NCBI GenBank assembly: GCA_028279065.1
Contig: JANQSY010000037.1
Coordinates: 1-39,948 of the forward strand
Reading direction: 5' to 3'
DNA: 39,948 nt
DNA from: Cytophagales bacterium
Lineage (GTDB): Bacteria > Bacteroidota > Bacteroidia > Cytophagales > CCMP332
Shown here: positions 1 to 39,948 of the stretch, one piece after another
How positions within the stretch are numbered: the stretch's first letter is position 1
How the letters are laid out: each line of letters begins with the position of its first letter
Made by a program: the position numbers and the translations under genes
The notes under the pieces: generated by a model
Told to the model about the DNA's origin: nothing
Seen by the model: only the letters and a program-made list of their open reading frames with translations
The model's database searches: none

Positions 1-4
1 TTAG

Positions 5-2002
5 TTGCGGACTCATGGCGTAGATAAGTCTGCGATAGTCGAAGGATTAGCCCAAAGGCTGGTCGACGGCGACGTTCCAGAAAACCTAAAGAGCAAGAAG
101 ATCATTTCCCTGGATATGGGGTTGTTGGTGGCTGGAGCAAAGTACAAGGGCGAATTTGAAGAGAGACTAAAATCAGTTATCAAGGAAGTGGTGGATTCCG
201 ATGGAGAGATCATCCTATTCATCGATGAAATCCATACTTTGATTGGAGCGGGAAGCGGTGGAGAATCTGCAATGGATGCCGCAAACCTCTTAAAACCTGC
301 GTTAGCAAGGGGTGAGCTTCATGCCATCGGGGCAACTACCTTAAAGGAATACCAGAAGTATATCGAGAAGGACAAAGCCCTGGAGAGAAGGTTCCAAAGC
401 ATCTTGGTAGCAGAGCCAAATTCACAAGATGCGATCAGCATTCTAAGGGGATTAAAGGAAAAGTATGAACTCCATCATGGGGTGAGAATTAAGGATGATG
501 CAATAATCGCCTCAGTAGAACTATCCGATAGGTACATTTCAGACAGGTTCCTTCCCGACAAGGCCATTGATCTCATGGACGAGGCAGCCTCCAGAATAAG
601 GATCGAGATTGATTCCCTTCCGGAAGAGTTGGATGAGGTCCAAAGGAAACTTATGCAACTGGAGATCGAAAGGGAAGCCATCAGAAGGGAAAGGGATAGG
701 GAAAAGGAGAAAAAGCTAAATGAAGAGATCGCTGAACTTGAATCGCGAAGGAAAGATCTGAAGGCAAAATGGGAGCAGGAAAAGTCTGTGATAACAGGTA
801 TACGCAAACTGAAGGAGGATATTGACCATTTCAAACTTGAAGCAGAACAAGCTGAGAGAAGTGGGGATTTTGGAAAGGTAGCGGAGCTCAGATATGGAAA
901 GGTCGTAGAAGCTGAAGAAAAATTGGATGGCCTGAAAGCTGAAATGGAAGAAATGAAAGGGAAGAGTCCGATGCTTAAAGAAGAGGTGACTTCAGAGGAT
1001 ATTGCTGAGGTAGTGGCCAAATGGACAGGAATACCTGTAAGCAAAATGCTCCAAAGCGAAAGAGAGAAGCTACTTCACCTTGAAGCGGAACTTTCAAAAA
1101 GAGTAGCAGGTCAGAAAAAGGCCATCGAAGTCCTCTCAGATGCAGTCAGAAGAAGCAGAGCTGGTCTTCATGACCCCAATAAACCCATAGGATCCTTTAT
1201 ATTCCTGGGGACTACCGGAGTGGGAAAAACCGAGCTGGCAAAAGCTCTTGCGGAATACCTTTTCGATGATGAAAAGGCCATGGTAAGAATAGACATGTCA
1301 GAATATCAGGAAAGGCATGCAGTGTCAAGACTGATAGGCGCCCCTCCGGGCTATGTTGGTTATGATGAAGGTGGCCAATTGACTGAAGCGATACGCAGAA
1401 AACCCTATTCAGTTATTCTGCTGGATGAGATAGAAAAAGCCCACTCTGACGCATTTAATATTCTGCTTCAGGTCCTTGATGATGGAAGGTTAACCGATAA
1501 TAAAGGGAGAATCGCAAACTTCAAGAATAGTATCATTATCATGACCTCGAACATAGGTTCCGAGCTTATACAGGCTTCTTTTGAAAATGGAGAAAGCGAT
1601 GATGAAAGTTTGAAAGAAGCGGTAATCTCCTTACTGAAAAGGTCGGTGAGGCCTGAATTCCTGAACAGGATCGATGATGTCATCATGTTCGATCCACTTT
1701 CGATCGAAGAGATCAGGGAGATTGTAAAGATCCAGTTCAGGTCCTTGCAAAATACCCTGGACGAACAGGGTATCAAGATGGAGGCAGATGAAAAGGTATT
1801 TGATAAACTGGCAGAAAAGGGATATGATCCTCAATTTGGAGCCAGGCCTTTGAAAAGAGTGATCCAGAGGGAGATCCTGAATGAATTGTCAAAGGATATC
1901 CTCTCAGCGCGAATCGAAAAGGAAGATGTAATTGGATTGACAGTAAATGACAATGGAGAATTCCAGTTCATTCAAACACCTGAGCTGGATCTGGACTCAT
2001 AA
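5..2002 (+). CDS. clpB: ATP-dependent disaggregase ClpB, 3' part (5' end missing and damaged)
   Basis: ClpB is a hexameric AAA+ chaperone that works with DnaK to pull proteins out of aggregates in the cytoplasm. About 665 residues remain of a usual 860. Visible in order are the rest of nucleotide domain 1 (Walker [10 protein letters not shown], then the GATTLKEY and ERRFQ segments), a long charged coiled-coil middle domain (about residues 205-325) that separates ClpB from ClpA and ClpC, and nucleotide domain 2 with Walker A GTTGVGKT, Walker [18 protein letters not shown] and the C-terminal NGYDP/GARPLKR-type block. The gene continues upstream, so the TTG at 5 is not a real start. The first codons are odd: a TAG lies in frame at 2-4, and the domain 1 Walker A reads RTHGVDKS where GEPGVGKT/S is expected. 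From residue G5 onward the protein is normal. A hairpin terminator follows. Confidence 0.95.
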
Positions 2003-2018
2003 TTCTAAAATCCGCTTG

Positions 2019-2053
2019 AAGGCCCAATGGAAAGAGGATTTCATTGGGCTTTT
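2019..2053 (+). terminator. Rho-independent terminator behind clpB
   Basis: The arms 2022-2029 (GCCCAATG) and 2042-2049 (CATTGGGC) are perfect inverted complements with a 12-nt loop. TTTT follows directly, and the A's at 2019-2020 extend pairing with the T tract. It sits 20 nt behind the clpB stop and ends that unit before the adhesin gene. Confidence 0.8.
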
Positions 2054-2135
2054 CATTGACTCATGCATCTAACCCATATTGGGTTAATTTTCCCTTAGAA
2101 AGGCTTTTTCTGTAACCCTGAGAACAATTTTTTGG

Positions 2136-2143
2136 CAAATTTG
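2136..2143 (+). promoter_or_regulatory. Possible -7 box for the adhesin gene
   Basis: CAAATTTG matches the Bacteroidota -7 consensus TAnnTTTG at all but its first base. It lies 20 nt upstream of the start codon at 2163, downstream of the clpB terminator. I see no clear -33 element, so the call rests on one box and its position. Confidence 0.35.
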
Positions 2144-2162
2144 TATTCATGAAAAACTGAGA

Positions 2163-5100
2163 ATGAGAAAACTATTCATATTGACCTTTCTTCTGCTTTG
2201 CTCTTCACTTGTATTTGGTCAGCGTTATAACTGGCTTCGGGTCTTTCAAAGCAGTGGCTTCGCCTCAACCATAAATCAAAAAGTTGCAACCAAGGATAAT
2301 TCGGTCTATGTAGCCGGAGAGTTTCAAGGGTCCATAAGTTTCGGGACCATAGTGTTGAACGCTTCGCAACCAACAGGAAGAGATATATACGTTGCAAAAT
2401 ATGATACCCTGGGGAATATCCAGTGGGCTATTAGGGGAGGGTCCACAAATACGAATTTTGATCAGTTCAGAGGAATAGCAATAGATGATGCAGGCAATGT
2501 GTATGTTGCGGGAATTTACAGTCAGGTCTGTGAATGGGGATCCATAATCGAGAACGGCTTTTATTTTAATGACCCCTCATCACGGGAAGCATTTATAGTA
2601 AAGATCGATGGATCGGGTACGGCTAAATGGATCCAAACCCTTTACTCGCCAACATCAACCTTTATAAGTACCAATAGTATATCAAGACTCGAGTCATTCG
2701 GCGATAAGGTCTATATGTGTGGCGACCTTTTCAATCCTGTCACCTTTAAGGGAACAACGATTTCCGCTTCGAGTCCCCAACCCGCCCAGACGGAAAATTT
2801 ATGGGTTGGAAGGATGGATACTTCAGGAGCTGTATTAACCGCTGATGTGCCTATCGCGGAGGCAAACACCGGATTCAACTCTCTGTTCTTACATGATTTT
2901 GATGTAGTTGGTGACGATGAGTTTGTCGTAAGCGGAGAGATCAACGGAAGTTTCAATTTTGGGCAAACCCTGGAAAACACAGGAGCTACGACACTTTTCT
3001 TCGCAAAATTCAGTAATCCAGCTACCCTAGAATGGAATAGGAAGAGCACATCTGGAAATCCAAATACAATTAGAACAGGAGTAAACAAAAAGGGCGAGGT
3101 GGTCTTTGGTGGAACCTTCTCTACTTCGCTTGCCATTGGTGGCAAATCCATTACCACTCCAAACTTCAATCAATGGTTTACCGGTCGATTAAATCCATCC
3201 GGTGCGGTTGAAGAATTGAAAACTCTAAATACCATTATAGGTTTTACCATGAATGACGTGGAGATCAATGATAAGCTGGAGAGCTACATCACCGGATCAT
3301 TCAGGGATAGTATAGTGATCAACGGGGTCAAGCGTTTCTCCAATGGAAGCAATGACATGGTAGTGGTTAAACTGGATTCTACGCAGGAACCGATATGGTT
3401 CCAGACCGGAGGAGGGGGTAATTCGGACGCTGGAATGGATATCGGTGTTCTTAATTCAGGAGATATTCTCTTATTATCAAATTATCGGGGTCTAGCTCAA
3501 TTTGGAAGCGTAGTATTGACCGGCTCTCCCACATTCGCTCCGACATTTTTGCTGACAAAACTTACCAATTGTGGTGATTATGAGGTTCCTCTATCATTCC
3601 TAGGAGATACATCCTTTTGTGCAGGCGGTAGCGTCAGAATATTTACATCGGCGCTGGGAAATGAAACCTTTCAATGGATGAAAGACAGTATAGTACTAGC
3701 CGGAGAAGTTTTTCGTGATATACTGGCAACACAGAGTGGGAATTATCAGGTCATAGTCAACGGGTCGGGGTGTATTGACACCTCCAGGGCTGTGCAGGTC
3801 AGTGTGGGTACACCACCGACGGTCACGCTTGCACCTTTGGACAGCGTCTGCGTATCCGACACTGCAGCTTTGTTGACCGGTGGGTCTCCGATCGGGGGTT
3901 ATTGGAGTGGCATAGGAGTAACCGACAGCTTCTTCAATGCTTCCATTGCAGGGATCGGAAATACTGCGATTACCTACACCTTTGATAATAATGGTTGCAA
4001 GGATTCTGTAACAAGAAATATATATGTGGAACCAAGCCCGACCGTATTTTTTGCTCCCTTGAATGATATTTGTGAGACCGCATCGCCCATCACACTCACC
4101 AATGCATTTCCTCCCGGTGGGGACTTTGTTGGCAATGGGGTAACAGCGGGAATATTCTATCCGGATTCAGCAGGCGTTGGAAATCATTTGATCAGCTATG
4201 TTTATACCAGTCCTAACGGATGTAGTAATTCGGCCAGTCAGAATATTCATGTTGACTCTCCGGACCCTATCGATTTCGATTCTATTCCTTCCCTCTGTCA
4301 ACTTGATACAGCATACCTTTTAACCGAGGGAACTCCATTTGGTGGAATATATTTCGGCCCTGGCATAAACGGAGACTTTTTTGAACCACAATCGGTAGGT
4401 CCTGGTACATACACCATTGGGTACGCTCTTGATAACGATTGTGGGATCGACACCATTTACCGGGATATCACCGTTCTTGCCTCACCAGTGGTTAATCTGA
4501 ATTCCTTCACAGATCTCTGCATCGATGCTGGAGTTCAATCCCTTTCAGGAGGAAGTCCACTCGGCGGGGTGTTTTCTGGCCCAGGTGTTTCTGGAGCTGT
4601 TTTTGACCCCTCCCTTGCAGGTGTCGGTTCATTCAATATTATATATGAATATACCGCTCCCAATGGTTGCCCTGCTTTAGATTCCTCAACACAGGTGGTC
4701 AATCCGCTACCGACGGTTAGCCTCAGCCCAGATACTTCAATTTGCTTTGGCGATACTGTTCAGCTGATGGCCGGAGGAGGCAGCAGCTATTCATGGAGCA
4801 ACGGCATGACAGGAAATTCCATAGTCGTGAACCCATCAAGCTCGACAGATTATGGGGTGATAGTGACCGATAGTAATTCTTGTGTGAATTCCGATACTGT
4901 TTCGGTGATCGTGAACCCCTTACCAACTGTCCAAATAATCGGCATCGACACAATATGCATAGGAGATAGTACCACACTTACGGCCACTGGAGCGAACTCA
5001 TACCTTTGGTCCACTGCTTCAAGCTCCTCGTCCATAACGGTCTCACCTGATTCAAGTAGAATTTATTCCGTCGAAGGAATCGATCTAAATGGATGTAGCT

Positions 5101-7607
5101 CTTCAGGATTCCTTGAGGTTATAGTCAACCCCTTGCCCGTGATCAACTTTCCAGCATTGGCAGATCTCTGCATAGACAATGGTCCACTTACTTTGAATTC
5201 TGCCACTCCAACTGGGGGGACCTATTATGGAACCGGAGTATCAGGATCGGATTTCGATCCCGGGGCATCAGGAGTAGGAACCTTTGTGATTGGGTACGAT
5301 TATGTAGATGCCAATGGGTGTCTGGGAATGGATTCGGCCTCCATTACCGTAAATGCATTGCCAGTTGTCACTGTCTCTCCTGACACTTTTATCTGTATTG
5401 GAGATACTGTTCTGCTAAATGCTTTTGGAGGAGATACGTATTCCTGGAGCAATGGAATGAGTGGTTCAACCATAGCGGTAAATCCATCAACGAGTACAAT
5501 GTACTCTGTTCTGGTCACTGACAGTAATTCTTGCCAGAACTTGGATTCTGTTCTTATCACCGTAAACCCGCTTCCCACAATCAGCATTTCCGGAATTGAT
5601 ACCATTTGCGTCGGAGATTCTACAACCTTGATCGCCTCTGGCGCCGATACCTACCTCTGGGGGATGGGACAAGGAGGAAACCAGATCACTGTTTCACCAT
5701 CTGGCACCACAAGTTATTCGGTCACCGGAACGGACTTAAATGGTTGCTCAAATAGTTTGAGTTATTCCGTACATGTTAATGCCCTGCCCATTGTCTCCTT
5801 GGGAGCTATTTCTCCTCTCTGCGAAGATGCAAGTCCAATTACTTTATCGACCGGAAGCCCTATTGGGGGTATATATTCAGGTGCAGGAGTTAGCGGTGGG
5901 GTATTTGATCCCAGCATTGGACCTGGTTCATATCAGATCCAATATGATTTTACAGATGCTAATGGATGTAGCTCAAATGACTCCAGCCAGGTCACTGTAA
6001 ATGCTTTGCCTGCAATCGCTGTTTCGGCGGATACGCAAATATGCATTGGGCAAAGTGTGACCCTTGATGCTCAGGGTGGGTCGGTATATGTTTGGTCACC
6101 CGGGGGAGCCGGTCAGAGCATTACAGTAAGTCCTACCCTTACAACAGTTTACAGAGTGAGTGTTACCGATTCGAATTCTTGCACCTCCAATGATTCAGTT
6201 CAGATAATTGTAAACCCTTTACCTACTGTTTCCATTTCAGGAATAGACACCATTTGTCAAGGAATTCCTATTCAGTTACTGGCTTCCGGAGCTCAGGATT
6301 ACCAATGGTCCACCGGAGACACGATCAATCCGGTTATTGTGGTTCCAATGACAACTGGATCTTATGCCGTAACCGGAACAGATCTAAATGGCTGTCAGGA
6401 TGTTGATTCATTCCTTGTAACTGTCAATACAGCCCCTCCAGTAACCATAAACCCTTTCTCTGATCTTTGTATTGACGCTTCACCTATTACTCTAAGTGGA
6501 GGTTCTCCTTTGGGAGGTAATTATTCCGGCACTGGTGTATCTGGAGGAAGTTTTGATCCCCAGCTGGCAGGTGTCGGCTTAGCATGGATCACCTACCAAT
6601 GGGCGGATTCCATTGGATGCTCCGGTTTCGATTCTACTTCGATCCAGGTCAACGCCTTGCCAGTGGTTAATATAACCGGGGATACCCTCATATGTATTGG
6701 AGACACCAGCATACTGGTGGCGAGCGGTGGAACAAGTTACTTATGGAGCACAGGTTCCGGATTGGATTCAACGGAGGTTTCACCTTTAAATGGAACCTAC
6801 TATTCGGTTCTTGTTACGGATTCCAACTCCTGCAGTAGCGCCGATTCAATTTTTGTAAATGTGCTGGATTTCCCTACCCTTTCTGTCACAGCGGACACCA
6901 TTGTTTGCAGCGGATCCAGCTTGACATTAAAAGCTTTAAGCAATGCTGGAAATTATTCGTGGAACACGGGTTCTTTGGATGATTCCATTGTGGTGGCCCC
7001 AGCCTCTCCTATGAGTTATTGGGTAAGCACAGCCAACGGGGGCCTATGCATAACCACTGATACTATAAATGTGGGGGTTAATCCTAACCCGGTATTCAGC
7101 CTCGGGGTTGATACTGTTATATTGAACAATTGTACAGATAGTAGCTTTGTTTTTACAGTTCCTCCGGGGTTTGTTGCATACCAATGGCAGAATGGATCAA
7201 CGGATAGCACTTTTCAGGCTAATTTCTTTATTCAGCTCGTGGGAACAACAGATTATGTCTGGTTACGGGTCCAGGATAGCAATTCTTGTTTTGGCTTTGA
7301 CAGTGTAATGATAATGTATGAAGTCTGTACAGATCTTGAGGATAACCTTGGGCATGGTATTACGACGGGGATTTATCCAAATCCAAACGATGGATCATTC
7401 CAATTGGAAGGCATTGGTTTCCCAGAGGGTAAATCCCACATCCAGATCTTTGATAACCTTGGGAAGCTTGTTCATCAGGTAGAAATTGAGAATCCTACAG
7501 GTCGATTAAATGCATTATTCCAACTCCAGGAGCTTTCTTCAGGAACCTACCATATGATAATTGATACCCAAGGCATTAGAAAAAGAGCGAGTTTCATAAA
7601 GGAGTAG
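2163..7607 (+). CDS. Giant secreted T9SS-dependent repeat protein (beta-propeller plus PKD/Ig-like array)
   Basis: A protein of 1814 residues, probably surface-exposed or secreted, with an adhesin-like or structural role; the ligand is unknown. It has a signal peptide (residues 1-19, ending FGQ). About residues 20-470 hold SBBP-like beta-propeller repeats (GNVYVAGIY and similar). About 475-1720 hold some 17 Ig/PKD-like domains of 68-78 residues, most with a Cys pair near the start and end and joined by NPLP or NALP linkers. Residues 1736-1814 are a type A T9SS sorting domain (YPNPNDGSF, then a final beta-rich segment ending in SFIKE). From about residue 777 the domains follow a strict three-type order. 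It is flanked by a terminator upstream and an outer-membrane protein gene downstream. Family knowledge: such proteins cross the outer membrane through T9SS, and the sorting domain is removed. Host range or ligand cannot be read from the sequence. Confidence 0.9.
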   Translation: MRKLFILTFLLLCSSLVFGQRYNWLRVFQSSGFASTINQKVATKDNSVYVAGEFQGSISFGTIVLNASQPTGRDIYVAKYDTLGNIQWAIRGGSTNTNFDQFRGIAIDDAGNVYVAGIYSQVCEWGSIIENGFYFNDPSSREAFIVKIDGSGTAKWIQTLYSPTSTFISTNSISRLESFGDKVYMCGDLFNPVTFKGTTISASSPQPAQTENLWVGRMDTSGAVLTADVPIAEANTGFNSLFLHDFDVVGDDEFVVSGEINGSFNFGQTLENTGATTLFFAKFSNPATLEWNRKSTSGNPNTIRTGVNKKGEVVFGGTFSTSLAIGGKSITTPNFNQWFTGRLNPSGAVEELKTLNTIIGFTMNDVEINDKLESYITGSFRDSIVINGVKRFSNGSNDMVVVKLDSTQEPIWFQTGGGGNSDAGMDIGVLNSGDILLLSNYRGLAQFGSVVLTGSPTFAPTFLLTKLTNCGDYEVPLSFLGDTSFCAGGSVRIFTSALGNETFQWMKDSIVLAGEVFRDILATQSGNYQVIVNGSGCIDTSRAVQVSVGTPPTVTLAPLDSVCVSDTAALLTGGSPIGGYWSGIGVTDSFFNASIAGIGNTAITYTFDNNGCKDSVTRNIYVEPSPTVFFAPLNDICETASPITLTNAFPPGGDFVGNGVTAGIFYPDSAGVGNHLISYVYTSPNGCSNSASQNIHVDSPDPIDFDSIPSLCQLDTAYLLTEGTPFGGIYFGPGINGDFFEPQSVGPGTYTIGYALDNDCGIDTIYRDITVLASPVVNLNSFTDLCIDAGVQSLSGGSPLGGVFSGPGVSGAVFDPSLAGVGSFNIIYEYTAPNGCPALDSSTQVVNPLPTVSLSPDTSICFGDTVQLMAGGGSSYSWSNGMTGNSIVVNPSSSTDYGVIVTDSNSCVNSDTVSVIVNPLPTVQIIGIDTICIGDSTTLTATGANSYLWSTASSSSSITVSPDSSRIYSVEGIDLNGCSSSGFLEVIVNPLPVINFPALADLCIDNGPLTLNSATPTGGTYYGTGVSGSDFDPGASGVGTFVIGYDYVDANGCLGMDSASITVNALPVVTVSPDTFICIGDTVLLNAFGGDTYSWSNGMSGSTIAVNPSTSTMYSVLVTDSNSCQNLDSVLITVNPLPTISISGIDTICVGDSTTLIASGADTYLWGMGQGGNQITVSPSGTTSYSVTGTDLNGCSNSLSYSVHVNALPIVSLGAISPLCEDASPITLSTGSPIGGIYSGAGVSGGVFDPSIGPGSYQIQYDFTDANGCSSNDSSQVTVNALPAIAVSADTQICIGQSVTLDAQGGSVYVWSPGGAGQSITVSPTLTTVYRVSVTDSNSCTSNDSVQIIVNPLPTVSISGIDTICQGIPIQLLASGAQDYQWSTGDTINPVIVVPMTTGSYAVTGTDLNGCQDVDSFLVTVNTAPPVTINPFSDLCIDASPITLSGGSPLGGNYSGTGVSGGSFDPQLAGVGLAWITYQWADSIGCSGFDSTSIQVNALPVVNITGDTLICIGDTSILVASGGTSYLWSTGSGLDSTEVSPLNGTYYSVLVTDSNSCSSADSIFVNVLDFPTLSVTADTIVCSGSSLTLKALSNAGNYSWNTGSLDDSIVVAPASPMSYWVSTANGGLCITTDTINVGVNPNPVFSLGVDTVILNNCTDSSFVFTVPPGFVAYQWQNGSTDSTFQANFFIQLVGTTDYVWLRVQDSNSCFGFDSVMIMYEVCTDLEDNLGHGITTGIYPNPNDGSFQLEGIGFPEGKSHIQIFDNLGKLVHQVEIENPTGRLNALFQLQELSSGTYHMIIDTQGIRKRASFIKE
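4490..6881 (+). repeat. Higher-order tandem array of three Ig-like domain types (A-B-C x3, then A-B)
   Basis: Within the giant protein, domain type A (DLCID...GGxxSGxGVSGxxFDP), type B (SPDTxICIGDT...VTDSNSC) and type C (GIDTICxGDS...GTDLNGC) repeat in fixed order. Type B units start at 4713, 5364, 6012 and 6663, so the period is 651, 648 and 651 bp (216-217 residues). Similarity is clear in protein but weak in DNA, so the array is not a very recent duplication. Confidence 0.85.
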
Positions 7608-7665
7608 GGTTTTATCTATGGCATAAGGAATCGCTTTATTAGGTTTGGGGTCTAAAATTCCATCA

Positions 7666-8292
7666 ATGAAAAGACTCCTTCTCTTTATTCCCCTTTTCCT
7701 TCCTTTATTCGGATTTGGACAATTGGAGCCAAAGCCTGAGATCTCAGTCATGTCAGGATATATGTGGGGAGGATCACTGACCACCACTTCCGGAGATCTG
7801 AAAATTTCAGATGGCCAGAACTGGGCCTTCACCCTTGGTGTTCCCTTGCCGCAGGGCATCACTGCTGAATTGATCTACGTAAGACTGGATTCGGACCTCA
7901 GGTACAAAGGAGTAAATTCATCCGGCAGATTCGTTGATTCCACTCTCGCAGACCTCAGTACAAACTATTTTCAGATCGGTGGATTGAGAGAGTTGCAAAC
8001 AGGAACAAATCTGGTCCCCTACGGCGTTTTCGCTCTTGGAGCTACCCTTTTCAGCCCCAAATCAACTTATTCAGATGAATGGGTCTTATCATTTTCCCTT
8101 GGTGGCGGACTCAAATACTATTTTTCTGACAGAATAGGAATCAAGGTTGACGGGAGGTTTCTGTTTCCCCTATACCTGACAGGTGGAGGTTTCTTTTGTG
8201 GAACAGGTGGTTGTGGGCTTGGGATCGGATCATCATCTGTGTTTTTACAGGGCTTCGTAGATGGAGGAATCATATTAAGACTGGGTAGCTAA
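7666..8292 (+). CDS. Outer-membrane beta-barrel protein, function unknown
   Basis: A protein of 208 residues. The ATG at 7666 is preferred over the in-frame ATG at 7645 because it places a clean signal peptide (MKRLLLFIPLFLPLFGFGQ) at the N-terminus. The mature part alternates polar and hydrophobic residues in short strands, is rich in Gly and aromatics, and ends in a hydrophobic strand (GGIILRLGS), as small eight- to ten-stranded outer-membrane barrels do. A Gly- and Cys-containing loop (FFCGTGGCGLGIG) lies near the end; its two Cys could form a disulfide. The stop overlaps the start of the cytochrome gene (TAATG), so the two are probably translated together. No substrate can be assigned. 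Confidence 0.7.
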   Translation: MKRLLLFIPLFLPLFGFGQLEPKPEISVMSGYMWGGSLTTTSGDLKISDGQNWAFTLGVPLPQGITAELIYVRLDSDLRYKGVNSSGRFVDSTLADLSTNYFQIGGLRELQTGTNLVPYGVFALGATLFSPKSTYSDEWVLSFSLGGGLKYYFSDRIGIKVDGRFLFPLYLTGGGFFCGTGGCGLGIGSSSVFLQGFVDGGIILRLGS

Positions 8293-8930
8293 TGGATATC
8301 TATTTAAGTGTTCACAAGATCTCTGCATCCCTATTTCTTTTGATCTATTTGATCAAAGGGGTGGCGATATTTTCAAAGAACCAGACCTATAAGGAGAATC
8401 TGTTCTCCAAAATGAAATGGTTGGAAATTCCAGTCAGTTTTGTATTCCTTGCCACAGGGATATATCTCCTCTTTCAAATGGGTGATACTCCTGGTTACCT
8501 GTATATAAAATTACTCCTGGTACTTGCTGCTATTCCTCTGGCAATCGTGGGTCAAAAAAGGAACAAACCGATTTTCCTGTGGCTTTCCATCTTTGTCATC
8601 GTATATGTTTTTGGTGCATCGGAAACCAGGAGCCTTAGTTTCCAAAAACCAAGGATCGAACTTTTGGCCGATGACGGCACCGGTGCCAATTTTGAGCTTC
8701 TTAATCTGGGAAGCCACATTTATGGAGAAAACTGTATTCGTTGCCATGGCAGAAGCGGAGATCTTGAGAGATACGGAGCAAGAAAACTTATTGGATCAAC
8801 CCTAAGCCCAGAAAAGCGAAGAAAGTTGATCATGGAAGGAAAGGGAAACATGCCGGGATTTGCAAAAAAACTAGATCAAAAGGAATTGGAAGCCCTGGAG
8901 TACTTCCTGGACCGATATTACCTACAATAA
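8292..8930 (+). CDS. SirB-like membrane protein fused to a cytochrome c domain
   Basis: A protein of 212 residues with two parts. Residues 1-110 form about four membrane helices and resemble SirB/CopD-type small membrane proteins (HKISASLFLLIYLIKG start). Residues 135-212 form a class I cytochrome c domain: heme-binding CIRCH at 148-152 and the likely distal ligand Met187 in GNMPGF. No cleavable signal is needed if helix 4 delivers the heme domain to the periplasm. The role is probably electron transfer at the inner membrane; the partner oxidase or reductase is not in the window. The start codon overlaps the preceding stop (TAATG). The heme site is clear; the SirB assignment is from pattern only. 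Confidence 0.75.
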   Translation: MDIYLSVHKISASLFLLIYLIKGVAIFSKNQTYKENLFSKMKWLEIPVSFVFLATGIYLLFQMGDTPGYLYIKLLLVLAAIPLAIVGQKRNKPIFLWLSIFVIVYVFGASETRSLSFQKPRIELLADDGTGANFELLNLGSHIYGENCIRCHGRSGDLERYGARKLIGSTLSPEKRRKLIMEGKGNMPGFAKKLDQKELEALEYFLDRYYLQ

Positions 8931-8972
8931 ATTACAACTATAGCGTTTGTCCAACAGGACTTCAATAATTGC

Positions 8973-8980
8973 TAAATTCG
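8973..8980 (+). promoter_or_regulatory. Probable -7 box for the DUF2723 gene
   Basis: TAAATTCG matches TAnnTTTG at seven of eight positions, 19 nt before the ATG at 9000. TTTG at 8946-8949 could be the -33 element, although the 23-nt spacer is long. Confidence 0.4.
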
Positions 8981-8999
8981 CGACTTAATTTTTTGAGAA

Positions 9000-11900
9000 A
9001 TGACTGATTACAGGAGATTAAATAACCTTGTTGGATGGGGAGTGTTTTTTATAAGCCTCGTGGTTTATACCCTGACGGTTGAAAGAACCTCGAGTTTCTG
9101 GGATTGTGGAGAATTTATCTCCGTGGCCTACAAGCTTATGGTTCCCCACCCTCCCGGTGCACCATTTTATCTTCTGATTGGTAGGATCTTTTCATTCTTC
9201 GCGCTTGGAAATGAAATGATGGTGGCTTTCTGGATCAATATGCTTTCTGTCATGTCCAGTGCCTTTACCGTTCTGTTTACCTTCTGGACTATCACTCTTC
9301 TTGGTGAAAGACTTTTGGGCATTGCAGATCAGCAAAAAGAAAGCTCTCAAACATTCCTATTGCTGGGCTCCGGAGCCATTGGTGCTTTAGCCCTTACCTT
9401 CTCTGATACCTTCTGGTTCTCCGCGGGAGAAGCTGAAGTTTATGCCATGTCTTCACTGTTTACTGCTTTTGCATTCTGGGCTGTGCTCAAATGGGAAAGA
9501 ATCGAGGACCATGATCCAAGGAGGGCAAACCGCTGGTTATTGATGATCGCTTATTCCATGGGGCTTTCCACCGGGATCCACCTTTTGAACCTCCTTGCTA
9601 TCCCGGCCATAGGTCTGGTTGTCTATTTCAAAAAATTCAAGAAACCTTCCACAATGGGGGTTTTGGCAACCCTTGGAATCTCAGGGGCTGCGATCCTGGT
9701 CGTTCTCGAAGTGGTCATAAAAGGCCTCCCTTCGATAGGAAGGGGATTCGAGATCTTCTTTGTTAACACTATTGGTCTGCCTTTTGGGTCAGGCGTGATC
9801 TTCTTTACTCTTCTGGTAGCAGGAGCTTTGGCTTATGGAGTCATGCATTCTGAAAAGAAGCAGAACTATGTTCTGAACATGGCACTGCTTTCTTTCATAT
9901 TCGTTGTGATCGGTTTTGCTTCATATGGCGTAGTTGCCATTCGCTCCAATTACAACCCTCCGATAAATGAGAATGCTCCTGACAATGTAGTTAGTTTCCT
10001 CAGATACCTGAAAAGGGAGCAATACGGGGACAGACCCCTTTTCAAGGGGTCATATTACGGTGCATCTCCTATCCGCACGGAAAACGGAGATAAGTTGTAT
10101 CAAAAAACCCCTGAAAGATATGAGGTCTATGACTATAAGATCAAGCAGATCTTCCGTCCTGAAGACGAGCTATTGTTTTGCCGTGTTTCAGACCGAAGGG
10201 CGGACCGGGTGGATGCCTATAAATCATGGATGGGGATCAAGGGCAATCGAAAACCCAATATGGGAGACAATATTGAGTTCCTCTGGAAATACCAGCTCGG
10301 CTGGATGTATTGGCGATACTTCATGTGGAATTTTGCTGGGAGGCAAAACGATGTCCAGGGCCATGGGAATTCCTATTATGGGAACTGGGAAACGGGGCTA
10401 ACCTTTCTGGATGAAATGAGGCTTGGGGACCAAGGCAATATCCCCGCCTATCTAAAGGAGAACAAGGCCAAAAACCATTATTACCTTCTGCCTCTGCTAT
10501 TGGGTATTGCAGGGTTGGCATTTCAATACAGAACCAATAGAAACCAGTTCTGGACTGTGGCGTCCCTTTTCTTTTTCACAGGGATAGCGATCATGCTTTA
10601 TCTGAATCAACCGCCGATAGAACCCAGGGAACGAGACTATACCTCGGTGGGTTCCTTTTACGCATTTTGTATTTGGATCGGATTGGGTGTCATGTTCCTT
10701 TTTGATTTCCTCAAGAAAAGGATGCCGAATGCCAGGACAGCAGTAATGGCAAGCACCGCGATCGGCTTGTTGGTGCCCGTTATCATGGCCGCTCAGAATT
10801 GGGATGACCATGATAGGTCTAACCGCTACCACAGTGTTGATCAGGCAAGGAACCTCTTGGCATCCTGTGCAGAGAATGCGATCCTCTTCACAGGAGGTGA
10901 TAATGACACCTTCCCCCTTTGGTATGTACAGGAAGTCGAAGGATTCCGGACCGATGTAAGGGTCTGTGTGTTGAGCTACTTCAGTATCGATTGGTATATA
11001 GACCAGATGAGAAGAAAGGTTTATGAATCCGAGCCCTTCCCAATTGACTTCCCAAGGGAGCAGTACCTAAGTGGAATAAATGATTACCTCCAATACCTGA
11101 AAGATAACCGCTACAAAAATGGCGTGGATCTTAATCGTTTCATGCAAGCGGTAAAAACCAATAGTCCTGCCGTAAACAGGCCATTACAAGGTGGAGGATC
11201 TATGAATGTGATCCCAACAAAAAAGCTGATCCTCAATGTCAACAAACAAGGAATGCTTGAACAAAAAGCAAAGGGGAATCAGATCATGCCGGATGATTGG
11301 TATGACCAGATTGTGGACAGAATGATTTGGAATGTAAAGGGAAGCCATATTCTTAAGAGCGACCTTATGATCCTTGAGATCATAAACAACAACAATATGA
11401 ATGGCTGGCCAAGACCGATATACTTCAATAGCACTTCCCTGATCACCTCTAAGCTTGACCTTAGGGAATACACTTCATTGGAGGGTATGGCCTATAGGTT
11501 GGTCCCAATATCAACACCAAAAAGAAACGATGGCAGGGTGAATATAGAAGTCATGTATGAAAACATGATGAATAAATTCGCTTTCAGGTCAATGGATAAC
11601 CCCAATGTGTATTACAATGAGGAATACGAGAAGTTTGCTCTGAATGCGCGGAGGAATTTCTATAGGCTTGCTGAATCACTCATGGTTCAAGGAGATACGG
11701 CCAGGGCTGCTGAAGTTGTTGATTATTGTTTGGAATCACTACCTCATGAGGTTTTCCCATATGATATCTACACTTCTCAGAACCTGAACCTGATCTTCCA
11801 GCTCAAGGGCAACGAACTAGGCCTGGATATCGCCAAAAAAACCGGGGACCGGGCAAAAGAGAGTCTCCCTTACTTCATGCCTTCTAAAAAGGCCGCAGAA

Positions 11901-12023
11901 AGGGAGATCCAGAGTTTTCTTTATACTCTTAACATGGTCAGGATCTCACTTGAGAGAAATGGTTTGCCAGAAGAGGCTCAGCCCTATTCCGATGCCCTAT
12001 CGAGTTTCGGGGCGGGCATTTAA
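9000..12023 (+). CDS. DUF2723 multi-spanning membrane protein, putative O-mannosyltransferase-like
   Basis: A protein of 1007 residues. The N-terminal half carries about a dozen membrane helices, and the C-terminal 400 residues are soluble and probably periplasmic. The first loop holds the family signature SFWDCGEFI (residues 32-40, with acidic Asp35) followed by PHPPGAPFYLLIGR, as in DUF2723 proteins of Bacteroidota and the related eukaryotic TMEM260, a GT-C type O-mannosyltransferase. By analogy it would move a sugar from a lipid-linked donor to secreted proteins, but bacterial members are not well characterised. A second block, LFTGGDNDTFPLWYVQEVEG (about residue 630), is also typical. The rlmB gene follows after 8 bp. 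Length and both signatures are complete. Confidence 0.88.
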   Translation: MTDYRRLNNLVGWGVFFISLVVYTLTVERTSSFWDCGEFISVAYKLMVPHPPGAPFYLLIGRIFSFFALGNEMMVAFWINMLSVMSSAFTVLFTFWTITLLGERLLGIADQQKESSQTFLLLGSGAIGALALTFSDTFWFSAGEAEVYAMSSLFTAFAFWAVLKWERIEDHDPRRANRWLLMIAYSMGLSTGIHLLNLLAIPAIGLVVYFKKFKKPSTMGVLATLGISGAAILVVLEVVIKGLPSIGRGFEIFFVNTIGLPFGSGVIFFTLLVAGALAYGVMHSEKKQNYVLNMALLSFIFVVIGFASYGVVAIRSNYNPPINENAPDNVVSFLRYLKREQYGDRPLFKGSYYGASPIRTENGDKLYQKTPERYEVYDYKIKQIFRPEDELLFCRVSDRRADRVDAYKSWMGIKGNRKPNMGDNIEFLWKYQLGWMYWRYFMWNFAGRQNDVQGHGNSYYGNWETGLTFLDEMRLGDQGNIPAYLKENKAKNHYYLLPLLLGIAGLAFQYRTNRNQFWTVASLFFFTGIAIMLYLNQPPIEPRERDYTSVGSFYAFCIWIGLGVMFLFDFLKKRMPNARTAVMASTAIGLLVPVIMAAQNWDDHDRSNRYHSVDQARNLLASCAENAILFTGGDNDTFPLWYVQEVEGFRTDVRVCVLSYFSIDWYIDQMRRKVYESEPFPIDFPREQYLSGINDYLQYLKDNRYKNGVDLNRFMQAVKTNSPAVNRPLQGGGSMNVIPTKKLILNVNKQGMLEQKAKGNQIMPDDWYDQIVDRMIWNVKGSHILKSDLMILEIINNNNMNGWPRPIYFNSTSLITSKLDLREYTSLEGMAYRLVPISTPKRNDGRVNIEVMYENMMNKFAFRSMDNPNVYYNEEYEKFALNARRNFYRLAESLMVQGDTARAAEVVDYCLESLPHEVFPYDIYTSQNLNLIFQLKGNELGLDIAKKTGDRAKESLPYFMPSKKAAEREIQSFLYTLNMVRISLERNGLPEEAQPYSDALSSFGAGI

Positions 12024-12031
12024 GGAGCGGT

Positions 12032-12769
12032 TTGAAAGACCAGTATATATATGGGATCAACTCCGTCAAGGAGGCCCTGGATTCAGGGAAGTCTTTTGAG
12101 AAGGTCTATTTCTTAAAAGAAAAGTTTGGTCCTAGGCTGGCAGACCTCAAAACCCAGATCCAATCATCACACATACCCTTTTCGGTTGTCCCTCAAATCA
12201 AGTTCAAGGGGTTTGCAAAGAAGAATCATCAAGGTGTGATCGCACTGATCTCTCCTATTCAATACAGTTCCCTGGACGGTATTTTGGATGAGGTTTTTTC
12301 ATCCGGAAAAGATCCTTTTTTTCTTGCCACAGATTCGGTCACTGATATCAGGAACATTGGAGCAATTGCCAGGTCTGCCCAGGCTTTTGGGGTTCATGCT
12401 CTGATCCTTCCTTCAAAGGGTGGAGCGATGCTAAATGCAGATGCCATCAAGGTTTCATCTGGGGCCCTTTTAGAGCTTCCTGTCTGCAGGGTAAACTCGC
12501 TTCCGGATACTATCGATCATCTAAAAAATTCGGGGCTGAGAGTGATCTCGATTAGTGAAAAATCAAAAAATCAGCTATGGAGAGCCGATCTAACCGGGCC
12601 GGTGATCATGGTACTTGGCTCAGAGGGAACGGGGGTCAGCCCCAGGATCCAGGCCATGGCCGACGAAATACTCAGCATACCAATGTCATCTGGTGTGGGT
12701 TCCCTAAACGTTTCCGTAGCCGCGGGAATAGCCTGTTCAGAAGTGCTCAGATCAAGAACTCAGGACTAG
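12032..12769 (+). CDS. rlmB: 23S rRNA (guanosine-2'-O-)-methyltransferase RlmB-type (TrmH/SpoU family)
   Basis: A SPOUT-fold methyltransferase of 245 residues that probably methylates the ribose of a 23S rRNA guanosine (G2251 in E. coli numbering). An N-terminal substrate-binding domain (YIYGINSVKEAL) is followed by the three SpoU motifs: NIGAIARSAQAFGV, GSEGTGVSPRI and SLNVSVAAGIACSEVLR, which form the knotted SAM pocket. The start is TTG at 12032: the protein begins at the family's usual place, a GGAG stretch lies just upstream, and no in-frame ATG fits. It follows the DUF2723 gene by 8 bp. The stop is shared with the convergent guanylyltransferase gene in a CTAG. The exact target within the TrmH family is inferred from length and N-terminus. 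Confidence 0.88.
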   Translation: MKDQYIYGINSVKEALDSGKSFEKVYFLKEKFGPRLADLKTQIQSSHIPFSVVPQIKFKGFAKKNHQGVIALISPIQYSSLDGILDEVFSSGKDPFFLATDSVTDIRNIGAIARSAQAFGVHALILPSKGGAMLNADAIKVSSGALLELPVCRVNSLPDTIDHLKNSGLRVISISEKSKNQLWRADLTGPVIMVLGSEGTGVSPRIQAMADEILSIPMSSGVGSLNVSVAAGIACSEVLRSRTQD

Positions 12770-13842
12770 AGGAATTTATCCTTCCTATTATCCTTCTTCA
12801 AATTCTCGACAAAGGTTTTAACCATCTGCTCGTTTTCCTTTCGGCATATCATTGTGACATCTCCCTCCTGGATCATGATATAACCATCCAGCCCCTCAGC
12901 CACGATCAACTTTCCATCGTCGGATTTAATCAGGGAGTTTCTAACATCATATGTTTTGATTTCTCCAGTTATATGATTTTGATCCTCATCCTTCTCAACC
13001 ATTTCATAAAGTGCTTTCCAAGTCCCAAGATCGCTCCATCCGAATTCGGAGGGGATCACCCAAACATCATTGGATCTCTCTAGTATCCCATAATCGATGG
13101 AAATACTTTCACATTTGGAATAAACCCCTTCGATAGCCGAGGCTTCCCCATTTGTTCCAATTTTGTTCTTTATAGCATTAAAAGAGTTATAGAGATCCGG
13201 CAAATGGGCCTTCATTTCATCCATGATCGTTGATGCTTTCCAAATGAAGATCCCGGAATTCCACAAGTAGTCCCCACTGGCTAGAAACTCCTCTGCCTTT
13301 TCCGAATTTGGCTTTTCTGTAAACTGCAGGACCTTTTTTTCTTCCGTTCGTCCTCCCTGATCAAACTTTATGTACCCATAGCCCGTATCCGGTCGACTAG
13401 GCTGTATCCCAAGCGTGATGAGTTTATTTTCAGATGAACTGGCACCCAAACCCTTCTTTACCTGATCGATGAATTTTTCCCTCTCCTTGATAATATGATC
13501 AGAAGGGCAAACAATAAGGCTTGCATTTTCATCTTCCATTAATGCCTTTTGAGCCCCATAGGCAATACAGGGAGCGGTATTCTTTCCTTGTGGTTCAAGG
13601 ACAAGGTTTCGTTCTTCAAGTGAGGGCAATTGTTCAAGTATGAGCTTTTTATAATCCCGGTGGGCAACTATCATGATATTCTCCTTCGGCAGCAAGTCTG
13701 AGAACCTCTCAATAGTCCCTTGGATAAGGGTTTTTCCGGTTCCCAGAATATCATGGAATTGCTTTGGCTTCGCCTTCCTGCTGGAAGGCCAGAACCTGCT
13801 TCCTATTCCTCCCGCCATAACCAACAGATAATTCGAATTCAT
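12766..13842 (-). CDS. Mannose-1-phosphate guanylyltransferase
   Basis: It makes GDP-mannose from mannose-1-phosphate and GTP, feeding polysaccharide and glycoconjugate synthesis. The 358 residues begin with the nucleotidyltransferase signature MAGGIGSRFWPSSRKAKPKQF, where GGxGxRxWP and the Lys of PKQ are the GTP and catalytic contacts. ICPSDHII-type (LIVCPSDHII), FTEKP and WNSGIFIWK follow, all typical of ManC-like enzymes. It lacks the C-terminal phosphomannose isomerase domain of the long bifunctional ManC, so it is the short type common in Bacteroidota. GDP-mannose also makes biological sense near the DUF2723 gene, but that link is inference. It faces recQ divergently across 234 bp. Confidence 0.92.
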   Translation of the reverse strand: MNSNYLLVMAGGIGSRFWPSSRKAKPKQFHDILGTGKTLIQGTIERFSDLLPKENIMIVAHRDYKKLILEQLPSLEERNLVLEPQGKNTAPCIAYGAQKALMEDENASLIVCPSDHIIKEREKFIDQVKKGLGASSSENKLITLGIQPSRPDTGYGYIKFDQGGRTEEKKVLQFTEKPNSEKAEEFLASGDYLWNSGIFIWKASTIMDEMKAHLPDLYNSFNAIKNKIGTNGEASAIEGVYSKCESISIDYGILERSNDVWVIPSEFGWSDLGTWKALYEMVEKDEDQNHITGEIKTYDVRNSLIKSDDGKLIVAEGLDGYIMIQEGDVTMICRKENEQMVKTFVENLKKDNRKDKFL

Positions 13843-14076
13843 ATAATCAGATTATCAAATTTTCGTTAAATTAGAATAAAACAAACAACCAGGTAATTAT
13901 TCTGTTTTTCATATGAGGATAAAAAACCTGAAAAGGCTTTGCTCTTTTTTTTACTAAGATCTTGATCCAGGAAATTCATTCGGAGTATAGTCATAAGTGC
14001 TTTTTAATCAATTATTTATATTATTTAAAACGAAAAAAATCGCAAATTAGCGGTCTTTTTTTTTGAGCGAAATCTT
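13843..14076. promoter_or_regulatory. Divergent intergenic region between the guanylyltransferase gene and recQ
   Basis: An AT-rich stretch of 234 bp that must hold promoters for both directions. Near recQ it has CAAATTAGCGG at about 14042-14052, which resembles the AAATTTGCGG segment of the queA promoter, followed by a T9 tract in the leader just before the start. I cannot assign a convincing -33 element on either strand. Confidence 0.45.
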
Positions 14077-16263
14077 ATGGAGGTAAGCGAGGTAAGGACT
14101 TCTTATGACATTCACGGAACTCTTAAGGAAGTCTTTGGGTATCACCAGTTCAGGGGTAACCAGGAAGAAATAATCAATAACGTCCTAGAGAGGAACAATA
14201 CCCTGGTCATAATGCCCACGGGTGCCGGGAAATCTTTGTGCTACCAGTTGCCTGCCATAGTTATGGAAGGGACGGCTTTGATCATTTCGCCCTTGATAGC
14301 ACTTATGAAGAATCAGGTTGATTTCCTAAATGCATACGGGATCAATGCCCGCGTCTTGAACAGTACCCTTAGCAAGTCAGAATCCAACAGGGTTAAGAAG
14401 GAAGCAATTGAAGGCAAGGTCAAAATGCTTTACATCGCCCCGGAAAGCCTTGCCAAAGAAGATAACATAGAGTTCTTCAAGAAACTCAATCCATCCTTTG
14501 TTGCCGTAGATGAAGCTCATTGTATTTCCGAGTGGGGTCATGATTTTCGTCCGGAGTATCGGAGGATAAAAGAGATCATCAAAGGTATCGGCGACCTTCA
14601 CCTGATCGCATTGACCGCAACAGCTACCCCCAAGGTTGAATCCGACATCATTAAGAACCTCCAGATGGAGGATGCCACAATATTCAAATCCTCCTTTAAC
14701 AGAAAGAACCTGTTCTATGAGATACGGCCAAAAAAAGGGGCTAAGAAACAACTGATAAGATTTGTCAAGGAGCACAATGGCCAAAGCGGGATAGTTTATT
14801 GCTGGAGCCGAAAGAAGGTTGAGGAGATCGCGGAATTCCTGAAGGTGAATGGCGTAAAAGCAAGGCCATATCATGCTGGAATGGAATCAAAAGACCGGGT
14901 GAAAAATCAAGATGATTTTCTTAACGAAAATATCGATGTGATCGTTGCTACCATCGCCTTTGGGATGGGAATTGACAAACCGGATATACGGTTTGTGGTG
15001 CATTATGATGCTCCAAAATCACTGGAAAGCTATTATCAGGAAACCGGAAGGGGCGGAAGAGATGGATTGGAGGGCCATTGCCTTATGTTCTATAGCTACA
15101 ACGATGTGATGAAGCTGGAGAAGTTCAATAAGGATAAGGCGGTTTCCGAAAAGGAAAATGCACGGATCCTTTTGGAAGAAGTGATCCAATTCTCTGAATC
15201 GTCGGTCTGTAGAAGGAAGACACTACTGCACTACTTCGGAGAAAAGTTTGAAAATGATTGCGGGTACTGCGACAATTGCAAATTTCCAAAGGAGGAATTT
15301 ACCGAAACCGAAGCGGTGGTCAACATCATTAAAGCAGTTCAACAAACAGGAGAGAGATTCAAGATCGATCATCTTGTGAACCTTCTGAGGGGAATAGCGA
15401 ACCAGTATGTGGTAAGCTATGGACACGACCAGCTTGAAGTCTTTGGCTCATGTGAGGATTTTGATGAGGATGTCCTTGGCCCCATGATAAGACAGGTTCT
15501 TATATATGGACTCCTGGAAAAAGACATTGAAACGGTAGGGTTAATCAAAGTGTCGAGGGCCGGAGAAGAGTACCTGACAGATCCCTACGAACTCAAATTT
15601 TCCAAGAACCGGGAATTCCCCGATAGCGATGAAGAAGTAGAGGATGTCCCCCTCATGAATGGAAAGGGGCATGATAAGCTCCTTTTTGATCTTCTCAAAA
15701 AGGAAAGAAAGGTTCAGGCAGATAAATTGGACCTTCCCCCCTACGTTATATTCCAGGATCCGCAATTGGAGGAAATGGCCACCGTTTATCCTACGTCTTT
15801 TGATGAATTAGTGCTGATCAACGGTATTGGCCAGGGAAAGGCAAGGAAATTTGGTCAACCCTTCCTTGATCTGATAAAAAAGTACGTTGAGGACAATGAC
15901 ATCCTTCCCCCAAACGAGGTTCTTGTCAAATCCTCAGGACTCAATTCAAAGAACAAGATCTTTGTCATTTCCCAGATCGACAAGAAAGTTGACCTTGAAG
16001 AGATCTGCGAACTAAAGGGTTGGTCAATGGAAACCCTGCTTGTGGAGATTGAGAATATCTGTAACTCCGGCACCAAACTAAACCTAGACTACTACCTTGA
16101 AGATTTCATTGATGAGGAAAAGGAGGATGAGATCTTTGACTACTTCATGAATTCCGAATCCGATTCCCTGGAGGATGCTATGGAAGAGTTGGGTGAAGAC
16201 TATTACTCCGAAGAGGAAGTTCGACTTGTAAGGGTTAAATTCCTCTCAGAGGTGGCTAATTAG
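14077..16263 (+). CDS. recQ: ATP-dependent DNA helicase RecQ
   Basis: A 3'-5' helicase of 728 residues that unwinds recombination and stalled-fork structures. The N-terminal core has motif 0 (FGYHQFRGNQ), Walker A PTGAGKS (47-53), DEAH (145-148) and motif VI QETGRGGRDG (321-330). The RQC zinc site is complete with Cys378, Cys395, Cys398 and Cys401, followed by a winged helix. An HRDC-like domain spans about 531-605 (GIGQGKARKFG). After it comes about 120 residues ending in a very acidic tail (residues 680-720), which is longer than the 610-residue E. coli protein but usual for Bacteroidota RecQ. It leads a plus-strand run with purD 38 bp behind. All catalytic motifs are intact. Confidence 0.95.
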   Translation: MEVSEVRTSYDIHGTLKEVFGYHQFRGNQEEIINNVLERNNTLVIMPTGAGKSLCYQLPAIVMEGTALIISPLIALMKNQVDFLNAYGINARVLNSTLSKSESNRVKKEAIEGKVKMLYIAPESLAKEDNIEFFKKLNPSFVAVDEAHCISEWGHDFRPEYRRIKEIIKGIGDLHLIALTATATPKVESDIIKNLQMEDATIFKSSFNRKNLFYEIRPKKGAKKQLIRFVKEHNGQSGIVYCWSRKKVEEIAEFLKVNGVKARPYHAGMESKDRVKNQDDFLNENIDVIVATIAFGMGIDKPDIRFVVHYDAPKSLESYYQETGRGGRDGLEGHCLMFYSYNDVMKLEKFNKDKAVSEKENARILLEEVIQFSESSVCRRKTLLHYFGEKFENDCGYCDNCKFPKEEFTETEAVVNIIKAVQQTGERFKIDHLVNLLRGIANQYVVSYGHDQLEVFGSCEDFDEDVLGPMIRQVLIYGLLEKDIETVGLIKVSRAGEEYLTDPYELKFSKNREFPDSDEEVEDVPLMNGKGHDKLLFDLLKKERKVQADKLDLPPYVIFQDPQLEEMATVYPTSFDELVLINGIGQGKARKFGQPFLDLIKKYVEDNDILPPNEVLVKSSGLNSKNKIFVISQIDKKVDLEEICELKGWSMETLLVEIENICNSGTKLNLDYYLEDFIDEEKEDEIFDYFMNSESDSLEDAMEELGEDYYSEEEVRLVRVKFLSEVAN

Positions 16264-16301
16264 CCCCTGATTTCGTTAATTCGTCAGCCAAACCTTTTCA
16301 A

Positions 16302-17588
16302 ATGAAAGTACTATTGCTGGGAGGAGGAGGCAGGGAACATGCCCTGGCCTGGAAGTTAAAACTCAGCCCAAAATGTGAAGATCTTTTTATAAGTCCTGGC
16401 AATGCAGGTACATCACAGCATGGTCAAAATATTGAATTGAATGGCTTTGATGAGATCATAAGGTTCTGTCAGGAAAAGACTATTGATGTGTTGGTGGTGG
16501 GCCCTGAAGCACCTTTGGTTGATGGCCTAATTGACGAGGTCCAGAAAATCAACTCTCTTGCAAATATGATCCTGATCGGGCCTGGATCAACCGGAGCCCA
16601 ATTGGAGGGAAGCAAGGATTTCGCAAAGGAATTCATGAAAAGAAATGGAATTCCCACGGCCGGGTCAAAAACCTTTACGTCTGAAAATATTGGTGAGGCA
16701 AGGGATTACCTTGAAACCCTTAGTTCACCCTACGTCCTCAAAGCGGACGGTTTGGCCGCAGGTAAGGGGGTCCTGATCGAACCTGACATGAATGTGGCCC
16801 TTGAAATGTTGGAGGAGGTCATTATAAAGGGAAAATTTGGCAATGCTGGAAACAAGGTAGTGATCGAGGAGTTTCTTGACGGAATTGAGGTGAGCTATTT
16901 TGCTCTGACAGACGGCAAGGACTATGTACTGCTACCAGAAGCCAAGGATTACAAAAGGATCGGTGAAGGGGATACAGGATTAAACACAGGTGGTATGGGT
17001 GCAATATCTCCCGTGTACTTCGCGGACGGGGAATTCCACGAAAAAGTGGTGGATCGGATCGTTAAACCCACAATTGAAGGCTTGATGAAGGAAGGGATAC
17101 CATATTCAGGGTTCATATTCTTTGGATTGATCAGCGTTGGAGAAGACCCATTTGTAATTGAATACAACTGCCGCCTTGGGGATCCGGAAGCTGAAGTGGT
17201 CTTACCAAGGTTAAAAAATGACCTGCTTGAACTTTTTGAACTAGCCGGAAAAAACGAGCTGGACAAAGCACAGATCCGGATGGATGAACAAGCTGCTAGT
17301 ACCATTATGTTGGTTTCAGGTGGCTACCCCGAAAAATATGAAAAAGGAAAACGTATCAGAAAACTGGAGGAGTTGAAAGGGGTCCTACCCTTTCATGCCG
17401 GTACCGCTAATGACGAACAAGGAAATGTCATAACCTCCGGGGGAAGGGTAATCGCAATTACGGCTCTCGGAGAATCGGTAAATGAAGCGCTTTCCAAGTC
17501 CAGGGAGGCCGCAGAAATTGTAAGCTTTGATAAAAAATATTTTAGAAAGGATATAGGATTCGATCTCCTTTCCTTCCAAACCAATTAA
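16302..17588 (+). CDS. purD: Phosphoribosylamine-glycine ligase (GAR synthetase)
   Basis: Second step of purine synthesis: phosphoribosylamine + glycine + ATP gives glycinamide ribonucleotide. The 428 residues match the full family length. The N-terminal domain starts MKVLLLGGGGREHALAWKL. The ATP-grasp domain carries YVLKADGLAAGKGV, and the signature NCRLGDPEAEVVLPRL, which binds metal and substrate, lies near residue 290. The C-terminal GARS domain ends with the usual DIGFDL block. The start is an ordinary ATG. It lies 38 bp behind recQ and only 1 bp before the TTG start of ricT, so it is probably cotranscribed with ricT and gldH; that grouping is not metabolic. Confidence 0.95.
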   Translation: MKVLLLGGGGREHALAWKLKLSPKCEDLFISPGNAGTSQHGQNIELNGFDEIIRFCQEKTIDVLVVGPEAPLVDGLIDEVQKINSLANMILIGPGSTGAQLEGSKDFAKEFMKRNGIPTAGSKTFTSENIGEARDYLETLSSPYVLKADGLAAGKGVLIEPDMNVALEMLEEVIIKGKFGNAGNKVVIEEFLDGIEVSYFALTDGKDYVLLPEAKDYKRIGEGDTGLNTGGMGAISPVYFADGEFHEKVVDRIVKPTIEGLMKEGIPYSGFIFFGLISVGEDPFVIEYNCRLGDPEAEVVLPRLKNDLLELFELAGKNELDKAQIRMDEQAASTIMLVSGGYPEKYEKGKRIRKLEELKGVLPFHAGTANDEQGNVITSGGRVIAITALGESVNEALSKSREAAEIVSFDKKYFRKDIGFDLLSFQTN

Positions 17589-17589
17589 G

Positions 17590-18732
17590 TTGGCTTGTCA
17601 AAATTGTACCATAGGATCTGATGGCAAACCCGAAGGTTGCAGAAGTAATGGCTATTGCGTATCAGGTGGCTGCAATAAAAAAGAGGTTTTTGACTGGTTG
17701 AATTATGAGGGTATTGACGGCATCGATGGTTTCCAATACCCCTATGCAGAGGTCCGCTTTAAGAATGGGAGAAAGAGCTTTTTTGAGAATAAGAATTCCT
17801 TGAATCTAATTACAGGCGACTGGGTAGTTGTCGATGTGCCTGGTGGGCACCATGTGGGAAAAGTATCACTTCAGGGAGAACTGGTTAGGGCTCAAATAAA
17901 AAAGAAAAAGGTCAAGGAAAAGGACATTCTGGAGATCTACAGAAAGGCTTCCCAACTCGATATTGAAAGGTTCAATGAATCCAAAAACCGAGAAACCTCA
18001 ACCCTTTACAAAGGCAGGAAAATAATCCTTGAATTGGGCCTTCAGATGAAACTTTCGGACGTTGAATACCAGGGAGATGGGACAAAGGCCACTTTTTATT
18101 ATTCCGCAGATGACAGGGTTGATTTTCGTGAACTAATCAAAAAACTAGCAGCAGAATTCAGGGTACGGATTGAGATGAAGCAGGTGAGTCTGAGGAATGA
18201 AGCAAGTTATCTTGGAGGGATTGGATCATGTGGAAGGGAACTCTGTTGTTCTACCTGGCTTCCTGAGTTTAAAACGGTTACAACCGCCTCAGCCAGGTAT
18301 CAAAACCTAAGTATAAATCCTGCAAAGCTTAGTGGACAATGTGGGAGACTTAAATGCTGTTTGAATTATGAGTTGGATACCTACATGAATGAACTCAAAG
18401 GTATTCCTGAGGTTAATAGGCCTTTGAAAACCGAGAAGGGGGAAGCATTCCTTCAACGAACGGATATTTTCAGGAAGATCATGTACTTCGGATATAAAAA
18501 TGAATCCAGCTGGCATGCCATCTCTACCCAAAGGGTTGAAGAAATAATCAGTATGAACTCCCAAGATCAAGTTCCCCAGTCCCTGCAAAATGATAATGCA
18601 ACTCTTCAAGAAAAAGGGCCAAATTCTCAGGTAGAAAACAAGGATCTGAACGCATTTGACAGGAAATTGACTTTGAAGGCAAAGAAGAAAAAGTTCAAAA
18701 AATCCAAGAGGGAGAAAAGGAATAATGATTAA
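17590..18732 (+). CDS. ricT: PSP1/RicT family regulator
   Basis: A cytoplasmic protein of 380 residues of the PSP1 (YaaT/RicT) family. In Bacillus, RicT works with RicA and RicF in an iron-sulfur complex that affects RNA processing; its role in Bacteroidota is not established. The N-terminus is Cys-rich (Cys3, 6, 17, 23, 28). The PSP1 core has GSCGRELCCSTW and GQCGRLKCCLNYE (about residues 212-262), the family's invariant Cys clusters. The C-terminus is a Lys-rich tail (KKKKFKKSKREKR). The start is TTG at 17590, one base behind the purD stop: it gives the family's usual MACxxC opening, and later starts would lose Cys3 and Cys6. gldH overlaps its end by 8 bp. Confidence 0.88.
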   Translation: MACQNCTIGSDGKPEGCRSNGYCVSGGCNKKEVFDWLNYEGIDGIDGFQYPYAEVRFKNGRKSFFENKNSLNLITGDWVVVDVPGGHHVGKVSLQGELVRAQIKKKKVKEKDILEIYRKASQLDIERFNESKNRETSTLYKGRKIILELGLQMKLSDVEYQGDGTKATFYYSADDRVDFRELIKKLAAEFRVRIEMKQVSLRNEASYLGGIGSCGRELCCSTWLPEFKTVTTASARYQNLSINPAKLSGQCGRLKCCLNYELDTYMNELKGIPEVNRPLKTEKGEAFLQRTDIFRKIMYFGYKNESSWHAISTQRVEEIISMNSQDQVPQSLQNDNATLQEKGPNSQVENKDLNAFDRKLTLKAKKKKFKKSKREKRNND

Positions 18733-19201
18733 AGTATACCTCTATTGCTGCTTGGTTTTAGCAGTATTTGTTTCATGCAGCGAAGATGTTCAGATGATGG
18801 ATAAGATCGATTTTCCTTCAGGAACATGGAGTATTGATGAACCCACAAGGTTCGACTTTGAAATTGAGGATACCACCTCCAAATATCAACTGATCTACCT
18901 GGTAAGAAACAATAAGGACTATCCCTACTATAATCTCTATCTAACCTATTTTTTGGAGGATGATGATGGTGGCTTGTTGGACAAAAAACTTCAGGAGATC
19001 CACTTGATGGATGCTAAAACAGGAGAGCCTTTTGGCAGTGGCTTTGGGGGTGTTTATGATCACAAAGTTCTAGCGATCCCGGATCTAAAATTTGAATCTC
19101 CTGGGAAATACCATTTTTCGGTCATACACTATATGAGGACTGATTCCCTTTTTGGTATCCTTTCCTTTGGAATTCAGATCAACAGAATAGAAGCCGAATG
19201 A
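18725..19201 (+). CDS. gldH: Gliding motility lipoprotein GldH
   Basis: GldH is a lipoprotein needed for gliding in Flavobacterium, where gld genes and T9SS are linked. This protein has 158 residues. The N-terminus is a lipoprotein signal with lipobox VFVSC (Cys at 18). The mature part matches GldH in length, in the IDFPSGTWSIDEPTRFDFEI start and in a beta-rich body ending FGIQINRIE. Its position directly behind a PSP1 gene, overlapping by 8 bp, is the usual flavobacterial arrangement and supports the name. The penicillin-binding protein gene that often follows is replaced here by a J-domain gene. Motility itself cannot be claimed from one gene. Confidence 0.85.
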   Translation: MIKVYLYCCLVLAVFVSCSEDVQMMDKIDFPSGTWSIDEPTRFDFEIEDTTSKYQLIYLVRNNKDYPYYNLYLTYFLEDDDGGLLDKKLQEIHLMDAKTGEPFGSGFGGVYDHKVLAIPDLKFESPGKYHFSVIHYMRTDSLFGILSFGIQINRIEAE

Positions 19202-19241
19202 AACAAATTTGACCTTGAATATGGTTTAATAGGAATAAGCC

Positions 19242-20402
19242 ATGGCCAATCTTTACGATATCATGGAAATACCCATGTTTTCATCCTTAGAAAGGGTGAA
19301 AAGACAGTATAAGGTGCTGGCCTTCAAATACCATCCCGATGCCCACCAGGGAGATAAGAAATTCGAGGAGAAGTTCAAGGCGATCTCAAAAGCCTATCAG
19401 GTCCTTTCCGATCCGAAACAAAAGCTGGTTTATGATCAGGTTCTGTACACACGGATCTTAAACCCAAGATCAAAGGCCTCGAGCGGCAGGAAAAGTCCGT
19501 ATAAAGCACCGGCAAAATATCCCGAGCGAACAAGGAAAAAAGGCTTCTCCTCCATCTTATGGATCATAGTTTTTTTCGGGATAGGCTTCATTTTTTATCA
19601 GTTGGTTTGGCAGGTTAATAATTTCATTCAGTCAAAGGATATCGAGACAAAGCTTGAAACCAGAAGTACACTTATGGATCAAGCGAAGGATGCGGCATCC
19701 AGAGGCCGATACAACCTTGCCCTTGATTATCTTGATCTGGTCCAATATAATGTCGGGGGCCAGGACATCAGAGAGCTTAGGAGAGCCCTGTTAAAGCAAT
19801 CCGAAAGGGAAGCTAGTGACCTGATGAAGGCGGGGGATTTTGCTGATGCAAGAAGAAGGCTCTCAATGCTCATCACCCGCGGTGATAGGGTAAAAGAAGA
19901 ATGGTATGTGGCCCTGGCCATCTGCTATAGAAGACTTGGCAATGTAGACTACTCGGTGGAGCTATTGGAAAACCTGCTGGCAAAGAACCCAGACCTTCTG
20001 ACTGCCAACAAGGAAATTGCCTTTATCTATAAAAACGACCTTGGAGATTTTGACAAGGCCCTTTTTTACCTGGAGAGGGCCACAGCCATAATCGTTAACA
20101 ATTATATTGACCATTATGGAAATGCCTACTACGTAGTCATTGACCCCAACAATCACCCTCCCACCGATTTTGACGTATTTCTTGAAAAGGCCCAGGTGTA
20201 CTCCGTTTTCAAGCAGTATGATAAGGCCATCAGTGCTTGTAAATGGGCAGAAGTCCTCAACCCGGAATCTGCTGATCCGAATGTATTGATGGGTTATAAC
20301 TACTTCCAGGCTGGAGATTATTCCAATGCCTGCAAATCGATCAATAAAGCCCGAAAAAAGGGTGGTGAGATCCCTGAAGATCTACAAAAGATCAACTGCT
20401 AG
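19242..20402 (+). CDS. Membrane-anchored J-domain protein with TPR repeats
   Basis: A protein of 386 residues. Residues 1-68 are a J-domain with the essential HPD at 31-33, which should stimulate DnaK ATPase. A basic Ser/Pro-rich linker follows, then one membrane helix at about 103-124 (ILWIIVFFGIGFIFYQLVW). Residues 140-386 are helical TPR-like repeats (for example YNLALDYLDLVQ, YSVELLENLLAKNP). It has no Gly/Phe region or zinc domain, so it is a specialised (type III) J-protein rather than DnaJ. If the J-domain is cytoplasmic, the TPR part lies in the periplasm. It follows gldH by 40 bp and ends in a CTAG shared with ridA. Client proteins are unknown. Confidence 0.85.
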   Translation: MANLYDIMEIPMFSSLERVKRQYKVLAFKYHPDAHQGDKKFEEKFKAISKAYQVLSDPKQKLVYDQVLYTRILNPRSKASSGRKSPYKAPAKYPERTRKKGFSSILWIIVFFGIGFIFYQLVWQVNNFIQSKDIETKLETRSTLMDQAKDAASRGRYNLALDYLDLVQYNVGGQDIRELRRALLKQSEREASDLMKAGDFADARRRLSMLITRGDRVKEEWYVALAICYRRLGNVDYSVELLENLLAKNPDLLTANKEIAFIYKNDLGDFDKALFYLERATAIIVNNYIDHYGNAYYVVIDPNNHPPTDFDVFLEKAQVYSVFKQYDKAISACKWAEVLNPESADPNVLMGYNYFQAGDYSNACKSINKARKKGGEIPEDLQKINC

Positions 20403-20812
20403 GAGATCCTGGCAACACATTTAAGCTCTATCGCAATAGGAGTAGGAAGAGCGTTCACCTCAAGCGTGGTTCTGGCAGGCATATTGTCTTTGAAATAATC
20501 AGCATACACCTTGTTGAAGGTCTTGAAATCATCCTTCATGTTGGTCAGAAAAACCGTGACATCAATAAGGTTTTCCCAGCTGCTCCCACATTCTTCCAAA
20601 ACCGTCCTGACATTGTTGAAAACAGAATGACATTGAGCTTCAATATCATAATCAACAATGTTCCCATCCGGGTCAAGAGTTACCCCTGGGATTTCCTTTG
20701 ATCCCTTTTTCCTAGGACCTATTCCAGAAAGGAACAGAAGCTCCCCAACCTGCCTGGCATGGGGATATAATCCCACAGGCTCCGGGGCATTTTCAGAATT
20801 CTTAAGGGTCAT
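20399..20812 (-). CDS. RidA family reactive intermediate deaminase
   Basis: A protein of 137 residues of the YjgF/YER057c/UK114 family. RidA proteins form trimers that hydrolyse enamine/imine intermediates made by PLP enzymes such as threonine dehydratase. The core signatures are present: VGELLFLSGIGPR, a central FNNVRTVLEECG helix, then PARTTLEVNALP with the substrate-carboxylate-binding Arg, and IELKCVA near the C-terminus. The start overlaps the TPR-LRR stop in ATGA, suggesting coupled translation. The stop sits in a CTAG shared with the J-protein gene. Subfamily (RidA or Rid2-7) cannot be fixed with confidence. Confidence 0.9.
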   Translation of the reverse strand: MTLKNSENAPEPVGLYPHARQVGELLFLSGIGPRKKGSKEIPGVTLDPDGNIVDYDIEAQCHSVFNNVRTVLEECGSSWENLIDVTVFLTNMKDDFKTFNKVYADYFKDNMPARTTLEVNALPTPIAIELKCVARIS

Positions 20813-21705
20813 TGGGAGTGGTCGTTGTCGAAATAGACCTTACAATTTGGAAGAAGGCTCTGGATCTTCTTTTGGTTTGATTGTGAAATCTCATTACCTA
20901 CCATGATCAGTTCCTTAAGGTTGACAAGATTAGCGATCTCAATAGGCAAATCTGTGATCTCATTTATCGCAAGATCAAGTTTTTCCAACTTCTTTAACCT
21001 GGTAACGGACTTTGGAAGCTCAGTGAGGTTATTATTCCTTAGGTAGAGCTCGGTGAGGTTGATCAACTGATCAAAGGACTCAGGAAGGGTTGATATATCG
21101 TTTTTGTTAAGATTCAGATGATGAAGAAAATTCAATTCGGAAATGCCATCATGAACCTCGGTAAGCTTATTACTTGAGAGGTCGAGCTCGACCAGATACT
21201 TTAACTCTCTGACATCATCATGCAGCTCGGTAAGCTTATTATTATACATATTGAGCTTAACCAAGTTGCGAAGGGAATCAAGCGAGGCAGGGAGCTCATA
21301 CATCACACTGGAGCTAAAATCAGCGCAAAACACATCTTCGGGAATCAAAAAAGCTGTTTTCTCGGAATAGCAATGACCCATGCATTTTTCCTCCATCAAC
21401 TCTCTTGCCTCAAGAATTCCCAGATGCAATGCGGCTACCAGATCATGGCATAACTCGGTATCATTGAAACCGAACTGCTCAGCCAATCCTTTTTTTGCTT
21501 TTGCTCTTTCCAAATAAGCTTTTCCCATCCCTGGGTCTATACTCAGGGCATGAGTGAATTCACCGATGGCTTCAATATACTGGCCGCCATCAAGGAGTTC
21601 TTTTCCCTTATTGTAGAAAACCTCCGGATCTTCTTGTGCCTGAACTACAAGCGCCAGCAGAAGACAAGGGATTAGGAGTATTAGGCTTCTAATTGATTTT
21701 CCCAA
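20809..21705 (-). CDS. Secreted TPR and leucine-rich-repeat protein
   Basis: A protein of 298 residues with a signal peptide (MGKSIRSLILLIPCLLLALVVQAQ). Residues 25-70 hold a TPR-like unit (YNKGKELLDGGQYIEAIGEF, with SIDPGMGKAYLERA), followed by a segment with several Cys (residues 85-130) that may form disulfides. Residues 130-285 carry about seven 23-residue leucine-rich repeats (LxxLxLxxNxLTELPxSVTRL type). Two neighbouring repeats (about 21140-21250) are still similar in DNA, a sign of repeat duplication. It lies 48 bp behind pepP and overlaps ridA by 4 bp. It probably binds protein in the envelope; the partner is unknown. Confidence 0.85.
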   Translation of the reverse strand: MGKSIRSLILLIPCLLLALVVQAQEDPEVFYNKGKELLDGGQYIEAIGEFTHALSIDPGMGKAYLERAKAKKGLAEQFGFNDTELCHDLVAALHLGILEARELMEEKCMGHCYSEKTAFLIPEDVFCADFSSSVMYELPASLDSLRNLVKLNMYNNKLTELHDDVRELKYLVELDLSSNKLTEVHDGISELNFLHHLNLNKNDISTLPESFDQLINLTELYLRNNNLTELPKSVTRLKKLEKLDLAINEITDLPIEIANLVNLKELIMVGNEISQSNQKKIQSLLPNCKVYFDNDHSQ

Positions 21706-21753
21706 TGATTCGATAGTATCCTAAAGCTTAGTCAACAAAAATAATCCCAAAAT

Positions 21754-23046
21754 TCATTTTCCGGCCATCAAATCCTCAATTTCCTCTATCTCAATTGGAA
21801 TGCTTGCCATGAGGTTTTCGTTTCCATCCTCGGTTATCAAAATATCATCCTCCAATCTCACACCCAGTGATTCCTCGCGGATATATATGCCTGGTTCCAC
21901 CGTAAGCACCATTCCTGGCTCAAACTTATGGTACTTACTCCCAAAATCATGTACATCGATCCCAAGATGATGACTTGTCCCATGGGGGAAAAACTTCTTA
22001 TAAGCTGGCCAGTCGGGATTCTGATTCTTTATGTCCGTTTCGCTGATCAGGTTGAGCCTGAGCAACTCTTTTTCCATGATCTTTCCAACTTCCTCATGGT
22101 AATCGATCCAATTATTACCCGTGACCAGCAACTTGGTGGCTTCGTCCTTTACATATTTAACAGCCTTGTAGATCTCTTTTTGCCTTTCGGTGAATTTCCC
22201 ATTAACAGGAATACACCGAGTAAGGTCAGCGGAGTAATTCCCGTACTCTGCTCCAATATCCATTAGAAGAAGGTCACCGTCCTTGGTCTGGTCGCTGTTT
22301 GAAATATAATGCAGAACGCAGGCATTGAACCCGGATGCAATGATGGGATCATATGCAGGCCCTCTGGACCGATTTCGTTTCAATTCATGAAATAGTTCGG
22401 CCTCGATCTCGTACTCCCAAACACCGGGTTTTACAAACTCACAGATCCTCCTAAAGGCCTTTTCTGTAATATCCATGGCCACCTGCATCACTTCGACCTC
22501 CTCTTTGGATTTAACTACCCTCAGCTTATGCAAAATTGGAGCAGCTCTTTCATAATTATGAAGAGGATACCTGTCCCTTACCCATTCCATCAGCCTTTGC
22601 TGTCGAGTTTGAACTGGTGAAGAGTTCCTAAGATGCTCATTCGAGTTCAGGTAAATATTTTCAGCATCAAACACGATCTCGTTCAAAATGGACCCAAACT
22701 CCTCATTCCAGCAGACGTTTTTTACTCCTGAGATCTGCGTCGCTTCATCCTTTGTAAGCTTTGCACCTTCCCAAATAGCGATTTCTTCATTTGTCTCTCT
22801 CAGGAAAAGTACTTCCCGGTTTTTCTCAATTTTGCAATCGGGAGCAATTACCAGAACCGACTCCTCCTGATCCACTCCACCAAGCCAAAAGATATCCGAG
22901 TTTTGCTTAAAGGCCATGGCCCCATCAGCGCTGGTCGGCATGATGTCGTTTGAGGAAAAAATGGCCACGCTGTTTGGCTTCATATTCTTGACGAACTTTC
23001 TCCGGTTCTCAATGAAAAGCTTGGCGTCTGCAGGTTGATACCTCAT
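21754..23046 (-). CDS. pepP: Xaa-Pro aminopeptidase (aminopeptidase P, M24B)
   Basis: It removes an N-terminal residue that precedes proline. The 430 residues comprise an N-terminal creatinase-like domain (1-175) and a pita-bread catalytic domain. All five dinuclear-metal ligands are visible: Asp263 and Asp274 (LLLMDIGAEYGNYSADLTR), His359 (HGTSHHLG), Glu384 (TVEPGIYI) and Glu399 (GVRLEDD). There is no signal peptide, so it is cytoplasmic. Its start overlaps the stop of the glycosyltransferase gene by 4 bp (ATGA), so it belongs to the same minus-strand operon. Confidence 0.95.
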   Translation of the reverse strand: MRYQPADAKLFIENRRKFVKNMKPNSVAIFSSNDIMPTSADGAMAFKQNSDIFWLGGVDQEESVLVIAPDCKIEKNREVLFLRETNEEIAIWEGAKLTKDEATQISGVKNVCWNEEFGSILNEIVFDAENIYLNSNEHLRNSSPVQTRQQRLMEWVRDRYPLHNYERAAPILHKLRVVKSKEEVEVMQVAMDITEKAFRRICEFVKPGVWEYEIEAELFHELKRNRSRGPAYDPIIASGFNACVLHYISNSDQTKDGDLLLMDIGAEYGNYSADLTRCIPVNGKFTERQKEIYKAVKYVKDEATKLLVTGNNWIDYHEEVGKIMEKELLRLNLISETDIKNQNPDWPAYKKFFPHGTSHHLGIDVHDFGSKYHKFEPGMVLTVEPGIYIREESLGVRLEDDILITEDGNENLMASIPIEIEEIEDLMAGK

Positions 23047-24077
23047 TTTATGCTTTTGTTTTCCTCGAAAGATATCACTTCCCTCAATGCTTTCAAAAGG
23101 GCCTCTGGCTCATGATCCAGGCCACATTTGAAATGGCCTTCAGGGCATGATCTTTTACCATGGAGCCCACAAGGTCTGCAATCAAGATCTTTTACTTCAA
23201 GGGCCCGGTTCCATTCTGATAAGGGGCCAAAACCAAATTCGGGGATTGTAGATCCATAAACAGCACATGAAGGGGCATTCACTGCTGATGCAATATGAAG
23301 TGGAGCAGAGTCATTTGAATAGTTTAAAATCGCCCTTTTCATGATGCTCGCACTTTCCAGAAAGGTGGTCCTCCCACAGAGATCAATGTAGTCCGATTCC
23401 TTTCCATCCATGATCTTCGAAACCATTTTGGAATCATCCTTGCCACCCAAAAAAACCACTGCAATATCCTTTGGAAGAATGTCAACGAATGCTGACCAGA
23501 TCGATATGGGGATCTGCTTTGTAAACCAAACAGAACCAGGAGAAATAGTGATAAATCGTTGCTGGGAGACCAATTCGAATGATCTCTTATGATCATCAGC
23601 GCTTGGATAAAGTCTAGGCATTTTGGATTTATTGATACCCTCTATGTACTCAATCAAAGAGAGATTCCGGTCAACCTCATGTAGGCCGGGTTTTGTTGAG
23701 AATTCGACCTTGTTCGAATAAACAAAGGAGAAGGGGTTTTGGGAGAAGCCCACTATACTATTGGCGCCCGAAAAGAAGCTAATCAACCCGGTAGAGAAAA
23801 ACCTTTGCACATTGACGATCAGATCGTATTTCCTGGACCTGACCTTTCCAAGATTATTAAGCAGAGAGGGATACTTATTTGACTTGTCCCAGATCAAAAC
23901 TTCCCTTAGGATGGGGTGGCCTTCAAACAGACCTTCATTCCCTTTCCTTAACAAGAAATCGATCTTGGTGCCCGGAAAGCTTAAATTCAGGGATTCGATC
24001 AAGGGAGTTGCCAGGATCACATCCCCGATGAATGCGGTTTGAATGATCAAAACACTTTGAGGATTACCTTGGATCAT
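23043..24077 (-). CDS. Glycosyltransferase family 9 (heptosyltransferase-like)
   Basis: A protein of 344 residues of the WaaF/WaaC type (GT9, GT-B fold). It starts with the family's VLIIQTAFIGDVILATPLIE, which binds near the acceptor. The C-terminal donor domain has ITISPGSVWFTKQIP, NDSAPLHIASAVNAPSCAVYGSTIPEFGF and a Cys-containing PCGLHGKRSCPEGHFKC stretch as in many LPS-core enzymes. It probably adds a heptose or related sugar to lipopolysaccharide on the inner face of the inner membrane; donor and acceptor cannot be told. It heads the minus-strand run with pepP and diverges from the O-methyltransferase gene across 108 bp. Confidence 0.88.
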   Translation of the reverse strand: MIQGNPQSVLIIQTAFIGDVILATPLIESLNLSFPGTKIDFLLRKGNEGLFEGHPILREVLIWDKSNKYPSLLNNLGKVRSRKYDLIVNVQRFFSTGLISFFSGANSIVGFSQNPFSFVYSNKVEFSTKPGLHEVDRNLSLIEYIEGINKSKMPRLYPSADDHKRSFELVSQQRFITISPGSVWFTKQIPISIWSAFVDILPKDIAVVFLGGKDDSKMVSKIMDGKESDYIDLCGRTTFLESASIMKRAILNYSNDSAPLHIASAVNAPSCAVYGSTIPEFGFGPLSEWNRALEVKDLDCRPCGLHGKRSCPEGHFKCGLDHEPEALLKALREVISFEENKSIK

Positions 24078-24185
24078 ATTCCGAATCGGGAGGGGATAGA
24101 GATTTGTGGAAAATCAAAATATCCAAAACTCCCATTATTCCTTTTATTGGACAACCTTTGTTTTAAATCCAAATAAACCAAAAAA

Positions 24186-24824
24186 GTGGAATGGAATGAT
24201 CAGGAATTAAACAGGTATCTCGAAGAAAACTGTGATCCGCAACCCGAACATCTACTGCAGATCGAGCGGGATACCTATCTGAATACGGTTTTGCCCAGGA
24301 TGCTCAGTGGGAACAACCAGGGAAGGTTCTTGAGCCTGCTTTCAAAACTTATCTCTCCAAAAAGGGTACTGGAGATCGGCACCTTTACCGGCTATTCTGC
24401 TTTATGCCTGGCTGAAGGCTTAGCTGAGGGAGGGAAGGTAATAACCCTTGAGAACAATCCGGAACTAAAAACACGGGTAGAGAAAAACCTTTCACTTAGT
24501 CCCCTAGGAGAAAGAATCGAGGTGGTCTGGGAAAGCGCCTTGGACTATATCCCCACACTTGAACCCGGCCTGGATATGGTCTTTATCGATGCTGACAAGG
24601 TCAATTATCCCAATTATTTCAAACTATGCCTTCCCCTATTGAAGCAAAACGGTCTGATGATCGCTGATAATGTTCTTTGGAGTGGTAAGGTAATGGACCC
24701 AAAGGAAAAGGATGAAGATACCAGGGCACTTAGGGAATTCAATAAACTTGTCAGCGGAGAAAAGAGCCTACAAAAGATCATGCTTCCATTAAGAGATGGC
24801 ATTTTCCTTGCCCTTAAAAAATAA
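24186..24824 (+). CDS. SAM-dependent O-methyltransferase (class I, COMT-like)
   Basis: A protein of 212 residues of the methyltransferase_3 family, relatives of catechol and caffeoyl-CoA O-methyltransferases that use a divalent metal. The SAM motif VLEIGTFTGYSALCLA lies at 61-76. The metal-binding and catalytic region reads DMVFIDADKVNY, then ADNVLWSG, both family hallmarks. The start is GTG at 24186: residues 1-40 match the family's N-terminal helices, and the first in-frame ATG would remove them. The gene overlaps the transglycosylase gene by one base (TAATG). The natural substrate is unknown. Confidence 0.9.
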   Translation: MEWNDQELNRYLEENCDPQPEHLLQIERDTYLNTVLPRMLSGNNQGRFLSLLSKLISPKRVLEIGTFTGYSALCLAEGLAEGGKVITLENNPELKTRVEKNLSLSPLGERIEVVWESALDYIPTLEPGLDMVFIDADKVNYPNYFKLCLPLLKQNGLMIADNVLWSGKVMDPKEKDEDTRALREFNKLVSGEKSLQKIMLPLRDGIFLALKK

Positions 24825-26431
24825 TGGGAAAAGCATTACTGCCTTTTGCATTCATTCTGCTTCCTGTGATCTGCATAGGGCAGGCACCAATGGTTCCTGA
24901 GGTTCTTTTCCTTGGGGACCAGAAGTTGATCATATCTCCCAAAGCCAGAGAAATGATCCAAAAGGATGTTGATGCGCTTCATTCAAACCGTAAGTACTTT
25001 GAAAAAAAGGCAAACAAAGCCGCTACCTATTTGCCAATAGTGGAGGAAGTACTAAGACTGGAAGGAATTCCTGATGAATTTAAATACCTGGCCATTCAAG
25101 AGAGTGGCTATGAAGCCGAAGCTATCTCAAGCTCAAATGCGGTAGGGTTTTGGCAATTCAAGGCCGAAACGGCCAAGGAATTCGGACTGACCATTAATAC
25201 ATTCGTGGATGAAAGGAAGCATATCGTCTACTCGACAAAAGGAGCTGCCCGATACCTGAAAAAGAGCTACTTCTTCCTTCAAAATTGGGCCCTTGCTTGC
25301 CAGAGCTACCAAATGGGATTAGGAGGGACACAAAGGGGATCAGACAAAAGCCTTTTTGGAAAGGATGAAATGAAGATCCAAAAAGACACCTACTGGTATG
25401 TAATGAAATTCCTGGCCCACCTTGTTGCCTTTAGACCTTATCTGGAAAAGAAGCCCCAGGGTATTACTTCTATTAGATTGTATAAGGCTATGCCCCACGA
25501 AGAGGTTGAAAATGTGCTGGTCAACAATGACCTAAGCAGAGAAGATTTCGGAGAATATAATAAATGGTTGCTTTCAGGAAACCGAAACCCATTTTATAAA
25601 CCTTACCTGATGGTGGTCCCCGGAAGAGAAAAGGCTCTGGTAAGAAAGGAACCAAAGGAAACGGTCACCATAAAAACGGATTTTATTGAACCGAAGGAAT
25701 TTTCTCAGATCAAGAAGGACCTTCCCTATGATCCAAGTTCAAGGATAATTTTCGTGGTAAATGGCAAACGGGCCATTCTTGCTGAAGAGGGAGATTCAAA
25801 GATCACGCTCGCTATCCGTGGAGGAATTTCCAAAGATGAGCTCGTGGAATACAACGACCTGAGGATCAGGGATTATACCCAGGTAAACAGAGCTTACTAT
25901 CTGGAAAAGAAAAGGAAAAAAAGCCCTGTAGCCTACCATATTTTCAGGCCGGGGGAAAGCCTTTGGGAAATTTCTCAGACCTACGCCATTCAACTCAGCG
26001 CCCTGAGGAAGAAAAACCATTTGCAAAAAGGCGAAAAACCTAAACAGGGACAGGTTTTGTGGCTAAAAAAGAAACGTCCAAAGAACACTCCACCAATGAT
26101 AATGGAGATAGAACAGGAAATGGAATCGGCCAGTGAACCTGTCCCAGAGGAACCCATGATAGAGGTTGATTCCAGCCTATTTTTAAGGGATAGTGTCGCT
26201 CATGTTAAAAGCGACTCTGTAATCAGTGAAGGCATCTCCCAAAAGGAGGAAAGCATTGAGATCAAGGAAGAAAAAAAGGAACTGGTCCATAGGGTTGAAA
26301 AAGGACAAACCCTTTATTCCATATCGAAAATGTATGGATGTACCGTAGAGGAGATCATGTCATTAAATTCAATGAGCGATTCCGGCCTGTCTATCGGACA
26401 AGAGATAAGGATTCCCGTTAACGATCCCTGA
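24824..26431 (+). CDS. Lytic transglycosylase with two LysM domains (MltD-like)
   Basis: It cleaves the MurNAc-GlcNAc bond of peptidoglycan, leaving 1,6-anhydro ends. The 535 residues comprise a signal peptide (1-20, ending CIGQ), an SLT domain at about 65-190 with catalytic Glu93 in AIQESGY and the following SSSNAVGFWQF motif, a linker, LysM at about 369-415 (HIFRPGESLWEISQTYAI), an acidic spacer, and a second LysM at about 487-531 (HRVEKGQTLYSISKMYG). LysM domains bind glycan strands. It acts in the periplasm; Cys17 is not in a good lipobox. Its end overlaps the convergent WG-repeat gene by 14 bp. Confidence 0.92.
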   Translation: MGKALLPFAFILLPVICIGQAPMVPEVLFLGDQKLIISPKAREMIQKDVDALHSNRKYFEKKANKAATYLPIVEEVLRLEGIPDEFKYLAIQESGYEAEAISSSNAVGFWQFKAETAKEFGLTINTFVDERKHIVYSTKGAARYLKKSYFFLQNWALACQSYQMGLGGTQRGSDKSLFGKDEMKIQKDTYWYVMKFLAHLVAFRPYLEKKPQGITSIRLYKAMPHEEVENVLVNNDLSREDFGEYNKWLLSGNRNPFYKPYLMVVPGREKALVRKEPKETVTIKTDFIEPKEFSQIKKDLPYDPSSRIIFVVNGKRAILAEEGDSKITLAIRGGISKDELVEYNDLRIRDYTQVNRAYYLEKKRKKSPVAYHIFRPGESLWEISQTYAIQLSALRKKNHLQKGEKPKQGQVLWLKKKRPKNTPPMIMEIEQEMESASEPVPEEPMIEVDSSLFLRDSVAHVKSDSVISEGISQKEESIEIKEEKKELVHRVEKGQTLYSISKMYGCTVEEIMSLNSMSDSGLSIGQEIRIPVNDP

Positions 26432-28697
26432 GTTCCAAATACTTAGGATCAGCTCGCTTTTGGATAAGGTATCGTCCCTTTTCGTTGGAGGTAATAAAGC
26501 TCAGATTAAAAGGAGAAATGACCTTCAAATTCGGATCTAAAAGGTCCCAGCTTTGATCGCGCTTTACAAGAAAATGTTTATTCTCAAGAAATTGGATCTC
26601 TGAGTAAACAATAGAGGTTTTCTGGATTCCCTCAAGGTCAACCAGACCCCGGTATCCGTTTTTTTTGATCACGATCCAACGCCCGTCCTCACTTAGTCGG
26701 GCATCCTCTAGACTCGGGCCGATGATCATTCCTTTTTGTATGTCGAATAGCCCATCTAAACCATCCTTTTGTACCCTCCATATTCCGGAGGAAAGGAATT
26801 CCACTTCCTGATACCGGGGTTGAAGCAGAAATTGTTCATGCTTGTTCAGCAATCCCCAGGAGTCCTTAAGCATAAAGGGGTAAATCCCCTCACTGGGATA
26901 CCTAACCTGCTGATATTGGGTGGAGATCTTTAAGGCACCTTCATATCCCAGGAAGCCCATATTTCCATTGATCCAAACAGGGATCTCTGAGGCCCCACCG
27001 ACCCCTATCGAATCGTACTCCATTGAGGGCTTGATCAGGTATGATCTGGTGTTAATGTCGTAGATCCCCCAGCCCTTTCCTGTTTTCAAATTCACCTTTC
27101 CATTCTCATATTCAGTGGAGATATTTTTTACCCTTTGCGGAATGATCTTTTGGAATTCCTCATCCAAAAGTTGTTTTCCATTGGCGGATACCATTACATA
27201 GCTATGGTCACCATTATTGTGAAGGGATTCTCCCTGGATGATGATACGGGATAAAGAATCCACATCGAGGATCTCAATGGAATTCAAATGCAGAAATACA
27301 ACATGATGTTCATCCAGCGGCCTGAAATAAATGGGGGTAGGCTCAACGATAAGTTCACCCGATCGGTCAAGAAGGCCTTTCACTCCTTTCTTAATACAGT
27401 AAATGAAGCCGAATTCTGTTGGGTAGTATTTGTCATAAATGGAATCATTCCATTGCCGGGTGTAGATATTGAATAATCTGCCACCATTCTTCTCCCTTAC
27501 ATCGATCAGGTTTTCATTTACCTTGTTTACATAGCTTCCCAACTCTGCTATTGGGTTAAGGTCTTTTTTCAAGATCCTCCAATTCTTTCTCGGATCTCGT
27601 ACCATTAAATAATCTTCAGAAATGATCAAGGAATCGAATAGAACTCCGTTATCACCAGGTGATGGGAAATCAAGGAAAATCTCCCTTCGACCCCTATGGT
27701 ATCTGATCCAGTACCCTTTCTCAGGAACCATTTTTTCTCCAAACCTACTGGACTCATTTCGATCCCCTTCAAGTTGATATTCACCGATTCCTGCATTTTC
27801 AAGAACGATCTCCCCCGTACTGAGGAAGTAAGCTGTATCGATCTGCTTTTTCCACTCCTCTTGAAGTTTTTCATCCAGAAGGAACCAGAAGCTTTTTGGA
27901 TTCAGCCTGATCTTATTGATATATGGCAGAAACTTCACCTGCCTATACTCAGGATTGGCCATTAGCTGCCCTTCTTTGTTCAAGACCCCCCAACCTATTT
28001 CGCTTCTTGCAGCCCAGAAATCTTCACTTAATGATGCCAGTTCTAAAAAACCTTCCTTAACCATGGATCCGCTTGCAGGGTCAATAACATCCCAAATCAT
28101 AGAATCCCTTCTTACCCCTACCAGATCGCAACTAAGGGTATTGACATCTGGGAAATAATCCTCCCACACCGGCTGCCCCTTGTTAAGGTTGATCACGTTC
28201 CAGCCATTACCCTTTGAATAGATACCAGCATAATTGCCGGTGAAATGCCTCAAACTGTCAAAGGGCTTCGTTTTAAAACCACTCTGAAGACCTTTTAACA
28301 ACCACTTCCCTTCCTCAAGAACTCCTATTTTATTTTCGGCAGGCGGGAAGAACATTTCACCATGGATACCCTTTGAGTTGCTTAGATGCAACCAGGCCTT
28401 ATTTACCTGAAAAAAGGGATCATCGCTCCAGCCCACATATTGATATTTCGGTTTTAAGACCCATTCTCCCTGTTTATCTATAAGCCCCCAGTTTCCGTAC
28501 ATCTGAACTCTGGCATAACCCTTATTGAAGGGATAGGCCTTATGGAATTTAGGGGTGATCACATAGGACTCGGACCGGTTTACATAGCCATAGGTCCCGT
28601 CGGTATACCTTTTAGGCCTAAGCTCCTGATTGCTCTGACCATAAAGGGATAGATTTATAAGTATCCCCAGTAACAAAAATTGACCCCTTCTAAACAT
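26418..28697 (-). CDS. Secreted WG-repeat protein
   Basis: A protein of 759 residues with a signal peptide (about 1-20, ending LSLYGQ) and roughly 13 WG-type repeats of about 45-60 residues. Clear units read WGLIDKQGEWVLKPKYQYV, WGVLNKEGQLMANPEYRQV and WGLLNKHEQFLLQPRYQEV; others are worn (MGFLGYEGALKISTQY). WG repeats form beta-structures found in many Bacteroidota envelope proteins, and no activity is known. It lies 18 bp behind the permease gene on the same strand, so the two are probably cotranscribed. Its last 14 bp overlap the transglycosylase gene on the other strand. Confidence 0.88.
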   Translation of the reverse strand: MFRRGQFLLLGILINLSLYGQSNQELRPKRYTDGTYGYVNRSESYVITPKFHKAYPFNKGYARVQMYGNWGLIDKQGEWVLKPKYQYVGWSDDPFFQVNKAWLHLSNSKGIHGEMFFPPAENKIGVLEEGKWLLKGLQSGFKTKPFDSLRHFTGNYAGIYSKGNGWNVINLNKGQPVWEDYFPDVNTLSCDLVGVRRDSMIWDVIDPASGSMVKEGFLELASLSEDFWAARSEIGWGVLNKEGQLMANPEYRQVKFLPYINKIRLNPKSFWFLLDEKLQEEWKKQIDTAYFLSTGEIVLENAGIGEYQLEGDRNESSRFGEKMVPEKGYWIRYHRGRREIFLDFPSPGDNGVLFDSLIISEDYLMVRDPRKNWRILKKDLNPIAELGSYVNKVNENLIDVREKNGGRLFNIYTRQWNDSIYDKYYPTEFGFIYCIKKGVKGLLDRSGELIVEPTPIYFRPLDEHHVVFLHLNSIEILDVDSLSRIIIQGESLHNNGDHSYVMVSANGKQLLDEEFQKIIPQRVKNISTEYENGKVNLKTGKGWGIYDINTRSYLIKPSMEYDSIGVGGASEIPVWINGNMGFLGYEGALKISTQYQQVRYPSEGIYPFMLKDSWGLLNKHEQFLLQPRYQEVEFLSSGIWRVQKDGLDGLFDIQKGMIIGPSLEDARLSEDGRWIVIKKNGYRGLVDLEGIQKTSIVYSEIQFLENKHFLVKRDQSWDLLDPNLKVISPFNLSFITSNEKGRYLIQKRADPKYLELRDR

Positions 28698-28715
28698 ATA
28701 TGGAAAATTCCCGGC

Positions 28716-29966
28716 TTAAGACCTGATGGCAATAACCGGATCAAGCCTGGCGGCAAGGGCAGCAGGAACTATTCCGGAGAGTACGCCCACAATAGAAGAT
28801 ACACCCAATCCTAAAACGATATTCTTAAAGCTCAAACCCAACCCCAACGCCCCTGTGGGTAAAAATGTGATCAAATAAACCAGTAAGAGGCCTGCCATTC
28901 CACCAATAAGGCTCAAAAAAAGCGCCTCGAAAAGGAATTCAAAAAGAATAAAAAAGTTCTTAGCCCCCAGTGATTTTTGGATCCCGATAAGGCTGGTCCT
29001 TTCCTTAACGGAGACAAACATGATGTTCGCAATTCCAAAGCCACCGACCAGGATTGAAAAACTACCGATGATCCAACCTCCAATTCCAACTACATCGAAT
29101 ACAGAGGTGATCAAATTGGCTAGCATCTCTGGTCGGTTCAATGCAAAGTTGTCATTGTCCTTGGGTTTCAGTCCTCGCATTGTTCTAAGCGTACCTCTTA
29201 CCTCCGCCTCCAATTGAACCAGACCCATATCCTCTTCATATCCTTTGATCGCGATCCTTGGCTGAGTGCCCCTCATTCTTCCTATATGAATGATCTTGGA
29301 GAATGATTTATAAGGAATATAAACATTGTCATCATTGCTGGGAGCATCAAGAAGGTTCTCGCCTTGCTTCGCAAGAATACCCAGGATGGTGAATTTCCTT
29401 CCCATGACCTTTATCTGCTTGCCAATAGCAGGTCGGTTCCCGAACAGCTCTTCTTTTATGTTCGCTCCAATCAGAGTAACATTTCTTCCATTCTCAACCT
29501 CAAATTCCGCAAAGTATCTGCCTTCTTCAAGGCGCATATCGGAAACCAGGTTATGTTGAAATGAGATCCCCAGCAGGGTCTTATCCTCCACACTGTTGTT
29601 TTCGTATTTAAAAACCTTGCCCCCGTTGACCGCGAAGATCGATACCGCGCTTGCGTTTTGTAGGTTCTTATCCAGCGTTTTAAACTCGTTGTATGTTACA
29701 TATGGACGTTTGAGAAAATCCCACCATGGATCTCCCGGTTTGAACTCATATGGCCATTTCTCGATGTATATAACCTTATCACCTAGAAAGGCAAGGCTTT
29801 CTTTGATGCTTTTTTCCAGGCTGTCCACCACCGTAAAAACCCCGATGATGGCGAAGATCCCAATAGTGACCCCCAGGAGAGAAAGAATGGTCCTTAGAAT
29901 ATTCGATCGCAACGCAGAAAGAGCGAAAAGAAGGCTTTCACCGAGTAACCTGAAAAATATTACCAA
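28716..29966 (-). CDS. MacB/FtsX-family ABC transporter permease
   Basis: A protein of 416 residues. One N-terminal membrane helix (RTILSLLGVTIGIFAIIGVFTVV) is followed by a periplasmic MacB core domain (about residues 50-260) and three C-terminal FtsX helices (GGWIIGSFSILVGGFGIANIMFVSV onward) with the conserved ERTSLIGIQKSLGAKNFFIL loop that contacts the ATPase. Such permeases use ATP hydrolysis in the cytoplasm to do work in the periplasm, for example lipoprotein release or export. Neither its ATPase nor a membrane-fusion partner is adjacent. The start is TTG at 29966: a stop lies two codons upstream, and no ATG precedes the first helix. It diverges from queA across 90 bp. Confidence 0.88.
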   Translation of the reverse strand: MVIFFRLLGESLLFALSALRSNILRTILSLLGVTIGIFAIIGVFTVVDSLEKSIKESLAFLGDKVIYIEKWPYEFKPGDPWWDFLKRPYVTYNEFKTLDKNLQNASAVSIFAVNGGKVFKYENNSVEDKTLLGISFQHNLVSDMRLEEGRYFAEFEVENGRNVTLIGANIKEELFGNRPAIGKQIKVMGRKFTILGILAKQGENLLDAPSNDDNVYIPYKSFSKIIHIGRMRGTQPRIAIKGYEEDMGLVQLEAEVRGTLRTMRGLKPKDNDNFALNRPEMLANLITSVFDVVGIGGWIIGSFSILVGGFGIANIMFVSVKERTSLIGIQKSLGAKNFFILFEFLFEALFLSLIGGMAGLLLVYLITFLPTGALGLGLSFKNIVLGLGVSSIVGVLSGIVPAALAARLDPVIAIRS

Positions 29967-30026
29967 ATCTTACTGATTTACTTGACCTTGGAACGAAGTA
30001 AAATTATTATTTACCCCCCTATTTTA

Positions 30027-30034
30027 TAAATTTG
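30027..30034 (+). promoter_or_regulatory. -7 promoter box of queA
   Basis: TAAATTTG is a perfect match to the Bacteroidota consensus TAnnTTTG, 22 nt upstream of the ATG at 30057, in a 90-bp gap between divergent genes. It is followed by CGGCC. No obvious TTG/TTTG lies at the expected -33 distance. Confidence 0.6.
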
Positions 30035-30056
30035 CGGCCTAAAATTTTTCCCGCCT

Positions 30057-31109
30057 ATGGCAATGAAATTATCCGAATTTCGGTTCGATTTACCCAAGAG
30101 ACTAGTAGCTCAACAACCCACACCCGAAAGAGACGGTGCAAGAATGATGGTGATTGACAGGGAAACCGGAGATATTGAGCACAAAAAATTCAAAGACCTG
30201 ATCGACTATTTCGGAGAAGGCGATGTCCATGTGGTGAACGACACCAAGGTTTTTCCTGCCAGGTTATACGGGAACAAAGAAAAAACCGGAGCCAGGATCG
30301 AGGTCTTCCTATTGCGGGAATTGAATCAGGATGCCCGTCTTTGGGATGTTCTGGTTGACCCGGCCAGAAAGATCCGGGTTGGCAATAAGCTATACTTTGG
30401 AGAGGGAGAATTGGTTGCAGAAGTGATCGATAATACAACATCCAGGGGAAGGACCATAAGGTTTTTATTTGACGGTGGACCCCAGGATTTCTATTCCATG
30501 ATCAATCGTCTTGGGCAAACCCCCCTTCCCAAGTATATCACCAGGGAAGCTGAAGAAAACGATATCGAGCGCTTCCAAACCATCTTCGCGAAAAATACAG
30601 GGGCGGTAGCTGCTCCATCGGCAGGATTGCATTTCACTAAACAGATGGTGAAGCGTCTGGAGTTGAACGGCATAAATATGGTTCCCATTACCATGCATGT
30701 AGGACTCGGAAGCTTTAGGGAAGTGGATGTTGAAGACCTGACCAAGCATAAAATGGATTCGGAAAATTTTGAGGTCCCGGTTGACACCTGTGATGTGGTC
30801 AATAAGGCCATGGAAGACAAGAAAAGGATCTGTGCCATCGGAACCACTACAATGAGAGCGATCGAATCTGCCGTATCAGCTAACAATAAGCTCAAGGAGA
30901 ACAAGGGCTGGACGGATAAATTCATATTCCCTCCTTACGATTTCAAAATTGCTAATGCACTTCTTTGCAATTTTCACGGGCCGGAATCCACTCTTTATAT
31001 GCTTGCTTGCGCTTTTGGGGGATATCAGAATATCACAAAAGCCTACAAGGTTGCCATTAAGGAGAAATATCGCTTCCTCACCTATGGGGATTGTATGCTT
31101 ATCATTTAA
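30057..31109 (+). CDS. queA: S-adenosylmethionine:tRNA ribosyltransferase-isomerase
   Basis: It moves the ribosyl part of SAM onto preQ1 in tRNA to form epoxyqueuosine, the penultimate step of queuosine synthesis. The 350 residues match the full family length: [29 protein letters not shown] at the start, then [16 protein letters not shown], the central [13 protein letters not shown] and [15 protein letters not shown] blocks, and [20 protein letters not shown] with YGDCMLII at the end. In-frame ATGs lie at 30057 and 30063; the second gives the usual MKLSEF start, so the true N-terminus may be two residues shorter. ispD follows within a few bases in the same reading frame, behind a TAA. Confidence 0.95.
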
Positions 31110-31112
31110 TCC

Positions 31113-31796
31113 ATCGAGGCGGAAAGCTCAACATATGCCATAATCACTTCAGGGGGGGTAGGCACCCGGCTGGGGCAGGTTGAACCAAAACAGTTCCTAT
31201 CAATTGGTGGCAGGACAATTCTCGGTCTGACCCTTTCAAAATTCAAGGATCTTGATCTAAGCTTGATCATCATTACTTCTCCAAAGGAATGGAAGGAAAG
31301 AACCATGGAGATCGCTGTGCAAGAGATCCCGAACGGGAATTACATGGTAATTGAAGGAGGAGATACCCGGTCGAGATCAGTCCAGAACGCTTTAAAAGTA
31401 CTTAAGGGGCAAAACAGCAAAGGTGTTGTTGCTATCCACGATGGAGTCAGGCCCCTGGTCTCAAAAGATCTTATCAATAAGGCTATTTCGGTCGCCAAAA
31501 GCTCAGGCTCTGCCATTCCCGTCGTAAATCCTGTGGAAACCGTCAGGATCGGTCCGATGGACAAAACTTCAATTCATGATCGGGATGAGGTATTCCTGGT
31601 ACAAACCCCACAGTGCTTTGATCTGGAAAAGCTATACCGGGCTTTCGAAAACCAAAGCGTAGAAGATTTTACAGATGATGCCGGGATCTATGAAGCAGAA
31701 TACTCTGAAATAAAGCTTTTAGAGGGAGAACCTGACAACATCAAGATCACCTACCCAAGGGACCTTAAGGTTCTCGAAGTTCTATTGGATTCTTGA
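31113..31796 (+). CDS. ispD: 2-C-methyl-D-erythritol 4-phosphate cytidylyltransferase, no canonical start codon
   Basis: It joins CTP and MEP to give CDP-ME in the non-mevalonate isoprenoid pathway. Read from 31113 it has 227 residues, the normal family length. YAIITSGGVGTRLGQVEPKQF is the CTP-binding loop with its essential Arg and Lys; VVAIHDGVRPLV, NPVETVR, VFLVQTPQCFDLEKLYRA and TDDAGIYE follow. Between the queA stop (31107-31109) and this loop there is no ATG, GTG or TTG in frame. ATC at 31113 sits where an ATG would be expected and is my best guess; an error or mutation there is equally possible. TTG at 31263 would delete the CTP loop. It overlaps the convergent ABC gene by 15 bp. Confidence 0.88.
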   Translation: MEAESSTYAIITSGGVGTRLGQVEPKQFLSIGGRTILGLTLSKFKDLDLSLIIITSPKEWKERTMEIAVQEIPNGNYMVIEGGDTRSRSVQNALKVLKGQNSKGVVAIHDGVRPLVSKDLINKAISVAKSSGSAIPVVNPVETVRIGPMDKTSIHDRDEVFLVQTPQCFDLEKLYRAFENQSVEDFTDDAGIYEAEYSEIKLLEGEPDNIKITYPRDLKVLEVLLDS

Positions 31797-32513
31797 AAAG
31801 CTCTCCATATACGCCTTAGCAGAACTTAGAAAAGCTGGGTTGAGGTCCGAAAAACCAATCTCTCCATCCTTTATCAGCAATCCGGATCCATTTATTTCAT
31901 TCAGATATTCGATCTCATGAGTTACCAGGATCACGGTACGGCCTTCCTCGACAACCATTTTTTGCAAGCTACTGAAAACGAAAGCCCGGTTGGCAAGATC
32001 CAGATTTAAGGTAGGCTCATCCAAAAAGATCAATGGGGTATCCTGTGCGTATAATTGCGCTAACCATGCCATTTGCCTCTCCCCTCCGGAAACATTGGTG
32101 ATCATGTTTTCAGAAAGATGGGAGATCCCGAATTTCTCAAGAGCTGTTTCAACCATACCCTCATCATCAGAGCTTGGCCCTGAAAAGGGTTTCCTGAACC
32201 TAATCCTTCCAAAAAGGACCAATTCCCTTACGGTCATGTTGATCCCTAGTTCTAATTTCTGTGGAAGATAGGAGGCAATGGACGAAAGGTCCCTGGTAGA
32301 TAGATCCCTAACCGAGCTCTCTCCATAAAAGATATTGCCTTCAAAGGGCATCTCTCCCACAAGAGCCTTGATCAACGAGGACTTCCCGCTTCCATTCTTA
32401 CCCAGAATGGCATAAAAACCATGAGAATCTAAGCTAAAAGAAATTTGATCGAGTACAGGTTTGGATCCGTATCGGATCGAGAGGTCTTTTACTTCAAGGG
32501 GAAAAAACTCCAA
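31782..32513 (-). CDS. ABC transporter ATP-binding protein (FecE/BtuD-like)
   Basis: A nucleotide-binding subunit of 243 residues. Walker A GKNGSGKSS is at about 38-46, the Q-loop lies in YLPQKLELG, the signature is NVSGGERQ, Walker B is LIFLDEPTLNLD, and the switch His lies in VTHEIEY. The pattern LPQKLxLGxxMTVRELVLFGR is typical of iron-siderophore, heme and cobalamin importers, so metal-chelate uptake is the best guess. No permease or binding protein lies next to it, so its partners are elsewhere. It is 3 bp behind the DUF2795 gene. Its last 15 bp overlap ispD. Confidence 0.9.
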   Translation of the reverse strand: MEFFPLEVKDLSIRYGSKPVLDQISFSLDSHGFYAILGKNGSGKSSLIKALVGEMPFEGNIFYGESSVRDLSTRDLSSIASYLPQKLELGINMTVRELVLFGRIRFRKPFSGPSSDDEGMVETALEKFGISHLSENMITNVSGGERQMAWLAQLYAQDTPLIFLDEPTLNLDLANRAFVFSSLQKMVVEEGRTVILVTHEIEYLNEINGSGLLIKDGEIGFSDLNPAFLSSAKAYMESFSRIQ

Positions 32514-32516
32514 GGA

Positions 32517-32738
32517 TCAGTATTCATCTTCATTGAAGAAGAAGTCGTCCTTTGTCGGGTAATCTGGCCAGATCTCTTCGATGCTCTCATAAGGCTGACC
32601 ATCGTCCTCAAGCTCCTGAAGGTTTTCAACCACTTCCATGGGCGCACCGGATCTGATCGAAAAATCGATTAACTCATCCTTGGTGGCTGGCCAGGGAGCA
32701 TCTTCAAGATAGGAAGCGAGCTCGAGGGTCCAATACAT
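32517..32738 (-). CDS. DUF2795 small acidic protein
   Basis: A protein of 73 residues with no signal peptide. MYWTLELASYLEDAPWPATKDELIDFSIR matches the DUF2795 pattern, in which short helices around a PWPATKxELI core are conserved. The C-terminus is very acidic (NEDEY). Similar proteins are widespread in Bacteroidota; the function is unknown. It lies 96 bp behind the DUF349 gene and 3 bp before the ABC ATPase gene. Confidence 0.85.
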   Translation of the reverse strand: MYWTLELASYLEDAPWPATKDELIDFSIRSGAPMEVVENLQELEDDGQPYESIEEIWPDYPTKDDFFFNEDEY

Positions 32739-32834
32739 AACACAAATTGATTTCCAGAAAAATTGGCTGCAAAAATAATTTTTTAACCGTCGGATACAAC
32801 AATATCCTTCAGTTTTTGATGCAAAAAATTAAGA

Positions 32835-34133
32835 TTAATTCATCTCGATTTCCTGGAGGAGGTTTTCCCTGATCCTAATCCTGAATTTTTGATTCCTGAC
32901 CTTGGTTACAAGGGTCTTATCTACATCTTCCCCTTGCTCCGAGGATGCGAGATCAAGGTTTTCCTGGAACAATTTAAGATCGGTTTTTGCCTTGCGGATC
33001 AGATCCCTCATAACAGAGATCTTGAGGATCTTAGCTTCGGAGTCCGGTTTCGATTTGAAATCAGGGAATTTCTTATCCAGATTAATTTCGAGCGTCTTCC
33101 TTTCAAATATGGATGCGATGATCTCTCGAAAACGATTATAGATGGTCTTTACCTCCGGGGCCATTGACCGGCCCGAGCTAAGCCATTTTTCCTGAAGCAA
33201 TTTTGCTGCTTTGACCGCCTCGTCCAGATCCAGATCCTTTAGGGCGTATGCCTGATTGAGGAGCTCTTCTTTCAGCTTCACAACCTCAGGGGATATCATT
33301 CCTCCGCCCCCTCTGGAATCATGCCTTGGGCCTCTCGGACGCTGACCTCTTTTCCGCTGGAAGGTCATATCCTTGAGCTTCTTGTCAAACTTCCTTTGGA
33401 TGGCTGCCCTTACATTGTCGGGAATATCCGGGAGTTTTTTCCACTGCTCATTGATATCATCAATGATCTTCTGCGCCCTTTCATCACTTCGTTCGTTCCT
33501 AATGGCTCCTAGTTTGCCGATCAGTCGATTGTAATGGACGGTGATCTTCTTTAATTCTTCCTTCTGTTTGGCCTGGATCTCTTTTTTCCTTTTGAAGTAC
33601 TCGTCAAGCAGGTCATTGTAGGCCTTTTCAAGCTTCTCCTGCTCTTTTTCTGTAACAGAGCCCGTTCTCAGCCATTTACTCTTGTTTTCCTTTACTTTTT
33701 CCAGGGCATCAAGAACCTGATCATCCGGCACCTTTAAGATCTCCTTCAATTCATCCAGAAATCCCTTTTTCAGGTCAAGATTCCGAACACGATTCTCATT
33801 GATGCTTTTATCCAGGTCCTCCTTAAGGACATCGATCCTTTTGATCAAGGCTTCGAAATCCCCCAGCCCATTATAGGTGGCGAGTTTCTCCTTTAGGTGA
33901 ATGAGTTTCATCAGGTAGGATCCCTTGTTCGTAGCTTCCTTAATGGACGCCTCAATAGAATCTACCTTAGATTCAAAACTTTTAAACCTTTCAATAAAAT
34001 AATCAAGACTCTTTTCGGGATCTTCTCTTACGACCCCAATTTCCAACTCCGGTTGATCAAGGAAAGGATTACGATAAACTTTATCGCCTTTCACATAACC
34101 GAATTGGTTTTCAGCAGTTTTATCTCCAGACAT
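32835..34133 (-). CDS. DUF349 coiled-coil protein
   Basis: A cytoplasmic protein of 432 residues, almost wholly helical and highly charged. After a non-helical N-terminus (GYVKGDKVYRNPF) come repeated DUF349-type units of 70-75 residues with the W-K pattern (LLQEKWLSSGRSMAPEVKTIYNRFREI; IDDINEQWKKLPDIPDNVRAAIQRKF; VKENKSKWLRTGSVTEKEQEKLEKAYN). A basic, Gly-rich linker (RKRGQRPRGPRHDSRGGGG) near residues 265-285 could bind nucleic acid. No enzymatic residues are known for the family. It diverges from the gamma-carbonic anhydrase gene across 127 bp. Confidence 0.85.
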   Translation of the reverse strand: MSGDKTAENQFGYVKGDKVYRNPFLDQPELEIGVVREDPEKSLDYFIERFKSFESKVDSIEASIKEATNKGSYLMKLIHLKEKLATYNGLGDFEALIKRIDVLKEDLDKSINENRVRNLDLKKGFLDELKEILKVPDDQVLDALEKVKENKSKWLRTGSVTEKEQEKLEKAYNDLLDEYFKRKKEIQAKQKEELKKITVHYNRLIGKLGAIRNERSDERAQKIIDDINEQWKKLPDIPDNVRAAIQRKFDKKLKDMTFQRKRGQRPRGPRHDSRGGGGMISPEVVKLKEELLNQAYALKDLDLDEAVKAAKLLQEKWLSSGRSMAPEVKTIYNRFREIIASIFERKTLEINLDKKFPDFKSKPDSEAKILKISVMRDLIRKAKTDLKLFQENLDLASSEQGEDVDKTLVTKVRNQKFRIRIRENLLQEIEMN

Positions 34134-34260
34134 TGTGATACTTAATTTAAGTACAAATGACTCCCTTAGAATTACCCAATTCTAATAGTAACCAGCCACC
34201 AAATTAATCAATGATAAATAAATAACCCCATCTTCGTCCTACCTTTGAGAAAAACGCGAA

Positions 34261-34794
34261 ATGGGCAAAATAATTTCCTTGGAGAGCAAATCTCCCATTC
34301 TGGGCGAAAACTGTTTCCTTGCTGAAGGATCCCTGATTATCGGGGAAGTGAAGACAGGAGATAATTGCTCTTTCTGGTTTAACAGTATTGTAAGAGGAGA
34401 TGTTCATTATATCAATATTGGGCACAATGTAAATGTCCAGGATGGGGCGGTGATCCATTGTACATATAAAAAAGCCCCCACTGAAATTGGAGACAATGTT
34501 TCTATTGGTCATAACGCTATAGTTCATGGCTGCACCATCAAGGACAATGTGTTGATCGGCATGGGCGCCATAGTGATGGATCATGCGGTGATAGAAAGCA
34601 ATTCGATCATTGCGGCAGGGGCCATAGTCCTGGAAAATACCCATGTGGAAAGCGGGTCCATATATGGAGGAGTTCCAGCAAAGAGATTGAAGAGTATAGA
34701 TGAAGGAAATAAGGAAGTGATCGCCCGGACCCCTAAGAATTATATACGATACGCCAATTGGTTTGACCCCAATATCCGGGTTGAAGAAGATTAG
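34261..34794 (+). CDS. Gamma-carbonic anhydrase-like hexapeptide-repeat protein
   Basis: A protein of 177 residues that folds as a left-handed beta-helix. The repeats (ISIGHNAIVHGCTI, VLIGMGAIVMDHAVI, SIIAAGAIVLENTHV) follow the [LIV]-G-x4 rule. The three zinc ligands of gamma-carbonic anhydrases are present at His66, His84 and His89, so a metal site is likely, although many YrdA/PaaY-type relatives lack measurable CO2 hydration activity. A C-terminal helix (KNYIRYANWFDP) packs on the trimer in this family. The gene ends with TTAG overlapping the dnaX stop. Confidence 0.88.
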   Translation: MGKIISLESKSPILGENCFLAEGSLIIGEVKTGDNCSFWFNSIVRGDVHYINIGHNVNVQDGAVIHCTYKKAPTEIGDNVSIGHNAIVHGCTIKDNVLIGMGAIVMDHAVIESNSIIAAGAIVLENTHVESGSIYGGVPAKRLKSIDEGNKEVIARTPKNYIRYANWFDPNIRVEED

Positions 34795-36626
34795 TATTCC
34801 AACTCTAAACCAAGGTCATCCTTAAGTTTGCTCAGAGCAGGGTTCTTTTCCGCCAGAAAGTTGAATTTTTCCAAAGAGGTATAGGGCTTTTTCTCCTCCT
34901 TTTCCTCAACCTGCTCAAGCTTTAATTCTACTTTTTTGTTCCGCAGGGATTTCTTCAGGAAGAAATTCAATTCGGCCTTAACCTTGTTCAGATGATTTTC
35001 CTCGATCGGATTTCCCAGCTTAAAGACCACATCTGAACCCTGTAATTCAGGTTTCCTTTCCAGGATCCTTTGGAGGGCTGGGGTAAACTCAGCTTTGTTT
35101 TGCTCAAAAAAGTCCTTCCAGGCCTTTTTAAGATCTGATTCTGAAAACTCCTGGTCTTCGGGGATATCCTTGTTCAACTGAAGGAGGTCTGGCTCAGATC
35201 CTTCGTCTTTTCCCTCTTCCTCCAAACTCATTGGATCTATTCTGGGTATTACTTTGGCTTTGGTAGGTTTTTCCTCCTCAGCTTTAGTTTTTGGATCTTC
35301 TTTTCGCCAGGAGGCGATTTTTGGTTTCTCTTCCTTTTTTTCTTCCTTAATCTCCGGGAGCTCTTGTCTGCCAGAACCAGGGCTTGGGGTCCGGATCTCT
35401 TCAGCCTTGGATTCTTTTATCTCTTCCTCTACCCTTTCAGTTTCTTCAGCAGGCAATTCCTCTGAGGCATCCATCTGCTTCTCCTCAGACTCTCTTTTGT
35501 TCTCTACTGGCTTTTCAGGAGTTTTTTTTTTCGGTTCCCCGATCTCAGGCTCCCCTAGTCCCAACACTTCAGGAATATAGGCCATCCGGACAAGGGTGAG
35601 CTCTACGAGGAGTTTTTGATTTTCACTTAGCCTATACTGCTGTTCACAAGCCTGCAAAGAACTGATCCAGGAAAGGATCAATGACCGATCGACAGCTTTG
35701 CTCTGCTCTTCGTACTCCTTTAAGGCGTTTTCAGGTACCTGCACGAGTTTGGATGTAGCGGATGCCTGCAACATCAGAAGGTTCCTCAGGTGCTCCAAAA
35801 ACCCGACCACCAATTGCAATCCATCAAAGCCTTTCGCCAGGATCTCATCATAAAGCAGCACGGCTGATTCATGATCAGAGCCGTTGAGATGTTTGGTCAA
35901 TTTCAGGTAATAATCATAATCCAGAATGTGGAGGTTTTTAAGAACCTGCTCATAGGAAAGTTTATTATTCCCTGAAAAGGCAACCAATTGGTCAAACAAG
36001 CTTAATGCATCCCTGACCGAACCATCGGATTTCTGAGCGATCAAATGCAAAGCTCCCTTTTCGGTTTCGATATTTTCTTTCTTTCCGATCTTTTCAAGGT
36101 GTTGTTCGATCTCCGGAACATCGATCCTGTTGAAATCGAAGATCTGGCATCGACTTAAAATAGTTGGAAGGACCTTGTTTTTCTCAGTGGTCGCCAGGAT
36201 GAAAATGGCATATGAAGGTGGCTCTTCAAGGGTTTTTAAAAAAGCATTGAATGCTCCCTTTGAAAGCATATGAACCTCATCGATGATATAGACCTTGAAT
36301 TTTCCCTGTTGAGGCGGATAACGGATCTGATCGATAAGGCTTCGGATATCGTCAACGGAGTTATTGGATGCTCCATCCAGCTCGAAAATATTCAGGGCCA
36401 TACCTGATCCCTCAAGTGCCGAATCATCGAATTCGTTGATGGTCTTGGCAAGTATCCTGGCACATGTAGTTTTTCCGATCCCTCGGGGACCACAAAAAAG
36501 CATAGCATGAGCAAGCTGTTGATTCTTGATGGCATTGGTCAAGGTTGTTGTGATATGCGATTGCCCAATGACCTCCTCGAAGGTTCTTGGCCTGTATTTC
36601 CTTGCCGAAACGATGTAATCCGCCAT
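34791..36626 (-). CDS. dnaX: DNA polymerase III subunits gamma/tau
   Basis: The clamp-loader motor that links the helicase and polymerase cores. The protein has 611 residues: AAA+ domain with Walker A GPRGIGKT (46-53), Walker B VYIIDEVH (112-119), sensor FILATTEKNKVLPTILSRCQIFDF, then domain III to about residue 355. A long charged Lys/Glu/Pro linker (360-480) and a C-terminal domain that should bind the polymerase follow. The four-Cys zinc module usual between Walker A and B is absent (KTINEFDDSALEGSGMALNI instead). An uninterrupted A10 run at codons 366-369 marks the end of domain III and may give a short gamma form by slippage. It diverges from ssrA. Confidence 0.95.
   Translation of the reverse strand: MADYIVSARKYRPRTFEEVIGQSHITTTLTNAIKNQQLAHAMLFCGPRGIGKTTCARILAKTINEFDDSALEGSGMALNIFELDGASNNSVDDIRSLIDQIRYPPQQGKFKVYIIDEVHMLSKGAFNAFLKTLEEPPSYAIFILATTEKNKVLPTILSRCQIFDFNRIDVPEIEQHLEKIGKKENIETEKGALHLIAQKSDGSVRDALSLFDQLVAFSGNNKLSYEQVLKNLHILDYDYYLKLTKHLNGSDHESAVLLYDEILAKGFDGLQLVVGFLEHLRNLLMLQASATSKLVQVPENALKEYEEQSKAVDRSLILSWISSLQACEQQYRLSENQKLLVELTLVRMAYIPEVLGLGEPEIGEPKKKTPEKPVENKRESEEKQMDASEELPAEETERVEEEIKESKAEEIRTPSPGSGRQELPEIKEEKKEEKPKIASWRKEDPKTKAEEEKPTKAKVIPRIDPMSLEEEGKDEGSEPDLLQLNKDIPEDQEFSESDLKKAWKDFFEQNKAEFTPALQRILERKPELQGSDVVFKLGNPIEENHLNKVKAELNFFLKKSLRNKKVELKLEQVEEKEEKKPYTSLEKFNFLAEKNPALSKLKDDLGLELEY
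35522..35531 (-). other. A10 slippage-prone run in dnaX
   Basis: On the coding strand, codons 366-368 are AAA AAA AAA and the next is ACT, giving ten A's. A gain of one A, or a -1 ribosomal shift, leads to AAC TCC TGA (stop at 35515-35517, product 370 residues). A loss of one A, or a +1 shift, leads to a TAG at 35504-35506 (product 373 residues). This is the longest A run I saw inside a gene in the window. Confidence 0.6.
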
Positions 36627-36729
36627 GGCCGCAAATTACAGATTTTCTCAGCTTAACCTTTTTAAGAAAGGGAACAATTTGGAATTACTGACAAAATTTT
36701 AGCGTTTAATGAATTAAGAGGCGAAATCG

Positions 36730-36737
36730 TAATTTTG
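36730..36737 (+). promoter_or_regulatory. -7 promoter box of ssrA
   Basis: TAATTTTG is a perfect TAnnTTTG match, with the mature tmRNA starting 22 nt further on at 36760, which leaves a short leader to be trimmed. GTTTA at 36704-36708 might serve as the -33 element (21-nt gap). Confidence 0.6.
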
Positions 36738-36759
36738 TGCTTCAGTTCTTTGAAAATAT

Positions 36760-37120
36760 GGGGCCGACTGGTTTTGACAGGATGAACCGGTCTATTGTTT
36801 GCATGCCGGGTTTTGTAAGGGATCCCGTAAAAAACTTTCAATTCTTATTTGGCGAAGAATCATACGCCTTAGCTGCCTAATTAGGATAATTAGATAGCTT
36901 TAGTCCTCTGGTTGTTTGAACTGCCACGGCTAGGTCTAGGACTTCGAATCGCGGTTCACCCTCTGGAAGCCGATATCGATCCAGGGGGTCATTTAGGTAT
37001 CAACCCGAAAACTATTGGTCTGTTCCGGCACCTGGTTTTCGGTAACCGTCGGGACTAAGCATGTAGAAGGCAATACGATAGGCATATCTGGACGCGGGTT
37101 CGATTCCCGCCGGCTCCACC
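36760..37120 (+). ncRNA. ssrA: tmRNA (transfer-messenger RNA)
   Basis: tmRNA rescues stalled ribosomes with SmpB and adds a degradation tag. The 5' end GGGGCCGACTGG pairs with the 3' end CGGCTCC (37111-37117), closing a tRNA-like acceptor stem. The T arm GCGGGTTCGATTCCCGC (37094-37110) is perfect. The reading frame ends at TAA 36878-36880 and encodes GEESYALAA from GGC at 36851. That codon is my choice because it lies 24 nt behind GTAAAAA, about the spacing in E. coli, and because GEESYAMAA is the tag I recall from Cytophaga. The final A of CCA is not encoded (CC then T), so it must be added by enzyme. A one-piece tmRNA, with pseudoknot-like GC blocks between. Confidence 0.95.
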
Positions 37121-37125
37121 TTCGC
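37115..37125 (+). repeat. Direct repeat, copy 1 (tmRNA 3' end)
   Basis: TCCACCTTCGC covers the last six bases of tmRNA and five bases beyond. The same 11 bp return at 37681-37691. Both copies run directly into a palindrome. Candidate attachment or target-site repeat of the GIY-YIG unit. Confidence 0.55.
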
Positions 37126-37162
37126 TCGCCGAAGCCAATCTATTGGCGAAGGCGAGCGTTTT
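37121..37162 (+). terminator. Hairpin terminator behind tmRNA
   Basis: CGCTCGCC (37123-37130) pairs with GGCGAGCG (37151-37158), with an inner stem CCAAT/ATTGG, followed by TTTT (37159-37162). It starts one base behind tmRNA. Its arm sequences (GGCGAGC, GCCGAAGC) are shared with the dispersed repeat at 37198, so it seems to be made from the same repeat family. Confidence 0.75.
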
Positions 37163-37197
37163 CATATAATTCAAAATAACCTATTCTTCAACATTCA

Positions 37198-37221
37198 GGC
37201 GAGCTTCGGCGGACGCCGTCC
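37198..37221 (+). repeat. 24-bp GC-rich repeat, copy 1
   Basis: A sequence starting GGCGAGCTTCGGCGG and ending GGACGCCGTCC, matching copy 2 at 37756-37779 in 22 of 24 positions. The end can fold as GGAC-GCC-GTCC. It stands out by GC content from the AT-rich surroundings and lies 38 bp before the GIY-YIG start. Confidence 0.75.
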
Positions 37222-37259
37222 ACCAAGTTTGTATATTGATAGAGTAAAGTCCCTTTAAA

Positions 37260-37517
37260 ATGTACTCCGTCTATATCCTTAAATGTTCGGATTCTTCACA
37301 TTATACTGGTTGCACATCCGATTTTGATGCGAGGCTTGATCGACACAAGCGAGGTTTAGTAAAATCAACCAAGTACAGATTACCCGTAAAACCAGAGGTC
37401 ATTATCAATTTTGAAGACAAATACAAGGCTTTCTTTTTTGAGAAATATTTGAAGACAGGTTCAGGAAGGGCTTTTGCGAAACGTCATTTTCTTAGAGACT
37501 TCAGAAAGGAAGATTAA
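37260..37517 (+). CDS. Small GIY-YIG endonuclease-like protein
   Basis: A single-domain protein of 85 residues. The motif appears as VYILKC and HYTGCTSD (residues 4-21), with the catalytic Arg25 in DARLDRHKRG and the metal-binding Glu61 in FFFEKYLK. The ending TGSGRAFAKRHF is typical of the UPF0213/YhbQ-like small GIY-YIG group common in Bacteroidota. All expected catalytic residues seem present. Small members are usually annotated as UvrC-like, but no UvrC domains are here. It stands alone between tmRNA and a 372-bp gene-free stretch, bracketed by 24-bp repeats and an 11-bp direct repeat, which suggests a mobile or selfish role; that role is inference. Confidence 0.88.
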   Translation: MYSVYILKCSDSSHYTGCTSDFDARLDRHKRGLVKSTKYRLPVKPEVIINFEDKYKAFFFEKYLKTGSGRAFAKRHFLRDFRKED

Positions 37518-37680
37518 TATGGTTTAGACTTGCCTGCGCCCGGCGTAACCGGGTGTTTCGGGGGAATGACCGCCGGCTTTGCTTTCGCCCGTATCAAAAA
37601 CAACTTTGTTAATGAAGTATTTGGGATTCATTGAATTCAACTTTTCAAATCAAAGAAGGATTTGGCTCCAGCAAACAAAG

Positions 37681-37691
37681 TCCACCTTCGC
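37681..37691 (+). repeat. Direct repeat, copy 2
   Basis: TCCACCTTCGC, identical to the tmRNA 3' junction at 37115-37125 and 566 bp away. A further short match to tmRNA, GGCTCCA, lies just upstream at 37664-37670. The copy runs into the palindrome at 37690. Confidence 0.55.
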
Positions 37692-37713
37692 CCTGTGGTA
37701 ATTACCACAGGGC
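37690..37713. repeat. Perfect 24-bp palindrome
   Basis: The half GCCCTGTGGTAA is followed by its exact reverse complement TTACCACAGGGC. As RNA it would fold into a 10-bp or longer hairpin. A loose T-rich stretch (ATTTACTTTT) follows, so it may act as a terminator; a protein-binding site is also possible. Confidence 0.7.
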
Positions 37714-37755
37714 ATTTACTTTTAGTTCCCGACTTTTTTTCTTTTCAAAATTCCT

Positions 37756-37779
37756 GGCGAGCTATGGCGGACGCCGTCC
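37756..37779 (+). repeat. 24-bp GC-rich repeat, copy 2
   Basis: Matches copy 1 (37198-37221) in 22 of 24 positions, in the same orientation, 239 bp behind the GIY-YIG stop. The two copies bracket the gene. Confidence 0.75.
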
Positions 37780-37874
37780 TAAATTTCAAGCTCCGTTGAA
37801 CTTTTTGGTATCTTCAAGTGCTTTTTAAAAGATAATTCAAGCATAATAGGGATTTAACCTTAGGGTCAAAAGTT

Positions 37875-37882
37875 TATCTTTA
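37875..37882 (+). promoter_or_regulatory. Possible -7 box for the secreted protein gene at 37890
   Basis: TATCTTTA matches TAnnTTTG at seven of eight positions, but only 7 nt separate it from the ATG, so the leader would be almost nil. Weak call. Confidence 0.3.
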
Positions 37883-37889
37883 CAGTTCA

Positions 37890-38867
37890 ATGCGAAAGGA
37901 CCTCCTCCTTTTAATTCCAGTACTTATGTTTTTCAGTCTCTCCTCTTTAGGAAGAGGGGGTACTGTTGAATACGAGTATTTGGCCTATTCCCATAAAACC
38001 CTTCCCATAAAGAGGCTGTATTTCCTGAACAGGGACCAGGCCCTCGGTATAGGAGAAAGGAATAAGGAGAAGCTGACGCCCATATATCTCCTGGACAAAC
38101 ATAACCTTGTGCAGGACACTTTTGCTACAGGTGAAGAGCCTTTAAATGTTATCGTATCCAACGACTCGACTGTTTTTCTGCAGGAGAACTCCAAAACTGT
38201 TGAACTACTTGTAAGGAATAATCGCATCCTGCTGAAGAATCAACTAACCGTATCAGACAACGATCCGAACAATCCCGTAAAGGTTCTTGAAGAACCCATC
38301 TATATAGGACATCATGTCCTTGGAAAATCTTACAGCTCTGTAAGGGACTTTAGAAAAAAGGATTATTGCCTCAGGATGTACGAGGTGAATGAGGAAAAGA
38401 AAGTTTGCTCAGAGGTTTGCCCAAAAGAGATCCTTAGCTCTTCCTGTGCTAAAAAGAAGAATGAAAAAGACCTGAACTATGCTCTCCTAGGAAATTCACT
38501 TTTCGTTTTTCACAACAAAGAAGGAAAACTCATCAGGGTTGATCTGAACAAAGAAGGTGTTGCCGAAGAGTTGGATCTGGAAGAAGAAGACTGGAATTTT
38601 TACCTCGATCATATCAAGGGAAAGAAATACCTGAGCAAAAGCTCAGTCAAAACCCCATCCCAATATGATCTCTTCTTGTTGGACCCGGAAAGGGGGTTGG
38701 TTTTCCAAAAGTCTTTGGACCAGGAACCCTTCGGGATCGTAGATAACCGGGTTCATTATATCAAAAAGAAAAAGGATCAATATTTTCACCATCTTATTCC
38801 CTTAAGTACAGAAGATGGGTTTGAAGAGAACAACCTTTTGGAGGAAGTCCAGATACTGGCAAGGTAG
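37890..38867 (+). CDS. Secreted protein of unknown function
   Basis: I do not recognise a family. It has 325 residues with a signal peptide (MRKDLLLLIPVLMFFSLSSLG). The rest is charged and beta-rich, with short repeated stretches around NRDQALGIGE, EPIYIGHHVLG and NSLFVFHNKEGKLIRVDL that could be blades of a small beta-propeller. Four Cys lie together in residues 175-205 (YCLRMY, CSEVC, SSSCA), probably as disulfides in the periplasm. The next gene overlaps its end by 53 bp or starts 19 bp behind it, depending on the start chosen, so the two are probably one operon and may work together. Confidence 0.75.
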   Translation: MRKDLLLLIPVLMFFSLSSLGRGGTVEYEYLAYSHKTLPIKRLYFLNRDQALGIGERNKEKLTPIYLLDKHNLVQDTFATGEEPLNVIVSNDSTVFLQENSKTVELLVRNNRILLKNQLTVSDNDPNNPVKVLEEPIYIGHHVLGKSYSSVRDFRKKDYCLRMYEVNEEKKVCSEVCPKEILSSSCAKKKNEKDLNYALLGNSLFVFHNKEGKLIRVDLNKEGVAEELDLEEEDWNFYLDHIKGKKYLSKSSVKTPSQYDLFLLDPERGLVFQKSLDQEPFGIVDNRVHYIKKKKDQYFHHLIPLSTEDGFEENNLLEEVQILAR

Positions 38868-39948
38868 AAGAAGCTATTCCCGCCTATTGAAGGGTTTATT
38901 TCTTTTCCTGGCCCTATTTTTTCCATTACATCTTAAATCTCAATCCAGCACTGACCTTTATAAGATCCATCTGGAAAAGGTGCGAAAAGGGGCCCAGAAG
39001 ATCTCTTTTTATCCTTCAGTAAGGGACTGGAATGGCACTCTTGAGTTCCCGTACTATTCCAAGGATCTTTATTGGCCGCTTCCGCCTGGGGAATTCATAA
39101 AAGATCAAAAGGCCTATGATACGAATGGTCTGAAACTGAAAAAGGGTACCGGCCCCGTCAACCGCATGGAGTACGGATACTATGGCCCAAAAAGAACAAG
39201 CCCTGGATTGTTTCCATCTTTCAAACCAGAACTGGATCATGGAAGGCAGTATTTCTTTGATCCGGTGACCGCGTTTGGTTCTGTTCCTGAAATAAGATCC
39301 CCAAAGACCTTTCGTTTCAATAATCCAAGAAAACTATGGAGTACACTGAACCATGGAGAATTACAGGAAGAGATCCATGAGATCAGCGTATCAGGCCAGG
39401 AGGAACTCCAGAAACAATTGATCTTCTTTTCAAGGCATGAACCCTTATCCATTTCTAACAATGGTCTGGAGCTAATGGTGTGGGGTACACAAGAAAACGA
39501 GTTCATATCAAACCTGTATTCGACGGGCATCCTATCCGAACTCTTCAGCATTTATGAAAGAATGTCATTGAGGAGCAGCGGCAAAGTTCATCTGGTGTTT
39601 AAAAAAGGCGAAAAAACCACCAAGGTCCTTGATGATAAGAAATCCGTAAGGGTCTTTGAAAAGGGGGTTGTAATACATTACTCAGAGCAAGATCTCAGCG
39701 ATGAGATATTGGTAAAGATATCCAGAGCCTTCTCAAAGCTTTTCATAGTAAATGATATTCTGAAGGGACAGTATTGGAAGGGAGCGGTTCAGCCCCATAA
39801 TCCGGGCCACCTGTGGCTGATAGAATCGGTAAGCGATTATCTGGCCTCGATCAACCTGCTCAGAGTGAAGGCATATTCTGACAGTTGGTTCAAGGATAAA
39901 GCTCTTGAAGCCATAGTGGAGGAGATCAAGAAACAACCTGAAAGTTTT
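38815..39948 (+). CDS. Secreted M61 aminopeptidase-like protein lacking the zinc site (3' end missing)
   Basis: The gene runs off the window; 378 codons are visible. ATG at 38815 gives a long basic leader before the hydrophobic segment LLKGLFLFLALFFPLHLKSQ; TTG at 38887 would begin right at a standard signal peptide and is a real alternative. The segment from residue 303 to 345 resembles the M61 (glycyl aminopeptidase) active-site region of Bacteroidota: HLWLIESVSDYL stands where HLWxxEGVTEYF is usual. At the place of HExxH, 34 residues before that Glu, it reads SRAFS, so both His ligands and the catalytic Glu are gone. It is probably a non-catalytic homologue. The family call comes from remembered motifs and spacing only. 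Confidence 0.6.
   Translation, partial: MGLKRTTFWRKSRYWQGRRSYSRLLKGLFLFLALFFPLHLKSQSSTDLYKIHLEKVRKGAQKISFYPSVRDWNGTLEFPYYSKDLYWPLPPGEFIKDQKAYDTNGLKLKKGTGPVNRMEYGYYGPKRTSPGLFPSFKPELDHGRQYFFDPVTAFGSVPEIRSPKTFRFNNPRKLWSTLNHGELQEEIHEISVSGQEELQKQLIFFSRHEPLSISNNGLELMVWGTQENEFISNLYSTGILSELFSIYERMSLRSSGKVHLVFKKGEKTTKVLDDKKSVRVFEKGVVIHYSEQDLSDEILVKISRAFSKLFIVNDILKGQYWKGAVQPHNPGHLWLIESVSDYLASINLLRVKAYSDSWFKDKALEAIVEEIKKQPESF

Follow-up and report, generated by a model that had tools for sequence, protein, structure and literature searches.

The tmRNA locus

The window is the whole stretch of DNA that was analysed, 39,948 bp from contig JANQSY010000037.1 of Cytophagales bacterium assembly GCA_028279065.1. 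The target gene is a tmRNA gene (ssrA) at 36760–37121 of the forward strand, the strand of all features below, with the acceptor end CGGCTCC-A-CC at approximately 37111–37120. ARAGORN missed this gene; it was identified using Rfam (RF00023, 135.5 bits).

A sequence-only reading had pointed out that the 11-mer TCCACCTTCGC is repeated exactly 566 bp apart and that each copy runs into a palindrome, and this was confirmed. Its two positions, 37115 and 37681, are the only ones in the window, where 0.01 occurrences are expected. The copy at 37115 lies across the 3′ end of the tmRNA and is followed by a terminator hairpin with arms CGCTCGCC (37123–37130) and GGCGAGCG (37151–37158); the second leads into a perfect 24-bp palindrome (37690–37713) and then T-rich sequence. 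A 24-nt direct repeat that this reading had not mentioned, GGCGAGCTNNGGCGGACGCCGTCC, starts at 37198 and 37756 with 22/24 identities (92%), an expected count of 0.00, and no further site in the whole genome. Since its spacing (558 bp) is close to that of the 11-mer, a block of approximately 100 bp is duplicated around the intervening gene, not an 11-bp coincidence. Block copy 1 (37115–37221) comprises TCCACCTTCGC at the tmRNA end, the hairpin at 37123–37158 and the 24-nt GGCGAGCTTCGGCGGACGCCGTCC at 37198–37221. Block copy 2 (37681–37779), defined by these repeats and by pairwise block alignment, comprises TCCACCTTCGC, the terminator-like palindrome, a degenerate middle and GGCGAGCTATGGCGGACGCCGTCC at 37756–37779.

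Between the blocks lies an ORF for an 85-aa GIY-YIG nuclease (37260–37517; PF01541, 41.7 bits), the proposed mobility enzyme. The invariant columns of the domain are all intact (Y5, Y15/G17, R25, H29, E61 and K65), so that a catalytic domain with its active-site residues stands in a freestanding ORF, as in homing endonucleases. It is the only plausible gene between the repeats, and no integrase or transposase was found in the window unit. A possible extra fragment of a decayed tmRNA end, CCGCCGGCTTTGCTTTCGCCCG at 37570–37591, matches 37107–37128 at 17/22 positions. As a third copy it was considered weak and set aside; 45 of 1000 shuffled sequences scored equally high.

Direct repeats around small GIY-YIG genes

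The window genome has ten PF01541 matches, eight of them small standalone genes. Most of these small genes lie between direct repeats whose sequence is different at each locus, and two adjoin the genes for tRNA-Asp and tRNA-Asn. After the gene at tRNA-Asn there is a decayed second GIY-YIG fragment (L004:1755–1900, contig C19), which suggests the trace of a former second unit.

The main survey covered 135 loci, mostly from Bacteroidia, with profile A3 and 80 further loci from across the class. Flanks upstream and downstream of each gene were compared by Smith-Waterman alignment, and sliding placements in the same contigs served as controls. In the first test 39 of 60 genes scored at least 34, versus 1.3% of 4911 control placements. 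Across the class a score of at least 40 was reached by 123/164 small GIY-YIG genes and by 31/3024 control placements. At that same threshold inverted repeats were found in only 19/164, and an inverted-repeat transposon was rejected.

The genes are also found next to tRNA and tmRNA genes (together, tDNA). A tDNA lay within 450 nt of 107/167 small GIY-YIG genes but only 26/3024 control placements, and for 105 of these 107 genes a tDNA on the same strand was present, the other 2 having one only on the opposite strand. For about one third of the GIY-YIG genes ARAGORN detected no tRNA or tmRNA neighbour. The sequence-only reading had proposed looking for further copies of this design at tRNA and tmRNA ends, and they are present both in the same genome and across the class. 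Beyond Bacteroidota the design extends to Patescibacteria, where GIY-YIG genes beside tRNA genes have direct repeats at two loci, L352 (46/47) and L361 (21/21).

Anatomy of the units

A unit is approximately 250–570 bp long and consists of a gene for a GIY-YIG nuclease of 75–100 aa and a duplicate of part of the target tDNA, mostly the 3′ part with the terminator and less often the 5′ part. In the common type the order is complete tRNA gene and terminator, nuclease gene, then displaced tRNA 3′ part and terminator. In the other type a displaced tRNA 5′ part precedes the nuclease gene, which is followed by the complete tRNA gene. As in tDNA islands, a displaced fragment of the target thus forms a direct repeat; units of this length are too small to hold an integrase, and neither they nor the window unit contain an integrase gene.

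Units also occur in tandem: three at tRNA-Leu in genome G035 (345 bp), three at tRNA-Met in G049, eight in G258 and ten, with a period of 457 bp, adjoining tRNA-Met in G202 (L246; G202:C9:906043–910392). The ten units of the last array are near-identical, nuclease gene included. The ORF may run into the tDNA piece: the G035 ORF has its stop codon within the anticodon loop that is duplicated, and the 5′ end of tRNA-Arg supplies the codons for the C-terminus WFHSSTG in G002. Displaced tRNA copies often hold inserted palindromes, such as TCCCGAnnnnTCGGGA and CCTGCCTGCCGGCAGGCAGG, in the D, anticodon or T loops (L057, L066, L067, L108, L115, L117, L123, L124, L126, L128 and L132). In the tRNA-Leu group the same palindrome is at the same position in several species.

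Target specificity and the tmRNA lineage

Nuclease lineages are tied to their target sites, as are those of homing elements. Among 92 tRNA-assigned genes the best cross-family protein match was at a tRNA of the same isotype in 55%, versus 9% with shuffled labels (0/2000). The other 45% of best matches were at a different isotype. Because proximity was the sole basis for assigning some targets, the association of lineage with target is probably understated. A tree of 118 proteins requires 49 target changes, versus 88 with shuffled labels (minimum 80). The corresponding values without the loci from the tmRNA search are 40 and 67.

The best class-wide match of the window protein is L282 (64% identity; 101 bits, versus 79 for the next), which lies downstream of a tmRNA gene with a duplicated tmRNA end. 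Since both proteins are encoded at tmRNA genes, a joint profile was predicted to find tmRNA-adjacent genes. With this profile 395 genomes were searched and 29 other loci were taken (E up to 1e-18). Thirteen of the 29 (L282 included, as L288) lie immediately downstream of a tmRNA gene and share its strand, and they span nine families beyond that of the window; most of the remaining loci are at Ser, Asp or Ala tRNA genes. A search of viral contigs gave no member of the window lineage. A clear direct repeat is still present at 7 of the 14 tmRNA loci, window included, one of them with 48/48 identities. For the tmRNA-associated pair L290/L293 dN is 0.040 and dS 1.125; the nuclease is under strong purifying selection.

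This lineage has a conserved non-coding left end, made up of the hairpin CCTTCGC(C/T)C..CCGAAG and the motif GGCTWCGGYGGAC...GTCC. The latter was found upstream of 17/35 lineage genes and in 0/97 control windows. Block copy 1 of the window (37115–37221) agrees with this left end. Among the tmRNAs examined, a TTCGC-type terminator (CCACC-TTCGC-hairpin) directly follows 15 of the 16 that have the gene and 1 of the 48 that do not. The sequence-only reading had taken the second palindrome of the window for the original tmRNA terminator. These terminator counts lend that no support, and the idea was rejected on finding that block copy 2 repeats the left-end motifs of the element. Because both window copies carry these motifs, block copy 2 is another element end, either a decayed second unit or a displaced end.

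Empty and occupied sites

Occupancy is patchy, with empty alleles, at the tRNA-Leu site of one genus, g33, that of G035. In three of its genomes (G062, G082 and G095) the tRNA-Leu flanks are joined with one repeat copy, as an empty site, and in four others the site is occupied (G035, with its three units, G068, G081 and G067). Repeat copies in these four are 95–100% identical within a species and 69–87% between species, and dS between their nuclease genes is above 1. Such repeats could be recent independent insertions or homogenised copies; either fits continuing activity. A fifth species, G096, has a decayed copy (L171; 64%).

Occupancy is also patchy at tmRNA, where no clean virgin/occupied pair was found among the compared genomes. 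Empty sites, which the sequence-only reading had proposed to look for at ssrA, do exist, and tRNA-Leu shows them best. In a sister family G002 has a tmRNA without the gene; the left-end signature is retained there, so the site may be a scar rather than virgin, and G002 was dropped as a clean empty site. The four carriers in genus g63 are set apart from non-carriers by the tmRNA acceptor pair and upstream sequence as well, and insertion and ancestry are therefore confounded. This genus had raised the idea that the acceptor 3′ end comes with the element, which was dropped since changes in the 5′ acceptor strand and in upstream sequence go together with those in the 3′ end. At L323 and L336 the tmRNA has no nuclease gene within 1400 nt, and its 3′ end recurs just behind it in degenerate form, perhaps as the scar of a lost element.

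Proposed mechanism and alternatives

From their sequence features the units appear to act as a homing endonuclease element. The nuclease would recognise and break its cognate tDNA, and a copy of the unit, homologous through its flanking tDNA piece, would serve in recombinational repair of the break. Such repair would insert the unit while a single complete tDNA remained. If the reaction recurred, or if repeats recombined unequally, tandem arrays would form and the repeat copies would stay alike. We judge that the window locus probably belongs, in partly decayed form, to a family of mobile elements that carry a single gene and target tRNA and tmRNA genes. On this reading the window copy, of a lineage rich in tmRNA sites, has kept its ORF intact, its repeats have diverged, and its second unit has been lost or reduced. 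The sequence-only reading had seen at the tmRNA end a small GIY-YIG unit with its own terminator, in the topology of a tDNA island and with neither integrase nor transposase, and that description is upheld. So is its choice of the GIY-YIG protein as the putative mobility enzyme, as the sole candidate in the unit.

The same element could use another chemistry. The nuclease might nick the two strands at positions separated by 50–110 bp, such as the two borders of the segment made up of tRNA 3′ half and terminator. Capture of the insert would then create a long target-site duplication and involve no homology-directed homing. The occupied tRNA-Leu loci invite this reading, since the non-duplicated insert, from just after the terminator to the anticodon loop, is approximately the ORF alone and approximately 100 bp are duplicated; repeats that differ at every target are likewise what target-site duplications predict. 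However, conversion or recurrent recombination explains more easily that copies have species-specific identity and share a palindrome at the same position, the tmRNA lineage has its own conserved left end, and we know of no precedent for such long staggers among GIY-YIG enzymes. We regard this chemistry as unlikely.

Homing by the nuclease could also be mistaken where the GIY-YIG gene is a passenger, with the repeats and palindromes at tDNA moved in trans by an integrase or a REP-type HUH transposase. The tDNA is a classic integrase target and REP-like palindromes are common within the displaced copies, but the GIY-YIG nuclease is the one protein common to all units, its lineage follows the target and it is strongly conserved by selection. 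A passenger role is quite improbable on this evidence.

We also give little credence to an immobile host gene that happens to lie near tDNA, with repeats arising by tandem duplication between terminators or tRNA ends. Purifying selection and tandem arrays would both be expected of such a gene. Direct repeats, however, flank 80/104 tDNA-adjacent GIY-YIG genes and 0/156 placements at tRNA genes without the nuclease (from eighty tRNA genes distant from any such nuclease). The distribution also argues against immobility: the A4 lineage is present in only 29/395 genomes, empty and occupied sites occur in one genus, and each genome has many different tDNA targets. Chance or an assembly artefact is practically ruled out, since even though the window repeat is short and eroded (2 of the 247 placements used as controls in this contig also reached its local alignment score of 45), its 11-mer and 24-mer recur jointly against the low expected counts given above, and the same design in many independent assemblies, together with the control placements, refutes this as a general explanation.

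Relation to known systems

The units are most likely minimal, tDNA-targeted, homing-like elements that resemble phage SegB. SegB is a GIY-YIG endonuclease that generates tandem units of tRNA gene and segB through cleavage and homologous recombination (PMC13096335), the recombination taking place at microhomology shared by the 5′ end of the tRNA gene and the 3′ end of segB. The tRNA genes near segB showed no isotype preference (PMC13096335). With SegB and the freestanding Seg homing endonucleases of T4 and T6 the units share a freestanding GIY-YIG gene adjoining tRNA genes, and with SegB also the occurrence of arrays and, in some cases, an ORF 3′ end that enters the duplicated tRNA piece. They differ from SegB in residing in bacterial chromosomes, in ORFs of only 75–100 aa, in using tmRNA as a further target, in having a displaced tDNA piece and terminator on the other side of the gene, and in a nuclease lineage that follows the target isotype. 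The comparison with SegB was made at the level of architecture.

Like the tRNA- and tmRNA-targeted islands of tyrosine integrases (Islander, PMC4383910), the units are bounded by a complete tDNA on one side and, on the other, by a displaced fragment that forms a direct repeat. Unlike those islands they have no integrase, measure 250–570 bp instead of many kilobases, may duplicate the 5′ part and form tandem arrays. A further parallel comes from the mitochondrial atp6 and atp9 genes of Glomus and Allomyces, where, in the sections of PMC3630166 on which we draw, insertion of an endonuclease ORF has left the target gene with its 3′ end in duplicate, the old end remaining downstream. These fungal ORFs are of LAGLIDADG type, and in atp9 of GIY-YIG type, according to the same sections (PMC3630166). 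The shared feature, as described there, is duplication of the target 3′ end by insertion of the ORF; the fungal ORFs are longer, their target is a protein-coding mitochondrial gene, and those sections of PMC3630166 describe no tDNA and no tandem arrays.

No account of such units in bacterial chromosomes was found in the open-licence papers searched. The view of the sequence-only reading that no such element had been described holds to that extent, but SegB and the fungal mobile ORFs are close in kind. On the features collected here, there is a good likelihood that the units form a previously undescribed class of minimal, autonomous mobile element of bacterial chromosomes: a single GIY-YIG gene of approximately 80 codons, homing to tRNA and tmRNA genes, in lineages tied to isotypes (one largely to tmRNA), partly duplicating the target and leaving it functional, forming tandem arrays, common in Bacteroidia and present in Patescibacteria. 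If so, the class would account for the several small GIY-YIG genes per Bacteroidota genome and give an origin for many tRNA and tmRNA fragments in these genomes. Targeting of tDNA would be possible without an integrase. At 75–100 aa per ORF they would rank with the smallest known autonomous mobile elements. Their nucleases would be tied to particular tRNA genes, and they would provide a chromosomal counterpart of the recently described SegB tRNA-gene amplification in phage T6.

REP/RAYT systems (REPtrons, REPINs) are similar in that a small nuclease or transposase gene is bracketed by palindromic intergenic repeats. RAYTs, however, are HUH (Y1) transposases whereas the window protein is a GIY-YIG nuclease, and REPs are dispersed in many copies whereas the window 24-mer occurs only twice in the genome; identity with REP/RAYT was rejected on both counts. 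A second GIY-YIG subfamily, not at tRNA genes, has longer direct repeats of REP-like intergenic sequence on both sides (L059, L061, L062, L063, L129, L133, L137, L139 and L143) and looks like a separate, parallel system.
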